Source of the DNA: Microbispora amethystogenes
GTDB lineage: Bacteria; Actinomycetota; Actinomycetes; Streptosporangiales; Streptosporangiaceae
Reading direction: 5' to 3'
Assembly: GCF_016863015.1 (NCBI RefSeq)
Contig: NZ_BOOB01000016.1
Location: 1-64,000 of the forward strand
DNA length: 64,000 bases
Shown: positions 1-64,000 of the stretch, one piece after another
Layout: each line of letters starts with the position of its first letter
Numbering within the stretch: the first letter of the stretch is position 1
Program-made: the position numbers and the translations under genes
The notes under the pieces: generated by a model
The model's database searches: none
Told to the model about the DNA's origin: nothing
What the model saw: only the letters and a program-made list of their open reading frames with translations

Positions 1-1
1 G

Positions 2-1183
2 AGCAGCACGCCCTCAGATGACGGCGAGCCCACCGTTGAGGAGCCCGCCGGCGAAGAGTCAGCGGGTGCGGAGCCTGGCACTCGGCCATCGACCGTCAGC
101 CCCGAACGCACACCCACAGTGCCCCCGGCGGGTGGTGATCGCTCTACCGACGAGGACGGGTGCTCGACCGTTGCGCCCTCCGCAAGAGATGACGCCGCCC
201 CTGCCGCCTTCCCTGCCGGGTCCTCTGCCGCCGCAGGTGCGGGCGCTGACGGGCAGGAGCCTGCCACCGGCCGCGCAGCCACCGGCAGCTCGCCCACGGA
301 CGGTCCGGCTGCCGCCTGGCCGCACGTCGACCCAAGCGAAAGCGACGAGCGCGGCGACCTGCGCGACGGCGATGACATCCAGCAGGAGCACGCCAACGGC
401 CCCGACGACCCCGACGCCAACCCCGGCGCTGGAGAAGAGGGGATCGAGCGAGGACTGGGCCCTGACGCTCCGTCGGGTGCGGAACACGGCGACGGTGCCT
501 GGCCGGGAGATGAAGCCTGGGCGGGTGCGGGAGCCGACGCTCCGCCGGGCACGGACCCCGACGCTCCGCCGGGCGGAGAACATGGCGGTGGTGCCTGGCC
601 GGGAGATGAGCCCTGGCTGGGAGGTGACGCCTGGCTGGGAGGTGGCGGCTGGGCGGGGATGGGAGCCGACGCTTCGCCAGGTGTGGAAGACGGCGGTCCG
701 CCGTGGGCGGGCGGCAGCGCCGGTGCTCGGTCGGGGGTGGGGGTGAATGGTCCGCCGGGGGTGTGGTTGCGGGGGTTGCCGGGGCTGATCCTGGCGACCG
801 GGCATCTGCTGCCCGTCTCCAGCGTGCACCGGCTGGCTCGCACCAGCACTCTGGTGAGGATCGTCATGAACGCCGCAGGGCAGGTGCTGGACATGGGCCG
901 CAAGGTCCGCCTGGCCACCCCCGCACAGCGCCGGGCGATCTTCGCCCGGTACGCCACCTGCTGGGTCGACGGCTGCCCGCTGCCCGCCACCCTGTGCCAG
1001 ATCGACCACGCCGACGACTGGTGCAGCGGCGGGCTGACCGACTTGAAGCTGCTCGGGCCGGCGTGCCAGTTCCACAACCGCGACCGTTACCGCCACCCCA
1101 CCCGCTACACCCGCCGCAACATCGGCGACGACCGGTGGGCCTTCACCTACCGCAACCCCCGAACCACCCGACTGCGGGTATAG
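2..1183 (+). CDS. DUF222/13E12-type HNH endonuclease family protein, 5' end outside window
   Basis: The frame is open from the first bases of the window, so the N-terminal part (where the DUF222 domain would lie) is cut off. The last ~110 residues hold the HNH core typical of this family: a Cys pair in CWVDGCPLP, an IDHADDW block, GGLTD, and the C..HN segment CQFHNRDRY. Between the missing N-terminus and the HNH core lies a long low-complexity stretch rich in Gly, Ala, Pro, Asp and Trp, with repeated AWPGDE-like and DAPPG-like units. Members of this family are common and highly multiplied in actinobacteria; their biological role is not well settled, but the fold predicts metal-dependent nuclease activity. 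The gene ends at TAG 1181-1183. An internal GTG at 119 is probably not the true start because the frame continues upstream. Confidence 0.8.
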   Translation, partial: SSTPSDDGEPTVEEPAGEESAGAEPGTRPSTVSPERTPTVPPAGGDRSTDEDGCSTVAPSARDDAAPAAFPAGSSAAAGAGADGQEPATGRAATGSSPTDGPAAAWPHVDPSESDERGDLRDGDDIQQEHANGPDDPDANPGAGEEGIERGLGPDAPSGAEHGDGAWPGDEAWAGAGADAPPGTDPDAPPGGEHGGGAWPGDEPWLGGDAWLGGGGWAGMGADASPGVEDGGPPWAGGSAGARSGVGVNGPPGVWLRGLPGLILATGHLLPVSSVHRLARTSTLVRIVMNAAGQVLDMGRKVRLATPAQRRAIFARYATCWVDGCPLPATLCQIDHADDWCSGGLTDLKLLGPACQFHNRDRYRHPTRYTRRNIGDDRWAFTYRNPRTTRLRV

Positions 1184-1500
1184 AGGCGGGCGTGTGGGAA
1201 CCGGGCGGGCCGGTCAGGGGGCGGGCCGGTCAGGGGGCGAGGCGGGCGGAGGCGACGGGGATGCCGTCCCCGTTGCTGTAGAGCGACTCGACCGGGGCGA
1301 AGGTGACCGCCCCACTCCGCCCACCGCCACGCGGCCTGAGCCCTCGCGCGTCCGAGGGCCCTCGCGTCCGGGCCTGCGCCTGATGGCTCGGACTCAGCGC
1401 AGCTTGACGGTGGAGGCGGCGGCAGGTTCGGGCAGGCCGCCCGGCCGGGCGCGCCGAGTCGGCGGCGGGCCGGGCGGCCTCAGGTGTCAGGCCGGTGCTG
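1184..1500. other. GC-rich intergenic region, no convincing gene
   Basis: About 317 bases lie between the HNH gene and the end of the beta-oxidation operon, which converges on it. Short minus-strand tails can be read that resemble protein C-termini (one ends at TGA 1230-1232 with the residues GDGIPVASARLAP), but no start, ribosome site or domain accompanies them. They may be gene remnants. A directly repeated GGGCGGGCCGGTCAGG-like unit occurs near 1204-1237. I see no clear terminator. Confidence 0.4.
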
Positions 1501-3621
1501 TCACTCGGGAACCGAGGCGACGCCGGGCTCCAGGAAGCGGGAGCCGGTGACCTCCTCGGAGATGCCCGTACGGTCCAGGTACGGCGTGATCCCGCCGGTG
1601 TGGAACGGCCATCCGGCGCCGAGGAGCATGCACAGGTCGATGTCCTGCGGCGCGGCGACCACGCCCTCGTCGAGCATCAGCCTGATCTCCTGGGCGAGGG
1701 CCCGCAGGGCGCGCAGCCGCACGTCGTCCGTGGTCGAGGGGGAGGCGGTCGAGGGGGACGTGCCGCCCTCGAACAGCGCCCGCACCTCCGGGTCGATCTG
1801 GAAGTCGGGGCCGTAGAGGCCCGGCTTGCCCGCGGCGACCAGCTTGGCGAGGTTCTCCGACACGCCGAAGCGGTCCGGGAACGCCGTGTGCATGGTCTCG
1901 GCGACGTGCAGCGCGACGGCCGGGCCGACGAGCTGGAGCAGCGCGAACGGCGTCATCGGCAGGCCGAGCGAGTCGAGCGCGTGGTCGGCGACCTCCAGCG
2001 GGGTGCCCTCGTCGGCCGCCGCAGTGACCTCGCCCATGAAACGGGTCAGCAGCCGGTTGACGACGAACGCGGGCCCGTCCTTGACCAGCACACACGACTT
2101 CTTCAGCGCCTTGCCGACCGCGAAGGCCGTCGCGAGCGTCGCGTCGTCGGTGGCGTCGCCCCGGACGATCTCCAGCAGCGGCAGCACGGCGACCGGGTTG
2201 AAGAAGTGGAAGCCGACCACCCGTTCGGGATGGCGCAGATTCGCCGCCATAGCGGTGACGGACAGCGAGGAGGTGTTGGTCGCGAGCACGCAGGTCTCCG
2301 AGACGACCTCCTCCACCTCGGCGAACACCTTCTGCTTCACGGCGAGGTCCTCGAACACCGCCTCGATGACGAAGTCGGCGTCGGCGAAGGCGTCCTTCGT
2401 CAGCGACCCGGTCACCAGGCCCTTGAGCCGGTTGGCCTGGTCGGCGGAGACCCGGCCCTTGGCCTGCAGCCTGTCCACCTCGCCGTGGACGTACCCGATG
2501 CCCTTGTCGAGGCGGGCCTGGTCGAGGTCGGTCAGCACGACCGGGACCTCCAGGCGGCGGGCGAACAGCAGCGCGAGCTGCGAGGCCATCAGCCCGGCGC
2601 CGACCACGCCGACCTTGGTGACCGGGCGGGCGAGCGCCTTGCCGGGCGCGCCGGCCGGGCGCTTGGCCCGCCGCTGCACCAGGTCGAAGGCGTACAGCCC
2701 GGCGCGCAGTTCGTCGCTCATGAGCAGGTCGGCGAGGGCCTCGTCCTCGGCGGCGAACCCCTCGTCGCGCGACGCCGTACGGGCCAGGGCGACCAGGTCG
2801 AGCGCCCGGTACGGCGCGGGGGAGGCGCCCCGCAGCTTGAGATCGACGAGGGTCCTCGCCTGGTCGACCACCGGCGCCCAGTCCTCCGCCGTGTGGTCGG
2901 GGCGCTCCACGGCCACCTCGCCGCGCAGCACCTGGGCCGCCCATCGCAGCGACTCCTCCAGGAAGTCGGCGGGCTCGAACATCGCGTCGGCGATCCCGAG
3001 GGCGTACGCGTCGGGGCCCTTGATCATGCGGTTCTGCGACAGCGGGTTCTCGATGATCAGCTTGAGGGCCTTCTCCGGGCCGATCAGCCGGGGGAGGAGC
3101 TGGGTGCCGCCCCATCCGGGCACCAGGCCGAGGAAGCACTCGGGAAGCGCGATCGCCGGAACCCCCGACGACACGGTGCGATAGGCGCAGTGCAGGGCGA
3201 TCTCCAGCCCGCCGCCCATCGCCGCGCCGTTGACGAACGCGAACGACGGCACGCCCAGCTCGCCCAGGCGGCGGAACACGTGGTGGCCGAGCGCCCCGAT
3301 CGCGACGGCCTCCTCCCGGGAGGACACCTCCGCCGCGCCCTTGAGGTCGGCGCCGACCGCGAAGATGAACGGCTTGCCCACGACGCCGACCGCCGCGACG
3401 TCGGTGCGCGCGGTGATCGCGTCGAGCGCGGCGTCCAGCGCGAGCAGTCCGTGCGGGCCGAAGGTGTTCGGCTTGGTGTGGTCGTGCCCGTTGTCGAGGG
3501 TGACCAGCGCCATCGTGCCCGCGCCGTACGGAAGCTCGACGTCGCGCACGAGCGCCTTGGTCACGACCTCGTCGGCGTTCCTGCCCTCCAGGAGGGCCTT
3601 CCAGGTCTCGATCGTGCTCAT
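1501..3621 (-). CDS. fadB: Fatty-acid oxidation enzyme, enoyl-CoA hydratase / 3-hydroxyacyl-CoA dehydrogenase fusion
   Basis: This 706-residue protein should carry out steps two and three of beta-oxidation: hydration of enoyl-CoA, then NAD+-dependent oxidation of 3-hydroxyacyl-CoA. Residues ~30-220 are a crotonase domain (FAVGADLKG for the oxyanion hole, VNGAAMGGGLEIALH, and ECFLGLVPGWGG with the catalytic Glu region). A Rossmann NAD domain starts near residue 333 with VGVVGAGLMASQLA, where Ala-Ser takes the place of the more usual Gly-Ala. HFFNPV and a C-terminal 3HCDH domain follow. The ATG at 3621 overlaps the thiolase stop by 4 bases (ATGA), so the two are translationally coupled and presumably form the FadBA complex. 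The large frame that continues upstream of 3621 is out of phase with the thiolase and is not coding. Confidence 0.95.
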   Translation of the reverse strand: MSTIETWKALLEGRNADEVVTKALVRDVELPYGAGTMALVTLDNGHDHTKPNTFGPHGLLALDAALDAITARTDVAAVGVVGKPFIFAVGADLKGAAEVSSREEAVAIGALGHHVFRRLGELGVPSFAFVNGAAMGGGLEIALHCAYRTVSSGVPAIALPECFLGLVPGWGGTQLLPRLIGPEKALKLIIENPLSQNRMIKGPDAYALGIADAMFEPADFLEESLRWAAQVLRGEVAVERPDHTAEDWAPVVDQARTLVDLKLRGASPAPYRALDLVALARTASRDEGFAAEDEALADLLMSDELRAGLYAFDLVQRRAKRPAGAPGKALARPVTKVGVVGAGLMASQLALLFARRLEVPVVLTDLDQARLDKGIGYVHGEVDRLQAKGRVSADQANRLKGLVTGSLTKDAFADADFVIEAVFEDLAVKQKVFAEVEEVVSETCVLATNTSSLSVTAMAANLRHPERVVGFHFFNPVAVLPLLEIVRGDATDDATLATAFAVGKALKKSCVLVKDGPAFVVNRLLTRFMGEVTAAADEGTPLEVADHALDSLGLPMTPFALLQLVGPAVALHVAETMHTAFPDRFGVSENLAKLVAAGKPGLYGPDFQIDPEVRALFEGGTSPSTASPSTTDDVRLRALRALAQEIRLMLDEGVVAAPQDIDLCMLLGAGWPFHTGGITPYLDRTGISEEVTGSRFLEPGVASVPE

Positions 3622-4802
3622 GCGAGGTTCTCCCAGATGACCGTGCCGCCCATGCCCATGCCGACGCACATCGTGGTGATCCCGTACCGGACGTCGGGAC
3701 GCTCGGCGAACTCGCGCGAGAGCTGGATCATCAGCCGCACGCCCGACGACGCGAGCGGGTGGCCGAACGCGATCGCGCCGCCGTACGGGTTGACCCGCGG
3801 GTCGTCGTCGGCGATGCCGAAGTGCTCCAGGAAGGCCAGCACCTGCACGGCGAACGCCTCGTTGATCTCGAACAGGCCGATGTCGCCGATGGACAGCCCG
3901 GCCAGGCGCAGGGCGCGCTCGGTGGAGGGGATCGGCCCGACGCCCATCACCTCGGGGTCGACGCCGGCGAAGGCGTACGACACGAGGCGCATGCGCGGGG
4001 TCAGGCCCAGCTCCTCGGCCACCTCCTGGGCGGCCACGATGCAGCCGGTCGCCCCGTCGTTGAGGCCGGAGGAGTTGCCCGCGGTGACCCTTCCGTGCGA
4101 GCGGAAGGGCGTCTTCAGGCCGCGGATGCCCTCCAGCGTGGTGCCGGGGCGGGGTCCCTCGTCCACGGTGGCGAGCCCCCAGCCCTCGGCGGCCTTGCGG
4201 GTGGCGACCGGCACCAGGTCGCGCTGGATCCTGCCGTCGGCGTACGCCTTGGCGACCTTCTCCTGGGAGGCGACGGCGAAGGCGTCGGCGCGCTCCTTGC
4301 CGATCGACGGATAGCGGTCGTGCAGGTTCTCCGCGGTCATGCCCATGACCAGCGCCGATCCGTCGACCAGCCGCTCGGACAGGAACCGGGGGTTGGGGTC
4401 GACGCCCTCGCCCATGGGGTGGCGGCCCATGTGCTCGACGCCGCCCGCGATGGCCACGTCGTACGCGCCGAAGGAGATGCCGCCCGCGACCGAGGTCACG
4501 GCGGTCATGGCGCCGGCGCACATGCGGTCGACGGCGTAGCCGGGGACCGACTTCGGCAGCCCGGCGAGCACCGCCGCGGACCTGCCGATGGTCAGGCCCT
4601 GGTCGCCGATCTGGGTGGTGGCCGCGATGGCGACCTCGTCCACCCGCTCCGGGGGGAGGCCGGGGTTGCGCCGCATCAGCTCGCGGATGACGCGGACTAC
4701 CAGGTCGTCGGCACGCGTCTCGGCGTACAGGCCCTTCGGGCCCGCCTTGCCGAAAGGCGTCCGAACGCCGTCGACGAAGACGACTTCACGGGACGCAGGC
4801 AC
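3618..4802 (-). CDS. fadA: Acetyl-CoA C-acyltransferase (3-ketoacyl-CoA thiolase)
   Basis: A 394-residue degradative thiolase that cleaves 3-ketoacyl-CoA with CoA, the last step of beta-oxidation. Visible signatures are the N-terminal VDGVRTPFGK, the acylated Cys in RMCAGAMTAV (about residue 94), NEAFAVQVL, the His motif GHPLASSGVR, and the second Cys in TMCVGMGMGG close to the C-terminus. I choose the GTG at 4802 because AGGAG (plus strand 4810-4814) lies 7 bases upstream. A longer ATG start at 4841 would run through the probable operator and has no such site. It is the first gene of the fadA-fadB operon and lies just downstream of two copies of a 12-bp repeat. Confidence 0.93.
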   Translation of the reverse strand: MPASREVVFVDGVRTPFGKAGPKGLYAETRADDLVVRVIRELMRRNPGLPPERVDEVAIAATTQIGDQGLTIGRSAAVLAGLPKSVPGYAVDRMCAGAMTAVTSVAGGISFGAYDVAIAGGVEHMGRHPMGEGVDPNPRFLSERLVDGSALVMGMTAENLHDRYPSIGKERADAFAVASQEKVAKAYADGRIQRDLVPVATRKAAEGWGLATVDEGPRPGTTLEGIRGLKTPFRSHGRVTAGNSSGLNDGATGCIVAAQEVAEELGLTPRMRLVSYAFAGVDPEVMGVGPIPSTERALRLAGLSIGDIGLFEINEAFAVQVLAFLEHFGIADDDPRVNPYGGAIAFGHPLASSGVRLMIQLSREFAERPDVRYGITTMCVGMGMGGTVIWENLA

Positions 4803-4813
4803 GGGTTCGCTCC

Positions 4814-4855
4814 TACTTGTCGGTAGCTGCCGGAGTCCCATGCTACTGGTCGGTA
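4814..4855. promoter_or_regulatory. Two direct copies of a 12-bp repeat, candidate operator of fadA-fadB
   Basis: TACTTGTCGGTA (4814-4825) and TACTGGTCGGTA (4844-4855) match at 11 of 12 positions and sit exactly 30 bp apart, about three helical turns. Each has TAC/GTA ends. The first touches the ribosome-binding site of fadA. Fatty-acid operons of actinobacteria are commonly controlled by TetR-type regulators binding near the start; which regulator acts here cannot be told from the window. Confidence 0.55.
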
Positions 4856-4974
4856 ACCCGTTCCGGGAGCGGTGGGCCCACCACGCCAGTGAGAGATCGT
4901 TAACCAGGGAGAAACTGTCAGGAATCAGTACATGTGGTCAACAGCGGTCTCATTCGGGATGTAAGACTCACAAA

Positions 4975-5019
4975 CCCCAAGAATCCCTCATGTAACCCTC
5001 GTGATCGGCTTTCTTGGGG
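4975..5019 (+). promoter_or_regulatory. 9-bp inverted repeat upstream of the secreted hydrolase
   Basis: CCCCAAGAA (4975-4983) and TTCTTGGGG (5011-5019) are perfect complements separated by 27 bases. The repeat ends 23 bases before the ATG at 5043. It could be a 5'-leader hairpin or an operator. No regulator is identified. Confidence 0.4.
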
Positions 5020-5042
5020 CGTTGCACTCGAAAAGGGATCCA

Positions 5043-7478
5043 ATGCACTCCCCTGTGCGCGCCTGGACCAAGGCGCTCGCCGCGGCCGTCACGACCGCGA
5101 CCCTGTCCACCTCCCTCCTCGCGGGATCCGCGCACGCCGCGCCGCCCAGCCCGATCGGCTCGATCGGGGATGACGGCGCCTGGACCGTCGAACCCGTCGG
5201 CGGCGGCCACCGGGTCACCCTTCGCCTGAACACGCCGCTGCCGGTCCGCGACGCCGTCCCCGAACTCGCGGCGGACGGCCGGTCGCTCGGCCCGGCCGAG
5301 GAGTCGCCCGACGGCATGACCCTGACCGTCGTCACCCCCGACCCCTCCGTCGCCGCGGCGTCCTCCGTCGAGGTGGCCTGGAACGGCGAGGTGCCCGAGG
5401 CCACCGCCACGGCCGCTGACACGGCCGCTGACAGGGCCGCCGGCAGGGCCGCCCCCTCACCCGCCAAGCCCCACGGCCCGCAGGTCCCCGCACCGGTCGA
5501 CCCGGCCGCGCCCGGCCCGTACGCCGTGACCCACGACGAGTACGACCTCGGCGACACCGCCATCACGCTGGAGGGCCTCGGCGGCCGCCCGGCCGAGATC
5601 CGGGCGAAGGTCTACCTCCCCGAAGGCGCCCGCGGCAGGCGCCCGCTGGTCGTCTTCCTGCACGGCCGCCACTCGGCCTGCTACAACCCCACGGCCTGGA
5701 CGACTTCCAACACCCAGTGGCCCTGCCCGGCGGGGCAGCGGCCCATCGCCAGCCACCAGGGGTACGACGGCCCGGCCGACGTGCTCGCCAGTCAGGGCTA
5801 CGTCGTGGTGTCGGTCAGCGCCAACGGCGTCAACGCCGCAGACAACCCCTACAGCGAGGACCGGGGCGCGCTGGCCCGGGGCGAGGTCGTCATGCGGCAC
5901 CTCGACCTGCTCGCCGACGCGGACAGGGGCGTGGGCGAGGCGAAGCTGGTGAGTCTCTTCGAGGGCCGCCTCGACATGGGCGACGTCGGCCTGATGGGCC
6001 ACTCGCGCGGTGGCGAGGGCGTCGTCAAGGCCGCGCTGATGAACGCGGGCCGGGCGAAGCCGTACGGGATCAGGGCGGTGCTCCCGCTCGCGCCGACGGA
6101 CTTCGCGCGTGCGACCCTGCCGGGCACGCCGATGGCCGTCATCCTGCCGTACTGCGACGGGGACGTCTCCAACCAGCAGGGCCAGCACTTCTACGACGAC
6201 TCCCGGTACGCCGTGGACGCGGACCCGGCCTTCCGCTCCTCGCTGATGGTCATGGGCGCCGACCACAACTTCTTCAACACCGAGTGGACGCCGGGGGTGG
6301 CGCACGCGCCCGCGTCCGACGACTGGACGAACCGCAACGACCCGGTCTGCGCCGGCGCCGCGCCGTCGCGGCTGACCGCCGCCGAGCAGTACGCCGTCGG
6401 CACCGCGTACATCGCCGGGTTCTTCCGCCTGGTCCAGGGCGGCGAGCGGGGCCTGCTGCCGCTGTTCGACGGCAGCGGCGGCACGACCCCCTCCGCCGGG
6501 CGGGCCGTCGTCCACACCGTCGCACAGGCGCCCGCCGGGGACCGTCTCGACGTGGCCTCCTTCACGTCGCCGTCGCCGTCCACCCGGGTCTCCGGCGCGG
6601 CCACCGCGGTCGTCTGCGCCGGGATGCTCGACCGCTCGCCGCAGAGCGGCCTGCCGTCCTGCGCCACCGCGCTGACCACCTCGCAGGCGCCGTCCTGGAC
6701 GCCCGCGACGTACGCGGGCAACGTCGCCTCGACGCCGGTGCTGCGGTTCTCCTGGAGCGACCCGACGGGCGCGGTGACCGTGCCCCTGGACAGGCCCGAC
6801 CAGAACGTCTCCCGCTACGACGCGCTGACCTTCCGTGCGGCCCGGGACGAGAAGGCGACCGGCGACGTGGACCTCGCGGTCGAGGTCGTCGACAAGAAGG
6901 GCGCGTCGCGGACGGTCAGGGTGTCGGAGGTGAGCGACGCGCTCACGTCGTTCCCCGGCACGGCCTCGCCGCTGCCCAAGACCTGGCTGCGCACGGTCCG
7001 CGTCCCGCTGCGCACGCTCACCGGCGTCAAGCCGCAGCAGATCAGCGAGATCCGGATCTCGGGTGCGAGCCAGAAGGGCGCCGTCTACCTCGCCGACCTC
7101 GCGTTCACGACGATGGCCGCGGGTGAGGCCCGGACCGGCGGGCTGCCGCAGGTGTCGGTTGAGGGCGCCACGGTGGACGAGGGCGACGGGCCGGGCACGG
7201 CCACGATGACGGTGCGGCTGTCGGAGAGGAGCAAGGCGCCGGTGACGGTCCAGATCCAGACGATCGCGACCGGGGCCGCCCCGGTGGTCGCCTCGGCGGC
7301 GCAGGAGGTCGTCATCCCGGCCCGGTCCCTGGAGGCGTCCTTCCAGGTGCCGGTCGCCGGTGACACCGCTGTGGCGTCCGCGCCGCAGTCCTACCAGGTG
7401 GTCGCCTCGGTGCCGGTCAACGCGACGATCGGCGGCGGCTTCACCCGGCTCGTCGTGACCGACGACGACGGGAGCTGA
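5043..7478 (+). CDS. Secreted alpha/beta hydrolase with C-terminal Calx-beta-like domain
   Basis: The protein has 811 residues. It starts with a typical Sec signal (basic MHSPVRAWTK, hydrophobic core, AHA-A cleavage near residue 31), so it should act outside the cell. An alpha/beta-hydrolase core begins near residue 195 with VVFLHGRHSACYN. The nucleophile elbow is GHSRG at about residue 321, and a likely catalytic His lies in MGADHNFFNTEW. Beta-rich segments follow, and residues ~700-805 look like a Calx-beta repeat (VDEGDGPGTATMTVRLS). Esterase or lipase activity is likely; the substrate is unknown. ATG 5043 is chosen over an upstream in-frame start because only it begins directly with the signal peptide, preceded by AAAAGGGA. 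The gene is monocistronic, with a hairpin after the stop. Confidence 0.85.
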   Translation: MHSPVRAWTKALAAAVTTATLSTSLLAGSAHAAPPSPIGSIGDDGAWTVEPVGGGHRVTLRLNTPLPVRDAVPELAADGRSLGPAEESPDGMTLTVVTPDPSVAAASSVEVAWNGEVPEATATAADTAADRAAGRAAPSPAKPHGPQVPAPVDPAAPGPYAVTHDEYDLGDTAITLEGLGGRPAEIRAKVYLPEGARGRRPLVVFLHGRHSACYNPTAWTTSNTQWPCPAGQRPIASHQGYDGPADVLASQGYVVVSVSANGVNAADNPYSEDRGALARGEVVMRHLDLLADADRGVGEAKLVSLFEGRLDMGDVGLMGHSRGGEGVVKAALMNAGRAKPYGIRAVLPLAPTDFARATLPGTPMAVILPYCDGDVSNQQGQHFYDDSRYAVDADPAFRSSLMVMGADHNFFNTEWTPGVAHAPASDDWTNRNDPVCAGAAPSRLTAAEQYAVGTAYIAGFFRLVQGGERGLLPLFDGSGGTTPSAGRAVVHTVAQAPAGDRLDVASFTSPSPSTRVSGAATAVVCAGMLDRSPQSGLPSCATALTTSQAPSWTPATYAGNVASTPVLRFSWSDPTGAVTVPLDRPDQNVSRYDALTFRAARDEKATGDVDLAVEVVDKKGASRTVRVSEVSDALTSFPGTASPLPKTWLRTVRVPLRTLTGVKPQQISEIRISGASQKGAVYLADLAFTTMAAGEARTGGLPQVSVEGATVDEGDGPGTATMTVRLSERSKAPVTVQIQTIATGAAPVVASAAQEVVIPARSLEASFQVPVAGDTAVASAPQSYQVVASVPVNATIGGGFTRLVVTDDDGS

Positions 7479-7488
7479 TCACGGGGAG

Positions 7489-7543
7489 GGGAGCTCCTGG
7501 ACGTACCCTGGCCACTGCCGGCCGCGTACCTCCAGGAGCTCCC
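7489..7543 (+). terminator. Terminator hairpin between convergent genes
   Basis: GGGAGCTCCTGG (7489-7500) pairs perfectly with CCAGGAGCTCCC (7532-7543). Pairing extends inward through GTAC on both sides with a bulge. It lies 10 bases after the hydrolase stop and before the 3' end of the opposite gene, so it can serve both directions. There is no U-tract, which is common in high-GC actinomycetes. Confidence 0.75.
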
Positions 7544-7567
7544 GCCTGCTCAGCCGGCGTCAGTGGT

Positions 7568-8179
7568 TCACGCGGGGTCAGGGACGGGCGTGCAGGGCTT
7601 CACGGGCGAGCCGGCCCTGGCCAGCCAGGCGCCGAGCGTCCAGGGCCGCTGCGCGTTCCGGTTGTCGCGGAACTCCAGGACGAGCGTCTCGCCCGGCCGG
7701 ATGAACTCCGGACGGATTCTGATCTCGTGGACGTCGACCACCTGGGTCGCCTGGAACGAGCGCCACCGTTCCACACCCGTCCGCAGCGCGCCGGTGGGGC
7801 CCGGCGACCCGTAGGAGGGGTCCGTGCCCTCGAACCGAGGATCCGCGCACCTCGTGCGCGGCGCCAGGAACGACACGTCGGCCGTGACGCCGGCCGCCAG
7901 CAGATCGGCCCGCAGCCCCTCCGGGTCGCGCATCTCGTTGAGAACCACCGTGATCGTGCCGTCGGGGTTCTCGGTCACCGCGTACGCCGGGGTCCCGCCG
8001 CCGGCGATCAGCGGTGCCGCGACGGCCGCCGCCGCGACGCCGGCCGCGACCAGCAGCCGGGGGGCGGTGAGGACGCGCCGCCGGGTGCGCATCCCGTCCA
8101 TGAGCCGCCGTCTCGCCCCGGCGAGGTCCTCGAAGGAGGCCACCGGGACGTCCTGCCACATGTCGTCGAGCGCCTTCAT
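7568..8179 (-). CDS. Single-span membrane protein paired with the ECF sigma factor
   Basis: A 203-residue protein with no family I can name. The N-terminal ~40 residues are hydrophilic and presumably cytoplasmic (MKALDDMWQDVPVASFEDL then an Arg-rich stretch). One membrane span follows (about residues 43-62, Ala/Val-rich), then an outside domain with two Cys. The start codon overlaps the sigma-factor stop by 4 bases. Sigma-coupled membrane proteins of this size often act as anti-sigma factors or as the sensor output, but no zinc-binding anti-sigma motif is visible, so that role is inference. Confidence 0.75.
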   Translation of the reverse strand: MKALDDMWQDVPVASFEDLAGARRRLMDGMRTRRRVLTAPRLLVAAGVAAAAVAAPLIAGGGTPAYAVTENPDGTITVVLNEMRDPEGLRADLLAAGVTADVSFLAPRTRCADPRFEGTDPSYGSPGPTGALRTGVERWRSFQATQVVDVHEIRIRPEFIRPGETLVLEFRDNRNAQRPWTLGAWLARAGSPVKPCTPVPDPA

Positions 8180-8745
8180 GGTCGTTCTCCTTCTCCCAAT
8201 GACTGACGGATCTGCGCGCGGGCGCGGTTGAGCCGCGAGGCCACGGTGCCGGGCGGGATGGCGAGCGCGTCGGCCACCTCCTGGTAGGTGAGGCCGGCCC
8301 AGGCGACGAGCAGCAGCACGTCGCGGTCGGCCCGTTTGAGCCGTAGCAGGGCCCGCGCCAGCGGGCGGTTGACGGCCAGGGTGTTGACGCCGTCCTCCAC
8401 CCGCGCGCCCGCTATCTCACCCGGGTGCACCCCGCTGCGCAGGTACGCGCGGTAGAGGCCCGTCTCGGCACGCCGGCGTCTGCCGATCATGTTCGAGGCG
8501 ATGCCGTAGAGCCACGGCCGGGCGTCGGGGCGGCCCCGGTCGTAAGCGCCCCGGCTCTGGAAGGCGGCCAGAAAGGTGTCGGCGACGACGTCCTCCGCCT
8601 CGCCGGGACCCAGTCGCCTGGTCACGTAGCGGTGCAGGAGCGGCGCGTGCCGGTCGAACAGGACGGCGAAGATCTCCGGCTCGTGCAGCGATCTCCCGAT
8701 GAGGGTCGCGTCATCCGCCGCGACGACTTCGCGGGTGGTTGTCAT
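8176..8745 (-). CDS. ECF-type RNA polymerase sigma factor
   Basis: At 189 residues it fits a sigma-70 group 4 factor made of regions 2 and 4. Region 2 (about residues 25-95) contains FDRHAPLLHRYVTRRLG, EDVVADTFLAAF and DARPWLYGIASNMIGRRRR. Region 4 (about 125-180) has LLRLKRADRDVLLLVAWAG, then the helix-turn-helix TYQEVADALAIPPGTVASRL. It redirects RNA polymerase to a small set of promoters in response to a signal. The partner gene overlaps by ATGA, consistent with a sigma/regulator pair. ATG 8745 has an AAAGG sequence upstream. Confidence 0.92.
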   Translation of the reverse strand: MTTTREVVAADDATLIGRSLHEPEIFAVLFDRHAPLLHRYVTRRLGPGEAEDVVADTFLAAFQSRGAYDRGRPDARPWLYGIASNMIGRRRRAETGLYRAYLRSGVHPGEIAGARVEDGVNTLAVNRPLARALLRLKRADRDVLLLVAWAGLTYQEVADALAIPPGTVASRLNRARAQIRQSLGEGERP

Positions 8746-8844
8746 GCATCTCGGCCTTTCCTGGCGTATGCGGTCACCTGTACTTGCCGCGCCAGGCCGA
8801 AATGCTTCATTCCCGGGACGTACGCCGGTCGCCGGCGTCCCGGG

Positions 8845-10068
8845 TCACACCTCTCCCTTGATCTCCAGTCGTTCGAGCGCCTTGGTCAGCGGGTGGACGG
8901 TCAGGCCGATCTGCCACTCCCGGGCGCCCAGCGCGCGCAGCCGCGCGGCCACCGACTCCTCCGTGATCGGAGCGGGCGGCTCCCACGTGAGGCGGCGTAC
9001 GGTGTCGGGCTGGAGCAGGTTCTCGGTCGGCATGCGGTGCTCGTCGGCCAGCGCGGCGACGACGGCCCGCGCCGCTGCGAGCCGCTTGGCCGCGGCCGGG
9101 TCGCGGTCGGCCCATCGGTTGGCCGGGGGAGGGCCGTCCCCGGGCCCCACGGGCTGCGGCAGCGCCGGCTCGGGCATCGTGCGGCCCCGGTTCACCGCGG
9201 CGAGCCAGTCGTTCAGGTGGCGCCGGGCGCTGCGGCCGACGAAGGGCGTGATCTCGGTGAGCGACTTGGTCGTCCGGGGCTGGTCGAGCGCGGCCTGCAC
9301 GATCGCCGAGTCGGGCAGCACCCGGCCCGGCGCGAGGTCGGCCTCCCGCGCGATCTCGTCGCGCAGCGTCCACAGCTCCCGCACCACGGCGAGCCCGCGC
9401 AGCGAGCGGACCCGGTGGATGCCGGAGGTGCGCCGCCACGGATCGGTGCGCGGCGGATGGGCGGGGGCGGCGAGGATCGCGGCGAACTCCTCCAGCGCCC
9501 ACTCCAGCTTGCCCGTCCCGGTCAGCTCGTCGTGCAGGAAGTCGCGCAGCTCGACCAGCACCTCCACGTCGAGCGCGGCGTACCGCAGCCAGTCCTCCGG
9601 CAGCGGGCGGGTCGACCAGTCCGCGGCCGAGTGCCCCTTCTCCAGCCGCAGCCCGAGGACCAGCTCGACCATGGTGCCGAGGCCCACCCGCTCGTAGCCG
9701 AGCAGCCGTCCGGCCAGCTCGGTGTCGAACAGCCGCCGCGGCCGGAAGCCGAGCTCCGCGAGGCAGGGCAGGTCCTGGTTCGCGGCGTGCAGGACGATCT
9801 CGGCCTCCCGCAGCGCCTCGTCCAGCGCCGACAGGTCGGGACAGGCGACGGGGTCGATCAACGCGCTGCCCGCGCCGGCCCGGCGCAGCTGCACCAGGTA
9901 GGCGCGGCCGCTGTAGCGGTAGCCGGAGGCGCGCTCGGCGTCGACGGCCACGGGTCCCGTGCCGCGCGCGAAGGCCTCCACGGCGGCCCTCAGCGCGGCG
10001 GGGTCCTCGATGACGGGCGGGATTCCCTCGCGCGGCTCCAACAGCGGCTGGATTACGGGTTCTGACAC
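8845..10068 (-). CDS. rnd: Ribonuclease D (3'-5' exoribonuclease with HRDC domain)
   Basis: A 407-residue DEDD exonuclease. The first metal site is VAVDAERASGYRYSGRAYLVQL (Asp and Glu at roughly 42-44). VLHAANQDLPCL carries the second Asp. The third motif (WLRYAALDVEVLVEL) has Tyr four residues before the Asp, as in DEDDy enzymes. An HRDC domain lies at about 210-300 (ELWTLRDEIAREADLAPGRVLPDSAI), and a further C-terminal helical part ends near KALERLEIKGEV. Role: trimming of structured RNAs such as tRNA 3' ends. The GTG start at 10068 follows the DUF3000 stop by 3 bases, so the two genes are cotranscribed, an arrangement usual in actinobacteria. Confidence 0.92.
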   Translation of the reverse strand: MSEPVIQPLLEPREGIPPVIEDPAALRAAVEAFARGTGPVAVDAERASGYRYSGRAYLVQLRRAGAGSALIDPVACPDLSALDEALREAEIVLHAANQDLPCLAELGFRPRRLFDTELAGRLLGYERVGLGTMVELVLGLRLEKGHSAADWSTRPLPEDWLRYAALDVEVLVELRDFLHDELTGTGKLEWALEEFAAILAAPAHPPRTDPWRRTSGIHRVRSLRGLAVVRELWTLRDEIAREADLAPGRVLPDSAIVQAALDQPRTTKSLTEITPFVGRSARRHLNDWLAAVNRGRTMPEPALPQPVGPGDGPPPANRWADRDPAAAKRLAAARAVVAALADEHRMPTENLLQPDTVRRLTWEPPAPITEESVAARLRALGAREWQIGLTVHPLTKALERLEIKGEV

Positions 10069-10071
10069 TGG

Positions 10072-10668
10072 CTACGGGACCTTCGGGTCATCTCTGCGGG
10101 CGGGACGCGGGTGCAGCGTCGCGACGTCGGGGGGCAACGGGGGGATGCCCGCCGCCAGGCACATCAGATCGCACCACGCGGCCGCGTGGGGCGACATGTC
10201 CTCGTCGAGCGGCGACCACGAGGCCCGCAGCTCGATCTCGGTGGTGACGGGGTCGTCCGCCTTGCTGCCGAACCCCTCCGAGACCGCCCGGGTGACCGTG
10301 CCGCCGACCGCGGCGTACCGCGCGCCGTGCGCGTCGAGCGCCTCGGTGAGCCAGCTCCAGGCCACCGGCCCGAGCAGCGGGTCCGTGGTCATCTCGGGCT
10401 CCACGTCGGCCCGTACGTAGGCGACCAGGCGGAACTGCCCCTCCCAGCCGCGCTGGCCGTCGGGGTCGAACAACAGGATCAGGCGGCCGACGGCGAGCTC
10501 GTCGTCGTCGCGGTAGACGGAGGCGCCGACGGCCCCGGAGTACGGCGCGAGCCGCTGGGGCGCCGGGATGTCCTCCAGCTCGATCTCCGGCCGGACCCCG
10601 GCGGGGCGCAGCGTCTCCAGCGCGCGCCGGAAGGCGGCGGGAGGCGCCGGCGGCTCACCGAGGGTCAT
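10072..10668 (-). CDS. DUF3000 family protein
   Basis: A protein of about 198 residues belonging to DUF3000, a family confined to actinobacteria and of unknown function, usually found beside RNase D and hemE as here. Recognisable blocks are FRRALETLRPAGVRPEI, ELEDIPAPQRLAPYSGA, LILLFDPDGQRGWEGQFRLVAYV, SWLTEALDAHGARYAAVGGTVTR, and the C-terminal ELRASWSP....HAAAWCDLMCLAAG. No catalytic motif is evident. I place the start at ATG 10668, where family similarity begins. A second ATG at 10728 would add 20 residues. Neither has a strong ribosome site, so the start is uncertain. Confidence 0.85.
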   Translation of the reverse strand: MTLGEPPAPPAAFRRALETLRPAGVRPEIELEDIPAPQRLAPYSGAVGASVYRDDDELAVGRLILLFDPDGQRGWEGQFRLVAYVRADVEPEMTTDPLLGPVAWSWLTEALDAHGARYAAVGGTVTRAVSEGFGSKADDPVTTEIELRASWSPLDEDMSPHAAAWCDLMCLAAGIPPLPPDVATLHPRPARRDDPKVP

Positions 10669-11148
10669 GACGGAAGAGTAGGTCGGATTCGGGAGAGCGC
10701 GAAGCAGGGGGGTGGCTGTGGGGGACATGAGAGGTCGTCAAGCCGTCGCCGCCGCTCGCGTTCTCGGGCGCCCGCCTCCCCGGCGGCAGGCAGGTCGCTC
10801 GGCACTGTGATCGGCACCGTGATCAGTGCGGTGTTCGGGGGAACTCCACATCGAAGTCATCGCTCCGGGGCCTCTCGTCGGATCCACGGTCGTGGCGGTC
10901 GCTCGGGACTGATCCGACGTTGGCACGTCCCGCCGACATTTCCCCGCATCGCACTCGGCGTGTCTCGAAAGTGGTATTGGAATCGATGCCGGATGGCCGA
11001 TTGACGAACACATTGCCGAGCTGTGAGGCGACTCACAGGAGGGGATGGGGTTCACCTTACGGGATCGGCGGAGTTTTTCGCGTCCTCCGGGAACTCCAGG
11101 TGGCGGGTCACGGCGCCGGGCGGCCCCCGGGCATGGCAGGCTGGTGCC
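10669..11148. other. Divergent intergenic region upstream of hemE
   Basis: About 480 bases separate the divergently transcribed DUF3000 gene and hemE. The clearest element is a perfect hairpin, CTGTGAG (11021-11027) and CTCACAG (11032-11038) with a 4-base loop, ending 110 bases before the hemE start; it could be an operator or a leader structure. A TTGACG at about 11001-11006 could be a -35 element, but no matching -10 is obvious. I found no coding frame with domain support here. Confidence 0.45.
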
Positions 11149-12186
11149 GTGAAACCCCAGCTCGCCGAATCCGTCTTCGTCCGCGCCTGCCGGCGGGAGG
11201 CCGTCCCGCACACGCCCGTCTGGTACATGCGACAGGCCGGGCGTTCACTGCCCGAGTACCGGAGGGTGCGCGCGGGCGTCGAGATGCTCACCGCCTGCGC
11301 CACGCCCGACCTGGTGGTGGAGATCACCATGCAGCCGGTCCGCAGGTACGGCACCGACGCGGCGATCTTCTTCAGCGACATCGTGGTCCCGCTCAAGGCG
11401 ATCGGCGTCGACCTGGACATCAAGCCAGGCGTCGGCCCGGTCGTCGAGACCCCCATCCGCGACAAGACGGGCATCGACACCCTGCGGCCGCTGGAGCCGG
11501 ACGACGTGCCGTACGTCACGGAGGCCGTCGGCGCGCTCACCGGCGAGCTGGGCGGGACCCCGCTGATCGGCTTCGCCGGCGGGCCGTTCACGCTCGCGTC
11601 GTACCTCATCGAGGGCGGCCCGTCCAAGAACCACGACCGCACCAAGGCCATGATGTACGGCGAGCCCGAGCTGTGGCACTCCCTGATGGAGCGGCTCGGC
11701 GCGATCACGCTCGCCTTCCTGCGCGTGCAGGCCCTGGCCGGGGCGTCGGCCGTCCAGCTCTTCGACTCGTGGGTGGGCGCGGTCGCGCCGCAGGACTACC
11801 GCACGTACGTGCTGCCGCACACCAGCCGGATCTTCGCCGGGCTCGCGGACCTCGGGGTGCCGCGCATCCACTTCGGCGTCGGCACCGGCGAGCTGCTCGG
11901 CCTGATGGGCGAGGCCGGCGCCGACGTGGTGGGCGTCGACTGGCGGGTGCCGCTCGACGAGGCCGCGCTCCGGGTGGGCGCGGGCAAGGCGCTGCAGGGC
12001 AACCTCGACCCGGCGATCCTGCTGGCTCCGTGGGAGGTCGTCGAGAGCCGGGCCAGGGACGTGCTCGAACGCGGGCGGGTGGCCGAGGGGCACGTGTTCA
12101 ACCTCGGCCACGGCGTGCTCCCCTCGACCGATCCCGACCAGCTCGCCCGGCTCACCGACCTCGTCCACGAGGCGTCGGCCCGCTGA
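11149..12186 (+). CDS. hemE: Uroporphyrinogen decarboxylase
   Basis: The 345-residue enzyme removes four carboxyl groups from uroporphyrinogen III to give coproporphyrinogen III in heme synthesis. The two family signatures are present: [16 protein letters not shown] at residues ~24-39 (binding Arg residues) and [17 protein letters not shown] near residue 143. [23 protein letters not shown] and [14 protein letters not shown] also fit. The GTG at 11149 gives the usual length; upstream in-frame starts add a sequence not seen in the family. It is divergent from DUF3000-rnd and convergent with the DUF4349 lipoprotein gene. The later steps hemY and hemQ lie 14 kb further on. Confidence 0.95.
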
Positions 12187-12204
12187 CCGCTGCTCCGGCC
12201 GGTC

Positions 12205-13242
12205 CTACTCGGGCTCGTCGCCGGGCGCCTGCCCGGGTCCGGGGGTGTACACCGGTGTCCGGACCGGCGGACGCGGCGCGGCGGGTGCGGGAGGCGCGGG
12301 CGGCCTGCGGCGGCGGACCCGGCGCGCGATCTCCCGGCCGGCCAGCCACAGCGCGGCGGCCACGGCGATCCAGGGCAGCAGCACGCCCACCACGGTCAGC
12401 GTCACCCCGGTCGCCGTGGACAGGGCGTTCCACCCGGCCCGGAGCCCGGCGAGGAAGCCCGGCGTGTCCTCCTGCTTCTTCGCGGGCGGGGAGGGGGAGG
12501 CGCCCGGCTGCGGGAACAGGGTGAGCGTCACCGTGCCCATGCCGGTCTGCCCCTCCAGGGCCTTCTGCCTGGCCTGCAGCGACTCCAGCTCGGACTCACG
12601 GCTGGAGATCTCCCGTTCGATCTCCATGATCTCGCCGATCTTGTCGGCCTTCGACAGCAGCGTGCGGAACTGGCCGAGCGCGGCCTCGGCCGACTTCACC
12701 CGGCTGGCGACGTCGGCGACCTCCTCGGTCACGTCCTCGGTGTTCTGCCGCATCGACTTGCGGACGCCGAGATCGCGGCCGAGCTGGGCCAGCACGCCGG
12801 CGTAGCGGTCCGGGGGCACCTTGAACACGATCACCCACTGGCCGCTGCCCGGGGAGTGCTCGTCGCCGGCGTAGAAGTCGCTGCGTTCCTGGGCGACGTA
12901 TCCGCCCGCGCCGCTCACGATCTCCTTGGCGCGGTCGGCCGCCACCGTGACGTCCTTGGCCTCGACGATGAGCTCCGACGTGTAGACGATGGATCGGTCG
13001 GCCTGGCCGAGCTTGAGGTCGCCCTGCTTGCCGTTCCCGCCGGCCGCGGCCTTCGCGTCCTGCGCCGAGCCCGCCGCCGAGCCCCCCGCCGATCCCACTG
13101 CGGGGGCCTGCTCCTGGATGGCGGGCGCCGGTGCGGCGGCGTCGTTCGCCGCGCCGCTCGACGAGTCGCCGCCGCCGGAGCATCCCGTCAACAGAAAGGC
13201 GGCGGCCGCCAGGGCCGCCGCACCGTACCGGATTCGACTCAT
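12205..13242 (-). CDS. DUF4349 domain lipoprotein
   Basis: A 345-residue envelope protein. The N-terminus is a lipoprotein signal with lipobox LLTGC (lipidated Cys 21). A disordered Ser/Gly/Ala-rich linker follows, then DUF4349 from about residue 80 to 280: SIVYTSELIVEAKDVTVAADRAKEIVSGAGGYV, a Cys-free beta segment, and a strong coiled coil (IMEIEREISSRESELESLQARQKALEGQ). One membrane span near residues 275-300 and a basic, Pro-rich tail end the protein. Its function is unknown. DUF4349 genes often neighbour heme genes in actinomycetes, and this one sits directly after hemE, facing it. Confidence 0.85.
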   Translation of the reverse strand: MSRIRYGAAALAAAAFLLTGCSGGGDSSSGAANDAAAPAPAIQEQAPAVGSAGGSAAGSAQDAKAAAGGNGKQGDLKLGQADRSIVYTSELIVEAKDVTVAADRAKEIVSGAGGYVAQERSDFYAGDEHSPGSGQWVIVFKVPPDRYAGVLAQLGRDLGVRKSMRQNTEDVTEEVADVASRVKSAEAALGQFRTLLSKADKIGEIMEIEREISSRESELESLQARQKALEGQTGMGTVTLTLFPQPGASPSPPAKKQEDTPGFLAGLRAGWNALSTATGVTLTVVGVLLPWIAVAAALWLAGREIARRVRRRRPPAPPAPAAPRPPVRTPVYTPGPGQAPGDEPE

Positions 13243-13366
13243 GCTAGGTACATCGGTTCACCCGCACGGACAGTTCGACGCCGGCGATCACGATGGCATC
13301 ACGATGCATCTGGTCATCGCCGCCTCTGGTCATCGCCGGCGTCTCACTGCCGGGGGGTGGAGACGC

Positions 13367-13398
13367 GTGGGCCCCGGCCGGGCCGGGCCGGAGCCCAC
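13367..13398 (-). terminator. Hairpin downstream of the sugar-dehydrogenase-like gene
   Basis: GTGGGC (13367-13372) pairs with GCCCAC (13393-13398), with GGCC-rich inner pairing. It lies 10 bases beyond the stop of the minus-strand gene ending at 13409. No U-tract is present. Confidence 0.6.
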
Positions 13399-13408
13399 GG
13401 GGGTCGTG

Positions 13409-16400
13409 CTAGCTGATCTGCCTGATCAGGTCCTCGGCGTCCCGGACGAGGACGGCGCTGACGGCCGGGTCGGAGACCTTCTTGCCCTCTCCGGCGAACT
13501 CGATGAACTTCTCCAGCCTGCCGACGGCCTTGTGGTTGCGGCCCTTGTCGACCACCTGCTCCTCGGCCTTGTCGAGCTCCTTGAGCAGCGACTCACTCTT
13601 GATCTTGCCCGCCGCCTTGAAGGTCGCCAGCAGCGCGCGCACGTCGGCGAACGAGGTGGTGACCTGGAAGGTGACGGTCTGCTCGGTGGTGAGGCCGGCC
13701 TTGTCGCGGGCGGTGACGGTCAGCGTGTTGTCGCCGAGCGGCAGCGTCCACAGCGGGATCGCCGCCCCGGACTCGACCGTACGGTCGCCGATCTTGGCGG
13801 TGACGCTCGCCACGCCGGAGGTCGCGTCGGTGGCCGAGGAGACCGGCGTGATCGAGGCCGAGTCGCCGTACGCCTTGCTCTCGACGCCGCTCACGGCCAC
13901 CGCGGGGGCGGTCTTGTCGATCTTCACCGTGACGGTGCCGATCTGCGAGACGTTGCCGCCGCTGTCGGTCGCGCGGTAGCGGACCTCGGTGGTGCCCTCG
14001 GTGCTGAGAGTCACGGCGTTGTTGGCGTTCAGCCAGGTGGTGCCGCCGTTGACCGAGTACTGCCGGCTCGCGACCGTGCCGTTGTCGGTCGCGGTGACCG
14101 TCAGCGTCACGTTGCCCTTGTACCAGCCGTTCTCACCGGTCGGCTGGGCCGGGTTGAGCGTGGCGGTCACGGTCGGCGGGGTCTTGTCGGCGACGCCGTC
14201 GCCCACGAAGGTGAACGCGTCCACGTCCACGCCGCCGGTGGAGGTGACGTAGAGCTTGCCGCTGCCCGAGGGGGCGTTCTTCAGGTCGGTGGTCACCGTC
14301 TGCCAGCCGGACCCGGCCGGGATGTCGACCGTCGCGAACGGGTTCGCGGTCGGCGAGTTCCAGCGCAGCGACAGGGTGCCCGCGCCGGTCGCCTGGGTCT
14401 TCACCGCGGTGATGCCGGCGAGGTTGACCGGGTCGTAGCCGATGTAGTCACCCGCGTCGAACGAGGTGACCTTGTTGAGGCCGGACGCCGTCGCGTCCGG
14501 GGTCTTGGTGACGCCCTTGCTGTCGTCCCCGTGCTCGGCCTGCATGAGCTTGGGGTTGAGGATCAGGGTCGCGTCGCCGGAGGCGCCGGGGATGCCGTTG
14601 GCGCCGTTGTCGCGGTAGCTGACCACGACCACGCCGAAGATGTTCTCGGTCACGCCGTGCTCGGGAGCGTCCGCGGGGGTCGCCCAGGTGACGGTGCAGC
14701 CCGTGCCGGTCGTGATCGGGTGGGCGTGGGTGTCGTGGCCGAGGCCGAAGGTCCACGCGACCCGGCTGCAGGTGGGGCTGTCGCCGTCCTCCTGGTCGGT
14801 CACCTTGACCTTGAACGGAACCGCGTTGCCCCAGTCGATGAAGCCGCCGTCGCCGGGGGTCTCGATGGAGACCTTGGGCGCGGTGTTGCCGACGGTGATC
14901 TCGACGGTGGCGAGGCCGAACCGGCCGCCCGCGTCGGTGACCCGCAGCCGGGCCGTGTACTGCCCGAGCTTGTCGTAGGTGTGGGTCGCCGTCACGCCCT
15001 TGGCGTCGAACGTGCCGTCGCCGTCGAAGTCCCACTCGTAGGTCAGGTCGCCGGCCTCGGAGTCGGAGGACTTGGCGCCGCTGAACGCGACGGTGAGCGG
15101 CGCGTTGGTGCCCGACGTCCGGTCCGTGGTGATCTTCGCCTGCGGGGCCTTGTTGCCGGGCGAGTAGTCGATGCGGTACAGGCCCGAGTCGGGGTTGGCG
15201 CGGAAGAAGCCGTCGCCGTACTCGAGGACGTACAGCGCCCCGTCGGGGCCGAACTCGAGGTCCATCGGGTTGTCCGTGATGGGCATCGCCATCTTGGTCA
15301 GCTCGGCGTTGGGCAGGAAGTGCTCGAGCTTGGTGACCGGCCCGTCGGAGCCGGACACCGTGAACGCCGCCAGGTAGTCCTGCGAGAACTCGCCGAAGAA
15401 GAACTTGTTGTCCCAGTACTCGGGGAACTTCGTCGCCGACTTGTTGTCCGCGTCGTAGTGGTAGACCGGGCCGCCCATCGGGGCCTGGCCGTTCTGCACC
15501 GGGTCGAACTCGGTCAGCCCGGACCACTCCGCCGGCTGGTCGCTCGCGCGGTCGCCGTAGTACATGTCGGCCGGGGTCGCCGGGGGCAGCTTCTCCAGGC
15601 CGGTGTTCCAGACGGAGTCGTTGGTCGCGCCGCCCGCGCAGTCGAAGAACTCACGCGGCTTGGAGTTCGCGTAGTCCCAGTGGTTGTAGTTGAAGTTGTT
15701 CCCGGTGCAGTACGGCCAGCCGCCGTTCATCGGCTTGTCCAGCGGGGTGACGTTCCACTCCACGAGACCCATCGGGCCGCGCTGGGGGTCGGCTGCGCCG
15801 GCGTCCGGGCCGTAGTCGCCCCAGGAGAGCGTGCCGGTCTTCCCGTCGACGTCGATGCGGAACGGGTTCCGCACGCCCATCACGAAGATCTCGGGCCGGG
15901 TCTTGGCCGTGCCCTTCGGGAACAGGTTGCCGTCGGGCACCGTGTAGGAGCCGTCCGCGCCCACCTTGATCCGCAGGATCTTGCCGCGCAGGTCGTTGGT
16001 GCTGCCCGCGCCGCGGCGGTCGTCGAAGCCGGGGTTCATGCCGGGGGCGTCGTTGTTGGGCGCCATGCCGTTGGCGCCGGGGGTGCTGGCCGGGGTGTTG
16101 TCACCGGTCGCCAGGTAGAGGTTGCCGTCGTCGTCCCAGTCGAAGTCGCCGGCGACGTGGCAGCACTGCCCGCGGTTGGTCTCGACCTTGATGATGACCT
16201 GCTCGGTGGACAGGTCGAGCTTGCCGCCGTCCCACTTGAACCGGGAGAGCTGGTTGTAGCCCTTCCACTGGTTCCAGTAGGACACGTCCGCGCCGGCGGG
16301 CAGGGAGTTGGGCGCCGATCCGGCCGGGGTCGTCTCCGGGTACGGAGCCGTCATCTTCCGGGGCGCGTAGTAGACGTAGACCCACTTGTTGTCCGCGAAG

Positions 16401-16717
16401 TCGGGGTCCAGGCCGATCGTCTGCAGGCCGTCCTCGGAGTTGTTGTAGACGTCGATCGTGTTGACGATCTTCGTCACTCCGGTGGCCGGGTCCGTCAGCC
16501 GGAGGTCGCCGTTGCGGGCGGTGTGCAGGACGCGGCTGTCGGGCAGGACCGCCATGTCGATCGGCTCGCCGACGTCCTTGGTGAGAGTGACCTTCTCGTA
16601 GTTCTGCCAGTTCAGAGCCGGCTCGTCGGCCGCCTGGGCGGGTGCGGCGGTGAACGCCGCGAACGGGAGAGTCAGTGCTGCGGCGAGACCACCGAGCAGC
16701 ATGCGAGTACGCTTCAA
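13409..16717 (-). CDS. Secreted multidomain PQQ-type sugar dehydrogenase-like protein (GSDH + PKD + carbohydrate-binding + Ig-like + C-terminal helical domain)
   Basis: About 1102 residues. A Sec signal (ending AQA near 29) is followed by a glucose/sorbosone-dehydrogenase-type beta-propeller at ~40-520 (PIDMAVLPDSRVLHTARNGDLRL, GLQTIGLDPDF, GVRNPFRIDVD, EFGPDGALYVLEYGDG). Next come a PKD domain (~530-610), a beta domain, a CBM6-like module (~720-840, FDAGDYIGYDPVNL), an OmpL47-like Ig repeat (GWYKGNVTLTVTATDNG), another Ig-like repeat, and a helical C-terminal ~80 residues resembling the FIMAH domain. The catalytic domain suggests oxidation of a sugar at the cell surface; cofactor and substrate are not proven. 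TTG 16717 is preferred (AGAGG upstream, basic n-region LKRTR). The next ATG would lose the basic residues. Confidence 0.8.
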   Translation of the reverse strand: MKRTRMLLGGLAAALTLPFAAFTAAPAQAADEPALNWQNYEKVTLTKDVGEPIDMAVLPDSRVLHTARNGDLRLTDPATGVTKIVNTIDVYNNSEDGLQTIGLDPDFADNKWVYVYYAPRKMTAPYPETTPAGSAPNSLPAGADVSYWNQWKGYNQLSRFKWDGGKLDLSTEQVIIKVETNRGQCCHVAGDFDWDDDGNLYLATGDNTPASTPGANGMAPNNDAPGMNPGFDDRRGAGSTNDLRGKILRIKVGADGSYTVPDGNLFPKGTAKTRPEIFVMGVRNPFRIDVDGKTGTLSWGDYGPDAGAADPQRGPMGLVEWNVTPLDKPMNGGWPYCTGNNFNYNHWDYANSKPREFFDCAGGATNDSVWNTGLEKLPPATPADMYYGDRASDQPAEWSGLTEFDPVQNGQAPMGGPVYHYDADNKSATKFPEYWDNKFFFGEFSQDYLAAFTVSGSDGPVTKLEHFLPNAELTKMAMPITDNPMDLEFGPDGALYVLEYGDGFFRANPDSGLYRIDYSPGNKAPQAKITTDRTSGTNAPLTVAFSGAKSSDSEAGDLTYEWDFDGDGTFDAKGVTATHTYDKLGQYTARLRVTDAGGRFGLATVEITVGNTAPKVSIETPGDGGFIDWGNAVPFKVKVTDQEDGDSPTCSRVAWTFGLGHDTHAHPITTGTGCTVTWATPADAPEHGVTENIFGVVVVSYRDNGANGIPGASGDATLILNPKLMQAEHGDDSKGVTKTPDATASGLNKVTSFDAGDYIGYDPVNLAGITAVKTQATGAGTLSLRWNSPTANPFATVDIPAGSGWQTVTTDLKNAPSGSGKLYVTSTGGVDVDAFTFVGDGVADKTPPTVTATLNPAQPTGENGWYKGNVTLTVTATDNGTVASRQYSVNGGTTWLNANNAVTLSTEGTTEVRYRATDSGGNVSQIGTVTVKIDKTAPAVAVSGVESKAYGDSASITPVSSATDATSGVASVTAKIGDRTVESGAAIPLWTLPLGDNTLTVTARDKAGLTTEQTVTFQVTTSFADVRALLATFKAAGKIKSESLLKELDKAEEQVVDKGRNHKAVGRLEKFIEFAGEGKKVSDPAVSAVLVRDAEDLIRQIS

Positions 16718-16831
16718 GTCTGCTGCGCCTCTTCTCTTCGTGGGGGGTGGCAAGGCAACGGCGGGCCGCCACGAGTGCCGCTGCGAACGAACACGTGGCG
16801 GTCCGCCGATTCCCGGCGGCTGTTGAGAGCG

Positions 16832-17962
16832 TCAGCCGCGGAGCTTGGAGATGTTGTTGTAGCTGAGCGCCGCGTACTGCAGCGACTGGCCCGGGTTGGC
16901 GGTGCCGCCGGGGGCGTTGTCCTGCTCGTACATCGGGTTGTGGTAACCCTTGGCGCCCATCTCGGAGAAGAAGGACTTGTAGTCGATGTCGCCGGTGCCG
17001 AACGGGACCATGTCGTAGCCGTTGGCGGTACCGGTGTTGATCTTGCCGTCCTTGGCGTGGAACAGCGGGAACCGCATCGTCTGGGCCTGCACGACGCCGA
17101 GGGGGTTGAAGATCTGCGTCTGCGCCGAGCCGTCGGGCGCGGTGTAGGTCTTGTGCTTGTACTGCGCGACGTAGGCCCAGAAGATGTCCATCTCCAGCCA
17201 CACGTGCTTCGGGTCGGTGTTCTGGAGGAAGTACTCCAGGCGGCGGATGCCGGAGGAGCGGGTGGGCCGGCCCTGCGCGTCGAGCGGGCCGCTGTCGAGC
17301 AGGAAGCTGTAGGCCACGTCGTGGTTGTGGGTGTACAGCTTGAGGCCCGCCTCGGAGGCGATCTGGCCGAGGGTGTTCCACTTCTCGGCGGCCACGTCCC
17401 AGTCGGCCTTGTAGGCGCTGCCCGTCGGGTCGCTGCCGGTGCCGACGTGCTTCATGCCGAGGATGTTGGCGATCTCCAGGTGGAGCTTGAAGCGGTCCAG
17501 GTCGGCCTGGTTCAGCGGCCAGGAGCCGGGGATGAAGCCGTGGTTGCCCTGGGCGACCAGGCCGCTGTCGTCCAGCCAGCCGCGCAGCAGGCGGGCGCCC
17601 TCGACGCTCTCCAGGCTCGCGCCGCCCTCGGCGTTCCGGTGCTGGGCGTAGCCGGCGAACTCCACCTGCGCGTAGCCGATCCGGCCGAGCTCCTGCAGGA
17701 CGGCCTTGAAGCCGGACGCGAGGTTGCTCGTCAGCGGGTCGCGGGTGATCGCGTCCCGGACCGTGTAGAGGATGATGCCGCGCCGCGGCGGCGGGACCAG
17801 GATGCCGTTGGCGGCACGCGCGGCCGACTTCATCGGGCCCGCCGCGCTGACCGCGGCGACGGCCGCCATGCCGGTCGTGGCCGCGAGGAACTGGCGCCTG
17901 TTGAGCCCCAGCTTGCGTCCGAGGTTGCCGGCTGTCTCCATCTCTTCTTCGTACGCACTCAT
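16832..17962 (-). CDS. Tat-exported sugar phosphate isomerase/epimerase-like TIM-barrel protein
   Basis: A 376-residue protein of the AP-endonuclease-2/xylose-isomerase-like TIM-barrel superfamily. The N-terminus carries a twin-arginine signal (NRRQFLAATTG, then a hydrophobic stretch to AARA near residue 50), so it should be exported folded. Barrel features are ILYTVRDAI, ELGRIGYAQVEFAGYA, AQGNHGFIPGSWP, LKLYTHNHDVAYSF, and the metal-site block WLEMDIFWAYVAQ, followed by FPLFHAKDGK and VPFGTGDIDYKSFF. Family members isomerise or epimerise sugars such as inosose; the exact reaction here is unknown. It is transcribed first, ~115 bases ahead of the multidomain dehydrogenase-like gene, so both probably form an extracytoplasmic sugar-oxidation unit. 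Confidence 0.85.
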   Translation of the reverse strand: MSAYEEEMETAGNLGRKLGLNRRQFLAATTGMAAVAAVSAAGPMKSAARAANGILVPPPRRGIILYTVRDAITRDPLTSNLASGFKAVLQELGRIGYAQVEFAGYAQHRNAEGGASLESVEGARLLRGWLDDSGLVAQGNHGFIPGSWPLNQADLDRFKLHLEIANILGMKHVGTGSDPTGSAYKADWDVAAEKWNTLGQIASEAGLKLYTHNHDVAYSFLLDSGPLDAQGRPTRSSGIRRLEYFLQNTDPKHVWLEMDIFWAYVAQYKHKTYTAPDGSAQTQIFNPLGVVQAQTMRFPLFHAKDGKINTGTANGYDMVPFGTGDIDYKSFFSEMGAKGYHNPMYEQDNAPGGTANPGQSLQYAALSYNNISKLRG

Positions 17963-18358
17963 CTGTCTTACCTACTCCATCTGCGTGGAAGCACCTGGAC
18001 CCCTGGACCTGTGCGTCGCTCCTGGTGGAGCGGATCGGGAGGTCAGGTGGGTGCGGAGCACTTGACGAGCAAGTTACGCCTCTTTTACCTACCGTGGAAG
18101 AAGTTTCGTCATGATCTTTTGAACTTTCTTCCATCACAGGACAAAGTCTGTCAGGGAGTAGTCGGATGACCAGGGATTTCGGGTGGGACGGGAGGGGTTG
18201 CCGGGGCGGCAGATGATCTTCCGCACACTGCTGCATCGCAGGTAGATGAACTTTGTGTAGCAAGCCGGAAACTTTTGCTTGTGCGTGGCAAAAGGTCCCA
18301 CTTAGTATCCGAATGTTCCGGGGTCATCCTTCATACCCGAGTTGACGGGAGAGTTACA
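17963..18358. promoter_or_regulatory. Divergent regulatory region between the sugar operon and the ebo-like cluster
   Basis: This AT-richer 396-base stretch contrasts with its surroundings. An inverted repeat TGGAAGAA (18095-18102) / TTCTTCCA (18126-18133) contains GAAGTTTC (18100-18107) and GAACTTTC (18121-18128). GAACTTT recurs at 18248 and GAAACTTTT at 18268-18276. A possible promoter for the plus-strand cluster is TTGTGC (18279-18284), an 18-base spacer, then TAGTAT (18303-18308). GGGAGAG precedes the GTG start at 18359. The motif copies resemble those upstream of the ROK regulator gene at 26 kb. Confidence 0.5.
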
Positions 18359-19546
18359 GTGCCCATCGGTGTCTGGCTGGTCGGCGCCCGGGGGTCCGTC
18401 GCGACCACGGCAGTGGTCGGAGCGGCGGCGGTACGGGCGGGAGCCGCCCTGCCCACGGGTTGCGTCATCGAGGCCGCCGGCTTCCCCGGCGACTTCCCGC
18501 CCCTGGCCGACCTGGTGTTCGGCGGCCACGACGTGGTCGGTACGCCGCTGCGCAAGAGGGCCGAACTGCTCGCCCAGGCGGGCGTGCTTCCTCCCGCCCT
18601 GACGACTCTGCTCTCGGCGGACATCGACGCCGCCGAGGCCGAGATCCGGCACGGCTACGTCCCCGGCGTGGAGACCCAGGCGGAGGCCGCGCGCCGCCTC
18701 GCCGGCGACATCGCGGACTTCCGCGAGCGCCACGGCCTCTCCCGCGTGGTCGTCGTGGACGTGTCCTCCACCGAGCCGCCGGCCGAGGTGCCGTACGCCC
18801 GGCTCACCGACCTGGAGGAGGCCCTGGAGTCCGGGGCGGACGCGCTGCCGCCCAGCTCCCTCTACGCCTACGCGGCCTTCTCGGCCGGCTGCGGCTACGT
18901 GGCGTTCACGCCCTCCGCCGGCCCGACGCCGCCCGCCCTGGACGAGCTGGCGCGGCGCAACGGCGCTCCGTACACGGGACGCGACGGCAAGACCGGGGAG
19001 ACGCTGATCAAGAGCGCGCTCGCACCGATGTTCGCCGGCCGCGCGCTGCGGGTCCGCTCGTGGTCGGGGCTCAACCTGCTCGGCGGCGGCGACGGCGCCA
19101 CGCTGGCCGACCCCGCGGCCCGGGCGAGCAAGTCGGCGAGCAAGGCGCGCGCCGTCCCCGCGATCGTGGGCGAGGACGTCGAGGGCCTGACGCACATCGA
19201 CTACGTCGCCGACCTGGGGGAGTGGAAGACCGCCTGGGACCACATCACGTTCGAGGGGTTCCTCGGCGTGCGGATGACCATGCAGTTCACCTGGCAGGGG
19301 TGCGACTCGACGCTTGCCGCGCCGCTCGTCCTCGACCTCGTCCGCCTCGTCGCGCGGGCGCAGGAGGCCGGGCACAGCGGCGTGCTGCCCGAGCTCGGCT
19401 ACTTCTTCAAGGACCCGCTGGGCGGCGCCGGGCACGACCTGCCCGCCCAGTACGCCCGGCTGGTCGAGTTCGCCCGCTCGCTCGCTGGTGAGACCGTGAC
19501 GGACGAGGCCCTGAAGGACGAGACACCGACGGGCGACCGGCCGTGA
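18359..19546 (+). CDS. Inositol-3-phosphate synthase family protein, first gene of ebo-like cluster
   Basis: The 395-residue protein belongs to the myo-inositol-1-phosphate synthase family, NAD+-dependent enzymes that cyclise glucose-6-phosphate. An N-terminal NAD motif GARGSVAT (residues ~8-15) is followed by family blocks: SGLNLLGGGDGATL (counterpart of the HLGNNDG region), KSASKARAV, HIDYVADLGEWKTAWDHI, GFLGVRMTMQF and STLAAPLVLDLVRL. It is divergent from housekeeping bacterial inositol synthases, so its substrate may be another sugar phosphate. GTG 18359 has GGGAGAG 8 bases upstream. The stop overlaps the start of the next gene (GTGA). In known ebo clusters the sugar-phosphate cyclase role is filled by EboD, a dehydroquinate-synthase-like protein, which is absent here. 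Confidence 0.85.
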   Translation: MPIGVWLVGARGSVATTAVVGAAAVRAGAALPTGCVIEAAGFPGDFPPLADLVFGGHDVVGTPLRKRAELLAQAGVLPPALTTLLSADIDAAEAEIRHGYVPGVETQAEAARRLAGDIADFRERHGLSRVVVVDVSSTEPPAEVPYARLTDLEEALESGADALPPSSLYAYAAFSAGCGYVAFTPSAGPTPPALDELARRNGAPYTGRDGKTGETLIKSALAPMFAGRALRVRSWSGLNLLGGGDGATLADPAARASKSASKARAVPAIVGEDVEGLTHIDYVADLGEWKTAWDHITFEGFLGVRMTMQFTWQGCDSTLAAPLVLDLVRLVARAQEAGHSGVLPELGYFFKDPLGGAGHDLPAQYARLVEFARSLAGETVTDEALKDETPTGDRP

Positions 19547-20412
19547 GGGCCTGGCTGGAGCTGGTCCGCGCGCCCGCCGCGCTCTCCGTCCCCGGCGACA
19601 CGCTCGCGGGGGCGGCCGCGGCGGGGCGGGCCGCCCGGCCCGGCCTCGCCGCCGCGTCGGTGCTGCTCTACTGGGCCGGCATGGCGCTGAACGACTGGTC
19701 CGACCGCGACCTCGACGCGGTGGAGCGGCCGGAGCGGCCCATCCCCTCCGGCCGGATCAGCCCGGCGGGGGCGCTCGGGGTCGCCGCCGCGCTGACCGGC
19801 GCCGGGGTGGCCGCCGCCGGGATCTTCGGTGGACGGCGCGGGCTGGCGATCGCGGGCCTGCTCGCGGGCTCCGTGTGGGCCTACGACCTGAAGCTCAAGC
19901 ACACGCCGGCGGGCCCGGCCGCGATGGCGGCCTGCCGCGTGTTCGACGTCCTGCTCGGCGCGGGCCCGGACACCCGAGCCGCGGCCCCCATGGCCCTGGC
20001 CGTCGGCGCGCACACGTACGGGATCACCCTGCTGGGCACCGCCGAGGTCGACGGCGCCGACCCTTCGACGATCGTCGGCGCGATGGCCGCCACCGGCGTG
20101 ACCGCCGCGCTGGCCGCCGTCGCCTGCCTCGGTGGCAAGAGCAGTGGCGAGAGCGGTGGCGGGGCCGCGGGACGCCTCAGCGCCGCCGGTCTGATCGCCG
20201 GGTATCTCGCCACGGCCGGGCGCGCCCAGGTGGCGCTCTGCACCGACCCCGACCCCCAGCACGTGCGGCAGGCCGTGCGGATGAGCATCCTCGGCCTGAT
20301 CCCGCTGCAGGCGGCGTCCGTCGCCGGGCGGGGCAGGCTCGCCCAGGCGGCCGCGCTGCTCGCCGGGCTGCCCGCCGGCCGGTGGCTGTCGGCGAAGGTG
20401 GCCACGTCGTGA
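19543..20412 (+). CDS. eboC: UbiA-like prenyltransferase, EboC type
   Basis: A 289-residue integral membrane protein of the UbiA family with about eight predicted helices. The first Asp-rich motif is NDWSDRDLDAVERPERPIPSG starting at residue 49, and the second is YDLKLKHTP at about 113. UbiA enzymes transfer a prenyl chain from prenyl diphosphate to an acceptor, using Mg2+ held by these motifs. The second motif has fewer acidic residues than classical UbiA, as in other EboC-type proteins as I recall them. Its start overlaps the preceding stop (GTGA) and its stop overlaps the next start (GTGA), so translation is coupled. A prenylated cyclitol product is an attractive guess, but the acceptor is unknown. 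Confidence 0.85.
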   Translation: MRAWLELVRAPAALSVPGDTLAGAAAAGRAARPGLAAASVLLYWAGMALNDWSDRDLDAVERPERPIPSGRISPAGALGVAAALTGAGVAAAGIFGGRRGLAIAGLLAGSVWAYDLKLKHTPAGPAAMAACRVFDVLLGAGPDTRAAAPMALAVGAHTYGITLLGTAEVDGADPSTIVGAMAATGVTAALAAVACLGGKSSGESGGGAAGRLSAAGLIAGYLATAGRAQVALCTDPDPQHVRQAVRMSILGLIPLQAASVAGRGRLAQAAALLAGLPAGRWLSAKVATS

Positions 20413-21275
20413 GCATCCCCCTGAACAGGGTCCCCGTGAACTGGGCGTACTGCACCAACGGCTTCCGCGACCACCCGCTCGACGAGGCGCTGCGCGTCCT
20501 CGCCGGCCTCGGCTACACCGGCGCGGCGATCACCCTCGACCACGGGCACCTCACCCCGGAGGCGACGCCCGCCGAGGTGGACCGGATCGCGGCGCTGGCG
20601 CGGCGGCTCGGCCTCGCCCTGGCGGTCGAGACCGGGGGCAGGTACACGCTCGACTCCCGGCGCAAGCACTTCCCGACGCTGCTGCACGCCGAGGGGGAGG
20701 CGCGGGCGGACCTGATCCGCCGCGCCATGCGGATCGCGGCCGACCTCGGCGCCCCGGTGGTGCACTTCTGGAGCGGCATCCGGCCGCCGGAGGTGCCCGA
20801 GGCGGAGGCCTGGGACCGGCTCGCCCGGCACTGCGAGCGCCTGCTCGCCGAGGCGGACCGGGTGGGCGTCACGCTCGGGTTCGAGCCGGAGCCGGGGATG
20901 CTCGTGCAGGACCTCGCCGGGTACGAACGGCTGCGCGGCCTGCTCGGCGGGCACCCCCGCTTCGGCCTCACCCTCGACATCGGGCACTGCCGCTGCCTGG
21001 AGCCGTACGACGTGCCCGAGTGCGTCGAGCGGGCGAAGCCCTATCTGGTCCACGTGCAGATCGAGGACATGCGGCGGGGCGTGCACGAACACCTCGAGTT
21101 CGGCGAGGGCGAGATCGACTTCCCGCCCGCGCTCGCCGCCCTCGACGGCTTCGGCGGCCTCGTGGCCGTCGAGCTCGCCCGGCACAGCCACGCGGCGCCC
21201 GATGTGGCGAGAAGGTCGATCGAATTCCTGAGGAGGGCACATGACCTGGCTGGCGCGGGCCGTAGCCGACGTTGA
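20409..21275 (+). CDS. TIM-barrel sugar isomerase/epimerase-like protein in ebo-like cluster
   Basis: A 288-residue protein of the xylose-isomerase-like TIM-barrel superfamily. Metal and substrate sites are suggested by TLDHGHLTPEATP, ALAVETGGRY, PVVHFWSGI, LGFEPEPGML, TLDIGHCRCLEP, YLVHVQIEDMRRG and LVAVELARHSH; these conserved Glu, Asp and His residues are typical of divalent-metal isomerases and endonuclease-IV folds. Near its start it has VNWAYCTNGF, and the later EboE-like protein of this cluster has VHLAYCTNVH at the same place, so the two are probably distant paralogues. GTG 20409 overlaps the eboC stop. The 3' end overlaps eboA by 35 bases. Confidence 0.82.
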   Translation: MSIPLNRVPVNWAYCTNGFRDHPLDEALRVLAGLGYTGAAITLDHGHLTPEATPAEVDRIAALARRLGLALAVETGGRYTLDSRRKHFPTLLHAEGEARADLIRRAMRIAADLGAPVVHFWSGIRPPEVPEAEAWDRLARHCERLLAEADRVGVTLGFEPEPGMLVQDLAGYERLRGLLGGHPRFGLTLDIGHCRCLEPYDVPECVERAKPYLVHVQIEDMRRGVHEHLEFGEGEIDFPPALAALDGFGGLVAVELARHSHAAPDVARRSIEFLRRAHDLAGAGRSRR

Positions 21276-21744
21276 GCGCGACCCGGAGACCGTCCACGCG
21301 CTGTTCCCGAGGGCCGCGCGGGACGGCGGCCCCGGCGCCCGCGCCGAACTGCTGAGAGCGCTCGCGAAGGCCACGCCGGAGCCGGCGGAGGCCGTGACGA
21401 GGCTCTACTGGCAGGGCGACGCCGCCGAACGGCTGGACATCCTGCGGACGCTCCCGGACCTCGACCTCGGCCCGGCCGCCCTGCCGCTCGTGCACGACGC
21501 CCTGCGCACCAACGACACCCGGCTGGTCGCCGCCGCGCTCGGCCCGTACGGCTCGGCCTGGCTGGACGACCACGCCTTCCGGCAGGGTGTGCTCAAGTGC
21601 GTCTTCATGTCCGTTCCGCTCGCGTCGGTCGAGGGCCTCGACCGGCGCTTCGACGAGGAGTTGCGGCGCATGCTCGCGGACTTCGCCGCCGAGCGCCGCG
21701 CGGCCGGACGTCCCGTTCCCCCCGACGTTCTCGAGAGGCTCTGA
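21241..21744 (+). CDS. eboA: EboA domain-containing protein
   Basis: A 167-residue protein with the EboA domain: alpha-helical, no membrane span, no catalytic motif visible. Typical parts are ALLRALAKATPEPAEAVTRLYWQGDAAERLDILRTL and LVHDALRTNDTRLVAAALGPYGSAWLDDHAFRQGVLKCVF, which look like short helical repeats. The biochemical role of EboA is not established; genes of this set are needed for moving a scytonemin precursor to the periplasm in Nostoc. The start ATG at 21241 lies inside the end of the preceding gene and has GAGGAGGGC just upstream. Confidence 0.85.
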   Translation: MTWLARAVADVERDPETVHALFPRAARDGGPGARAELLRALAKATPEPAEAVTRLYWQGDAAERLDILRTLPDLDLGPAALPLVHDALRTNDTRLVAAALGPYGSAWLDDHAFRQGVLKCVFMSVPLASVEGLDRRFDEELRRMLADFAAERRAAGRPVPPDVLERL

Positions 21745-21749
21745 TTCTG

Positions 21750-22592
21750 ATGCGGATCTTCGATCCCCACGTCCACATGACGTCCCGCACGACCGACGAC
21801 TACGAGCGCATGTACGCCGCCGGGGTCCGGGCGATCGTGGAGCCGGCCTTCTGGCTCGGCCAGCCGCGCACCAACGTCGGAAGCTTCCTCGACTACTTCG
21901 ACGCGCTGCTGGGCTGGGAGCCCTACCGGGCCGCACAGTACGGCATCCGCCACCACTGCACGCTCGCGCTCAACCCCAAGGAGGCGAACGACCCGCGCTG
22001 CCTCGGGGTGCTGGACGAGCTGTCCCGCTACCTGCTGAAGGACTCGGTGGTCGCGGTCGGCGAGACGGGCTACGACTCGATGACGCAGGAGGAGGAGCGC
22101 GTCTTCGAGGCCCAGCTCGCGCTGGCCGAGGAGCACGGCCTGCCGGTGCTCGTGCACACGCCGCACCGCGACAAGGCCGCGGGGACCCGCCGCACGCTCG
22201 ACGTGGTCAAGGGGATCGACCCGGGGAAGGTGCTCGTCGACCACCTCAACGAGCTGACCGTCGGCATGGTCCACGAGGCCGGCTGCTGGATGGGCTTCTC
22301 GATCTATCCCGACACCAAGATGGACCCGGACCGCATGGTCGCGATCCTCAAGGAGTACGGCACCGAGCGGATGATCGTGAACTCGGCCGCCGACTGGGGG
22401 CGCAGCGACGTGCTGAAGACCCGCGAGGTCGGCGAGGCCATGCTGGCCGCCGGGTTCACCGACGACGACGTGGACCAGGTGCTGTGGCGCAACCCGGTGG
22501 CCTTCTACGGCCAGAGCGGGCGCCTGGTCCTGGACGACGTCGAGTCCGGCGGCGACTACGAGGGCAACACGATCCTGCGCGGGACGCGCTGA
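21750..22592 (+). CDS. eboB: TatD-family metal-dependent hydrolase, EboB type
   Basis: A 280-residue amidohydrolase-superfamily protein. It opens with the metal motif DPHVHM at residues 5-10, and continues with HHCTLALNPKEAND, VAVGETGYDS (bridging Glu), LPVLVHTPHRDK, VLVDHLNELT (His ligand) and IVNSAADWGRSD (Asp ligand). This is a full set of TatD-like ligands, so it should be active. The substrate is unknown. The ATG at 21750 begins 5 bases after the eboA stop; longer in-frame starts run back into eboA and are unlikely. TatD-like proteins are constant members of ebo clusters. Confidence 0.88.
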   Translation: MRIFDPHVHMTSRTTDDYERMYAAGVRAIVEPAFWLGQPRTNVGSFLDYFDALLGWEPYRAAQYGIRHHCTLALNPKEANDPRCLGVLDELSRYLLKDSVVAVGETGYDSMTQEEERVFEAQLALAEEHGLPVLVHTPHRDKAAGTRRTLDVVKGIDPGKVLVDHLNELTVGMVHEAGCWMGFSIYPDTKMDPDRMVAILKEYGTERMIVNSAADWGRSDVLKTREVGEAMLAAGFTDDDVDQVLWRNPVAFYGQSGRLVLDDVESGGDYEGNTILRGTR

Positions 22593-22594
22593 CC

Positions 22595-23725
22595 ATGCGC
22601 CTGCGTCATCCCGCCGGTTCCGTCGTCCACCTGGCCTACTGCACCAACGTCCACCCCGCGGAGGACCTCGCGGGGATCCACGAGCAGCTCACCGGGGTCG
22701 CCGCCCGGGTGCGCGCGCTGACCGGCGCCGGGCGGCTCGGGCTCGGCCTGTGGCTGTCGCGGCGCGCCGCCCGGGCGCTGCGCGACGACCCCGCCGAGCT
22801 CGCCCGCCTCCGCGCCCGGTTGGACGAGCAGGGGCTGGAGGTCGTCACCCTCAACGGCTTCCCGTACGGCGGCTTCCACGACGAGGTCGTGAAGCTCCGG
22901 GTCTACCGGCCCGACTGGGCGGAGCCGGAACGGCTCGCCTACACCCTCGACCTGGCCGAGATCCTCACCGCGCTGCTGCCGGACGACGTGACCGAGGGCT
23001 CGATCTCGACGCTGCCCCTCGCCTGGCGCACCGGCTGGACGCCGGCCAAGGCCGCGGCCGTCAACGCCAACCTGGCCGTGCTCGCCCGGGGCCTGCGGGC
23101 CCTGGCGGAGCGCACCGGCAAGACGATCCGGGTCGGCTTCGAGCCCGAGCCGGGGTGCATCGTGGAGACCACCCCGCAGGCGGTGGCGCTGCTCGGCGGC
23201 GCCGACCTCGACTATCTCGGCGTCTGCCTGGACGCCTGCCATCTGGCCGTCGGCCTGGAGGAGGCCGCCGACGCGGCGGCCCTGGGGCTGCCGGTCGTCA
23301 AGCTCCAGGTCTCGTCGGCGGTGGAGGCGCCGCCGGGCGGCCAGCAGGCGCTGGCGGCGTACGTGGAGGAGCGCTACCTCCACCAGACGCGGTGCGCCGC
23401 GGGCTACACCGACGACCTGCCCGAGGCGCTGGCCGGGGGGCTTCCCACGGACCTGCCGTGGCGGACGCACTTCCACATGCCCCTGCACGCCGCGCCCCCG
23501 GCGCCGCTCACCACCACCTCCTCCTATCTGGAGGACCTGCTGCGGCTGCTGGTGACGCCCGCCTCCCCGCACGGGGACCTCGCCGCCCCCCTCACCCGGC
23601 ACCTCGAGGTGGAGACCTACACCTGGAGCGTGCTGCCCGGACCGGTGGACATCGCCGAGGGCATCGCCGCCGAGCTGGACTGGACCCGGCGGCGGCTCGC
23701 CGCCCTCGGACTTAAGGAGATCTGA
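22595..23725 (+). CDS. eboE: Metabolite traffic protein EboE-like, TIM barrel
   Basis: A 376-residue protein of the EboE family, again a xylose-isomerase-like TIM barrel. Features are VHLAYCTNVHP near the start, LEVVTLNGFPYGGFHDE, DVTEGSISTLPLAWRTGW, IRVGFEPEPGCIVE, YLGVCLDACHLAVGLEE, VVKLQVSSAVEAP, RTHFHMPLHA and LEVETYTWSVLPG. Conserved Glu, Asp and His residues at barrel strand ends predict a metal site. The start is 2 bases after the eboB stop and its TGA shares one base with the next ATG. The name implies metabolite traffic, but the fold is that of an isomerase or lyase, and the reaction is not known. Confidence 0.87.
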   Translation: MRLRHPAGSVVHLAYCTNVHPAEDLAGIHEQLTGVAARVRALTGAGRLGLGLWLSRRAARALRDDPAELARLRARLDEQGLEVVTLNGFPYGGFHDEVVKLRVYRPDWAEPERLAYTLDLAEILTALLPDDVTEGSISTLPLAWRTGWTPAKAAAVNANLAVLARGLRALAERTGKTIRVGFEPEPGCIVETTPQAVALLGGADLDYLGVCLDACHLAVGLEEAADAAALGLPVVKLQVSSAVEAPPGGQQALAAYVEERYLHQTRCAAGYTDDLPEALAGGLPTDLPWRTHFHMPLHAAPPAPLTTTSSYLEDLLRLLVTPASPHGDLAAPLTRHLEVETYTWSVLPGPVDIAEGIAAELDWTRRRLAALGLKEI

Positions 23726-25050
23726 TGGCGCCCGTCGTCGTCGTCAACGTCGTCGGCCTGACCCCGCGCCTGCTCGCGCACATGCCGAACGTCGCCAAGG
23801 TGGGGGCCGCGGCCACCCTGAAGCCCGTGCTGCCCGCGGTGACCTGCACGATGCAGGCCACCCTGCTCACCGGGGCCATGCCGCGCGACCACGGCATCGT
23901 CGCGAACGGCTGGTACTTCCGCGACCTCGGAGAGGTCTTCCTGTGGCGGCAGCACAACCGGCTGATCCAGAGCGAGCAGCTGTGGGACGCGGTGCCCGGG
24001 ATGCGCACGGCCAACGTCTGCTGGTGGTACGCCATGGGCGGCTCCAGCGACTTCATCGTCACCCCCCGGCCCGTCTACTTCGCGGACGGCAAGAAGGACC
24101 AGGACTGCTACACCCGTCCGCCGTCGCTGCACGACGACCTCGTGGCCGAGCTCGGGGAGTTCCCGCTCTTCTCCTACTGGGGGGCGAACGCCAACATCGC
24201 GTCGTCCAAGTGGATCATCGCGGCGGCCCGCCGCATCCTCACCCGGGAACGGCCGGACCTGCTGATGGTCTACGTGCCGCACCTCGATTACGACCTGCAG
24301 CGGTTCGGCCCGGACGCGCCGCAGGCCGTCGCGGCGGCCCGTGAGGTCGACGCCGCCCTCGCGCCCCTGCTGGCCGAGGACGCCACCTTCGTCGTGGTGT
24401 CGGAGTACGGGATCACCAACGCGTCCCGGCCGGTGGACGTGAACCGCGCGCTGCGCCGGGCCGGGCTGCTGGAGGTCTACACCCAGGCCGGGATGGAGTA
24501 TCTCGACCCCTGGGCCTCGCGGGCCTTCGCCGTGTCCGACCACCAGATCGCCCACCTCTACGTGCGCGACCCCGCCGACCTGCCGCGCGTCCGCGACATC
24601 GTGGCCGAGCTGCCCGGCGTGGACGAGGTCCTCGGCCAGGAGGGCAAGGCGAGGTACGGCCTCGACCACGACCGGGCCGGCGACCTCGTCGCCGTGGCCG
24701 ACCCGGACGCCTGGTTCACGTACTACTACTGGCTGTCCGACGACCGCGCGCCGGACTTCGCGAAGCTCGTGGAGATCCACCGTAAGCCCGGATACGACCC
24801 GGCCGAGCTGTTCATGGACCCGGACGACCCGTTCGTGAAGCTCCGCGCCGGCGCGGCGCTGGCCCGCAAGAAGCTGGGCTTCCGCTACATGATGTCGGTG
24901 GTGCCCCTCGACCCGGCGCCGGTGCGGGGCAGCCACGGCCGCCTGCCCGACACCGCGGCCGACGGGCCGGTCCTGCTGGGCCCCTTCGAGGGCGAGTCCT
25001 ACGCCGCGACGGAGTTCAAGGGCCTGCTGACGCAGCTGCTCAAGGGCTGA
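23725..25050 (+). CDS. Alkaline phosphatase/nucleotide pyrophosphatase-like enzyme, last gene of ebo-like cluster
   Basis: A 441-residue protein of the alkaline phosphatase superfamily, type I phosphodiesterase branch. It begins VVVVNVVGLTPRLL. The likely nucleophile Thr lies in TCTMQATLLTG near residue 40, in the place of the usual TNP..T motif, then GIVANGWYFRD. Metal ligands are suggested by YVPHLDYDLQRFG, VVVSEYGITN and DHQIAHLY. No signal peptide is visible, so it should be cytoplasmic. It may remove a phosphate or diphosphate, or cleave a phosphodiester, in the pathway product. Related proteins accompany ebo genes in other genomes. The gene starts at the overlapping TGATG and is followed by a terminator. 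Confidence 0.85.
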   Translation: MAPVVVVNVVGLTPRLLAHMPNVAKVGAAATLKPVLPAVTCTMQATLLTGAMPRDHGIVANGWYFRDLGEVFLWRQHNRLIQSEQLWDAVPGMRTANVCWWYAMGGSSDFIVTPRPVYFADGKKDQDCYTRPPSLHDDLVAELGEFPLFSYWGANANIASSKWIIAAARRILTRERPDLLMVYVPHLDYDLQRFGPDAPQAVAAAREVDAALAPLLAEDATFVVVSEYGITNASRPVDVNRALRRAGLLEVYTQAGMEYLDPWASRAFAVSDHQIAHLYVRDPADLPRVRDIVAELPGVDEVLGQEGKARYGLDHDRAGDLVAVADPDAWFTYYYWLSDDRAPDFAKLVEIHRKPGYDPAELFMDPDDPFVKLRAGAALARKKLGFRYMMSVVPLDPAPVRGSHGRLPDTAADGPVLLGPFEGESYAATEFKGLLTQLLKG

Positions 25051-25066
25051 GAAACGCCTGCGGTAT

Positions 25067-25096
25067 GGCCGCCGTCCCGGAACCGGGGCGGCGGCC
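25067..25096 (+). terminator. Strong terminator ending the ebo-like operon
   Basis: GGCCGCCGTCCCGG (25067-25080) faces CCGGGGCGGCGGCC (25083-25096), a 14-base-pair stem with one G-T type position and a 2-base loop, starting 16 bases after the stop. No U-tract follows. It separates the cluster from the convergent ROK gene. Confidence 0.85.
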
Positions 25097-25155
25097 TTCG
25101 CCGTCGGGAGGCGCTGCTGGGAGGCTCAGTCGGGGGTGGCTCAGTCGGGGGTGGC

Positions 25156-26355
25156 TCAGTCGGCCGTGAACAGGTGGTCGCTGATCAGGCGGGCCGCCCC
25201 GACGATGCCGGCGGTCCCGCCGAGCTCCGACAAGACGATGGGCAGGTTGCCGGTCGCCAGCGGCAGGGAGCGCTGGTAGACGACGCTGCGGACCTCCGCG
25301 AGCAGCGCGTGGCCGAGACCCGCCACCCCGCCTCCGATGATCACCAGGCCGGGGTTGAAGAAGCTCACCAGTGAGGCGAGCACGAGCCCCACGTGCCGGC
25401 CGCCCTCGCGGACCATCCGCACGGCGGCGGCGTCGCCCGAGCCGGCCGCCGCGCCCACGTCCTCGGCGGTGAGCGCGCCCTCGTGCGCGAGCCGGTCGGC
25501 GAGGAAGGCGGACTCGCCGGAGCGGGCGGCGGCCAGGGCGTCGCGCGCCAGCGCCGCGCCGCCGAAGTAGGCCTCGAGGCAGCCGGTGTTGCCGCAGGTG
25601 CACAGGGGACCGTTCTCGTCCACCCGGATGTGGCCGATGTCGCCCGCGCTGCCGGTCACCCCGCGGTAGATCTCGCCGTCGACCACGATGCCGCAGCCGA
25701 TGCCCGTACCGATCTTGACGAGCAGGAAGTCGTCGACGGACCTCGCGAGACCGGCGTGCAGCTCGCCGAGCGCCATTATGTTCACGTCGTTGTCCACCAG
25801 CACCGGACAGCCGAACTCCCGGGTCAGCGACTCCCGTACGGGGAAGCGGTCCCAGCCGGGCATGATCGGGGGCGAGACCGGAGTCCGGTCGCGGAAGCTG
25901 ACCGGGCCGGGCACGCCGAGGCCGATTCCGTGGATCACCCCGTGCATGTCGGCCGTCTCGCCGGTCAGCAGCTTGCCGACGAGCTCCATCGTCTGGTCGA
26001 GCACCGCCTCGGGGCCCTCCCGCACGTCGGCCGGCTTCGACAGGTGGCCGAGCACCTCCAGCTCGCCGTTGGTCACGCCCACGTCGATGGAGGTGGCGCC
26101 GATGTCGACGCCGACGAAGCGCAGATCCGAGGCGAGGCGGACGATGCCCGAGCGCCGCCCTCCCCGGGACGCCGCGAGGCCTCCGGACTCCACGAGGCCC
26201 AGCTGGGTGAGCCGGTCGAGTTCGAGGGCGAGCTTCGACGCGGACAGACGGACCACCTCGCCGAGCTCGGCACGCGAACGCGCGCCGTCCTGACGCAGGA
26301 GGCGCAGGAGCCGGGCCTGGTGCGGATTCTCGGGGCGAACCGTCATTCGCTTCAC
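25156..26355 (-). CDS. ROK family transcriptional regulator
   Basis: A 399-residue protein: an N-terminal winged helix (about 12-65, LLRLLRQDGARSRAELGEVVRLSASKL) joined to a ROK sugar-kinase fold. The kinase part has the phosphate loop VDIGATSIDVG, GLGVPGPV, LVDNDVN with the catalytic Asp, GTGIGCGIVVDGEIYRGVTGSAGDIGHI, and the zinc motif CTCGNTGC near residue 252. Such proteins are usually sugar-responsive repressors of neighbouring catabolic or biosynthetic genes; those with a complete active site may retain kinase activity. It converges with the ebo-like operon, and its own upstream region shares a GAAACTTTT motif with that operon's promoter. The start is GTG 26355, or possibly ATG 26346. 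Confidence 0.9.
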   Translation of the reverse strand: MKRMTVRPENPHQARLLRLLRQDGARSRAELGEVVRLSASKLALELDRLTQLGLVESGGLAASRGGRRSGIVRLASDLRFVGVDIGATSIDVGVTNGELEVLGHLSKPADVREGPEAVLDQTMELVGKLLTGETADMHGVIHGIGLGVPGPVSFRDRTPVSPPIMPGWDRFPVRESLTREFGCPVLVDNDVNIMALGELHAGLARSVDDFLLVKIGTGIGCGIVVDGEIYRGVTGSAGDIGHIRVDENGPLCTCGNTGCLEAYFGGAALARDALAAARSGESAFLADRLAHEGALTAEDVGAAAGSGDAAAVRMVREGGRHVGLVLASLVSFFNPGLVIIGGGVAGLGHALLAEVRSVVYQRSLPLATGNLPIVLSELGGTAGIVGAARLISDHLFTAD

Positions 26356-26372
26356 GCCGCTCTTCGGGGTCG

Positions 26373-26505
26373 GGGAAACTTCGGGCCGGGAAACTTCGGT
26401 ATCGAGGAAATCGGTTACATGCGGTAACTGACTCTACTTCTGCTCTGGCCCTCTCAACTTTATTACAGGACTGCCTGACTTTTAGCCTCGTATGTGAAAA
26501 GTTTC
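26373..26505. promoter_or_regulatory. Repeated GAAACTT motifs upstream of the ROK gene
   Basis: GGGAAACTTCGG occurs twice as a direct repeat (26373-26384 and 26388-26399) within 45 bases of the ROK start. A third site, GAAAAGTTTC (26496-26505), is a palindrome of GAAA and TTTC arms. Read on the minus strand the last site is GAAACTTTTC, which matches the GAAACTTTT at 18268-18276. The stretch 26400-26520 is clearly richer in A+T than the genes around it. Autoregulation by the ROK protein is likely, but unproven. Confidence 0.5.
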
Positions 26506-26575
26506 TATTGAATCTTGCCCAGGTGGCGGCCATGCCGGTGCGGGCTCCGGGCGTACGGACAGGTAGCTTTTCTCC

Positions 26576-28012
26576 ATGGGCAGGACGATGGGAGAGACGA
26601 CGGGTCGTCATGTGGTCGTCGTGGGCGCCGGCATCGCGGGCCTGGCCGCGGCGTTGCACCTGAACCGGGCCGAGGCGGGGCTGCGGATCACCGTGCTGGA
26701 GGCCGCGCCGAGGATCGGCGGCAAGCTGCACTCCTCGTCCGTCGCCGGAGTGGAGGTCGACGCCGGCGCCGAGTCGATGCTGGCGCGGCGGCCCGAGGGC
26801 GTGGAAATGGCCCGGCTCGCCGGTCTCGGCGACGACCTGGCCGCCCCGGGCACGACCCGGGCGGCGGTCCTGTCGCGGGGGTCCCTGCGCCCGCTGCCCA
26901 GGCAGCAGGTCATGGGCGTGCCCGCCGACGTGGTCGCGCTCGCCCGCTCGGGCATCCTGTCGCCCGCCGGGCTCGCCCGCGTGCCGCTCGACCAGTTCCT
27001 GCCGCCCACGCTCGTGACCGGCGACGTCTCCGTCGCGGCGTACGTGCGCGCCCGGATGGGCGGCGAGGTCGTCGAGCGGCTGGTCGAGCCGCTGCTCGGC
27101 GGCGTCTACGCCGGGCGGGCCGAGTCGCTGTCGCTCGACGCGACCATGCCGCGCGTCGCCGCCGCCGCCCGCACAGAGCGGTCCCTGCTGCAGGCCGCGA
27201 GGAGCATGGTCGCCGAGGCCCCGGCGGACGCCGGGCCGGTCTTCACGACGATCAGGAACGGCATGGGCGCGTTGCCGGCCGCCGTGGCCAAGGAGTCCGG
27301 CGCGCAGATCCGGACCGGCGTCACCGTACGCGACCTCCTCCGCACGCCGGACGGCTGGCGGCTGGTCACCGGCCCCACCCGCGACGAGGAGACGATCGAC
27401 GCCGACGCGGTCGTGCTGGCGCTCCCGGCGCGGCCCGCCTCCCGGCTGCTGCGGCGCGAGGTGCCGGGGGCGGCGGCGGAACTGGCCGCGATCGAGTACG
27501 CCGGGATGGCGATCGTCACCCTCGCCTACCCTCTGACGGCCTTCCCCGAGCCGCCGGCGGGGAGCGGTTACCTGGTCCCGCCGGTGGAGGGGCGGCCGGT
27601 CAAGGCGACGACGTTCAGCAGTGTCAAGTGGCCCCACCTCGCCGAGGCCGGCCCGGACATGATGATCGTCCGGTGTTCGCTCGGCCGGCTGGGGGAGGAG
27701 GCCGTGCTCCAGCGCGACGACGCCGACCTGACGGCCCTGGCGGTGAACGAGATGGCCGAGGTGACGGGCGTGCGCGGGCTGCCGGTCGACACCCGGGTGA
27801 CCCGCTGGGGCGGCGCGCTCCCGCAGTACGAGGTCGGCCACCTCGACCGGGTGGCCCGGGTGCGGGCCGCGATCGCCGGGCAGCCCGGCCTGGCCGTGTG
27901 CGGCGCGGCGTACGAGGGCGTCGGCGTCCCGGCCTGCGTCGCCACCGCGCGCACGGCCGCCCGGCTCGTGCTCGACCATCTGCGGGCGGAGCGGGCCGCC
28001 CCGAGGGCCTGA
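26576..28012 (+). CDS. hemY: Coproporphyrinogen/protoporphyrinogen III oxidase
   Basis: A 478-residue FAD enzyme. The dinucleotide motif [16 protein letters not shown] starts near residue 14. RIGGKLHSS, the conserved AGAESMLAR and [15 protein letters not shown] follow, and the FAD-binding end [14 protein letters not shown] is at the C-terminus. In actinobacteria this enzyme oxidises coproporphyrinogen III to coproporphyrin III, after which iron is inserted and HemQ decarboxylates coproheme. The directly following hemQ supports that pathway. Two in-frame ATGs (26576 and 26588) are possible; the first is used here without a strong ribosome site to decide. The gene name in databases varies (hemY, hemG, cgoX). 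Confidence 0.93.
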
Positions 28013-28041
28013 CCACCTCTCCGTACGGGCAGAATGGAGCC

Positions 28042-28743
28042 ATGACGGAGCCCGCCCCGCGCCCCAAGGCGCGCGATCTCAACCTGGTCATCCGCTACAC
28101 GATGTGGTCGGTCTTCCGGCTGCGCGACCGGCTCCCGGACGCCCGTGAGGGCGTCGCCGAGGAGGTCGAGGAGCTGCTCGCCCAGGCGGCGGGCAAGGAC
28201 GTGACGACGCGCGGCTGCTACGACGTGGCGGGGTTCCGCGCCGACGCGGACTACATGTTCTGGTGGCACGCCCCCTCCCCGGAGGACCTCCAGGAGACCT
28301 ACACCCGCTTCCGCCGTACGGCGCTCGGCCGCGCGAGCGAGCCGGTCTGGTCGGCGATGGCCCTGCACCGGCCCGCGGAGTTCAACAAGTCCCACGTCCC
28401 GGCCTTCCTCGCCGAGGAGGAGCCCCGCGGCTTCGTCTGCGTCTACCCCTTCGTCCGGTCCCTGGAGTGGTACCTGCTGGAGGACTCCGAGCGCCGCAAG
28501 ATGCTCGCCGAGCACGGGATGATGGCCCGGGACTATCCCGACGTGCGGTCCAACACGGTCGCCTGCTTCGCGCTCAACGACTACGAGTGGATGCTGGCCT
28601 TCGAAGCCGACGAACTGCACCGCATCGTCGACCTGATGCGCCACCTGCGGGGAGCCGAGGCGAGGCGGCACACCAGGATCGAGATCCCCTTCTACACCGG
28701 CACCCGCAAGCCGGTCAGCGAACTCGTCGCCGCGCTGCCCTAG
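28042..28743 (+). CDS. hemQ: Coproheme decarboxylase, chlorite dismutase family
   Basis: A 233-residue member of the chlorite-dismutase-like family, which converts coproheme to heme b with peroxide. Recognisable blocks are [48 protein letters not shown] (catalytic Tyr region), [20 protein letters not shown] (His that ligates the heme iron) and [25 protein letters not shown]. The C-terminus [12 protein letters not shown] is also typical. It begins 29 bases after hemY and is certainly cotranscribed with it. Its last 29 bases overlap the 3' end of the convergent membrane-protein gene. Confidence 0.95.
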
Positions 28744-29278
28744 CGATCGACACCCCGAGGACGGCCCAGGTCAGGGCTTCGACCAGGGGTCCCGCCGCGC
28801 CGAGCGCCATCGTCAGCGGCAGCGTCGCGGGCAGGACGGCCGCCACGGGACGGGGCACCGTCCCGTGGCGGAAGCACGCGATCGCCAGCAGGACCAGCCC
28901 GGCCATCCACAGCGCGATCCCCGGCACGAACAGCACCCCGAGCGGGTCCGGCGCGTCGTGGCCGAGGAGGAATGTGGTCGTCACCGGGACGGCGACGAGC
29001 GCGTGGCCGAGGCCGTACAGCAGCGCCCCGGCGTCGCCGGTCCGCCCCCAGCCCCGCGCCCGCCCGTGGGCGCGGCGCAGGGCCAGGACGGCCGCGACCG
29101 CCGCCACCAGGTAGAGCGCGTACGCGCCCTCGATGACGTGGTCCGCCGCGGAGGCGAACGGCACCGTCTGCGTGTGCAGGATCTGCGTCACGCCGAGCGT
29201 CAGCGCCGCCGCGGCGGCGACGGCCGGAGCCAGGGGTATGGGAGCGGTGGAAGCGCGGGGCGACGCGGTGGCGTCCAT
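28715..29278 (-). CDS. Small multi-pass membrane protein, unknown function
   Basis: A 187-residue hydrophobic protein with about five membrane helices (roughly 20-37, 48-66, 84-104, 115-135, 147-178) and a basic C-terminal tail ARAARRRVR. His residues within or near helices ([25 protein letters not shown]) are notable but match no heme or metal motif I recognise. I cannot assign a family. It converges with hemQ and overlaps it by 29 bases. The start ATG at 29278 has GGAGAACAGTC upstream on its strand. Confidence 0.7.
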
Positions 29279-29400
29279 GACTGTTCTCCTCCGGAGGGCG
29301 GTGTCGTTGCCCGTCCAGGGTCGGGCCGTGCCGATCCCGGCCGGAGGAGCCGATGTTCCCGTCCGCGGGGGAACGCCTCCCGGACTTCCGGGACGCCGGC

Positions 29401-30054
29401 TCAGCCCGTGGCGAGTCCCGCCGCGCGGGCGGCGGCGACCGCCTCGGCGCGGTCGCGCACGCCGAGCTTGACGAGGACGCCGGAGACGGCGTTGGCCACG
29501 GTCTTCGGGCTGACGCCCAGGCGCGCCGCGATCGCCTGGTTGCCCAGGCCCGACGCGACGAGTTCCAGGATCTCGTACTCCCGGCCGGTGAGCGCGGGGA
29601 ACGGCCGCGGGGACACGCGGGGCGGCGCGTGCAGCAGCTTGACCAGGGACTCGGCCGCGCCGGTCCCGAACACGGCCTGTCCCCGGGCCGCCGCGCGCAC
29701 CGCGGCGACCACGTCGTCCTGGCCGGCGTTCTTGAGCAGGTAGCCCCTGGCCCCCGCGCGGACCGCCGCCAGCAGCGACAGGTCGTCGTCCGACATCGTG
29801 AGCATCACCACGTTCGGCGGGCGGGATCCGGCGGACAGCCGCCGGGTCGCCTCGATCCCGTCCATGTTCGGCATCGAGATGTCCATCAGCACGACGTCGG
29901 GGGTGTGCTCGCGGGCGGCCACGAGCGCCCGCAGGCCGTCCTCGGCCACCGCGACGACCTCGATGCCCTCCACGGTCGACATCAGCGCCCCGAGGCCGTC
30001 GCGGACCACCGGGTGGTCGTCGACGACGAGCAGCCTGATCACAGGGGAATCCAC
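29401..30054 (-). CDS. NarL/LuxR-type response regulator
   Basis: A 217-residue two-component regulator. The receiver domain (about 5-122) has the acidic pair in LVVDDHPVVRDGL, the phosphoacceptor Asp near residue 55 in DVVLMDISMPNMDGIE, and the conserved Lys in GYLLKNAG. The LuxR-type helix-turn-helix domain spans ~148-212 (LTGREYEILELVASGLGNQAIAARLGVSPKTVANAVSGVLVKLG). It overlaps the kinase gene by 16 bases, so the two are a cognate pair. No target genes can be named; the divergent secreted-protein gene beyond the kinase is one possibility. Confidence 0.93.
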   Translation of the reverse strand: MDSPVIRLLVVDDHPVVRDGLGALMSTVEGIEVVAVAEDGLRALVAAREHTPDVVLMDISMPNMDGIEATRRLSAGSRPPNVVMLTMSDDDLSLLAAVRAGARGYLLKNAGQDDVVAAVRAAARGQAVFGTGAAESLVKLLHAPPRVSPRPFPALTGREYEILELVASGLGNQAIAARLGVSPKTVANAVSGVLVKLGVRDRAEAVAAARAAGLATG

Positions 30055-31904
30055 GCGGTCACCACCGTTCCGCCGCCGGGGGCGGCGTCGATCGTCAGCT
30101 TTCCGTCCAGCTCCTCCACCCGCTCCCGCATCGAGGTCAGCCCGACTCCCGGGACGGCCTCGGGCGGGAGCCCCCGCCCGTCGTCGCGCACGGCCAGCTC
30201 GAACCCCGTGCCGTCCTCGGTCCGCCCGAGCCGTACGGCGCAGCGGCGGGGCTCGCCGTGCCGCACCGCGTTCGTCAGCGCCTCACGGGCGACCAGATAG
30301 GCCGTGACCTCCACGGCGGCCGGCAGTCCGCTCACGTCCGCGGCCGTGACGTCGATCTCCACCCCGCCGGCGCCCAGCGTCGCGGCGGTGTGCTCGACGG
30401 CGCCGGCCAGCCCGAGCTGCGCCAGTTCGGGTGGCCTCAGCCCCCGCACCAGCCGGCGCACGCCCGAGCCCGCCTCGGCCACCTGCGTCCTGATCTGGGT
30501 CAGCAGGCCGCGCGCCCGCTCCGGGTCGGCCGTCAGCGCGTTGCCCGCGGCGTCCACCGTGAAGCCGATGCCCGCGAGGAAGGCGCCCAGCCCGTCGTGC
30601 AGGTCCCTGCTGAACCGCCGCCGCTCCTCCTCCCGGGCGGTGACCAGCAGCGTCCGCGAGCGCTGCAGCGCCGCGGCCCGGTGGGCGGCGGCGAGCGCCG
30701 CCCCGGCGTGCGACGCGAGCGGGGTGAGCACCCGCACGTCGCCTCCCGACAGGCCGAGGGCGCCGAGGACCTCGTCCTGGAAGCGCAGCGGCACCGACAC
30801 GCCGAGCGGGGCGGGCGTGCCCCGCTCGACGACCTTCAGCGGCTCGCCCGGCGCGCCCAGCTCGGCCCGTACGTAGGCGGCCCGGGTCGCCTCGGCCGCC
30901 GCGTCGGCGACCGCGGCGAGGATCTCCGCGGGCTCCGAGGTCGCGGCCAGGCGGGCGCCCAGCCGGGCGTGGACGGTCTCGGGGTCGGCCCGGCCGCCGT
31001 ACAGGATGCGGCCGGACGCCCGGCGCAGCCAGCGGTGCAGCGGCTCGACCGCGACCGCCACGGCCGCCGCGGCGGCGACGGGCGCGCCGGTGAGCCCGGC
31101 CACCGTGAAGTACAGCAGGGCCAGGGCCCCGGTCAGCAGGCCCAGGGTCAGCACGCGGCGCAGCCACGGCCCGGTCCCGTACAGGTCGTGGCGCAGCATC
31201 GCCACGCCGACGCAGGCCGGCAGGGCCAGGATGAACGGCACTCCGGCGGCGGGCAGCCGGGTGACGGCCGGCAGGAAGACCCCCGCCACGAACGCGCCGG
31301 CGCCGAGGCAGATCCACAGCAGCTGGGTGCGCCGCTCGCCCTGCGCACTGGCGGTACGGACGACGAGCCCGGCCGCGCACGCGAGCGAGACCGCGGCCAG
31401 GAGCACGACGACGGCGGGCAGCGCGTCCCGCACGGGTGCCAGGGCCTCGACCGGGAACGGCCTGTCCGGCCCCTCGGGCACCAGCGCGGCCAGGACCGTG
31501 AACGCCGCCGTGGCGGCCACTCCCGTCGCGGCCACCGGCCGCCAGGCCCGCCCGGGCAGGCGGCCGTCCGGCACGAGCAGCAGCAGGACGCCGCCCACGG
31601 TCAGCAGGGCGGGGGCCCAGGCCCACGCGCCCACCCAGGCGGCCCAGCGGCCGCCGGGCAGGCCGGGCCGGAGCGCGTAGGAGTCGGCGAAGTAGGCGAC
31701 GGCGCCGAGCGCGGTCACCAGGCAGCAGGGTCCGACGGCGCCGCCCCTGCGTCGGGCCGTCAGATAGGCGCCGAGCGGGGTGAAGCCGAGCGCGACCGCG
31801 GCGTCCACCGGGTCGGCGCCGCCCAGCGCCCCTCCGGCCGCGACCAGGGCGCAGGACAGCCCGAACACGAGCCAGGACAGCGCGGAGGACAGGGCGGCCG
31901 GCAC
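30039..31904 (-). CDS. Membrane sensor histidine kinase (HisKA_3 family)
   Basis: A 621-residue kinase. The N-terminal ~290 residues form about nine to ten membrane helices without a large outside domain, suggesting a membrane-borne or cell-envelope signal. A GAF-like domain (about 305-425) leads to the dimerisation and phosphoacceptor helix RRFSRDLHDGLGAFLAGIG (His near 435). The HATPase at the C-terminus has LTNAVRHGEPRRC, VRDDGRGLPPEAVPGVGLTSMRERVEELDG. The GTG start at 31904 is preceded by GGGAGG; a longer frame to 32009 lacks such a site and would cover the promoter of the divergent gene. Cognate regulator directly downstream. Confidence 0.9.
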   Translation of the reverse strand: MPAALSSALSWLVFGLSCALVAAGGALGGADPVDAAVALGFTPLGAYLTARRRGGAVGPCCLVTALGAVAYFADSYALRPGLPGGRWAAWVGAWAWAPALLTVGGVLLLLVPDGRLPGRAWRPVAATGVAATAAFTVLAALVPEGPDRPFPVEALAPVRDALPAVVVLLAAVSLACAAGLVVRTASAQGERRTQLLWICLGAGAFVAGVFLPAVTRLPAAGVPFILALPACVGVAMLRHDLYGTGPWLRRVLTLGLLTGALALLYFTVAGLTGAPVAAAAAVAVAVEPLHRWLRRASGRILYGGRADPETVHARLGARLAATSEPAEILAAVADAAAEATRAAYVRAELGAPGEPLKVVERGTPAPLGVSVPLRFQDEVLGALGLSGGDVRVLTPLASHAGAALAAAHRAAALQRSRTLLVTAREEERRRFSRDLHDGLGAFLAGIGFTVDAAGNALTADPERARGLLTQIRTQVAEAGSGVRRLVRGLRPPELAQLGLAGAVEHTAATLGAGGVEIDVTAADVSGLPAAVEVTAYLVAREALTNAVRHGEPRRCAVRLGRTEDGTGFELAVRDDGRGLPPEAVPGVGLTSMRERVEELDGKLTIDAAPGGGTVVTAWIPL

Positions 31905-31985
31905 GCACCCTCCCTGGTGACGGTGGAGGACGGGACTCTGGAAGGGACATTCTGTCGGACCACGTGCGAAACGCCCGAAAGGGAC

Positions 31986-32014
31986 TTGGCGGCGTCTGGA
32001 CTTTGCCATACTGT
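31986..32014 (+). promoter_or_regulatory. Probable sigma-70-type promoter of the secreted-protein gene
   Basis: TTGGCG (31986-31991), a 17-base spacer and TACTGT (32009-32014) fit housekeeping promoter spacing. Transcription would start near 32021, about 24 bases before the GTG at 32045. It lies in the divergent gap between this gene and the sensor kinase. Confidence 0.55.
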
Positions 32015-32044
32015 GACGAGGGATCTACGTCTAGGTGAGGCAGA

Positions 32045-32635
32045 GTGTCAAGCGGGCTGGCACGTTCCAGGGGGCGCCGTCGTAAGGGGCGGACCCGTTC
32101 ACACGTCGTCGAACTGTCGCTCGGAGCGGCCGCCTTCGCCGTCGGGGCCTTCGCGATCGCCGGGCCGCTGTCGCACCCGGACGCGGCTCCGGCGAACACG
32201 GCCGCCGCGCCCGCGCCGCACGCCTCCCCGGCCGGTGAGCTGACCGTCGCCAGCGTCGACACGGGGAAGAAGACCGACGGCGCGCGGAAGAAGGCGTCGG
32301 CGAAGAAGGCGTCGGGACCGTCCAAGTACACCGACAAGAAGGCGGACGCCTACTTCCGCAGCCGGTGGAAGGACAAGACGGCCAAGAAGGTCAAGGACAT
32401 CCGCACCACCGGCCGCTACCTGCGCATCTACACGAACCTCCCGGAGAACGCCGACAACTCCAAGGCCGCGATCACCCTGTGCAAGCGCGGCCTGGAGTAC
32501 CTGGCCGAGCGGGGGGAGGTCAACCCCGTGGTGTTCGTCCAGTCCAGGTTCGGCGAGAACGGCAATCCCGTCCTCGCCAACATCCTCGGCCCGGACGACG
32601 ACGACTGCCGGGTCACCTACCCCAAACCGAACTGA
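32045..32635 (+). CDS. Membrane-anchored or secreted Lys-rich protein, unknown function
   Basis: A 196-residue protein with a basic N-terminus (SSGLARSRGRRRKGRTR), one hydrophobic segment at about 24-42 (VELSLGAAAFAVGAFAIAG), then an Ala/Pro linker and a Lys-rich stretch. The conserved-looking part is the C-terminal ~95 residues: YFRSRWKDKTAKKVKDIRTTG, YLRIYTNLPENADNSKAAITLCKRGLEYL, VVFVQSRFGENGNPVLANILG, with two Cys that could pair. The segment resembles small extracytoplasmic domains found widely in Streptosporangiaceae, but I cannot name it. GTG 32045 follows GTGAGGCA. Divergent from the two-component system. Confidence 0.75.
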   Translation: MSSGLARSRGRRRKGRTRSHVVELSLGAAAFAVGAFAIAGPLSHPDAAPANTAAAPAPHASPAGELTVASVDTGKKTDGARKKASAKKASGPSKYTDKKADAYFRSRWKDKTAKKVKDIRTTGRYLRIYTNLPENADNSKAAITLCKRGLEYLAERGEVNPVVFVQSRFGENGNPVLANILGPDDDDCRVTYPKPN

Positions 32636-32656
32636 GGCTGCCGAACTGAGTCGGCC

Positions 32657-33058
32657 TTATTCGGCCGGGCGCAGGGTCAGGCTGACGGAGTTGATGCAGT
32701 ACCGGTCGTCGGTCGGGGTGGGATAGCCCTCGCCGTGGAACACGTGCCCGAGGTGTGAGTCGCACTGCGCGCAGCGCACCTCGACCCGGCGCATCCCGAG
32801 GGAGTCGTCCTCGTGCAGCGTCACGGCCTCCGACTCGGACGGCTCGAAGAACGACGGCCAGCCGCAGTGCGACTCGAACTTGGTCTCTGACCGGAACAGC
32901 TCCGCCCCGCAGGCGCGGCAGGAGTAGACGCCGACGGTCTTGGTGTCGACGTACTCGCCGGTGTAGGGGCGCTCGGTCCCCGCCTGCCGCAGGACGCGGA
33001 ACTCCTCCGGGGAAAGCTGCGCGCGCCACTCGGCGTCGCTCTTGACGACCTTTTCCAT
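32657..33058 (-). CDS. msrB: Peptide-methionine (R)-S-oxide reductase
   Basis: The 133-residue enzyme reduces the R form of methionine sulfoxide in proteins, repairing oxidative damage. All hallmarks are present: RPYTGEYVDTKTVGVYSCRACGAELF, the zinc site made of CRAC and CAQC, FESHCGWPSFF, LGHVFHGEGYPTPTDDRYCINSVSL with the catalytic Cys near the C-terminus. ATG 33058 is taken as the start, with GGTGAG upstream; GTG codons just before it (33067, 33064) are possible alternatives. It is divergent from the LigD-like polymerase gene. Confidence 0.96.
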   Translation of the reverse strand: MEKVVKSDAEWRAQLSPEEFRVLRQAGTERPYTGEYVDTKTVGVYSCRACGAELFRSETKFESHCGWPSFFEPSESEAVTLHEDDSLGMRRVEVRCAQCDSHLGHVFHGEGYPTPTDDRYCINSVSLTLRPAE

Positions 33059-33153
33059 GCTCACCACCCTGTGTCCGGTGGCCCCTCGCGGGGATTACGA
33101 AGTGAGGAACCATCAGGCCGTCCAGGATCTTCCCCGGGGGTAGGGTCGCCTAC

Positions 33154-34164
33154 ATGGCTTCGCCGTACATCGAGATCGAGGTGGGTGACCGGGTCGTCAA
33201 GGTCACCAACCCGGACAAGGTCTACTTCCCGGCGATCGGCGCGACCAAGCGCGACCTGGTGACGTACTACGTCAGCGTGGGGGAGGGCGCGCTGCGCGCC
33301 ATGCGCGAGCGGCCGACCTACCTCAAGCGGCACCCGGACGGCGTCGGCTCCGAGGCGATCTACCAGAAGCGGATGCCCAAGCACCCCGACTGGATCGAGA
33401 CCGTCACCGTGCGCTTCCCCAGCGGGCGCACGGCCGACGCCTTCTGCCCGACCGAGGTGGCGGCCATCGCCTGGTGCGCCAACCTCGGCACGATCGACTT
33501 CCACCCGTGGCACGCCCGCCGCGCCGACCTCGACCATCCCGACGAGCTGCGCATCGACATCGACCCGCAGCCCGGCACGTCGTTCGAGCAGGCCCGTACG
33601 GTCGCCTTCACGGTGAAGGAGGTCCTCGACGAGCTCGGCATGCGGGGGTTCCCGAAGACCTCCGGCAGCCGCGGCGTCCACGTCAACGTGCGCATAGAGC
33701 CGCGCTGGACCTTCACGGAGGTGCGGCACGCCGCCATCGCCTTCGCCCGGGAGGTGGAGCGGCGCACGGATCTCGCGACGACCGCCTGGTGGAAGGAGGA
33801 GCGGGGGGAGAAGGTCTTCATCGACTACAACCAGAACGCCCGCGACCGGACGGTGGCGTCCGCCTACTCGGTCCGCGCCCGGCCCGACGGCCGGGTCTCC
33901 GCCCCGGTGACCTGGGCCGAGCTGGAGGACTGCGACCCGGGCGCCTTCGACCTGAGGACGATGCCGGAGCGGTTCGCCGCGCTGGGGGACGTGCAGCGGG
34001 AGATCGACGACCGCGCCTTCGGCGTCGGCACGCTCCTGGAGTGGTACGACGCCGACGAGCGGGGCGACCTGCCGTACCCGCCGAACTATCCGAAGATGCC
34101 CGGCGAGCCCAAGCGGGTGCAGCCGTCCAAGGCCCGGCCGTCCGGCGACGCCGCCGGTGACTGA
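33154..34164 (+). CDS. LigD-type polymerase/primase domain protein
   Basis: A 336-residue stand-alone polymerase domain of the archaeo-eukaryotic primase family, as found in bacterial non-homologous end joining (DNA ligase D). Motifs: VTNPDKVYFP at the start, YLKRHPDGV, the catalytic Asp pair in RIDIDPQPG (about residue 134), KTSGSRGVHVNV, and FIDYNQNARDRTVASAYSVR with the third acidic residue. Such enzymes fill gaps and add (ribo)nucleotides at break ends with Ku and a ligase. No Ku gene is in the window, but a matching ATP-dependent ligase lies 3.3 kb downstream on the same strand. Confidence 0.92.
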   Translation: MASPYIEIEVGDRVVKVTNPDKVYFPAIGATKRDLVTYYVSVGEGALRAMRERPTYLKRHPDGVGSEAIYQKRMPKHPDWIETVTVRFPSGRTADAFCPTEVAAIAWCANLGTIDFHPWHARRADLDHPDELRIDIDPQPGTSFEQARTVAFTVKEVLDELGMRGFPKTSGSRGVHVNVRIEPRWTFTEVRHAAIAFAREVERRTDLATTAWWKEERGEKVFIDYNQNARDRTVASAYSVRARPDGRVSAPVTWAELEDCDPGAFDLRTMPERFAALGDVQREIDDRAFGVGTLLEWYDADERGDLPYPPNYPKMPGEPKRVQPSKARPSGDAAGD

Positions 34165-34179
34165 GCCGCCGCCGGCGGA

Positions 34180-35583
34180 TCAGTGGTGGAAGCTCGTCGC
34201 GTCGTCCGGGCCGAATATGGGCGCGGACTGCCTCCGCAGCCAGGGCAGCAGGCCGCGAAGGTCGTCCACCAGCCGGTCGGCCAGATCGAGCGAGAACCCG
34301 TTGCGGCACACCACCCTCAGCACGTGCAGGTCCTCCCGGTCGGGCGGGAAGGCGTAGGCCGGCACCAGCCAGCCCCACTCCCGCAACCGCCGGGAGACGT
34401 CGTAGACGTTGAACCGGGTGACGTCGTCGCCGGTGGTGAAGGCGAACACCGGCAGCTGGTCGCCCCGGGTGAGGAGCCGGAAACAGCCGAGATCCTCGAT
34501 CTGCCCGGCGAGATGCGTCGCCACCCGCCGCAGTGCTCCCTGCACCTCGCTGAAGCCCGCGTGACCGAGCCGGAGAAAGTTGTAGTACTGCGCGACGACC
34601 TGCGATCCGGACCGGGAGAAGTTGAGGGTGAACGTCGCCACGTCTCCGCCGAGATAGTCCACGTGCTCCACCAGGTCGCCGGGGAGCGCGTCCCGGTCCC
34701 GCCACAGGATCCACCCGAGTCCCGGGTAGACCATCCCGTACTTGTGGCCCGAGACGTTGATGGAGGCGACCCGCGGCAGGCGGAAGTCCCACACCAGGTC
34801 CGGATCGAGGAAGGGGGCGATCATCCCGCCCGACGCGGCGTCCACGTGCACGGGCACGGACCACCCCGTGCGTTCCTCCAGCGCGTCGAGCGCCGCGCAG
34901 ACGTCGGCGACCGGCTCGTAGCTTCCGTCCATCGTGGAGCCGAGGACGGCGACGACGCCGATGGTGTTCTCGTCGCACCGCTCGGCGGCCTCCTCCGCGC
35001 CCAGGTGGAACCGGTCGCCCCGCATGGGAACCAGGCGGGGCTCCACTTCCCAGTAGTTGCAGAACTTCTTCCAGCACACCTGGACGTTGACGCCCATGAC
35101 CAGGTTGGGCCGCGCCCCGGCGGCGCGGCGGCCGACGTCGCGCCGCGCCCAGCGGCGCTTGAGCGCCATGCCGCCGAGCATGCAGGCCTCACTGGAGCCG
35201 ACGGTGGAGGTTCCGACCGCTGCGTCGGGGTCGGGGGCGTTCCACAGGTGGCCGAGCATCGGAACGCAGCGCCGCTCGAGCTCCGCCGTCGCGGGATACT
35301 CGTCCCTGTCGACGAGGTTCCGGTCGGAGATGCCGGCCATGAGCGCGTGCGCCTCCGGCTCCATCCAGGTGGTCACGAACGTCGCGAGGTTCAGCCGCGG
35401 GTTGCCGTCCAGCATCAGCTCGTCGCGGATGAGCCGGGACACGGTGGCGGGCGCCGCGGGCCCGTCCGGCAGCCGGTGCCGGGGAGGAACCGTCGTGATC
35501 CCGGAGGCGGGGTCGGCCGCCCCGAACAACGGATTGACCCATACCGGCCGTCGCCCGGACTGTCCGCCGTCCCGTGAAGCCAC
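34180..35583 (-). CDS. gadB: Glutamate decarboxylase
   Basis: The 467-residue PLP enzyme converts glutamate to GABA and CO2, consuming a proton. Features: EPEAHALMAGISDRNLVDRDEYP at the N-terminus, GTSTVGSSEACMLGGMALKRRW, PVHVDAASGGMIAPFLDP (Asp and Ala over the cofactor), and INVSGHKYGMVYPGLGW with the Schiff-base Lys near residue 281. The C-terminus ends in DDATSFHH, a His pair as in pH-sensitive Gad enzymes where the tail closes the active site. The start is GTG 35583 with GAGGAG upstream. The class II amidotransferase gene just upstream is on the same strand, so the pair may handle glutamine and glutamate together. No GABA antiporter gene is adjacent. Confidence 0.94.
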   Translation of the reverse strand: MASRDGGQSGRRPVWVNPLFGAADPASGITTVPPRHRLPDGPAAPATVSRLIRDELMLDGNPRLNLATFVTTWMEPEAHALMAGISDRNLVDRDEYPATAELERRCVPMLGHLWNAPDPDAAVGTSTVGSSEACMLGGMALKRRWARRDVGRRAAGARPNLVMGVNVQVCWKKFCNYWEVEPRLVPMRGDRFHLGAEEAAERCDENTIGVVAVLGSTMDGSYEPVADVCAALDALEERTGWSVPVHVDAASGGMIAPFLDPDLVWDFRLPRVASINVSGHKYGMVYPGLGWILWRDRDALPGDLVEHVDYLGGDVATFTLNFSRSGSQVVAQYYNFLRLGHAGFSEVQGALRRVATHLAGQIEDLGCFRLLTRGDQLPVFAFTTGDDVTRFNVYDVSRRLREWGWLVPAYAFPPDREDLHVLRVVCRNGFSLDLADRLVDDLRGLLPWLRRQSAPIFGPDDATSFHH

Positions 35584-35679
35584 CGTCCGCTCCTCTCCGC
35601 CGGCCCCCCGAACGAGTCTGGCAGCCGGCGGCTACAGACCGGGCAGACGGTGGTCAAAGCCGCGGTACATGCGTCTCCG

Positions 35680-36591
35680 TCACTCCGGTGCCACCGGGTT
35701 GAAGGGGTGCATCTCGAAGAAATCCGGTTTGACGATCGTGTACGTCGACTCCGGAACCTCCAGCCACAGACCCGGCAGGTCGCGCAGAGGCTCGGACACG
35801 ACGACCCGCGCGTCGTCCGAGAGCTCCACGGACTCGAACACCTCCGGATGCAGATGATGGAGAGTCTGCGTGTTCGCGCTGTGGAACAGCGATCGCGAAC
35901 GATGGTCGCTGGAGTAGCGGAAGGACCACACGTGCTCGCCGTCCGACGTGGCCAGCGACATCTGGAGCGGGTGCTCCACGCCGTGCCCGCGCGCCGTCCG
36001 CTCCACGAGACCGGTCATCCGCGCCACCGCGCCCGGCGGGTCCTCCCGCAGCCCCAGCGTGAGCGCCAGGAAGAACATGACCTCCGAGTCCGTGGACCCC
36101 TCGATGGACGCGAACAGGTCCGGGGCGACGGCCATGACGAGATCCCGTTTCATGCGGCCGAACTCGGAGATCGCGCCGTTGTGCATCCACAGCCACGGGC
36201 CGTACCTGAACGGATGGCAGTTCGTCTGCTGTATCGCCGTTCCGGAGGACGCCCGCACGTGCGCCATGAACAGCGGCGACCGGACATGGCGGGCGAGTTC
36301 GCGCAGGTTGCGGTCGCCCCACGCGGGCTTGGTGTCCTTGAACACCGCGGGCGCCGCGCCACCGTCCCCGTGGTGGCCGTCCCCGTGGTGGCCGTCCCCG
36401 TGGTGGCCGTCCCCGTGGTGGCCGGCACTGTGGTGGTCGGCGCTGTAGTAGCCCACGCCGAACCCGTCGCCGTTCACCGTCTCCTGGCCGTACCTGGAAT
36501 GGAGACTCTGGTCGATCAGTGAGTTCTCCGGCTCGTAGAGCAGTTTGTCCATAGTGATCGGCGAGCCGGAGTAGGCCAGCCAGCGGCACAT
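35680..36591 (-). CDS. Class II glutamine amidotransferase with His-rich repeat insertion
   Basis: A 303-residue Ntn-type amidotransferase (YafJ/EgtC-like). After removal of Met, Cys2 of MCRWLAYSG is the nucleophile that hydrolyses glutamine or a gamma-glutamyl bond. Other family parts are NGDGFGVGYY, FMAHVRASSGTAIQQTNCHPFRYG, WLWMHNGAISEF and EGSTDSEVMFFLALTLG. Between GVGYYSAD and the next strand an in-frame 15-bp tandem repeat encodes GHHGD units, an unusual His/Asp-rich loop that might bind metal. No ergothioneine genes (egtB, egtD) are nearby, so the EgtC role is not supported. ATG 36591 begins exactly at the Cys motif. Confidence 0.87.
   Translation of the reverse strand: MCRWLAYSGSPITMDKLLYEPENSLIDQSLHSRYGQETVNGDGFGVGYYSADHHSAGHHGDGHHGDGHHGDGHHGDGGAAPAVFKDTKPAWGDRNLRELARHVRSPLFMAHVRASSGTAIQQTNCHPFRYGPWLWMHNGAISEFGRMKRDLVMAVAPDLFASIEGSTDSEVMFFLALTLGLREDPPGAVARMTGLVERTARGHGVEHPLQMSLATSDGEHVWSFRYSSDHRSRSLFHSANTQTLHHLHPEVFESVELSDDARVVVSEPLRDLPGLWLEVPESTYTIVKPDFFEMHPFNPVAPE
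36362..36421. repeat. Four perfect 15-bp tandem repeats inside the amidotransferase gene
   Basis: The unit CCGTCCCCGTGGTGG occurs four times without change from 36362 to 36421, and a degenerate copy follows (36422-36436). It encodes the His/Asp-rich GHHGD loop. Identical units suggest recent expansion by replication slippage; copy number probably varies between strains. Confidence 0.9.
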
Positions 36592-36756
36592 GTCCCCTGT
36601 CCCTCCCGTCGCATCGGCTCGTCCGGCGTCCGGGGCCCCGCCCGGCGCCGGCGACGACGCCTCCCCCCGATGTGCCGTTCCCGCGCTGCCGGTCCGTACG
36701 CGTGGCGCGGCCGGGCCGGTGCGGTGTTGTCGGTGCGGTGTGCGAGTGTGGGAACC

Positions 36757-37494
36757 GTGCGCCGCATCCATCCCCACGCCGAGGACGATCCCGACATCGC
36801 CGCGGCCTACGCCTACCCGCGTGACCACTGGCTGCGTCTCAACATGGTGGCGAGCGCCGACGGCGCGGCCTGGGTCGAGGGCCACTCGGAGGGCCTGTCC
36901 GGCCGGGCCGACAAACGGATCTTCGGGCTGCTGCGCGGCCTGGCCGACGTGGTGCTCGCCGGCGCCGCCACCGTCCGCACGGAGGGCTACCGTCCGGCCC
37001 GCCCGCGCGAGTCGTGGCGGGCGCCGCGCGAGGGCCGTCCGCCCGTGCCGCCGATCGCCGTCGTCACCCGCCTGCTCGACCTCGATCTGGGCGGTCCGCT
37101 GTTCACCGAGGCCGAGCCGTACGCCCGGACCATTGTGATCACGACGGAGTCGGCGCCCAAGGAGCGCCGGGAGGAGGCCGCGGACAAGGCCGTCCTGATC
37201 GTCGCCGGAGACGACCGGGTCGATCTCGCGACCGCGGTGGACGAGCTGCGCGGCCTCGGACTCGGCCGGATCCTGTGCGAGGGCGGGCCGCGGATCAACG
37301 CGCAGCTCGCCGCCGCCGGGCTCGTCGACGAGCTGGCGCTGACGGTGAGCCCGCTGCTCGCCGGGGGCGACGCCGCGCGCATACTGGACGGCGTCGCCTC
37401 GCGCACGCCGCTGACCCTCGCCCAGGTGCTGGAGGAGGACGGCTTCCTCTTCTGCCGATACCTCAGGGAGGCGCATGATGAAGCCGCCGGTTGA
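36757..37494 (+). CDS. RibD C-terminal-like (dihydrofolate-reductase-fold) reductase
   Basis: A 245-residue protein of the pyrimidine reductase family related to the RibD reductase domain. It carries WLRLNMVASADGAAWVEG near the start, LSGRADKRIFGLLRGLADVVLAGAATVRTEGY, IAVVTRLLDLDL, ILCEGGPRINAQLAAAGLVDELALTVSPLL and the FLFCRYLR end. There is no deaminase domain, so it is not the full riboflavin enzyme. Its substrate is unknown; such stand-alone reductases are frequent in actinobacteria. GTG 36757 gives the family-like start VRRIHPH. Its 3' end overlaps the ligase gene by 20 bases. Confidence 0.87.
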   Translation: MRRIHPHAEDDPDIAAAYAYPRDHWLRLNMVASADGAAWVEGHSEGLSGRADKRIFGLLRGLADVVLAGAATVRTEGYRPARPRESWRAPREGRPPVPPIAVVTRLLDLDLGGPLFTEAEPYARTIVITTESAPKERREEAADKAVLIVAGDDRVDLATAVDELRGLGLGRILCEGGPRINAQLAAAGLVDELALTVSPLLAGGDAARILDGVASRTPLTLAQVLEEDGFLFCRYLREAHDEAAG

Positions 37495-38599
37495 GCCGCA
37501 GATCCCCGACCTGGACCTGCCGGTGGTGCCGCCGGTCGCGCCGATGCTCGCCAAGGCCGTCAAGAGGCTGCCCGAGCAGGACGGCACGCTCTACTACGAG
37601 CCCAAGTGGGACGGCTTCCGCTGCGTCGTCTTCCGCGACGGCGACGAGGTCTTCCTGGGCAGCAGGAACGAGCGGCCCTTCACACGCTACTTCCCGGAGC
37701 TGGTCGAGGCCGTCAGGAAGGAGCTGCCGCCCCGGTGCGTGGTGGACGGCGAGATCGTGCTCATCAGGGGCCAGTCGCTCGACTTCGACGCGCTCCAGCA
37801 GCGCATCCACCCGGCGCAGTCCCGGGTGCGGCTGCTGGCCGAGAGCACGCCCGCCTCCTTCGTCGCCTTCGACCTGCTCGCCCTCGGCGGGGAGGACCTG
37901 ATGGAGGCGCCGTTCTCGGAGCGGCGGGCCCGGCTGGAGGAGGCGCTGGCGGGGGCGGGCCGGTCGGTGCGGCTCACCCCGGTCACCCGGGACGAGGGCC
38001 GGGCCGCCGAGTGGTTCGACGCGTTCGAGGGCGCCGGGCTCGACGGCATCGTGGTCAAGCCGGGAGACCAGCCGTACACGCCGGACAAGCGGGTGATGTT
38101 CAAGGTCAAGCACGAGCGGACGGCCGACTGCGTCGTCGCGGGCTACCGCGAGCACAAGTCGGGGCCGGTCGTCGGGTCGCTGCTGCTCGGGCTGTACTCC
38201 GCCGACGGCCGCCTGCACCACGTGGGGGTGGCCGCCTCCTTCCCGATGAAGAGGCGCGAGGAGCTGGTCGGGGAGCTCGCGCCGTACCGGCTGGACGACC
38301 TGGGCGAGCACCCCTGGGGACACTGGGCCGAGGTGGCGCAGGGCGGCGGGCAGAGTGGGGGGCAGGGCCAGCGCCTGCCGGGCGCCGTCTCGCGATGGAA
38401 CGCCAAGAAGGACCTGTCGTTCATCCCGCTGCGGCCCGAGCGGGTGATCGAGGTCGCCTACGACCACATGGAGGGCGACCGGTTCCGGCACACCGCCCAG
38501 TTCCGGCGCTGGCGCACCGACCGCACGCCCGAGTCCTGCACCTACGACCAGCTCGAACGCCCGGTGAGCTACGACCTCGACGAGATCCTCGCCCGCTGA
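37475..38599 (+). CDS. ATP-dependent DNA ligase (LigD ligase-like / LigC type)
   Basis: A 374-residue ATP-dependent ligase. The adenylated Lys is in EPKWDGFRC (about residue 44), followed by the other nucleotidyltransferase motifs: FLGSRNERPFTRYFPEL, VVDGEIVLIRG, FVAFDLLALGG, GLDGIVVKPGD and MFKVKHERTADCVV. The OB-fold domain occupies the last ~130 residues (LLLGLYSADGRLHHVG, HTAQFRRWRTDR). It probably seals breaks together with the stand-alone polymerase encoded at 33.2 kb. A Gly/Gln-rich insert (GGGQSGGQGQ) interrupts the OB fold near residue 290. Start at ATG 37475 or the adjacent ATG 37478, with GGAGG upstream inside the previous gene. Confidence 0.93.
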   Translation: MMKPPVEPQIPDLDLPVVPPVAPMLAKAVKRLPEQDGTLYYEPKWDGFRCVVFRDGDEVFLGSRNERPFTRYFPELVEAVRKELPPRCVVDGEIVLIRGQSLDFDALQQRIHPAQSRVRLLAESTPASFVAFDLLALGGEDLMEAPFSERRARLEEALAGAGRSVRLTPVTRDEGRAAEWFDAFEGAGLDGIVVKPGDQPYTPDKRVMFKVKHERTADCVVAGYREHKSGPVVGSLLLGLYSADGRLHHVGVAASFPMKRREELVGELAPYRLDDLGEHPWGHWAEVAQGGGQSGGQGQRLPGAVSRWNAKKDLSFIPLRPERVIEVAYDHMEGDRFRHTAQFRRWRTDRTPESCTYDQLERPVSYDLDEILAR

Positions 38600-38662
38600 G
38601 CCGCTCCGGCGTCCGGAAGCCGGCCGCGGTCGGGCGGCGGCCGGCGAAGACCGCAAGGGCGC

Positions 38663-38724
38663 AGCGGGGTTCGGCAGGCCAGCGAGCTTGAGCGGGGTTC
38701 GGCAGGGTCAGCGGGGCTCGGCAG
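38663..38724. repeat. Three copies of a 15-bp direct repeat in an intergenic region
   Basis: AGCGGGGTTCGGCAG occurs at 38663-38677 and 38691-38705, and AGCGGGGCTCGGCAG at 38710-38724. Repeated CAGCACG/AGCACG words follow to ~38775. The stretch lies between the ligase stop and the azlD stop, which converge. It has no gene; it may be leftover from duplication or a set of transcription-end hairpins. Confidence 0.6.
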
Positions 38725-38773
38725 CACCGTTCAGCACGTGTCAGCACGGGTTCAAAGCACGTTTGAGCACAGC

Positions 38774-39085
38774 TCAGCCGGTCAGGGCGCGTACGGCGGC
38801 GGTGACGGCGACGGCCGCCGCGACGGTCACCAGGAAGGGCGCGCGCAGCAGCAGCGCGACGGCCGCCGCGGCGAGGCCGGCCGCCCGGGCGTCGACGACG
38901 AGCGTGCGGCCGTCGGCGAAGGTCTGCAGGGCGATCAGCGCGGCCAGTGCCGCGATCGGCACGAGCGCGGCGAGTCTGCGCACGAGCGGCCGTTCCAGTA
39001 CCGCCGCCGGGACCGACAGCCCGAGGAGCTTGACCGCGTAGCACCCGGCGACGGTGACCGCGATCGCGATCCAGGCCCCCATCAC
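38774..39085 (-). CDS. azlD: AzlD family branched-chain amino acid transport protein
   Basis: A 103-residue, very hydrophobic protein with three to four membrane helices, matching the small AzlD subunit (IAIAVTVAGCYAVKLLGLSVPAAVLERPLVRRLAALVPIAALAALIALQTF). AzlC and AzlD together form an exporter of branched-chain amino acids. The start overlaps the azlC stop by ATGA, so the two are translated together at matched levels. It is the last gene of the glgX-azlC-azlD operon. Confidence 0.92.
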   Translation of the reverse strand: MMGAWIAIAVTVAGCYAVKLLGLSVPAAVLERPLVRRLAALVPIAALAALIALQTFADGRTLVVDARAAGLAAAAVALLLRAPFLVTVAAAVAVTAAVRALTG

Positions 39086-39965
39086 GCCTCCTCCGCCCGC
39101 TCCGCCGCGGTCCGCTCGCGCCGCGCGGCGGAGCGGGACCGGAGGGCGGCGACGGCCAGGACGGCGGGCGCGGCGAGCACGGCCACCAGCACCGGGACGC
39201 CCGCGGGCAGGAACGGCACGCAGGCCAGGGCCAGCAGGACGGCCAGCACCGCCACCGCCACCTCATGCCGGAGGGCCGCGGCCCGGATCGGCCGGGCCGT
39301 CGCCGTGCCCGCCTCACCCCGGCCCGGAGCCGGGGTGGCCCCGGCCCGCGCCGGAGGAGCGGCGGAGGAGCGGTCCCGGATCATGGGCAGGAGCAGGGCG
39401 AGGAAGACGGCCGGACCGGCCACGTCGAGTCCCCAGGCCGCCGGGTCGCCCAGGGCCTCGGCACCCAGCGCGCCGAGGAGGGTCGTGATGTTCCACCCGG
39501 CGTACAACGTCACGCCCGTGACGGTGAAGCCGAGCCGGGCGAGACGCCGGTCGGGCTGTGCCAGGGCCACGGCGGAGGTCTCGTCGATCACCCACTGGGC
39601 GGCCAGCGGGCGGACCGCCGCGGGAAGGCCGAGCATCTGCGACAGACGCAGCCCGTAGAAGGCGTTGCGGACGCCCAGCAGCAGCGCCCCCGCCGCGGCG
39701 GCGAGCGGGGCCCCGCCCGCGCCGAGCGCGCCCACCAGCGCGAACTGGGACGCCCCGGTGAAGACCAGCAGCGACAGCACGCAGGTCTGGGCGAGCGTCA
39801 TCCCGGCCCCCGCCGACGTCACGCCGAACGCGAACCCGGAGAGGCCGACCGCCGCGCCGACCCCGAGGGCGTCCCGCACGACCGCCGCCCGTGGCTTCGG
39901 CGGCAGGCCGGCGTGCGGTGGGGCGGGTGGCGGGATGGGTGGTGGTGGGGTGGGTCGTGCCGGGG

Positions 39966-39969
<4 letters not shown>
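39082..39969 (-). CDS. azlC: AzlC family branched-chain amino acid permease
   Basis: A protein of about 295 residues with the AzlC permease fold: GVGAAVGLSGFAFGVTSAGAGMTLAQTCVLSLLVFTGASQFALVGALGAGG, LLLGVRNAFYGLRLS, and further helices. An unusual Pro-rich N-terminal tail (ARPTPPPPIPPPAPPHAGLPPKP) precedes the first helix, and a hydrophilic Ala/Gly/Arg insert separates the helices near residue 195. GTG 39969 overlaps the glgX stop (GTGA); a later start nearer VRDALGVG would remove the Pro tail. Forms the exporter with AzlD. Confidence 0.88.
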
Positions 39970-42113
<2,144 letters not shown>

Positions 42114-42188
42114 GTAACCTCATTCTCCACTGCCGGGACGATTCGTGCACCTGGGGCGGTACCCCTGCTCCCGGTCCGCGCACGCGGA

Positions 42189-42218
42189 GGCCCCCGCCGG
42201 ACCGGTCCGGCGGGGGCC
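42189..42218 (-). terminator. Perfect 30-bp palindrome, terminator after the OsmC gene
   Basis: GGCCCCCGCCGGACC (42189-42203) is followed immediately by its exact complement, so the folded RNA would be a very stable hairpin with a minimal loop. It lies 11 bases downstream of the OsmC stop and upstream of glgX. No U-tract. Confidence 0.8.
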
Positions 42219-42229
42219 CCGCTGGTGGT

Positions 42230-42658
42230 TCAGCCGACGAGTTCGGCGTTCAGGGTGATCGTCGTGCCGGCCAGCGCCTTGCTCACCGGGCAGTTCGCCT
42301 TCGCGGTCTCGGCCGCCTGCTGGAAGTCCTCGGCCGACAGGCCGGGCACCTGGGCCCGTACGGAGAGCACGATGCCGGTGATGCCCTCTCCGGGCTGGAA
42401 GGTCACGTCGGCCCGGGTCTCGACCGACTGCGGCGGGGTGCCCGCCTGGGCCAGGCCGTGGGACAGGGCCATCGAGAAGCAGGAGGAGTGGGCGGCCGCG
42501 ATGAGCTCCTCCGGGCTCGTCTTGCCGTTCGCCTGCTCGGCCCGGGAGGGCCAGGAGACGTCGAAGGTGCCGACACCGGAGGTGTCGAGCGAGACGGTGC
42601 CCGAACCGTCGAGCAGGGCGCCCTTCCACTGCGTCGTCGCGGTACGAGTGGTCGCCAT
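42230..42658 (-). CDS. OsmC family peroxiredoxin
   Basis: A 142-residue thiol peroxidase of the OsmC/Ohr family that reduces organic hydroperoxides. The two redox Cys are in AAAHSSCFSMALSHGLA (about residue 60) and AKANCPVSKALAG (about 122). The conserved N-terminal Arg and the Glu in SPEELIAAAHSSC are also present. The sequence is closer to OsmC than Ohr in its LISAAHA-like region. ATG 42658 follows AAGGGA. It is separated from glgX by a strong terminator and from the ABC operon by about 100 bases, so it is probably monocistronic. Confidence 0.93.
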   Translation of the reverse strand: MATTRTATTQWKGALLDGSGTVSLDTSGVGTFDVSWPSRAEQANGKTSPEELIAAAHSSCFSMALSHGLAQAGTPPQSVETRADVTFQPGEGITGIVLSVRAQVPGLSAEDFQQAAETAKANCPVSKALAGTTITLNAELVG

Positions 42659-42759
42659 GGCGACATCCCTTCACTAGCGAGTCTTAATCCATCAGCAGCG
42701 ACCTTAACGCCACCCGCGCCGCCGATCGTCCCGCGACCCTCCCCATCACGCCGGCTCCA

Positions 42760-43560
42760 TCACGTCGGCGCGGCGGCGAGCCGCGCCTGGTGGGCCCGGT
42801 GCTCGGCCCGGACCAGGTCCTCGACCTCGGCCCTGATCCGCAGGAACTCCGCGGAGCGCCTGATCTCCAGCGGGCGTGGTCCCGGCAGGTCGATGACGAT
42901 CTCCTGGCTGATCCGGCCGGGATCGCTCGACAGCACGACGACCCGGCGGGCGAGGAACACGGCCTCCTCCGTGTCGTGGGTCACCATGACGACGGTCGGG
43001 CGTTCCCCGGTCGGCGTCACGTCCTGCCAGACCTGCCGTACGAACAGCTGCATGTCCTCCTTGGTCTGCACGTCGAGCGCGCCGAACGGCTCGTCGAGCA
43101 GCAGCACGCGCGGCGCGCAGGCCAGGGCGCGGGCGATCGCCACCCGCTGCTGCTGCCCGCCCGACAGACGGCCCGGCAGGGCCCCGGCCAGGTGGCCGAG
43201 GCCCACCTCGTCGAGCAGCCACCGCACCCGCTCGCGCCGGGCGGCGCGCGGCAGGCCGAGCGCCTCCAGGCCGAACGCGACGTTCTGGGCCACGGTCCGC
43301 CACGGATACAGCGAGGCGGTCTGGAACACCAGCCCGCGGTCCGGGCCGGGGCCCGAGACCTCCCGGCCGTCCAGCAGCACGCGGCCGGCCGTGGGCGGCA
43401 CGAGGCCCGCGACCATCCCCAGCAGGGTCGACTTGCCCGAGCCGCTCGCCCCCACCACGCAGACGAAGTCGCCCGACGCCACGGACAGGTCCACGTCCTG
43501 GAGCACCGGCCGGCCCGGGACGAACTCCTTGCGCACGCCCTCCAGCCTGAGACCACTCAT
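42760..43560 (-). CDS. ABC transporter ATP-binding protein (nitrate/sulfonate/taurine-like family), guanidine-I riboswitch operon
   Basis: A 266-residue ATPase with Walker A GASGSGKST (about 37-45), Q-loop VFQTASLYPW, signature LSGGQQQR (about 131), Walker B RVLLLDEPFGALD and the switch His in VTHDTEEA. By sequence it belongs with the SsuB/TauB group. Because the operon begins with a guanidine-I riboswitch and a ureohydrolase, uptake of guanidine or a guanidine-derived compound is more likely than sulfonate uptake. The start overlaps the permease stop by ATGA. Last gene of the operon. Confidence 0.92.
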   Translation of the reverse strand: MSGLRLEGVRKEFVPGRPVLQDVDLSVASGDFVCVVGASGSGKSTLLGMVAGLVPPTAGRVLLDGREVSGPGPDRGLVFQTASLYPWRTVAQNVAFGLEALGLPRAARRERVRWLLDEVGLGHLAGALPGRLSGGQQQRVAIARALACAPRVLLLDEPFGALDVQTKEDMQLFVRQVWQDVTPTGERPTVVMVTHDTEEAVFLARRVVVLSSDPGRISQEIVIDLPGPRPLEIRRSAEFLRIRAEVEDLVRAEHRAHQARLAAAPT

Positions 43561-44414
43561 CGGGCCCACCTCCCCACCCGGGCGCGCAGCAGGCGCAGCG
43601 CGACGTCGATGGCCAGGCCGATCAGCCCGATGACCACGAGGATCGCGAAGATGCGGTCGGTCTGCAGGAACCGCTGGGCCCGGGTGATCCGGTAGCCGAG
43701 GCCCGAGGTGGCCGCGACCAGTTCGGCGACGACCACGAAGTTCCACGCCGCCGCGGCGTTGACCCGCATCGCGTCGATGATCCCCGGCAGCGCGTACGGG
43801 AACACCACCCGGGCGGCCACCCGCGGCCGGGACGCTCCGAGGGTCGCCGACACCTCCAGCAGCCGGCGCGGCACCTGCCGTACGGCGTCGGCGGTCATGA
43901 GCGTGTTGAAGAACACCACACCGAGGACGAGCAGCGCCACCTTCGACGCCTCGCCGATGCCCAGCCAGATGATCAGCAGCGGGATGAAGGCCGACGCGGG
44001 CAGGTAGCGCAGGATGCCGACGGCCGGTTCGAGCAGCGGCTGCGCCCAGCCGAGCGTCCCCATCGCGAACCCCAGCGGCACCGAGATCAGGACGGCCAGG
44101 CCGAAGCCCGCCGCGATCCGGCCGAGGCTCGCCGCGAGGTCGGCGGCCAGCTCGCCCCCGGCCGCCATGTCCAGGCCGGCCGCCCAGACCGCCGACGGGG
44201 ACGGCAGGAACGCGGGGTCCACCCGTCCGCTCGCGCTGACCGCCTGCCAGGCCGCCAGCGGCACGAGGATCGACAGGCACCGCAGCAGCCACGCCGTACG
44301 CGCGGAGACCGACCTCGTGAGCGGCCTGGTCGTGCGCGTCCGGCGCGGCGCGGGCCCTTCCGCCGCCGGGGCCCTCTCGATGTCCTGTCTCGGCATCGCT
44401 TCGGCCGCGGTCAC
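43557..44414 (-). CDS. ABC transporter permease (nitrate/sulfonate/taurine-like family), guanidine-I riboswitch operon
   Basis: A 285-residue permease with a ~40-residue cytoplasmic N-terminus and six membrane helices. The ATPase-docking EAA loop is EVSATLGASRPRVAARVVFPYALPG near residues 190-215. LSILVPLAAWQAVSASGRVDPAFLPSP and YLPASAFIPLLIIWLGIGEASK are family-typical. It forms the membrane channel of the importer with the ATPase and the lipoprotein binding protein, both overlapping it by 4 bases. Confidence 0.92.
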   Translation of the reverse strand: MTAAEAMPRQDIERAPAAEGPAPRRTRTTRPLTRSVSARTAWLLRCLSILVPLAAWQAVSASGRVDPAFLPSPSAVWAAGLDMAAGGELAADLAASLGRIAAGFGLAVLISVPLGFAMGTLGWAQPLLEPAVGILRYLPASAFIPLLIIWLGIGEASKVALLVLGVVFFNTLMTADAVRQVPRRLLEVSATLGASRPRVAARVVFPYALPGIIDAMRVNAAAAWNFVVVAELVAATSGLGYRITRAQRFLQTDRIFAILVVIGLIGLAIDVALRLLRARVGRWAR

Positions 44415-45415
44415 GGCTGCACCGCGCGGACGAACTGGGGCGCGAACAGTCCCTCCAGCGGAGGGGCCCTGTCCACCAGCTTCGACGAGACCAGGAAGTC
44501 AGCGATCTCCTTGGCGCGGCCGTCCAGCTCGCCGGAGAACGCGGTCCGGTTGCGCTCCAGCGTGAAGATCGTCGTGCCCTTGTCGTACGACTCGTAGTCG
44601 GACACGCTCACCCCCGCCCGCTTCGCCATGATCTGCAGGGCCTCCGGCCGGTGCTCGCCGATCCAGGTGAGCGCGTCGAACCAGGCCGACACGAGCCCCT
44701 GCACGGCCTTCGGGTCGCGGGAGACGAGGTCACGGGTCACCACCAGGTGGTCGGGGATCGCCCCGGGAAAGTCGGCCGACGTCGCGATGGCACGGCTGCC
44801 CTTCCGCTTGAGCGCGGTCGTGGTGAAGGGGGCGAAGACGCCGACGGCGTCGACCTGCCCGGCGACGAAGGCCGCGGCGGCGGCGTCGGTCGGCATGGGC
44901 CGGAACTGCACGTCCGCCTCGGTGAGACCGGCCTTCCGCAGCGCGAGCAGGAGCAGGTAGTGATCGACGGTGCCCTGCTCGGCGGCGACGGTCCGGCCCT
45001 TCAGCTCGGCCGGCGACGAGATGCCCGGCCCGGCGATGATCTGGTCGTTGCCGCTGGAGTTGTCGTTGACCAGCACGACGCTCTGCTTCGCCCCGCCGGC
45101 CACGGACGCCAGCGTGTCGTTGAGCGTCTGGCTGTTGGCGTCGATCGTCCCCGTGGCCAGCGCGTTGAGCGAGTCGGTGTAGCTGTCGAAATACTTGAGC
45201 TCGACGTCCACGCCGTTCTTGCGGAACAGGCCCTGCTCCCCGGCGACCTGCCAGGGGAACCAACCCGGCCAGGCGCTGAAGCCCAGGGTGATCGTCGAAC
45301 CGGCCGGGGCGGCGGCCTGCTTTTCCCCGGGTGAGGCGCAGCCCGCGAGCAGGAGCAGGGCCAGGAGCAGGGCCAGGGACAGGGACGGTACGGCGGCGAG
45401 GTGTCGGCGCGTCAT
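44411..45415 (-). CDS. ABC transporter substrate-binding lipoprotein (NMT1/SsuA-like), guanidine-I riboswitch operon
   Basis: A 334-residue binding protein. It has a lipoprotein signal ending LLLAGC (lipidated Cys 26), then TITLGFSAWPGWFPWQVAGEQGLFRKNGVDVELKYF, as in the NMT1/SsuA/ThiY group. GTIDANSQTLNDTLA, VLVNDNSSGNDQIIA and FVAGQVDAVGVFAPF line the usual ligand cleft. The ligand is not known from sequence; the operon context favours guanidine or a guanidino compound. GAAGGAGG lies 7 bases before ATG 45415, giving very strong initiation inside the end of the upstream ureohydrolase gene (4-base overlap). Confidence 0.92.
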   Translation of the reverse strand: MTRRHLAAVPSLSLALLLALLLLAGCASPGEKQAAAPAGSTITLGFSAWPGWFPWQVAGEQGLFRKNGVDVELKYFDSYTDSLNALATGTIDANSQTLNDTLASVAGGAKQSVVLVNDNSSGNDQIIAGPGISSPAELKGRTVAAEQGTVDHYLLLLALRKAGLTEADVQFRPMPTDAAAAAFVAGQVDAVGVFAPFTTTALKRKGSRAIATSADFPGAIPDHLVVTRDLVSRDPKAVQGLVSAWFDALTWIGEHRPEALQIMAKRAGVSVSDYESYDKGTTIFTLERNRTAFSGELDGRAKEIADFLVSSKLVDRAPPLEGLFAPQFVRAVQP

Positions 45416-46539
45416 CGGACCGCCTCCTTCTTCCTCTTCGGCAGGTGTCCCGAGCGCACCAGGCACCCGAGGGTGTCGCAGATGACCCGGGTGGCGATGA
45501 GCGAGGTGATCTCGGCGTTGTCGTACGGCGGCGAGCACTCCACCACCTCGATCCCGGCGAGCGGCCGGGCGTCGGCGATGAGCTGGATGAACTTGAGCAC
45601 CTCGCGGGGGAGGAACCCGCCGGGCTCGGGCCAGCCCGTTCCGGGCACGAAGGCCGCGTCGAGGCAGTCGACGTCGAAGGACAGCCAGACGGCCTCCGCG
45701 CCGTCCCAGGCGACCTCCAGGGCCCGCTCGGCGGCGGCCTCGATGCCCATCTCGACGCAGTCGGTCACCGTCATGATCGTGGTGCCCCGCTCGCGGCCCA
45801 CCTTCACGCCGGGGCGGGGCGCCTGCCAGCCGCCGATGCCGATCTGCACGAGGTTCTTCGGCGGCACGTTCGGAATGTCGGTGGCGTGGAACCAGGGGGT
45901 GGTGTGCATCCGCTCGTCGAGGTCGGTCTCCTGGGTGTCGACGTGGCGGTCGAAGTGGATGATGCCGACGTTTCCCCGCACGTGTTCGGCCACCCCGCGC
46001 ACGGTCGGGTAGCCGATCGAGTGGTCCCCGCCGAGGATCACCGGGAAGGCGCCGCTCTCGAAGACGTGCGCGACGCCCTTGCTGATCTGGTCGAAGGTCT
46101 TCTCGATGTTGCCCGGGATCGTGAAGATGTCGCCCAGGTCGCAGATCGTGATCGACTCGCGGAGGTCGACGCCGAGCTCGAAGCTGTACGGGCCGTACAG
46201 CGCGGAGATCTTGCGGATGCCCTGCGGCCCGAAGCGGGTGCCCGAGCGGTAGGTGGTGCCCCCGTCGAAGGGCGCGCCGAGCACCGCCACGTCGTACTCC
46301 CCGCAGCGCCGCACGTCCTCGACGTACGGCGCCTTGAGGAAGGTGTTGATCCCGGCGAAGTGCGGCAGTTCGCCCCGGGAGAAGGTGGGGATGGTGCGGT
46401 CGACGATCGAGTCGGCGCCCTGCAGGCCGAGTTCGAGCCCGCGGGCGATCTCCCGCTCGTGCATGGTGGTGGGGATCTCGGCCTCACGCTCGACGGCGTT
46501 GCGGGCTTCGGGACCGTAGTGGGAATGGAGGTGGCCCAC
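45412..46539 (-). CDS. Ureohydrolase, probable guanidine hydrolase (GdmH-like)
   Basis: A 375-residue arginase/agmatinase-superfamily enzyme. Metal ligands are complete: GGDHS (about 167-171), FDRHVDT, and SFDVDCLDAAFVPGTG. The ~90-residue N-terminal extension before GAPFDGGTTYRSGTRFGPQ makes it longer than ordinary agmatinases (~300-320 residues), as in cyanobacterial Ni-dependent guanidine hydrolases. The gene is first behind a guanidine-I riboswitch, which argues for guanidine (to urea and ammonia) rather than agmatine. No nickel chaperone or urease gene is in the window. GTG 46539 has CGAGGAG at plus-strand 46543-46549. The stop overlaps the next ATG. Guanidinobutyrase or agmatinase activity remains possible. 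Confidence 0.85.
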   Translation of the reverse strand: MGHLHSHYGPEARNAVEREAEIPTTMHEREIARGLELGLQGADSIVDRTIPTFSRGELPHFAGINTFLKAPYVEDVRRCGEYDVAVLGAPFDGGTTYRSGTRFGPQGIRKISALYGPYSFELGVDLRESITICDLGDIFTIPGNIEKTFDQISKGVAHVFESGAFPVILGGDHSIGYPTVRGVAEHVRGNVGIIHFDRHVDTQETDLDERMHTTPWFHATDIPNVPPKNLVQIGIGGWQAPRPGVKVGRERGTTIMTVTDCVEMGIEAAAERALEVAWDGAEAVWLSFDVDCLDAAFVPGTGWPEPGGFLPREVLKFIQLIADARPLAGIEVVECSPPYDNAEITSLIATRVICDTLGCLVRSGHLPKRKKEAVR

Positions 46540-46601
46540 GGCACTCCTCGGGGGACGGCTGGTCCACCGCCGCCCGGCGGGCGGCGGGCTTCGCGACCCG
46601 C

Positions 46602-46645
46602 GGCGTCTCCCCGGTCCCGGCCGCGCCGCTGACCGGGGAGACGCC
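46602..46645 (-). terminator. Hairpin after the riboswitch, candidate expression platform
   Basis: A perfect 15-bp stem, GGCGTCTCCCCGGTC (46602-46616) with GACCGGGGAGACGCC (46631-46645), and a 14-base loop. It starts just downstream of the guanidine-I aptamer. A second GC-rich inverted repeat (CCGCCGCCCG and CGGGCGGCGG, 46566-46588) lies between it and the GAGGAG ribosome site. It may be an attenuator, although there is no U-tract. Confidence 0.65.
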
Positions 46646-46649
46646 GAAG

Positions 46650-46740
46650 TCGCAGCCTCCCGGGCTTTTGTCCCGCCGTGGAACGGCTCCGCGCCGAGCC
46701 GCCTGCACCTCTCGGACCAGCCGAACGGAACCCTAGGTGC
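46650..46740 (-). ncRNA. Guanidine-I riboswitch (ykkC class)
   Basis: On the minus strand this leader reads through the hallmark conserved blocks of the ykkC/guanidine-I aptamer in the right order: CTAGGGTTCCG, CTGGTCCGAGAG, an extended P2/P3 hairpin, then GGCGGGACAAAAGCCCGGGAGG. The match is close to the published consensus across all conserved loops. Guanidine binding normally switches the downstream genes on. It lies ~110 bases before the ureohydrolase start and heads the whole four-gene operon. Confidence 0.96.
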
Positions 46741-46742
46741 GC

Positions 46743-46764
46743 CTCACCGGCGTGAGCCGGTGAG
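46743..46764 (-). terminator. Terminator of the acyl-CoA dehydrogenase gene
   Basis: CTCACCGGC (46743-46751) and GCCGGTGAG (46756-46764) form a 9-bp stem with a GTGA loop. It lies 70 bases beyond the stop of the minus-strand dehydrogenase and directly precedes the guanidine-I aptamer, insulating the operon. Confidence 0.75.
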
Positions 46765-46833
46765 TCCCCTTCATGACAGCGGCGGCCTGTTTCCGCCGGA
46801 TTTCCGTTTCGTAGCCGTCCCGTGACCCCCTGC

Positions 46834-48456
46834 TCACGCGGGCGCCGCGCGGTCCAGGATCGGCTCCAGGTCGAGGCCGGGCGGGAGCGTGCCGAAGGCG
46901 CGGCCCCAGTCCCCGCCGAGGCGGGAGGCGCAGAACGCGTCGGCCACCGGCGCCGGGGCGTGCCGCACGAGCAGGGACGCCTGCAGGACCAGCGTCATCT
47001 CCTCGGCCACCCGGCGGGCGTCGGCCTCCCCGGCGGAGGCGAGCGTCTTCAGCACCCGTTCGGCGGCGTCGTCGACGCGGCGGTCCCCGGCGCGGGCGAC
47101 CTCGGCGAAGAACGCCTCGACCGCCTCCGGCTCCCGGGCGAGCACCCGCATCAGGTCGAGGGCGGCCACGTTGCCCGAGCCCTCCCAGATGCCGTTCAGC
47201 GGTGACTCCCGGAACAGCCGGGGCAGCTGCGACTCCTCGACGTACCCGTTGCCGCCCAGGCACTCCAGCGCCTCGGCGGCGTGGACCGGCGCCCGCTTGC
47301 AGATCCAGTACTTGGCGGAGGCGAGGGCGGCCCGGCGGAACAGGCCCTCGGCGGCGTCGCCCGCCACCGCCCGGTCGGTCGCCCCGGCCAGGCGGGTCAT
47401 CAGCGTGGTCGCCGCCTCGGACTCCAGCGCGAGGTCGGCGAGCACGGCGCGCATCAGCGGCTGGTCGGCCAGCGGCCGGCCGAACGCGCTCCGGTGGCGG
47501 GCGTGGTGCAGGGCCTGCGTCAGGCCCTGCCGCATGCCGGCGGCCGAGCCGATCACGCAGTCGAGCCTGGTCATGTTGACCATCTCGATGATCGTCCGGA
47601 CGCCCCTGCCCTCCTCGCCGACGAGGAAGGCCGTCGCGCCGTCGTACTCGACCTCCGCGGAGGCGTTGGACCGGTTGCCGAGCTTGTCCTTCAGCCGCAT
47701 CAGGCGCATCGCGTTGCGGGTGCCGTCGGGCAGCACGCGGGGGAGCAGGAAGCACGACAGCCCGCGCGGGGCCTGGGCCAGCACCAGGAACGCGTCGCAC
47801 ATCGGGGCGGAGTTGAACCACTTGTGCCCGGTCAGGGCGAAACTCCCGTCGCCCAGGGGTTCGGCCCGGGTGGTTCCGGCCCGCACGTCGGAGCCGCCCT
47901 GCTTCTCGGTCATGGCCATCCCCGCCAGCACCCCCCGCTTCTCCAGCGGCGGGCGCAGCCCGAAGTCGTACGTGCGGGAGGCCAGCAGGGGCTCCCACTC
48001 CGCCCGCAGCGACGGCGAGTGCCGCAGCGCGGCCACGGCGGCGTACGTCATGGAGATGGGGCAGCCGTGCCCGGCCTCCACCTGGGACCAGACGAAGAAC
48101 TTGGCGGCCCTGGCGACGTGCGCCCCCGGCCGGGCCGAGGTCCAGGGGGAGGCGTGCAGCCCGTTGCCGACCGCGACCGACATCAGCTCGTGCCAGGCGG
48201 GGTGGAACTCGACCTCGTCGATCCGGTTGCCGTACCGGTCGTGGGTGCGCAGGACGGGCGGGTACTCGTTGGCCAGCCGCCCCCACTCCTGCGCCTTCTC
48301 GGAACCGGCCAGCAGGCCGAGCCGGCGCAGCTCCCCGGTCGCCCAGTCCGCCCCCTCCCTGGCGAGCCCCTCCAGCAGCGCCTGGTCGGCCGAGACGTCG
48401 TGCCCGGTCAGCGGGGGCGGCTGGTTGGTCACGTCGTGAGTCGCGTCGCGGTTCAC
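46834..48456 (-). CDS. Acyl-CoA dehydrogenase family protein, AidB-like
   Basis: A 540-residue flavoprotein. The AidB-type signature is strong: GHGCPISMTYAAVAALRHSP, MAMTEKQGGSDVRAGTTRAEP, LTGHKWFNSAPMCDAFLVLAQA, MRLKDKLGNRSNASAEVEYDGA, and especially ALECLGGNGYVEESQLPRLFRESPLNGIWEGSGNV. In E. coli AidB belongs to the adaptive response to alkylation damage and binds DNA; in actinomycetes such proteins are often ordinary catabolic dehydrogenases of branched acyl-CoAs. GTG 48456 is chosen because GAGGAGG lies just upstream; a longer frame to 48618 lacks a site. It appears monocistronic, ending at the hairpin before the riboswitch. Confidence 0.88.
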   Translation of the reverse strand: MNRDATHDVTNQPPPLTGHDVSADQALLEGLAREGADWATGELRRLGLLAGSEKAQEWGRLANEYPPVLRTHDRYGNRIDEVEFHPAWHELMSVAVGNGLHASPWTSARPGAHVARAAKFFVWSQVEAGHGCPISMTYAAVAALRHSPSLRAEWEPLLASRTYDFGLRPPLEKRGVLAGMAMTEKQGGSDVRAGTTRAEPLGDGSFALTGHKWFNSAPMCDAFLVLAQAPRGLSCFLLPRVLPDGTRNAMRLMRLKDKLGNRSNASAEVEYDGATAFLVGEEGRGVRTIIEMVNMTRLDCVIGSAAGMRQGLTQALHHARHRSAFGRPLADQPLMRAVLADLALESEAATTLMTRLAGATDRAVAGDAAEGLFRRAALASAKYWICKRAPVHAAEALECLGGNGYVEESQLPRLFRESPLNGIWEGSGNVAALDLMRVLAREPEAVEAFFAEVARAGDRRVDDAAERVLKTLASAGEADARRVAEEMTLVLQASLLVRHAPAPVADAFCASRLGGDWGRAFGTLPPGLDLEPILDRAAPA

Positions 48457-48562
48457 AGGGTCCTCCTCGGGTGATGCCGGGTCCTCGGCGCCGGGAACCG
48501 GGGCGAGGCCGGACCTCCATCTCAGCACCCGGGCACGCCGGGACAAACACCCGCCGCCGCGC

Positions 48563-50152
48563 TCAGGCGCCGGAGATGTCCAGGCCCAGCTCCTGGGCGG
48601 CCTCGAGCGCGAGGTCACGGGCGTAGCCCTGGCCGGCGCCCGCCTCGCACAGCACCCGGTGGACCCCGTCGAACGCCCGCCTGTCGCCGCGCGCCGCGAG
48701 GCCGCGGGCCGCCTCGGCCACGGTCGTGATGTCGTGGTCGGTCAGCCGGGCGGCCAGCGCCTCCCTGATCCGGGCGGTGTCGGCCGGCAGGCCGGCGAGG
48801 CCCATGGTCGCCCAGTCGCGCACCTCGTCGTCTCCGCACTCCGTCAGCCGGATCAGGGCGGTGAGGCCGTCCTCGTCGCCGGGCGGCAGGACCGCGGCGA
48901 GCGCGACCGCGTCGTTGACGGTGGGCTGCCGCCCCGGGCCGCCGACGATCGCCAGCACCTCGGGGAGGGCCCGCTCGTCGGCCCGGTGGCCGAACGCGGC
49001 GAGCAGCGCCTCGACCACCGCGGGCTCGGTCTCGCGGCGGGCCAGGTCGCGCAGGATGCCGAGGACCTCGTCCTGCCGTTCGTCGTGTCCGGTGTGCTGG
49101 CCGGTGTGCTGGGCGGTGTCGGGGCCGGGCTGGGCGAGGACGTCGACGCCGAACTCCCGCCACGCCGGGTCGTCGCTCTCGCACAGCCGCGTCACCGCCC
49201 GGAACGTCTCCTCGTCGTGGCGCCCCCGCAGCGCGTGGACGGCCGCCCACCACGTCTCGTCGTCCTCGTCGAGGTCGCGGTAGGGCAGGACGCGGCGGAG
49301 CAGCGCCTCGGGCGGCGGCCGGAGGCCGAGCGCCGCCTCCAGGACCGTGGTGGCGGCGGCGTGCCCGTACTGGCGGGCCACCGTATAGACGCCGGAGTAG
49401 GCACCGGTGCGGGCGTCCTCGGCGCGCGCCTCGACGGTGACCCGTCGAGTGCCGTCCGGCGCGGCGGAGTGCGCCACCAGGACCGTGTGCTCGCGGCCCA
49501 GCCGCGCGGCGGCGTCGTCCCGGAGGACCGTCTCCAGATCGGCCGCCGCCAGCCGGGCGGCGATCTCCAGCGGGGTCGCGCCGTCCCAGCCGGGCGCGGC
49601 CGGGTCCGCGCCGTGCTCCAGCAGCGACCAGACGATCCCGTACGCCCCGAACAGGGCGGCCAGCGTCAGCGGCGTGTCGCCGTCCTCGTCGGGCAGGTCG
49701 GGGTCGGCCCCGGCGTCGAGCAGCACGTCGGCCGACTCGAGGTTGCCGTTGGCCGCCGCCCAGAGCAGGGGCGTCCAGCCGCCCTCCTCCGCCGCGTCGG
49801 GGTCGGCGCCCCCGTCCAGCAGCGCCTGCACGGTCGCGGCGTGGTCCCAGCAGGCCGCGGCGCACAGCGGCAGCCCCTCCTCGGGCCCGCCGCTCGGCCG
49901 GTCGGGGTCCGCGCCGTGGTCCAGGAGCAGCCGGACGATCTCGTGGTGCCCACCGGCGGAGGCGCGGTAGAGCGGCGTCGTCCCCTGGGCGGGGTCGACA
50001 GCGGCGGCCACAGCGGGGGACACGGTGGGAGACACGGTGGGGGACACGGCGGGAGACACAGCGGGGGACACGACGGCCTCCGGGTGCAGCAGCTCCGCCA
50101 CCCGCGCGGCGTCCCCCTCCGCGATCGCCTCCAACAACCTGCTGCGGGTCAC
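48563..50152 (-). CDS. Ankyrin-repeat protein with HEAT-like C-terminus
   Basis: A 529-residue protein with no enzyme domain. At least four ankyrin repeats cover residues ~55-200 (TTPLYRASAGGHHEIVRLLLDHGADPD, GLPLCAAACWDHAATVQALLDGGADPD, WTPLLWAAANGNLESADVLLDAGADPD, DTPLTLAALFGAYGIVWSLLEHGADPA). From about 290 to 520 helical repeats resemble HEAT or armadillo units (WREFGVDVLAQ, VVEALLAAFGH, VRDWATMGLAGLP, GDRRAFDGVHRVL). Residues 28-46 are a short VSPA/VSPT repeat encoded by 12-bp tandem units. It probably mediates protein contacts; the partner is unknown. GTG 50152 is the only sensible start. Confidence 0.85.
   Translation of the reverse strand: MTRSRLLEAIAEGDAARVAELLHPEAVVSPAVSPAVSPTVSPTVSPAVAAAVDPAQGTTPLYRASAGGHHEIVRLLLDHGADPDRPSGGPEEGLPLCAAACWDHAATVQALLDGGADPDAAEEGGWTPLLWAAANGNLESADVLLDAGADPDLPDEDGDTPLTLAALFGAYGIVWSLLEHGADPAAPGWDGATPLEIAARLAAADLETVLRDDAAARLGREHTVLVAHSAAPDGTRRVTVEARAEDARTGAYSGVYTVARQYGHAAATTVLEAALGLRPPPEALLRRVLPYRDLDEDDETWWAAVHALRGRHDEETFRAVTRLCESDDPAWREFGVDVLAQPGPDTAQHTGQHTGHDERQDEVLGILRDLARRETEPAVVEALLAAFGHRADERALPEVLAIVGGPGRQPTVNDAVALAAVLPPGDEDGLTALIRLTECGDDEVRDWATMGLAGLPADTARIREALAARLTDHDITTVAEAARGLAARGDRRAFDGVHRVLCEAGAGQGYARDLALEAAQELGLDISGA
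50010..50072. repeat. 12-bp tandem repeats encoding VSPA/VSPT units
   Basis: Five near-identical 12-bp units (GGGGGACACGGT / GGGAGACACGGT and variants) lie within the start of the ankyrin-repeat gene, encoding VSPx repeats on the minus strand. The array is in frame and likely to vary in length by slippage. Confidence 0.75.
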
Positions 50153-50247
50153 GTCTCCATGCTCACACAGCCCCTTCTGGAGGACCCCGCAGGGATCGTC
50201 CCCAGGGAGGATGGGGAGGGGGGCCGGTGGGGGTTACGGTGGAGGGC

Positions 50248-51009
50248 GTGAACGATCCGGGTGGCATGCGGGCGTCCGACGCCGAGCGCGAGTCAGTGGT
50301 GGAGCAGCTTCGAGTGGCCTCCGCCGAGGGGCGGCTGACGCTGGCCGAGCTGACCGAGCGCACCGAGGCCGCCTATCTGGCCCAGACGCACGGCGAGCTC
50401 GCCCAGATCACCGCCGACCTGCCGGGCGGCGCCCCGGCCGCGGCCCCGGCGCCCGCGGCTCCGGCCGCTCCGCAGGGCAGGATGCGCAAGTGGATCGTGG
50501 CGGTGCTGGGCGACACCAAGAGAAGCGGCTCGTGGCGGATCGACGACGGCATCGGCGCGGTCAGCGTGCTGGGCGACGTGACCCTCGACCTGCGGGAGGC
50601 CGAGGTGCGCGGGCGTGAGGTGGACGTCGTCGCCACCTGCGTCCTCGGCGACCTGAAGATCATCGTGCCGGACGGCGTCGACGTGGAGCTCTCCGGCATC
50701 GCCGTCCTCGGCGACAAGAAGGTCCAGGTGATCGAGGCTCCCGCTGGGCAGGCCGCCCCCGTCGTCAGGGTCCGGGCGTACGTCCTGCTGGGCGACGTGA
50801 AGATCATCGGAGACTCCCGGGCGCAGCCGATCAAACGCGGCTGGCACGCCTGGAGCGAGTGGTGGCAGGAGCGCCGCGCCTCCCTCACCGAGGGGGACGC
50901 GTTCGACGAGCACGGCCGGTACGGCCTGCACGACATTCACAGGATGCACGGCATGCACGGGTTCCGCCCGCCCCGCCCGCCCCGGCTCCGCGACCGCCGG
51001 CGCGACTGA
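50248..51009 (+). CDS. DUF1707 and LiaF-like domain protein
   Basis: A 253-residue protein. Residues ~5-60 are the DUF1707 (SHOCT-like) domain with MRASDAERESVVEQLRVASAEGRLTLAELTERTEAAY, which typically ends in a helical turn. After an Ala/Pro linker, residues ~85-200 show repeated beta-turns VLGDVTLDLREAEV, VLGDLKIIVPDGVDVELSG, VLGDKKVQV and LLGDVKIIGD, like the C-terminal domain of LiaF/VraT cell-envelope sensors. No membrane span is present. The C-terminus is rich in His and Met (HDIHRMHGMHG). A role in envelope-stress sensing is inference. Its start is GTG 50248 next to GGAGG; GTG 50239 is an alternative. Confidence 0.85.
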   Translation: MNDPGGMRASDAERESVVEQLRVASAEGRLTLAELTERTEAAYLAQTHGELAQITADLPGGAPAAAPAPAAPAAPQGRMRKWIVAVLGDTKRSGSWRIDDGIGAVSVLGDVTLDLREAEVRGREVDVVATCVLGDLKIIVPDGVDVELSGIAVLGDKKVQVIEAPAGQAAPVVRVRAYVLLGDVKIIGDSRAQPIKRGWHAWSEWWQERRASLTEGDAFDEHGRYGLHDIHRMHGMHGFRPPRPPRLRDRRRD

Positions 51010-51113
51010 GGCGGGGGAACCGGATCGCCGTCCGAGGCAACGGCGCGGCGCGCCCAGGGCGTAGTCATCGGTGACCGTCCACCGAGGACCGCACCGATCA
51101 CTGGGGGCCGCAC

Positions 51114-51611
51114 ATGCGCGACCGGGCCGACTTCGAGCGCTACGTCGAGCAGCGCTCGGACCGCATGCTGCGGACGGCCTACCTGCTCTGCCGCGACTGG
51201 GCCACGGCCGAGGACCTGGTCCAGACGGCGCTGGCCAAGGCGTGGCTGGCCTGGCGGAGGGTCGGCGACAACCCCGACCCGTACGTCTACCGCATCCTGG
51301 CCAACACCCATGCCAGCTGGTGGCGCAGGCGCTGGCGCGGCGAGCAGCCGACCGAGGTGCTGCCGGAGCCCGCGGTCGGCGACGCCGCCGACCTGTTCGG
51401 CTCCCGCGACGCCGTACGGCGGGCCCTCGCGGGACTGCCGCCGAAACAGCGTGCCGTGATCGTGCTGCGCTACTTCGCCGACCTCGGCGACGACCGGATC
51501 GCGGAGATCCTCGGCTGCTCGGCCGCCACCGTGCGCAGCCAGGCGAGCAGGGCACTGGCCAGGCTGCGCGTCGATCCCGCCGCCCGCTCCGCGATGAGCC
51601 TGGAGGGCTGA
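51114..51611 (+). CDS. SigE-family RNA polymerase sigma factor
   Basis: A 165-residue ECF-type sigma factor of the actinobacterial SigE family (not the oxidative SigE of Mycobacterium by name alone). Region 2: FERYVEQRSDRMLRTAYLLCRDWATAEDLVQTALAKAWLAWRR and YVYRILANTHASWWRRRW. Region 4: ALAGLPPKQRAVIVLRYFADLGDDRIAEILGCSAATVRSQASRALARLR. It is followed two bases later by a membrane-protein gene that probably controls it. ATG 51114. Confidence 0.93.
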   Translation: MRDRADFERYVEQRSDRMLRTAYLLCRDWATAEDLVQTALAKAWLAWRRVGDNPDPYVYRILANTHASWWRRRWRGEQPTEVLPEPAVGDAADLFGSRDAVRRALAGLPPKQRAVIVLRYFADLGDDRIAEILGCSAATVRSQASRALARLRVDPAARSAMSLEG

Positions 51612-51613
51612 CG

Positions 51614-52447
51614 ATGACACCGACCGAGACAGTGACCGAGACAGAGCTCCGCGACCTCCTCGCCGGGGACGCCGCCACGGCAGGGAGCGGGGGCGTCACC
51701 CTGGCCGGCGTGGACCGGCGCGTGCGGCGTCTCCGCCGCCGTCGCGCCGGCGCCGGGGCGGTGCTGGCCGCCGGCCTGGCCGCCGCGGTGACGGTCGCGG
51801 CCACGCCCCGCACGGTCACGATCGCGCCACCCGGAGACGGCGGACCGGCCGCCGTGGCGGCCGTGCCCACCGTGGGCTCGTACCTGACGGGGGAGCGGGT
51901 GTTCCTCAGCGAGGCGATCGAGACGGGCGGGCGGGTGCTGACGTTCACCTACACGGGCATCAGCGAGTCGGTGAACGTGCGGGTCGAGTGCCGGGACCCG
52001 TCGTACGCGCTCGTCTGGCTGAACGGCCGGCTGGTGACGCAGGGCGTGTGCGGCATCCAGAGCGACGACGTCGACCACGCGGTGTCGTGGACCGACGAGT
52101 CCGGCGGGCATCTGCGGGGAACCAACGACGTGGCCGTGGCGCTGGTGCCGGTCCAGCGGGTCGCGGCGGGCCTCGAAGCGGGGGCGCCGGTCCCCGCGCT
52201 CGGCGAGCGGGAGGCCGAGCGCGTCATCGGGGAGTCCGGCGAGTACCGGACCGGCGGACGGCTCACGATCAGGGACGCGTGGCCTCTCGTCGCGGCGCCG
52301 ACCCCGATCTCCTGTGACCAGGACATCGTGATCCGCAATCCCAACGGGCAGGAGATCCTCTCCTCCGCGTGCGGGGATCCCACCGTGGTGCGGTCCCCCG
52401 GATGGCCGGAGAGCTGGAGATGGCTGGAACCGGGAAGCGGCGGTTAG
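51614..52447 (+). CDS. Single-span membrane protein paired with SigE-family sigma factor
   Basis: A 277-residue protein. A short cytoplasmic N-terminus (TETELRDLLAGDAATAGSGGVTLAGVDRRV) and an Arg-rich stretch lead to one membrane helix (about 47-65), then an extracytoplasmic domain of ~200 residues with several Cys (VRVECRDPSY, VTQGVCGIQ, PTPISCDQD, LSSACGDP) that could form disulfides. This layout fits a sigma-factor-linked sensor or anti-sigma factor, but no known anti-sigma motif is visible. It begins 2 bases after the sigma gene. Its TAG overlaps the TAA of the convergent cbiX-like gene. Confidence 0.8.
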   Translation: MTPTETVTETELRDLLAGDAATAGSGGVTLAGVDRRVRRLRRRRAGAGAVLAAGLAAAVTVAATPRTVTIAPPGDGGPAAVAAVPTVGSYLTGERVFLSEAIETGGRVLTFTYTGISESVNVRVECRDPSYALVWLNGRLVTQGVCGIQSDDVDHAVSWTDESGGHLRGTNDVAVALVPVQRVAAGLEAGAPVPALGEREAERVIGESGEYRTGGRLTIRDAWPLVAAPTPISCDQDIVIRNPNGQEILSSACGDPTVVRSPGWPESWRWLEPGSGG

Positions 52448-53190
52448 GCCGCCTCGCGGGCGGCGCGTACGGCCTGGGCGTGGCGTTCGAGCAGGAGCGT
52501 GACCAGTTCGGGGGCGGCGCCGAGGACGCCGGCCACGGCGTGCGCCCCGGCGTCCAGGGCGTCGCGCCGCACGGCGTCGGCGAAGTGGCCGGGGGCCAGC
52601 AGGTACGGCGCGACGACGACCCTCGGCGCGCCCGCCCGCCTGAGCCGTTCGACCTCCTCGCGGGGCCTGGGCGCGGCGGCGGAGGCGTAGGCGGCGGTGA
52701 CCGACCACCAGGGGCGCTCCCGCGCCCACGCGCGGGCGACGGCGGCGATCGTCGCGTTCGCCCGGCGGTCGCCGGACCCGGCCGAGACCAGCACCACGGC
52801 GGTGCCGGGGTCGCCGGTCTCCACCCCGGCCTCGGCGAGGCGGCGTTCGAGCGCCCGGACCAGCAGGGGGTGCGGGCCGAGTGTGGGGCCGCAGACGGCC
52901 CGCAGGCGCGGCGTGCGGGCCGACGCCTCCCGCAGGGCCGCCGGGATGTCCACCCGGCTGTGATAGGCGGCGGTGAGCAGGAGGGGGAGCACCACCGCCT
53001 CGTCCAGGCCCGACAGCGCCCGCGGCAGCGACGGCGGGGCGTGGTCGAGGTAGGCGGCGCGGACGTCAAGGCCGGGCCGGGCCCGCCGTACGCCGTCGAG
53101 CAGGGCCTCCACCGTCGCGGCGGCGCGCGGGTCGCGGGACCCGTGCGCCACCGCGATCAGCGGCGCGTTCCGGTGTGGAGCACTCGTCAC
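52444..53190 (-). CDS. Sirohydrochlorin chelatase (CbiX/SirB family)
   Basis: A 248-residue class II chelatase. It has two similar halves, each a small Rossmann-like domain: the first with LIAVAHGSRDPRAAATVEALL (metal-binding His) and LLLTAAYHSRVDIP, the second with VVLVSAGSGDRRANATI and VVVAPYLLAPGHFADAV. In this operon it should insert iron into sirohydrochlorin to make siroheme, the cofactor of the sulfite reductase encoded upstream; a cobalt role is less likely here. GTG 53190 overlaps the cysH stop (GTGA). Last gene of the sulfur operon. Confidence 0.9.
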   Translation of the reverse strand: MTSAPHRNAPLIAVAHGSRDPRAAATVEALLDGVRRARPGLDVRAAYLDHAPPSLPRALSGLDEAVVLPLLLTAAYHSRVDIPAALREASARTPRLRAVCGPTLGPHPLLVRALERRLAEAGVETGDPGTAVVLVSAGSGDRRANATIAAVARAWARERPWWSVTAAYASAAAPRPREEVERLRRAGAPRVVVAPYLLAPGHFADAVRRDALDAGAHAVAGVLGAAPELVTLLLERHAQAVRAAREAA

Positions 53191-53915
53191 AGGTGGATGC
53201 CGCACTCGATCTTGCCGAGGCCGGACCAGCGCCCGCTGCGCGGGTCCTCGCCCGGCGCCACACGGCGGGTGCAGGGGGCGCAGCCGATCGACGGATAGTC
53301 GTCGTAGTGCAACGGGTTGATCAGCACGCCGTTGTCGGCGATGTAGTTGTCGACGTCGTCCTGGGTCCACCGGGCGATGGGGTTGACCTTGACCATCTGC
53401 CGCTTGGCGTCCCACTCCACGACCTTGGTGTTCGCCCGGGTGGGCGACTCGTCGCGGCGGATGCCCGACACCCAGGCGAGGTACGGCTCCAGCGCCCGGT
53501 TCAGCGGCTCCACCTTGCGCAGGTAGCAGCACAGGTCGGGGTTGCGCCCGTAAAGGCGCGGGCCGAGGTCGCGGTCCTGCTCCTCGACCGTCCTGGACGG
53601 CTTCACGTTGATCACGTTGACCTTGTAGACGGTCTCGACCGCGTCGCGGGTGCCGATGGTCTCGGCGAAGTGGTAGCCGGTGTCGATGAACAACACGTCG
53701 ACGCCCGGCTTCACCCTGCTGACCAGGTCGATCAGCAGGGCGTCGCTCATCGACGAGGTGAGACAGAGGCGGTCGCCGAACGTGGCCGCGGCCCACCGGA
53801 TGATCTCCCGGGCGGGGGCGTCCTCAAGGAAGCGCGCCGCGGACTCCACGATCCCCTGGAGGTCCAGCGTCGCCCGCTGCCGCTCCAGGCCCGCCTCTAT
53901 CTCTGCCACCGACAT
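53187..53915 (-). CDS. cysH: Phosphoadenylyl/adenylyl-sulfate reductase
   Basis: A 242-residue sulfonucleotide reductase. It has the PP-loop-like SSMSDALLIDLVSRV, FIDTGYHFAETIGTRD, and the sulfur centre: a Cys pair in LCCYLRKVEPL (about 131-132), CAPC near 212, and the catalytic Cys in the C-terminal ECGIHL. The four extra Cys mark the iron-sulfur type, which generally uses adenylyl-sulfate (APS) rather than PAPS. It supplies sulfite for the reductase encoded by the first gene. GAGGAG lies upstream of ATG 53915. cysD/cysN genes for activating sulfate are not in the window. Confidence 0.94.
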   Translation of the reverse strand: MSVAEIEAGLERQRATLDLQGIVESAARFLEDAPAREIIRWAAATFGDRLCLTSSMSDALLIDLVSRVKPGVDVLFIDTGYHFAETIGTRDAVETVYKVNVINVKPSRTVEEQDRDLGPRLYGRNPDLCCYLRKVEPLNRALEPYLAWVSGIRRDESPTRANTKVVEWDAKRQMVKVNPIARWTQDDVDNYIADNGVLINPLHYDDYPSIGCAPCTRRVAPGEDPRSGRWSGLGKIECGIHL

Positions 53916-53977
53916 CGTTACTCCTCACACGTCGTTCACTGGTTCATCGGATGATCGGACGACAAGCCTTCGAACAA

Positions 53978-54130
53978 TCACGAACGCACGCCGACGCCGA
54001 GGAATTTCACCCGGAAGGCACGGGCGCAGGCCCTGCAGTACCATCCGTGGCTCTCCTCCTCGGTCACGTAGGGCTCCAAGTCCTCGTCGCCGCAGTACGG
54101 GCAGTAGAACGGCGCCGCCCGCTCGCTCAC
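53978..54130 (-). CDS. Small zinc-ribbon protein in the sulfite reductase operon
   Basis: A 50-residue protein with two Cys pairs (YCPYCGDEDLEP and WYCRACARAFRV), a classic zinc-ribbon knuckle pair. The GTG start at 54130 overlaps the sir stop (GTGA), so translation is coupled. Proteins like this commonly lie between sir and cysH in actinobacteria; their function has not been assigned as far as I know. It may help in iron-sulfur or siroheme loading, or in regulation. Confidence 0.85.
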   Translation of the reverse strand: MSERAAPFYCPYCGDEDLEPYVTEEESHGWYCRACARAFRVKFLGVGVRS

Positions 54131-55809
54131 TTGAGATCGCTTTCGTCGGCGCGCTGGACCCACTCGGCGAAGGTCTCGCCCTCGTTCCGCTGCTTCTCGA
54201 AGTTGCGGGCGACCCGCTCGACGTAGTCGGGCAGTTCCTCCGCCGTGGCCTTGAGCCCGCGCACCTTGCGGCCGAAGGTCGGGTTGAGCCCGATCGAGCC
54301 GCCCAGGTGCACCTGGAAGCCCTCGACCTGCTCACCCTTGTCGTTGGCCACGAGCTGGCCCTTGAGGCCGATGTCGGCGACCTGGATGCGGGCGCAGGAG
54401 TTCGGGCAGCCGTTGACGTTGATCGTCAGCGGCTCGGCGAAGTCCGGCAGGCGCCGCTCCAGCTCGTCGATCAGGGCCGACGCGGTGGCCTTGGTCTCGA
54501 CGATCGCGATCTTGCAGTACTCGATGCCGGTGCAGGCCATCGTCTGGCGGCGGAACGTGGACGGGTTGACCTGGAGGTCGGCGGCCTCCAGCTCGCTGAC
54601 GATCGACTCCACCTGGTCGGGGGCGACGTCGAGGATGACCATCTTCTGCTCGACCGTCGTGCGGATCCGGGCGGAACCGTGCCGCTCGGCGATGTCGGCG
54701 ATGCGGTGCAGCGTGTCGCCGTCCAGCCGGCCCACGCGCGGGGCGAAGCCGACGTAGAAGTTGCCGTCCCGCTGCGGGTGGACCCCGACGTGGTCGCGCC
54801 GGCCGCTCTGCGGCGCCTCCGGAGCCGGGCCGTCGGGCAGGGCGTACTGCAGGTACTCGGTCTCCAGGACCTGGCGGAACTTCTCCGCGCCCCAGTCGTT
54901 GACGAGGAACTTGATCCGCGCCCGGTGGCGCAGGCGGCGGTAGCCGTAGTCGCGGAAGATGCCGGTGACCCCGGCCCACACCTCGTGGACCTGGTCGGGC
55001 CGGACGAACGCGCCGATCCGCTGGGCGAACATCGGGTTGGTCGACAGGCCGCCGCCCACCCAGACGTCGAAGCCGGGCTCGCCCTGCTCGTTCACCACGC
55101 CGACGAACGCGACGTCGTTGATCTCGTGGACGGTGCAGTGGGCGGTGCAGCCGCTGATCGCCGTCTTGAACTTGCGCGGCAGGTTGGAGAACGCCTTGTC
55201 CCCGACGTACCGGTCGTAGATCTCGTGGATCTGCGGCGTGCCGTCGATCACCTCGCCGGCGTCGATCCCGGCCAGGGGGCAGCCGAGGATGACGCGAGGG
55301 GTGTCGCCGCACGCCTCGGTGGTGGACAGGCCGACCGCCTCCAGCCGCCGCCAGATGTCCGGGACCGACTCGATCTCGATCCAGTGGAGCTGGATGTTCT
55401 GCCGGTCGGTGACGTCGGCGGTGCCCCGGCCGTAGTCGTTGGAGATGTCGGCGATGGTGCGCAGCTGCTCCAGGCTGAGCTGCCCGCCGTCGATGCGGAC
55501 CCGCAGCATGAAGTAGCGGTCGTCCAGCTCCTCGTCCGGCAGGATCGCGGTCTTGCCGCCGTCGATGCCGGGCTTGCGCTGGGTGTACAGACCGAACCAG
55601 CGGAAGCGGCCACGCAGGTCGGCGGGGTCGATCGAGTCGAACCCGCCCTTCGAGTAGATGTCGATGATCCGCTGACGGACGTTGAGCCCGTCGTCGTTCT
55701 TCTTGTTCTCCTCGTTCTTGTTCAGTGGCTCACGGTAACCGAGAGCCCACTGACCTTCGCCGCGCGGGCGTCTGTGGTGGCGGTTCGCCGGGCGGGCCGG
55801 GGTGCTCAT
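54127..55809 (-). CDS. sir: Ferredoxin-dependent sulfite reductase (assimilatory)
   Basis: A 560-residue siroheme/4Fe-4S enzyme that reduces sulfite to sulfide with electrons from ferredoxin. Both halves of the nitrite/sulfite reductase fold are visible: FMLRVRIDGGQLSLEQLRTIADISNDYGRGTADVTDRQNIQLH in the first, and PLAGIDAGEVIDGTP, KFKTAISGCTAHC. The cluster ligands are CTGIEYC (about 423-429) and NGCPNSC (about 467). ATG 55809 follows AAGGA at about 10 bases; a longer frame to 55917 includes the attenuator leader and is unlikely. First gene of sir-zinc ribbon-cysH-cbiX, behind a cysteine-type attenuator. Confidence 0.95.
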   Translation of the reverse strand: MSTPARPANRHHRRPRGEGQWALGYREPLNKNEENKKNDDGLNVRQRIIDIYSKGGFDSIDPADLRGRFRWFGLYTQRKPGIDGGKTAILPDEELDDRYFMLRVRIDGGQLSLEQLRTIADISNDYGRGTADVTDRQNIQLHWIEIESVPDIWRRLEAVGLSTTEACGDTPRVILGCPLAGIDAGEVIDGTPQIHEIYDRYVGDKAFSNLPRKFKTAISGCTAHCTVHEINDVAFVGVVNEQGEPGFDVWVGGGLSTNPMFAQRIGAFVRPDQVHEVWAGVTGIFRDYGYRRLRHRARIKFLVNDWGAEKFRQVLETEYLQYALPDGPAPEAPQSGRRDHVGVHPQRDGNFYVGFAPRVGRLDGDTLHRIADIAERHGSARIRTTVEQKMVILDVAPDQVESIVSELEAADLQVNPSTFRRQTMACTGIEYCKIAIVETKATASALIDELERRLPDFAEPLTINVNGCPNSCARIQVADIGLKGQLVANDKGEQVEGFQVHLGGSIGLNPTFGRKVRGLKATAEELPDYVERVARNFEKQRNEGETFAEWVQRADESDLK

Positions 55810-55918
55810 GGGCACACGTCCTTCTCCGAGGCTCGGGTCGAGATCGGTCTTCGGCGGACACCGGCGCAGGCGGCCTCTCACCTCGCCGGCGGCGTGCGCG
55901 GCAGAGTGTGAGGGCATG

Positions 55919-55973
55919 AAAAAGACGCCTGGCCGAGCGCCCGGATAACGGAGGGCGACGGTCAGCCGGCGTC
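55919..55973 (-). terminator. Rho-independent terminator forming the sir attenuator
   Basis: On the minus strand GACGCCGGC (plus 55965-55973) pairs with GCC-A-GGCGTC (plus 55924-55933), 9 base pairs with one bulged A, followed at once by TTTTT (plus 55919-55923). U-tracts are rare in this genome. The 5' arm lies within the last codons of the leader peptide, right after its single Cys codon, so a stalled ribosome would prevent the hairpin. Confidence 0.8.
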
Positions 55974-56045
55974 GATACAGATCGCGCTACGGACGCGCAG
56001 GAGATCGACGTGGCGTCGCACGACGAGCAACGGGTCCGCTGGCAT
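55962..56045 (-). CDS. 27-residue leader peptide of the sulfur operon
   Basis: ATG 56045 to TGA 55962-55964 encodes 27 residues containing RRHVDLLRVRS and ending AICIDAG. Similar short leader peptides precede sulfur genes in other actinobacteria. The only Cys codon (TGT) is the fifth before the stop, directly followed by the GAC-GCC-GGC that forms the 5' arm of the terminator. A -10 element TATCGT sits 7 bases before the ATG, so the mRNA is probably leaderless and starts at the ATG. The expected role is cysteine-dependent attenuation of the sir operon. Confidence 0.82.
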   Translation of the reverse strand: MPADPLLVVRRHVDLLRVRSAICIDAG

Positions 56046-56052
56046 GTCCCAA

Positions 56053-56081
56053 ACGATACCCCCGAGATCCTGGATGTCCAA
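56053..56081 (-). promoter_or_regulatory. Promoter of the sir attenuator leader
   Basis: On the minus strand TTGGAC (plus 56076-56081), a 17-base spacer, then TATCGT (plus 56053-56058). The distance from the -10 to the ATG at 56045 is 7 bases, which places the transcription start at or next to the A of the ATG. Confidence 0.75.
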
Positions 56082-56129
56082 GTTCGTGTCCAGGATGCGG
56101 GATTGTAACGGCATAATGACGGGAGGTTG

Positions 56130-56264
56130 TCAGCCCTTGCGGACCCAGTTCTCCGGCGGCTCCGCCTCGCGGTCCTGCTCGGCCGGCTCCTTGTGCTGGC
56201 AGTCGCACCAGGACCCGCCACGGCACTCCTCGTGCCTGTGCTCCCCGCACGCCCGGCAGATCAT
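56130..56264 (-). CDS. Small Cys-rich conserved protein
   Basis: A 44-residue protein, MICRACG then HEECRGGSWCDCQHKEP and an acidic-basic tail ending WVRKG. The five Cys and several His suggest one metal site. Very similar short proteins with a C.GG.WCDCQH core occur widely in actinobacteria without assigned function. Length and the starting MIC fit those. It lies ~50 bases upstream of the sir leader promoter and on the same strand, and is probably transcribed separately. The ribosome site is weak (GAAGAC). Confidence 0.7.
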   Translation of the reverse strand: MICRACGEHRHEECRGGSWCDCQHKEPAEQDREAEPPENWVRKG

Positions 56265-56603
56265 GTCTTCAGTGTTCCCCTCCCATGACAGCCGCATGAC
56301 ACCCGCACAGATCCAAGTGAGAGGCACGCGAGCGAGCCTGAGGGGCGCGCCGCCGGTCTGGACTGAGGAGCGCGCGGGAGCGAAGCGACCAGAGCGCGAC
56401 GAGGGCTGTGTTCCTGGCGCGCCTCCGGCACGACCAGGCGGATGTGAGCGCCCGGCGGTGAGCGGGAGACCCGGGTGAGAGGCGCGATTATCGCGAGAGG
56501 GGGGCGGGGACCCCTATTCTGGGCGGCGACGATCCGCTCGCAGGTCACGTGATAAGAGCCGCGCCGGCGGGTAGAGCCCAGTTCTCATGACCGGTTGGGT
56601 GCC
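56265..56603. other. Divergent intergenic region, no gene seen
   Basis: About 340 bases between the small Cys-rich gene (minus) and the YihY gene (plus). It holds two CATGACA words 10 bases apart near 56284-56300, a GCGATTATCGC near-palindrome near 56485, and mixed GC-rich sequence such as GGAGCGAAGCGACC. No credible coding frame, RNA motif or clear promoter was found. Confidence 0.4.
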
Positions 56604-57572
56604 ATGACCTCCACGGACGCGCGGACGCGCAGGCCGCGGCGCATCACGCGCAAAGGCATGGCGCTCGCCCGCGCGCGCCTGAGCTGGGTGCGCGAGACGA
56701 ACATCTGGGAGCTGGTCAAGGCGACCACGATGGCGGGCGTCAACTACCGGGTGACCGGCCTGGCGGGGGAGGCGGCGTTCTTCGCCCTGCTGTCGCTGCC
56801 GCCGTTCGTGCTGGGGCTGCTCGGGGTCATGGGCCACCTGAGCGGGCTGCTGGGCGCGGCCGCCGTCGCCGAGATCAGGCGCTGGGTCGTGGACCAGTCC
56901 GAGCTGCTGTTCACGCACAACACGGTGGAGCGGGTCGTGCAGCCGCTGCTGTCCGACGTGCTGAGCGGCGGCCAGGTCTCGCTGATCTCCGTCGGGTTCC
57001 TGCTGTCGCTGTGGTCGGGCTCGCGGGCCCTGTTCGTGTACGTCGACCTCATATCCATCGCGTACGGACTGGGGGAGACCCGGGGGATCATCCGCACCCG
57101 CGTCCTGTCGTTCGGCCTCTATGTCGCCGCGCTGCTGATGGGCCTGGTCGTCATGCCGATCCTGGTGATCGGGCCCACGCTGATGTCCAACGCCCTGCCC
57201 AGGTACGCCTCGCTGGTGACGGTTCTCTACTGGCCCGTGCTCGTCGTCGGCTCGGTGCTGATGCTCACGCTGCTCTACCACGTGAGCGTGCCGCACCGCA
57301 CGCGCTGGTGGCGCGAGACGCCGGGGGCCGTGCTCGCGCTGGTGATCTGGATCGTGTGCGCGGCGTTCCTGCGCGAGGTGCTGGCCGCCTGGTTCACCCC
57401 GCTGTCGATCTACGGCTCGCTCGCGGCGCCGATCGCCGTGCTGCTGTGGCTCTACATCACCGCGCTCGCCGTGCTCATCGGGGCGACCCTGAACGCGGAG
57501 ATCGACCGGCTGTGGCCGCTGGGCGGCGCCTCCCGGCAGGAGCACCATCACCGCAAGTCCGGCAAGGCATGA
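56604..57572 (+). CDS. YihY/BrkB family membrane protein
   Basis: A 322-residue integral membrane protein with a basic N-terminus and about six helices, matching the YihY/virulence factor BrkB family: NYRVTGLAGEAAFFALLSLPPFVLGLLGVMG, LISVGFLLSLWSGSRALFVYVDLISIAYGL, ETRGIIRTRVLSFGLYV, and LSIYGSLAAPIAVLLWLYITALAVLIGATLNAEIDR at the end. The family is not ribonuclease BN, as older annotations claimed, and its function is unclear. A His-rich tail (EHHHRKSGKA) ends the protein. ATG 56604 is used; an in-frame TTG 56595 is less likely. Confidence 0.9.
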   Translation: MTSTDARTRRPRRITRKGMALARARLSWVRETNIWELVKATTMAGVNYRVTGLAGEAAFFALLSLPPFVLGLLGVMGHLSGLLGAAAVAEIRRWVVDQSELLFTHNTVERVVQPLLSDVLSGGQVSLISVGFLLSLWSGSRALFVYVDLISIAYGLGETRGIIRTRVLSFGLYVAALLMGLVVMPILVIGPTLMSNALPRYASLVTVLYWPVLVVGSVLMLTLLYHVSVPHRTRWWRETPGAVLALVIWIVCAAFLREVLAAWFTPLSIYGSLAAPIAVLLWLYITALAVLIGATLNAEIDRLWPLGGASRQEHHHRKSGKA

Positions 57573-57606
57573 TCTGTCCGTCCAATCGGTGCCAGTATGG
57601 CCACCG

Positions 57607-59052
57607 ATGGACGCGCAGCCTTCCCCCGACCTCACCACCCCCCACGGGCGCACGATCGGCCCCTACGTCCCCGTACGCCGCCTGGGAGAGGGCGGCATGG
57701 GCATCGTGTACCTCGCCCGGGACCCGGACGGCCGCGAGGTGGCGCTCAAGGTGATGCGGCCGGAGCTCGCCTCCCTGGAGGAGTTCCGGGCGCGGTTCCG
57801 CAAGGAGGCCGAGGCCGCCAAGCGGGTGGCCAGGTTCTGCACCGCGCCGCTCCTGGACGCCGGGCTCGACGGCGACCGGCACTATCTGGTCACCGAGTAC
57901 GTCGACGGGCCGGACCTGTCGGCGGTGGTCGACGCCCGGGGGCCGCTCACCGGGTCGAACCTGGACGCCCTCGCCGTCGGCGTCGCCACCGCCCTGGCGG
58001 CCATCCACGAGGCCGAGGTGGTGCACCGCGACCTCAAGCCGTCGAACATCCTGCTGTCGCCGCTCGGCCCGCGCGTGATCGACTTCGGCGTCGCCCAGCT
58101 CGCCGACACGCTCGCCGAGCGGACCGGGACCGTGATCGGCACCCCCGCGTACATGTCCCCGGAGCAGGCGCGCGGGGACCAGGTGACCTCCGCGGCCGAC
58201 GTCTTCGCCTGGGGCTGCGTGGTCGCCTACGCCGCCACCGGCAGGCCGCCGTTCGGCGGCGGCGCGGCGCCCGAGGTGCTCTACCGGGTCGCGCACCACG
58301 TGCCGAACCTCGCGGGCCTCGACGAGCGCCTGCGGCCCCTGGTCGAGCGGGCCCTGGACAAGGACCCGGCGCGGCGGCCGACGGCGCAGCGGCTCCTGGA
58401 GCGGCTGCTGGGCCGGGAGGAGGTGGCGGTCGAGGCGGCGACCCGGATCGTGAGCGACATCTGGGCGACCTCCGAGGCCCCCGCCCGGACGACCCGCCGC
58501 TCGGCCCGCCGTCCGGATCGCCGTCCGGATCGCCTCGCCGGCGCGGCGGACCCGTCCGGCACCCGGCGCTGGGCACCGGTCGCGGCGGCCGGCGGGGCGC
58601 TCGCCGTCATCGCGGCGGTCCTGCTCGTGGTGCTGCGGCCCTTCGGCGGCGGGGGGACGGAGCCCAAGGGCCCGCTCGGGGTCCGGGACGCCAAGATCAG
58701 CGGGTCCTCGCTGCGCGCGACCGTCGACGCCGTACGGCGGCGCGGGACGTCGGTGAGCGTGCAGCTGACGGTCACCCTGACCGGCAAGGGAAGCCGGTGG
58801 TGGCCGAGGGACCTGTTCGGCGACCAGATGTCGGGCGCCGCCCTCGTCGATCCACCCGGCGGCGCCAAGTTCACGCCCGCGCAGAAGGACGGTGGCTGCC
58901 TGTGCAGCACCGTTCCGGCGCAGTGGCTCGGCGAGGGGGACGTGCTTCCTCTCTACGCGACATACACGGGCCTGCCGGAGGGTCTGGAGCAGATCGGCGT
59001 CGACGTCCCGGGGTTCGGCCTGTTTTCCGACGTGCCGATCGCGACGGAGTGA
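57607..59052 (+). CDS. Membrane Ser/Thr protein kinase (Hanks type)
   Basis: A 481-residue PknB-like kinase. The kinase domain spans ~20-280: glycine loop LGEGGMGIVYLA, catalytic Lys in VALKVM, HRDLKPSN (about 139), DFGVAQLA, GTPAYMSPEQ and DVFAWGCVVAYAATGRPPF. A basic, Pro/Ala-rich juxtamembrane stretch leads to one membrane helix near 323-346 and a ~130-residue outside domain with two Cys in GGCLCS. This outer domain lacks PASTA repeats and resembles an immunoglobulin-like DUF4352 fold (VSVQLTVTLTGKG). It is presumably a sensor of an extracellular cue. ATG 57607. Confidence 0.92.
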   Translation: MDAQPSPDLTTPHGRTIGPYVPVRRLGEGGMGIVYLARDPDGREVALKVMRPELASLEEFRARFRKEAEAAKRVARFCTAPLLDAGLDGDRHYLVTEYVDGPDLSAVVDARGPLTGSNLDALAVGVATALAAIHEAEVVHRDLKPSNILLSPLGPRVIDFGVAQLADTLAERTGTVIGTPAYMSPEQARGDQVTSAADVFAWGCVVAYAATGRPPFGGGAAPEVLYRVAHHVPNLAGLDERLRPLVERALDKDPARRPTAQRLLERLLGREEVAVEAATRIVSDIWATSEAPARTTRRSARRPDRRPDRLAGAADPSGTRRWAPVAAAGGALAVIAAVLLVVLRPFGGGGTEPKGPLGVRDAKISGSSLRATVDAVRRRGTSVSVQLTVTLTGKGSRWWPRDLFGDQMSGAALVDPPGGAKFTPAQKDGGCLCSTVPAQWLGEGDVLPLYATYTGLPEGLEQIGVDVPGFGLFSDVPIATE

Positions 59053-59079
59053 GGCACCGCCGCATCCCGATAAAGTGGG

Positions 59080-59178
59080 GAGGGTCGCGACTGGCGCTGA
59101 CGTGCCCGGCAGGGAGCGTCGCTAGGTGGGGCACCACCGGGGAGCGAATCAGCGGAGGCCGTGCGCCTGGGTCGCCGC
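59080..59178 (+). ncRNA. ZTP riboswitch (pfl motif) upstream of glyA
   Basis: The leader has the conserved pfl/ZTP blocks in order: GGGTCGCGACTGGC at 59082-59095, then GGTGGGGCACCACC and GGGGAGCG in the pseudoknot region, and GCGCCTGGGTC at 59163-59173. The aptamer senses ZTP/ZMP, which build up when 10-formyl-tetrahydrofolate is scarce, and normally turns on folate and one-carbon genes. A -10-like TAAAGT lies at 59071-59076. The riboswitch ends ~30 bases before the glyA start. Confidence 0.93.
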
Positions 59179-59206
59179 CGCTGTCGACGTGGAGAAGGAA
59201 GGCGCC

Positions 59207-60466
59207 ATGGCTGAGCACTCGCTGAACGTCGTCGATCCCGAGATCGCCGAACTGATCAGGGCGGAGGAGCGGCGGCAGGCCGACACCGTCAAGCTGATCG
59301 CGTCCGAGAACTACGTGTCCAGGGCCGTCCTGGAGGCGACCGGGACCGTTCTCACCAACAAGTACTCCGAGGGCTACCCGGGCAAGCGCTACTACGAGGG
59401 CCAGCAGGTCATCGACAAGATCGAGACGCTGGCCGTGGAGCGGGCGAAGTCGGTCTTCGGCGTGAACCACGCCAACGTCCAGCCGTACTCGGGCTCGCCC
59501 GCGAACCTCGCCGTCTACCTCGCGTTCCTGAACCCGGGCGACACCGTGCTCGGCATGGGCCTGCCGTTCGGCGGCCACCTCACCCACGGCTGGTCGGTGT
59601 CGGCCACCGGCAAGTGGTTCAACTCCGTGAAGTACGGCGTGCGCCGCGACACGGGCCGGATCGACATGGACGAGGTGCGCGCCCTGGCGCTGGAGCACCG
59701 GCCCAAGCTGATCTTCTGCGGCGGCACCGCGATCCCGCGCACGATCGACTTCCCGGCCTTCGCCGAGATCGCCAGGGAGGTCGGCGCCGTGCTGGCGGCC
59801 GACATCGCCCACATCGCGGGCCTCGTCGCGGGTGGCGCCCACCCCTCCCCGGTCGGGCACGCGGACGTGATCTCCACGACGACCCACAAGACCCTGCGCG
59901 GCCCGCGCGGCGCGATGCTCATGGCGAACTCCGACGAGGTCGCCACCGCGCTCAACAAGGCCGTCTTCCCCGGCCTCCAGGGCGGCCCGCACAACCACAC
60001 CACCGCCGCCATCGCCGTCGCCCTGCACGAGGCCGCCCGGCCGGAGTTCAAGGCGTACGCCGCGCAGATCGTGAAGAACGCCCAGGCGCTCGCAGACGAA
60101 CTCCTCAACCGCGGCTTCGACCTCGTCTCCGGCGGCACCGACAACCACCTGATCCTGATGGACCTCACGTCCAAGGGCGTCGGGGGCAAGCCGGCGGCGC
60201 AGGCGCTCGACCGGGCGGGCCTGGAGACCAACTACAACACCGTGCCGTTCGACCCGCGCAAGCCGTTCGACCCGTCGGGCATCCGGATCGGCACCCCGTC
60301 GGTCACGTCGCGCGGGATGGGCGAGGCCGAGATGCGGCAGATCGCCGCGTGGATGGACGAGGTCGTCACCGCCGTGGCCAAGGGCGACGCGGAGGACGTC
60401 ATCGCGCGGGTGCACGGCGAGGTCACCGAGCTGACGGGCCGGTTCCCGGCTCCCGGCCTTTCCTGA
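59207..60466 (+). CDS. glyA: Serine hydroxymethyltransferase (divergent form)
   Basis: A 419-residue PLP enzyme converting serine and tetrahydrofolate to glycine and methylene-tetrahydrofolate. The Schiff-base Lys is in STTTHKTLRGPRG (about 228). KLIASENYVSRAVLEATGTVLTNKYSEGYPGKRYYEG and GLQGGPHNHTTAAIAVAL are canonical. Some usually invariant places differ: PYSGSPANLAVYLAFL instead of HSGAQAN, CGGTAIPR instead of the SAYPR motif, DIAHIAGLVAGG instead of DMAHFAGLVAAG. So it may be a second, specialised SHMT, though controlled by one-carbon status through the ZTP riboswitch. GGAGAAGGAAGG precedes ATG 59207. Confidence 0.92.
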   Translation: MAEHSLNVVDPEIAELIRAEERRQADTVKLIASENYVSRAVLEATGTVLTNKYSEGYPGKRYYEGQQVIDKIETLAVERAKSVFGVNHANVQPYSGSPANLAVYLAFLNPGDTVLGMGLPFGGHLTHGWSVSATGKWFNSVKYGVRRDTGRIDMDEVRALALEHRPKLIFCGGTAIPRTIDFPAFAEIAREVGAVLAADIAHIAGLVAGGAHPSPVGHADVISTTTHKTLRGPRGAMLMANSDEVATALNKAVFPGLQGGPHNHTTAAIAVALHEAARPEFKAYAAQIVKNAQALADELLNRGFDLVSGGTDNHLILMDLTSKGVGGKPAAQALDRAGLETNYNTVPFDPRKPFDPSGIRIGTPSVTSRGMGEAEMRQIAAWMDEVVTAVAKGDAEDVIARVHGEVTELTGRFPAPGLS

Positions 60467-60588
60467 CTCCTGGGAAAAACGGGTTGCGGGAGACGGTGGC
60501 GGTGCTGCTAACGTTCCCGCATCCGACGCCGCTCGTGCGTCATGAGGGTGGCCGTCTCCGGCGGCCGCACACCTGGGAGGTGAGGACC

Positions 60589-60642
60589 ATGCGGGTCTTT
60601 CTGACGACCATGCCGTCCGTCATCTCCCGGGCGCCCGCATAA
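60589..60642 (+). CDS. 17-residue small ORF or leader upstream of rsgA
   Basis: ATG 60589 to TAA 60640-60642 encodes 17 residues (MRVFLTTMPSVISRAPA) with a very strong ribosome site, GGGAGGTGAGG, just ahead. A hairpin ACCCTT (60642-60647) / AAGGGT (60673-60678) begins at its stop codon and covers the AAGGG that precedes rsgA, so translation of the small ORF could affect rsgA. Upstream TTGCGG...TAACGT (60484-60514) may be its promoter. No similar peptide is known to me. Confidence 0.5.
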   Translation: MRVFLTTMPSVISRAPA

Positions 60643-60678
60643 CCCTTTTCGCTGGGGCACCCGGTTTTCCCGAAGGGT
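60642..60678 (+). promoter_or_regulatory. Hairpin covering the rsgA ribosome-binding site
   Basis: ACCCTT (60642-60647) and AAGGGT (60673-60678) form a 6-bp stem. The 3' arm contains the only Shine-Dalgarno-like sequence before the rsgA ATG at 60689, and the 5' arm starts at the stop codon of the 17-codon ORF. Confidence 0.45.
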
Positions 60679-60688
60679 GTCCACAGCA

Positions 60689-61801
60689 ATGTCGTACGAT
60701 CTTTCGCTTCTCGGCTGGCACGACGATCTCGCCGAGTCGCTTCCCGACCTGCCCGGCGGGGCCGTGCCCGGCCGGGTGGCGCGGGTCGACCGCGGCGCCG
60801 CCGAGGTCGTCGCCGCCGGCGGGACCCATCACGCGCGCCTGTCCGCCCGCCTGCGCAGGGCCGCGGCGGCCGACCCGCTCGCGCTCCCGTGCGTGGGGGA
60901 CTGGGTCGCGCTCACGATCCTCGATGAGGGCCGTCACGAACTGGCGGAGGTGCTGCCCCGCCGTACGGCCTTCGTCCGGGGCGGCGTGAGCCGCGACTCG
61001 CGCGGCGGCCTGTCCGGCGACGGCCAGGGGCAGGTGCTGGCCGCGAACGTCGACGTGGTCTTCGTGGCCGAGCCGTCCATGCACGCCGACGACTTCGCCG
61101 ATCTCGGCAGGATCGAGCGCCTCGTGGCGCTGGCCTGGGAGAGCGGCGCCCGGCCGGTCGTGCTCGTCACCAAGGCCGACCTGTTCGCCGATCTGCAGGA
61201 CCGGGTGCTCGACGACCTGCTCGCCGACGTCGAGGCGGCGGTGCCCGGGGTGGAGGTCCACCCGGTCTGCTCGCTCACCGGCGACGGCGTGGACCTGGTG
61301 CGGTCCCATCTCGGCGCGTCCGGCACCGCGGTGATCCTCGGTCCCTCGGGCGCGGGCAAGTCCACGCTCGTCAACGCCCTCGCGGGCGCGGAGGTGATGG
61401 AGACCCAGCGGGTCAGGGCCGCCGACGGGCGGGGCCGGCACACGACCGTCCACCGGCAGCTCATCCCGCTGCCCGGCGGCGGGCTCGTCATCGACACCCC
61501 CGGCATCCGCCGGGTGGGACTGTACGAGACGAGCGAGGGCGTGGACCTGGTCTTCGCCGAGATCGACGAACTGGCCGGCGGTTGCCGGTTCTCCGACTGC
61601 GGGCACGGCCAGGAGCCGGGCTGCGCCGTGCTCGCGGCGGTGGAGTCGGGTGAGCTGCCCGAGCGGCGGCTGGAGAGCTGGCGCCGGCTTCAGCGGGAGG
61701 CGGCCTGGATGGCCCGCCGCACCGACGCGCGGCTGCGCGCGGAGGAGACCCGGAAGTGGAAGTCGATCCACCGGCAGATGCGCGGCATGGGCCGCCCGTA
61801 G
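60689..61801 (+). CDS. rsgA: Ribosome small-subunit-dependent GTPase A
   Basis: A 370-residue circularly permuted GTPase that helps 30S ribosome maturation. An OB-fold N-terminus (GRVARVDRGAAEVVAAGG, CVGDWVALT) is followed by G motifs in permuted order: VTKADL (about 161), GPSGAGKSTLVNAL (about 218) and DTPGIRRVGL (about 268). The zinc domain has CRFSDCGHGQEPGC (about 300-313). Ends in a basic tail KWKSIHRQMRGMG. ATG 60689 is preferred over GTG 60677, which lies inside the proposed hairpin. Converges with whiB across a double hairpin. Confidence 0.94.
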   Translation: MSYDLSLLGWHDDLAESLPDLPGGAVPGRVARVDRGAAEVVAAGGTHHARLSARLRRAAAADPLALPCVGDWVALTILDEGRHELAEVLPRRTAFVRGGVSRDSRGGLSGDGQGQVLAANVDVVFVAEPSMHADDFADLGRIERLVALAWESGARPVVLVTKADLFADLQDRVLDDLLADVEAAVPGVEVHPVCSLTGDGVDLVRSHLGASGTAVILGPSGAGKSTLVNALAGAEVMETQRVRAADGRGRHTTVHRQLIPLPGGGLVIDTPGIRRVGLYETSEGVDLVFAEIDELAGGCRFSDCGHGQEPGCAVLAAVESGELPERRLESWRRLQREAAWMARRTDARLRAEETRKWKSIHRQMRGMGRP

Positions 61802-61828
61802 CGGCCCGCGGGATCACAGACACCAGAA

Positions 61829-61883
61829 GGGCGTTTCACGTCTGCCGTCTGTCCGGGGGACAGGAGCGGGACGTGGAACGCCC
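61829..61883. terminator. Nested terminator hairpin between rsgA and whiB
   Basis: Outer arms GGGCGTTTCACGTC (61829-61842) and GACGTGGAACGCCC (61870-61883) pair with one mismatch. Inside, CTGTCC (61849-61854) and GGACAG (61858-61863) form a second stem. The element lies between convergent genes and should act in both directions. Confidence 0.75.
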
Positions 61884-61940
61884 TGTGGTGACACTCTGAT
61901 GACGCTGTGGTGAAACTGCGGTGAAACCTTGGTGACGCGT
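61884..61940. repeat. Five degenerate 11-12-bp repeats downstream of whiB
   Basis: A word of the type TGTGGTGACAC / TCTGATGACGC / TGTGGTGAAAC / TGCGGTGAAAC / CTTGGTGACGC repeats end to end at 10- to 13-base steps. Each copy keeps GTGA or ATGA. It lies between the terminator and the whiB stop. Function unknown. Confidence 0.55.
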
Positions 61941-61961
61941 GTCGGGGAAGGGGAAATTCGC

Positions 61962-62276
61962 TCAGGCGACGGCGCTGATGCCGGCGCTGGCCGCGCGGCG
62001 CATACGGCGGCGACGCTCGGAAGCGCGCTCGTCCTCGTTGAGACCGCCCCAGGTGCCGTACTTCTCGGGCCGCGAGAGCGCGTAGTCGAGGCACTCCGCG
62101 CGCACAGGACACTGAGCACAGATGGCCTTGGCCTTGCGCTCCCGGATGTCGCGCTCGGGCTGACGCTCGCCGTCAGGACCGAAGAACAGCACCAGGTCCT
62201 CTCCCCGGCACGCGGCATCATCCTGCCAACCCCAGCTGGGGCGCGGGCGGGCGAGCTGCCGACGTACCTGAGACAT
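61962..62276 (-). CDS. WhiB-family iron-sulfur transcriptional regulator
   Basis: A 104-residue Wbl protein. Four cluster Cys are at 23, 53, 56 and 62 (DAACRG, AICAQCPVRAEC), followed by the turn YGTWGGLNEDER and a basic C-terminus RRRRMRR, the DNA-binding part. Wbl proteins bind a 4Fe-4S cluster and usually act with the main sigma factor. Sequence length and the LVLFFGPDGERQPERDIRERKAKAIC block fit the WblE/WhiB1-like group, but I cannot tell the subtype with certainty. Its upstream 115 bases hold no clear promoter. Confidence 0.93.
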   Translation of the reverse strand: MSQVRRQLARPRPSWGWQDDAACRGEDLVLFFGPDGERQPERDIRERKAKAICAQCPVRAECLDYALSRPEKYGTWGGLNEDERASERRRRMRRAASAGISAVA

Positions 62277-62391
62277 GAGAAACCACCTTTGGTGAGAGGT
62301 ATTTCAGTGTTTGTGCCGCTTTGGACGCTTGTGGCGTCCCTTGTGCCAACGCCGGGATGAGCCGTGGTGTTCCCGGCTTCTCGCGAAGCCC

Positions 62392-63297
62392 TCAGGTCGA
62401 AACCGGCGTGAGCGGACTCAGTTCGGCCAACCTGTAGGTCGGGATTCCGTCGGCGCAGGTCATCCCGCACGGCGCCGAGAACACCGTGGGTTCGACCACG
62501 ACCCGGAAACGCGACGTCCCACGCCCCGTCGTGCACCGCACGACGCAGACGGTGGAGTCGCCGACCGACCGGGAGGATTCCACGGCCACCCCGCCGACCG
62601 AGATCTCGCCCGTATGCGCCCGGACGAAGTGCTCGGCGGCCTGCAGTGGCTCAGGGATACCCGCGCGTCCCCGGAAACGGTCGAGGACGACCTCGCCGTG
62701 CCGGTACGCGTTTGCCGCCGCGATCGCAGCAGCCTGAGACATGCTGCCGTAGTAAAGCCCGTGTGGCAAGCATACGAGGTTGGCGGCGTATCGATCGCCG
62801 CCAACATGTGTGGTTTCCCACACTTCGCCGGGCAGGTTCTCGCTCAGGAACCGGGCCAGCGGCAGTCCGAGCCGAGCACAGCAGGCGTTGTGCCTGCCGT
62901 GGGTGCAGACCAGGAACATCGGCTCGTTCACCAGTATGCAGGACTCCGGAACCACTCCGTGCACGAGAGACCGCAGGTCAAGATCGTCCGGGCTCTCCGG
63001 GAACGCCTCCGCGAGCCACGGGTCGTCCACCGCTGCGGCGGCCAGGTAGACGTGCAACGGGCCGCTCCGGGCCTCCCGGCGGCCGGGGCGGCGGATAAGC
63101 TGCGGCCGGATCCCGAGTTTTCGCGCGCGGGCGACCAGCGTGCGGACGTCGTCCGGCAGCCGGGACTCCTCGATCTCCGCGGCCCAGGGCCCCGCGTGCT
63201 CGATGAGCAGCCAGAACCGGCCCTTCTTGGTCGCGCTCGCCAGGACGGGAGCCTCCCCCGTGTGGCAGGCGGCGGGGTGCTCGCACCCGTTGGCCAT
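62392..63297 (-). CDS. Sucrase/ferredoxin-like family protein (thioredoxin-like [2Fe-2S])
   Basis: A 301-residue protein of the sucrase/ferredoxin-like (Apd1-type) family. An N-terminal part (GCEHPAACHTGEAPVLASATKKGRFWLLIEHAGPWA) and a C-terminal thioredoxin-like ferredoxin domain with FLVCTHGRHNACCARLG, ETTHVGGDRYAANLVCLPHGLYYG are typical; the Cys and His are candidate ligands of a [2Fe-2S] cluster. The name sucrase is historical and no sucrose activity is expected. GGGAGG precedes ATG 63297. A perfect-looking iron box stands 27 bases upstream, so an iron-responsive repressor probably controls it; a role in iron or siderophore reduction is plausible. Confidence 0.87.
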   Translation of the reverse strand: MANGCEHPAACHTGEAPVLASATKKGRFWLLIEHAGPWAAEIEESRLPDDVRTLVARARKLGIRPQLIRRPGRREARSGPLHVYLAAAAVDDPWLAEAFPESPDDLDLRSLVHGVVPESCILVNEPMFLVCTHGRHNACCARLGLPLARFLSENLPGEVWETTHVGGDRYAANLVCLPHGLYYGSMSQAAAIAAANAYRHGEVVLDRFRGRAGIPEPLQAAEHFVRAHTGEISVGGVAVESSRSVGDSTVCVVRCTTGRGTSRFRVVVEPTVFSAPCGMTCADGIPTYRLAELSPLTPVST

Positions 63298-63323
63298 CAG
63301 GTCCCGTCCCTCCCGTGCGTTTC

Positions 63324-63342
63324 TTAGGTAAGACTAACCTTA
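63324..63342 (-). promoter_or_regulatory. Iron box (IdeR/DmdR-type operator)
   Basis: TTAGGTAAGACTAACCTTA (63324-63342) matches the actinobacterial iron box TTAGGTTAGGCTAACCTAA at 16 of 19 positions and is nearly palindromic. It lies directly upstream of the sucrase/ferredoxin-like gene, in the position of a promoter, predicting repression under iron-replete conditions. Confidence 0.88.
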
Positions 63343-63406
63343 TCCAATGAGGTCAAGAGTCGGGTGACTTCCCCCGCGAATCAGGACCAAACACTCTCGC
63401 GGCGGG

Positions 63407-64000
63407 TCAGGCGGACCGGAGGGCGGCCTCGGCGGCGGGCAGGGCGGCCGCCCGATCCTCCGGCACGAGGCCGATCCTGGTCCGCCGGTCCAGCAGGTCG
63501 CCGGCGTCGAGCGCGCCCTCGTGGCGGACCGCCCAGACCAGGTCGGCCAGGGTGATCCCCGCCGCCACCGGCTCGGCCAGCGCCGGGTCGCGCCGCGTCA
63601 GGTCCAGCACCGCCCCGGCCTCCGCGCCGTACCGCTGGACCAGCCTCCGGGGGAGGCCGGGCGGCACCGGTCCGGCCCCGGCCAGCGGAAGCCGCGCCGT
63701 ACGGCTCGCGGGCGCGTGGGGGCAGGCGGCCCCGACCGCGTCCTCGGCCATCCGGCGGTAGGTGGTGAGCTTGCCGCCGACGACCGTGACCACGCCGTCC
63801 GGCGAGCGCAGCACGGCGTGGCGGCGGGACAGGTCCGCGGTGGCCCCGCCCGCCCCGCCCGGGCCCTCGACCAGCGGCCGCAGGCCGGCGAAGGCGCCTG
63901 CCACCTGGTCGCGGCCGAGCGGCCGGTCCAGCACGCCGCCGAGGACCTCCAGCAGGAAGGCCACGTCGCTCTCGGGCGCTTCGGGGACGTCCGGCACCGG
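63407..64000 (-). CDS. glpD: Glycerol-3-phosphate dehydrogenase, C-terminal part, cut by window end
   Basis: The frame runs out of the window, so only the last ~197 residues are seen. VVGGKLTTYRRMAEDAV is the strongly conserved end of the FAD-domain of aerobic glycerol-3-phosphate dehydrogenase, and FAGLRPLV and SRRHAVL precede it as in the family. The C-terminal helical domain (LVQRYGAEAGAVLDL, LADLVWAVRHEGALDAGDLLDRRTRIGL) also matches. It oxidises glycerol-3-phosphate to dihydroxyacetone phosphate and passes electrons to quinone. The insertion VEGPGGAGGATAD after LRPLV is somewhat longer than usual. Confidence 0.92.
   Translation of the reverse strand, partial: PVPDVPEAPESDVAFLLEVLGGVLDRPLGRDQVAGAFAGLRPLVEGPGGAGGATADLSRRHAVLRSPDGVVTVVGGKLTTYRRMAEDAVGAACPHAPASRTARLPLAGAGPVPPGLPRRLVQRYGAEAGAVLDLTRRDPALAEPVAAGITLADLVWAVRHEGALDAGDLLDRRTRIGLVPEDRAAALPAAEAALRSA

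Follow-up and report, generated by a model that had tools for sequence, protein, structure and literature searches.

A second form of ebo gene cluster, with a myo-inositol phosphate synthase homologue and a TIM-barrel protein in place of EboD, proposed from Microbispora amethystogenes

EboD is a dehydroquinate (DHQ)-synthase-like sugar-phosphate cyclase that is unrelated to the myo-inositol phosphate synthases (MIPS). According to the available part of PMC6282210, the ebo cluster is found in many phyla, in two domains and in algal plastids, and its genes are required for the export of the scytonemin precursor in Nostoc and for escape from being eaten by nematodes in Pseudomonas. An isoprenoid-cyclitol product had already been suggested in general terms (PMC5133447, in the portion available), and in the literature we found neither a native reaction for any ebo enzyme, nor a substrate or product reported for an ebo cyclase, nor a description of a MIPS-type ebo variant. 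The locus analyzed here resembles the operon eboABCDEF (as far as described in the available parts of PMC5133447 and PMC6282210) in combining EboA, EboB, EboE, and EboF with a UbiA-superfamily protein in a single run, but it is devoid of EboD, contains a MIPS as well as an extra TIM barrel, and its UbiA belongs to SCO3242 rather than EboC in the NCBIfam models. We propose, with a probability of roughly 0.65, that it represents a second ebo form in which MIPS and a TIM-barrel epimerase would perform the ring-forming step instead of EboD.

The window (the whole analyzed stretch of 64,000 nucleotides from the start of contig NZ_BOOB01000016.1, assembly GCF_016863015.1) contains seven co-directional genes at 18359-25050 on the forward strand, in the order MIPS-UbiA-TIM-EboA-EboB-EboE-EboF (Table 1). 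This confirms the ebo-like run reported by the initial annotation, including the grouping of EboA, EboB, EboE, and EboF by which an ebo operon is recognized. Overlaps of 4 (MIPS/UbiA and UbiA/TIM), 35 (TIM/EboA), and 1 (EboE/EboF) bases and gaps of 5 (EboA-EboB) and 2 (EboB-EboE) bases link the genes, so the earlier wording "overlaps or gaps of 2-5 bases" was right overall and loose at the 35-base overlap. The MIPS gene has a GTG start preceded by GGAGAG, and a Shine-Dalgarno-like GAGGAGG for eboA is located within the TIM gene. Between 17950 and 25200, neither a promoter nor a terminator was found in a scan whose sigma-70-type model carries little weight for an actinobacterium. The EboB is 56% identical to that of Azospirillum, and the EboF is 57% and 53% identical to those of Deinococcus and Azospirillum, respectively, its solved relatives being phosphonoacetate hydrolase.

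Table 1 Coordinates of the seven-gene run and its flanking genes in the window, with the best supporting model matches
Feature	Position	Strand	Support
Glucose/sorbosone-dehydrogenase domain + PKD + CBM6 protein (flank)	13409..16753	-	PF07995 102 bits, PKD, CBM_6
TIM barrel, divergent from the run (flank)	16832..17962	-	PF01261 71 bits; TAT_signal 17 bits, under cut-off (weak)
Cluster-type MIPS, 395 aa	18359..19546	+	PF07994 160 bits, PF01658 110 bits
UbiA-superfamily prenyltransferase, SCO3242 type, 289 aa	19543..20412	+	PF01040; NF045897 344 bits
Ketose-3-epimerase-like TIM barrel, 288 aa	20409..21275	+	PF01261 (AP_endonuc_2) 126 bits
EboA_domain protein, 167 aa	21241..21744	+	NF035938 159 bits, cut-off 50
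EboB, TatD-type metal-dependent hydrolase, 280 aa	21750..22592	+	PF01026 55 bits
EboE, xylose-isomerase-like TIM barrel, 376 aa	22595..23725	+	NF035939 386 bits, cut-off 250
EboF, type I phosphodiesterase / nucleotide pyrophosphatase family, 441 aa	23725..25050	+	PF01663 193 bits

The cluster MIPS holds both family domains (NAD_binding_5 and Inos-1-P_synth), and its nearest solved chain is A. fulgidus Ino1 (1u1i, E 2.6e-59). Using residue roles of the latter, nine residues (D209, K211, N239, D245, K258, K262, K290, D316, and K351) were checked and all are kept in 46/46 cluster-type rows, while the four catalytic lysines and the active-site Asn/Asp are also kept in the 10/10 other MIPS rows; a loss of all catalytic residues, named beforehand as an argument against replacement, was therefore not seen. 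Roles of the MIPS lysines in catalysis are given in the available part of PMC11348189. Catalytic and several clade signature residues are common to the A. fulgidus-type MIPS (1u1i, 3qvs, 3qvw, 3qvx, 3qw2) and the window MIPS, but the latter, whose activity is predicted, sits in an ebo cluster and is a second copy, since the genome has a separate housekeeping Ino1 (693 bits to the mycothiol Ino1 model TIGR03450, cut-off 638, as compared with only 35 bits for the window MIPS); its identification as the housekeeping enzyme was thereby ruled out. Ari2, a five-membered-cyclitol-phosphate synthase (PDB 6k96 by molecule name), is also of the MIPS family and, in the available text of PMC11188666, an ortholog that accepts a ketose phosphate, fructose-6-phosphate, but 6k96 matches the window MIPS at only 56 bits and Ari2 serves another pathway.

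EboD is absent from the cluster and from the Microbispora genome, in which the one match to the DHQ-synthase family (PF01761) follows an aroC-like frame, a context that identifies it as AroB, so the missing eboD of the initial annotation was borne out. The survey for mutual exclusion that it had suggested gave the same picture, with a cluster-type MIPS in 92 of 108 actinobacterial EboE regions and an EboD/AroB-like gene in none of them (tblastn, 1e-4). As 86 of the 92 MIPS-bearing regions (13 family codes, 26 genus codes) keep the order MIPS-UbiA-TIM-A-B-E-F, the cluster is not due to chance. The other seven EboB-bearing regions have no linked MIPS, yet each of these genomes has one elsewhere: five times it falls in the cluster clade (three of these five regions lie at contig borders, and two belong to genomes with a second cluster, with MIPS). 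The remaining two genomes (G279 and G315) have a different MIPS lineage with the TIM gene 28 bp and about 4 kb away, respectively. Cluster-type MIPS hence accompanies 97/99 EboB-bearing actinobacterial regions, the other two having the different lineage beside a TIM gene. A Gfo/Idh gene before UbiA in one region (L193) was considered as a cyclase substitute and dropped, the MIPS and TIM genes of G315 being on another contig, and inositol monophosphatase was ruled out as a regular partner, as it was found only in two MIPS-less second copies (L021 and L153). One MIPS-type cluster adjoins aromatic-polyketide-type genes.

Outside the Actinobacteria, an EboB scan supplied the genomes. Its 587 confirmed candidates were ranked by similarity to the EboB of Gemmatirosa and the best 80 of 587 kept, a sample of EboG-type clusters; for cyanobacteria and for most Bacteroidota and Proteobacteria, which fall outside it, the EboD type was taken from the available part of PMC5133447 and seven plasmid records. 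Genomes with MIPS only (11), EboD only (61), both (1), or neither (7) make up these best 80 of 587, an exclusion with a Fisher p of 3.3e-8 for species that are not independent. Frequent co-occurrence of both genes in one cluster, which would have spoken against replacement, was not seen: in the sole double genome (MAG G663), the contig with EboD, UbiA, EboE, and EboF is not the one with MIPS and TIM. Seven further plasmid records are without EboD (Gemmatirosa, four haloarchaea, two Streptomyces), and the seven EboD-type ones have it. The non-homologous replacement of EboD by MIPS claimed for the window is thus well supported by this comparison of gene contents and probably occurred as proposed, but it is not special to Actinobacteria, since haloarchaea and Gemmatimonadota also have the MIPS type, and Planctomycetes an unlinked MIPS. 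Because 10 of the 11 planctomycete MIPS genes in the best 80 of 587 genomes have no recognized ebo-type neighbor, and one (L230) lies beside a TIM gene only, co-occurrence is what ties them to the ebo genes. In Halomarina, a MIPS of cluster-type kin sits among glycosyltransferases instead of ebo genes.

The TIM barrel emerged as the partner of MIPS. Its AlphaFold2 model (pLDDT 92) has UlaE L-xylulose-5-phosphate 3-epimerase as best Foldseek match (3cqj, TM 0.80), which places the superfamily and not the reaction; the fold is common to the UlaE / D-tagatose 3-epimerase family (3cqj, 4pfh), but the identity is 17-18%. E159, D190, and E255 are invariant in 13 rows, whereas the remaining position of the E-D-H-E set, the usual metal-ligand His of ketose 3-epimerases, reads Gln or His in the alignment of cluster TIM barrels. 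In 50 EboB genomes from the best 80 of 587 candidates, the TIM barrel scored at least 285 bits in 12/12 with MIPS and in 0/38 others, where the best score was 120 bits. Its presence in exactly those 12 genomes means that two proteins together, MIPS and the ketose-3-epimerase-like TIM barrel, displace EboD, the cyclase put forward initially as the substitute being one half of the replacement.

The UbiA-superfamily assignment of the protein encoded between MIPS and TIM stood (motifs NDWSDRDLD at 50, YDLKLK at 114, and RVFD at 132), but not its EboC type: it fails the EboC model NF035940 (122 bits, cut-off 250) and exceeds the 260-bit cut-off of the SCO3242 family. In Streptomyces coelicolor, SCO3243 is annotated as myo-inositol phosphate synthase (PMC3610822, available part); the SCO3242/SCO3243 pair is similar by annotation, and no reaction for it was found in the literature. 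The EboB tree contains at least seven MIPS/EboD changes with the two cluster types intermixed, and the UbiA tree requires three, which rules out a strict co-inheritance of UbiA and cyclase. In the UbiA tree, the Gemmatirosa protein, from a MIPS cluster, pairs as sister (100/100) with one from a Gemmatimonadetes MAG whose cluster has EboD, so a single UbiA type may serve either cyclase. Gemmatimonadota MIPS fall inside the cluster clade in one tree (100/97) and were not recovered there when the exceptions were included, a distant Ino1 forming a very long branch in that tree. The MIPS of G315 and G279 group with plasmid MIPS of Methylobacterium, Roseomonas, and Hymenobacter, so these two clusters would fit the proposed step, though not a single origin of MIPS, which displacement does not need.

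Given the displacement of EboD by the pair, we infer that the required output of the pathway is a cyclitol or cyclitol phosphate; the repeated swap of cyclases narrows the molecule class to these, seemingly indispensable, compounds, and MIPS, unlike EboD, brings well-known chemistry and an assay. With substrates and step order as presumed here, the NAD-dependent MIPS would oxidize a sugar phosphate (glucose-6-phosphate by family), achieve ring closure through an internal aldol reaction, and yield a cyclitol phosphate on re-reduction. Epimerization by the TIM barrel would take place either on the keto-sugar substrate or on a keto-cyclitol made from the product; the phosphate would be taken off by EboF or another hydrolase, UbiA would add a polyprenyl chain to the cyclitol, as the initial annotation had suggested, and EboB and EboE would finish the compound, the product of both forms being presumably the same or interchangeable.

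Exclusion could also reflect product variants made with common tailoring genes, the MIPS type leading to an inositol (C6) lipid and the EboD type to a C7-cyclitol lipid. We regard such separate pathways as possible, albeit with the odds against them: by family the MIPS product is still phosphorylated, that of EboD-like cyclases is not, and sedoheptulose-7-phosphate was argued as the EboD substrate (available part of PMC5133447), and the window MIPS agrees with A. fulgidus Ino1 in its active site and several signature residues; however, the two types are intermixed on the EboB trees, and the sister UbiAs of Gemmatirosa and of the Gemmatimonadetes EboD cluster would be odd if the acceptors differed. 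A rather doubtful extension is that both routes converge, EboD and MIPS plus ketose epimerase each turning sedoheptulose-7-phosphate into the same branched C7 cyclitol, with a ketose as the MIPS substrate, as for Ari2, and one UbiA type prenylating the cyclitol to a universal lipid carrier for metabolite export in bacteria and haloarchaea.

The unlinked planctomycete MIPS, and the MIPS-TIM pairs of G315 and G279 apart from other ebo genes, would also suit a division into two functions, one of MIPS and TIM and another (e.g., export) of UbiA, EboA, EboB, EboE, and EboF, which gene order would unite chiefly in Actinobacteria, but this is improbable, as in four groups, spread over two domains of life, the pair tracks EboB and avoids EboD. 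Slimmer still is the chance that MIPS, a common enzyme, hitch-hikes in the operon to supply inositol (phosphate) for general metabolism or neighboring biosynthetic clusters. The polyketide-type neighborhood mentioned above and the counting of SCO3243 with the CDA cluster (PMC3610822, available part) point that way, yet the Microbispora genome already has Ino1, MIPS is accompanied by the TIM barrel also where it is unlinked and excludes EboD, and none of the eight actinobacterial genomes in which EboE or an EboE-like gene stands alone has a cluster-type MIPS, despite Ino1-like matches (60-67 bits). Displacement itself has to accommodate G663 with both cyclases, the seven of the best 80 of 587 genomes with neither, the mostly neighborless planctomycete genes together with the Halomarina kin, and a tree-corrected sign test in which only four independent pairs were available and the result was not significant (EboD changing the same way in 0.2 and the opposite way in 2.5 pairs on average). 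Among the 92 MIPS-bearing actinobacterial regions, relatives of the two flanking proteins occur in 37 (divergent TIM barrel) and 60 (glucose/sorbosone-dehydrogenase domain protein).

The genome (8.1 Mb) is assembled in 167 contigs, and the window is part of contig C16. Family scans agreed with the initial annotation that seven linked genes, including an inositol-1-phosphate-synthase-family cyclase (MIPS), UbiA, a TIM barrel, EboA, EboB, EboE and a phosphodiesterase, form an ebo-like run. The linkage had been described as overlaps or gaps of 2-5 bases, which holds for the two gaps (5 and 2 bases), but one of the overlaps (4, 4, 35, and 1 bases) is 35 bases long. Among reference proteins, the nearest to EboB was that of Azospirillum (56%), while EboE and EboF were nearest to Deinococcus (38% and 57%, respectively); UbiA scored over the NCBIfam cut-off for the SCO3242 family and under that for EboC.

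Gene content and coordinates of the window run and of neighbouring or related features
Feature	Location	Content
Upstream pair, divergent	window 13409-17962	glucose/sorbosone-dehydrogenase-like PKD/CBM6 protein; TIM barrel with possible Tat signal
Seven-gene run	window 18359-25050	one shared direction; genes assigned by family scan
Gene 1		MIPS-family cyclase
Gene 2		UbiA-superfamily prenyltransferase
Gene 3		xylose-isomerase-like TIM barrel
Gene 4		EboA-domain protein
Gene 5		EboB, TatD-type
Gene 6		EboE
Gene 7		EboF, type I phosphodiesterase
Downstream genes	window 25156-28012	ROK-family gene (minus strand); protoporphyrinogen-oxidase-like gene
L034, window's genome	G000:C77:551-1441	second, shorter EboE-like protein
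L021, MIPS-less second copy	13912-16808	carotenoid-ketolase-like oxidoreductase and inositol-monophosphatase-family gene upstream of UbiA
L153, MIPS-less second copy		as L021
L044	3221-4423	ScyD/ScyE-family protein adjoining MIPS
L051	2963-4162	as L044
L148, L173, L174		as L044

EboD, the cyclase of usual ebo clusters, is missing from the run, as initially proposed: the DHQ synthase family (PF01761) had a single match in the genome, located behind an aroC-like frame and by this context AroB. The second PF01658 protein of the genome is the housekeeping Ino1 (693 bits to TIGR03450, cut-off 638), while the window MIPS reached 35 bits against the same cut-off, and the cluster MIPS is therefore additional. 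Its closest solved relative was the A. fulgidus inositol-1-phosphate synthase (E 2.6e-59). A loss of all catalytic residues, which would have spoken against replacement, was not seen, as the residues aligned to A. fulgidus D225, K227, N255, D261, K274, K278, K306, D332, and K367 (numbers counted along the alignment) were kept in 46/46 cluster-type rows and also in the 10 other MIPS rows compared. The role of the active-site lysines is treated in PMC11348189.

Of 296 genomes sampled across the phylum Actinobacteria, 14 had EboE (NF035939), as did 105 of 393 from a sample of the class. The content of 108 regions around EboE places (the window itself and 13 weak EboE-like places left out) was determined by tblastn at 1e-4, with the window, EboD, AroB, and other references as queries. 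MIPS was present in 92 regions and an EboD- or AroB-like gene in 0/108, in line with the predicted mutual exclusion in actinobacterial clusters; on the same contigs, no DHQ-synthase match was nearer to EboE than 60 kb (79 EboE genomes). The MIPS-bearing regions span 13 family codes and 26 genus codes, and 86 of the 92 have the order MIPS-UbiA-TIM-EboA-EboB-EboE-EboF. EboB occurred in 99 regions, 92 of them with MIPS, and the other seven regions come from genomes that encode a MIPS elsewhere, scoring 306 to 529 bits against the cluster profile. Two of the seven, L021 and L153, come from genomes with a further cluster (L022, L166) that does bear MIPS; for L161, L198, and L199, a MIPS inside the cluster clade lies at a contig end elsewhere in the genome, adjoined by UbiA in two cases. 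For L193 (genome G315) and L033 (G279), the MIPS (328 and 306 bits) is of a different lineage that groups in the tree near plasmid-borne MIPS of Methylobacterium, Roseomonas, and Hymenobacter, and a cluster-kind TIM gene lies at a distance of about 4 kb in G315 and 28 bp in G279, which perhaps reflects an independent recruitment of MIPS; these pairs (L255 in G315, L256 in G279) stand apart from the remaining ebo genes.

Clusters outside the Actinobacteria were reached by tblastn on plasmid records. Haloarchaeal clusters (Halocatena, Natronococcus, Halobaculum) showed TatD(EboB)-TIM-UbiA-TIM with MIPS and a phosphodiesterase adjoining; Haladaptatus had the same gene set with no MIPS within the stretch examined. 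A 3-dehydroquinate-synthase-like gene took the place of MIPS in Azospirillum, Ketogulonicigenium, Gloeothece, Deinococcus, Aureibacter, Mycetohabitans, and Salipiger. In Gemmatirosa, an EboG-like gene (named by the place of the EboG gene in Deinococcus), EboB, EboE, and EboF accompany UbiA, MIPS, and TIM, with EboD absent from the 1-Mb plasmid; the MIPS-TIM pair therefore also occurs with the second known type of core, which has EboG instead of EboA (PMC5133447).

For a test of exclusion in other phyla, GTDB contigs were scanned for EboB and the best 80 of 587 confirmed candidates were taken by likeness to Gemmatirosa EboB. EboD was linked at 30 of these loci and MIPS at none of the 80, and no MIPS above 263 bits was found in the 30 EboD-linked genomes; four of the 30 had one at 226-263 bits, and these four grouped with Bacteroidota lipid-type MIPS and fell outside the cluster clade. 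The remaining 50 genomes contained EboD in 32 (at least 285 bits; next best 210), cluster-type MIPS in 12 (at least 424 bits; next best 222), and both in one. In total, 61 of the best 80 had EboD only, 11 MIPS only, seven neither, and one both, so the frequent co-occurrence that would oppose replacement was not seen (Fisher p 3.3e-8, treating species as independent, which they are not). After correction on supported branches of the EboB tree (80 rows), four independent pairs were left, with EboD opposite in 2.5 and the same in 0.2 on average, which is not significant; in a wider EboB tree (130 rows), the MIPS/EboD label changes at least seven times. In the sole double genome, the MAG G663 (L240-L241), one contig bears EboD, UbiA, EboE, and EboF and a second bears MIPS with TIM, which makes it either a genome in transition or a bin of mixed origin; the UbiA of its EboD cluster is sister to that of Gemmatirosa.

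The TIM barrel follows MIPS closely. Its profile scored 285-370 bits in exactly the 12 of 50 genomes with cluster-type MIPS and at best 120 bits in the other 38 (chance of coincidence 8e-12 were genomes independent, which they are not), and the five of 92 MIPS-bearing actinobacterial regions without the gene have it elsewhere in the genome. The structural model (pLDDT 92) was most like the ketose-phosphate 3-epimerase UlaE (TM 0.80). Cluster MIPS of Actinobacteria, haloarchaea, Planctomycetes, and Gemmatimonadota formed one clade (47 rows, 100/97), which takes in one haloarchaeal MIPS from a non-ebo context; with the distant Ino1 included, on a very long branch, the actinobacterial, haloarchaeal, and planctomycete rows stayed together (89/95) and Gemmatimonadota were placed apart. 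The UbiA tree showed three changes of cyclase type and no strict match of UbiA to cyclase.

The counts in Actinobacteria and in other phyla support the non-homologous replacement of EboD put forward initially, and the simplest reading is that an unrelated cyclase displaced the original one and that the new chemistry called for an epimerase. MIPS would close the ring, UbiA would prenylate, EboF would remove phosphate, and EboB and EboE would have roles in the pathway. The usual MIPS reaction converts glucose-6-P to a C6 cyclitol phosphate. EboD was argued to act on sedoheptulose-7-P (PMC5133447), and a C7 route is possible, by analogy, for the cluster MIPS because Ari2, a MIPS ortholog, accepts a ketose phosphate as substrate (PMC11188666). 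An isoprenoid-cyclitol product of ebo was already proposed in PMC5133447, which also describes actinobacterial EboA sometimes fused to a xylose-isomerase-like domain and has the word "inositol" 0 times in its main text. Other sources propose a role in export via a lipid carrier (PMC6282210), assay EboC-like enzymes on quinolines (PMC9235831), and list SCO3242 and SCO3243 among CDA cluster genes (PMC3610822). No description of MIPS in ebo clusters was found in searches of open-licence papers.

Relatives of the proteins upstream of the window run occurred in 60/92 (dehydrogenase-like protein) and 37/92 (TIM barrel) MIPS-bearing actinobacterial regions and in 0/80 EboG-type loci, many of which are short and sequence-distant; both may act on an exported product. 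In the haloarchaeal cluster L038, a TIM barrel and a PQQ sugar dehydrogenase come after the cluster. No further ebo gene was found on the 11.6 kb contig of L034, and similar short EboE-like proteins recur within the family. EboE or an EboE-like gene was the only recognised ebo gene in nine regions, some on short contigs (L177, L207, L211, L212, L215, L225, L226, L227, L228). Eight of these genomes had a lone EboE or EboE-like gene and nothing else (six over the EboE cut-off, two weak); none of the eight had cluster-type MIPS, with only Ino1-like matches of 60-67 bits. EboE may also function independently of ebo clusters. The ScyD/ScyE family is named for scytonemin-cluster proteins, and its position next to MIPS recalls the cyanobacterial ebo-scytonemin link. 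Aromatic-polyketide-type genes neighbour a lone eboE in L053 and a whole MIPS-type ebo cluster in L054, the latter also beside amidase, glutamine-synthetase-like, and adenylosuccinate-lyase genes, which are features of kinamycin-type clusters.
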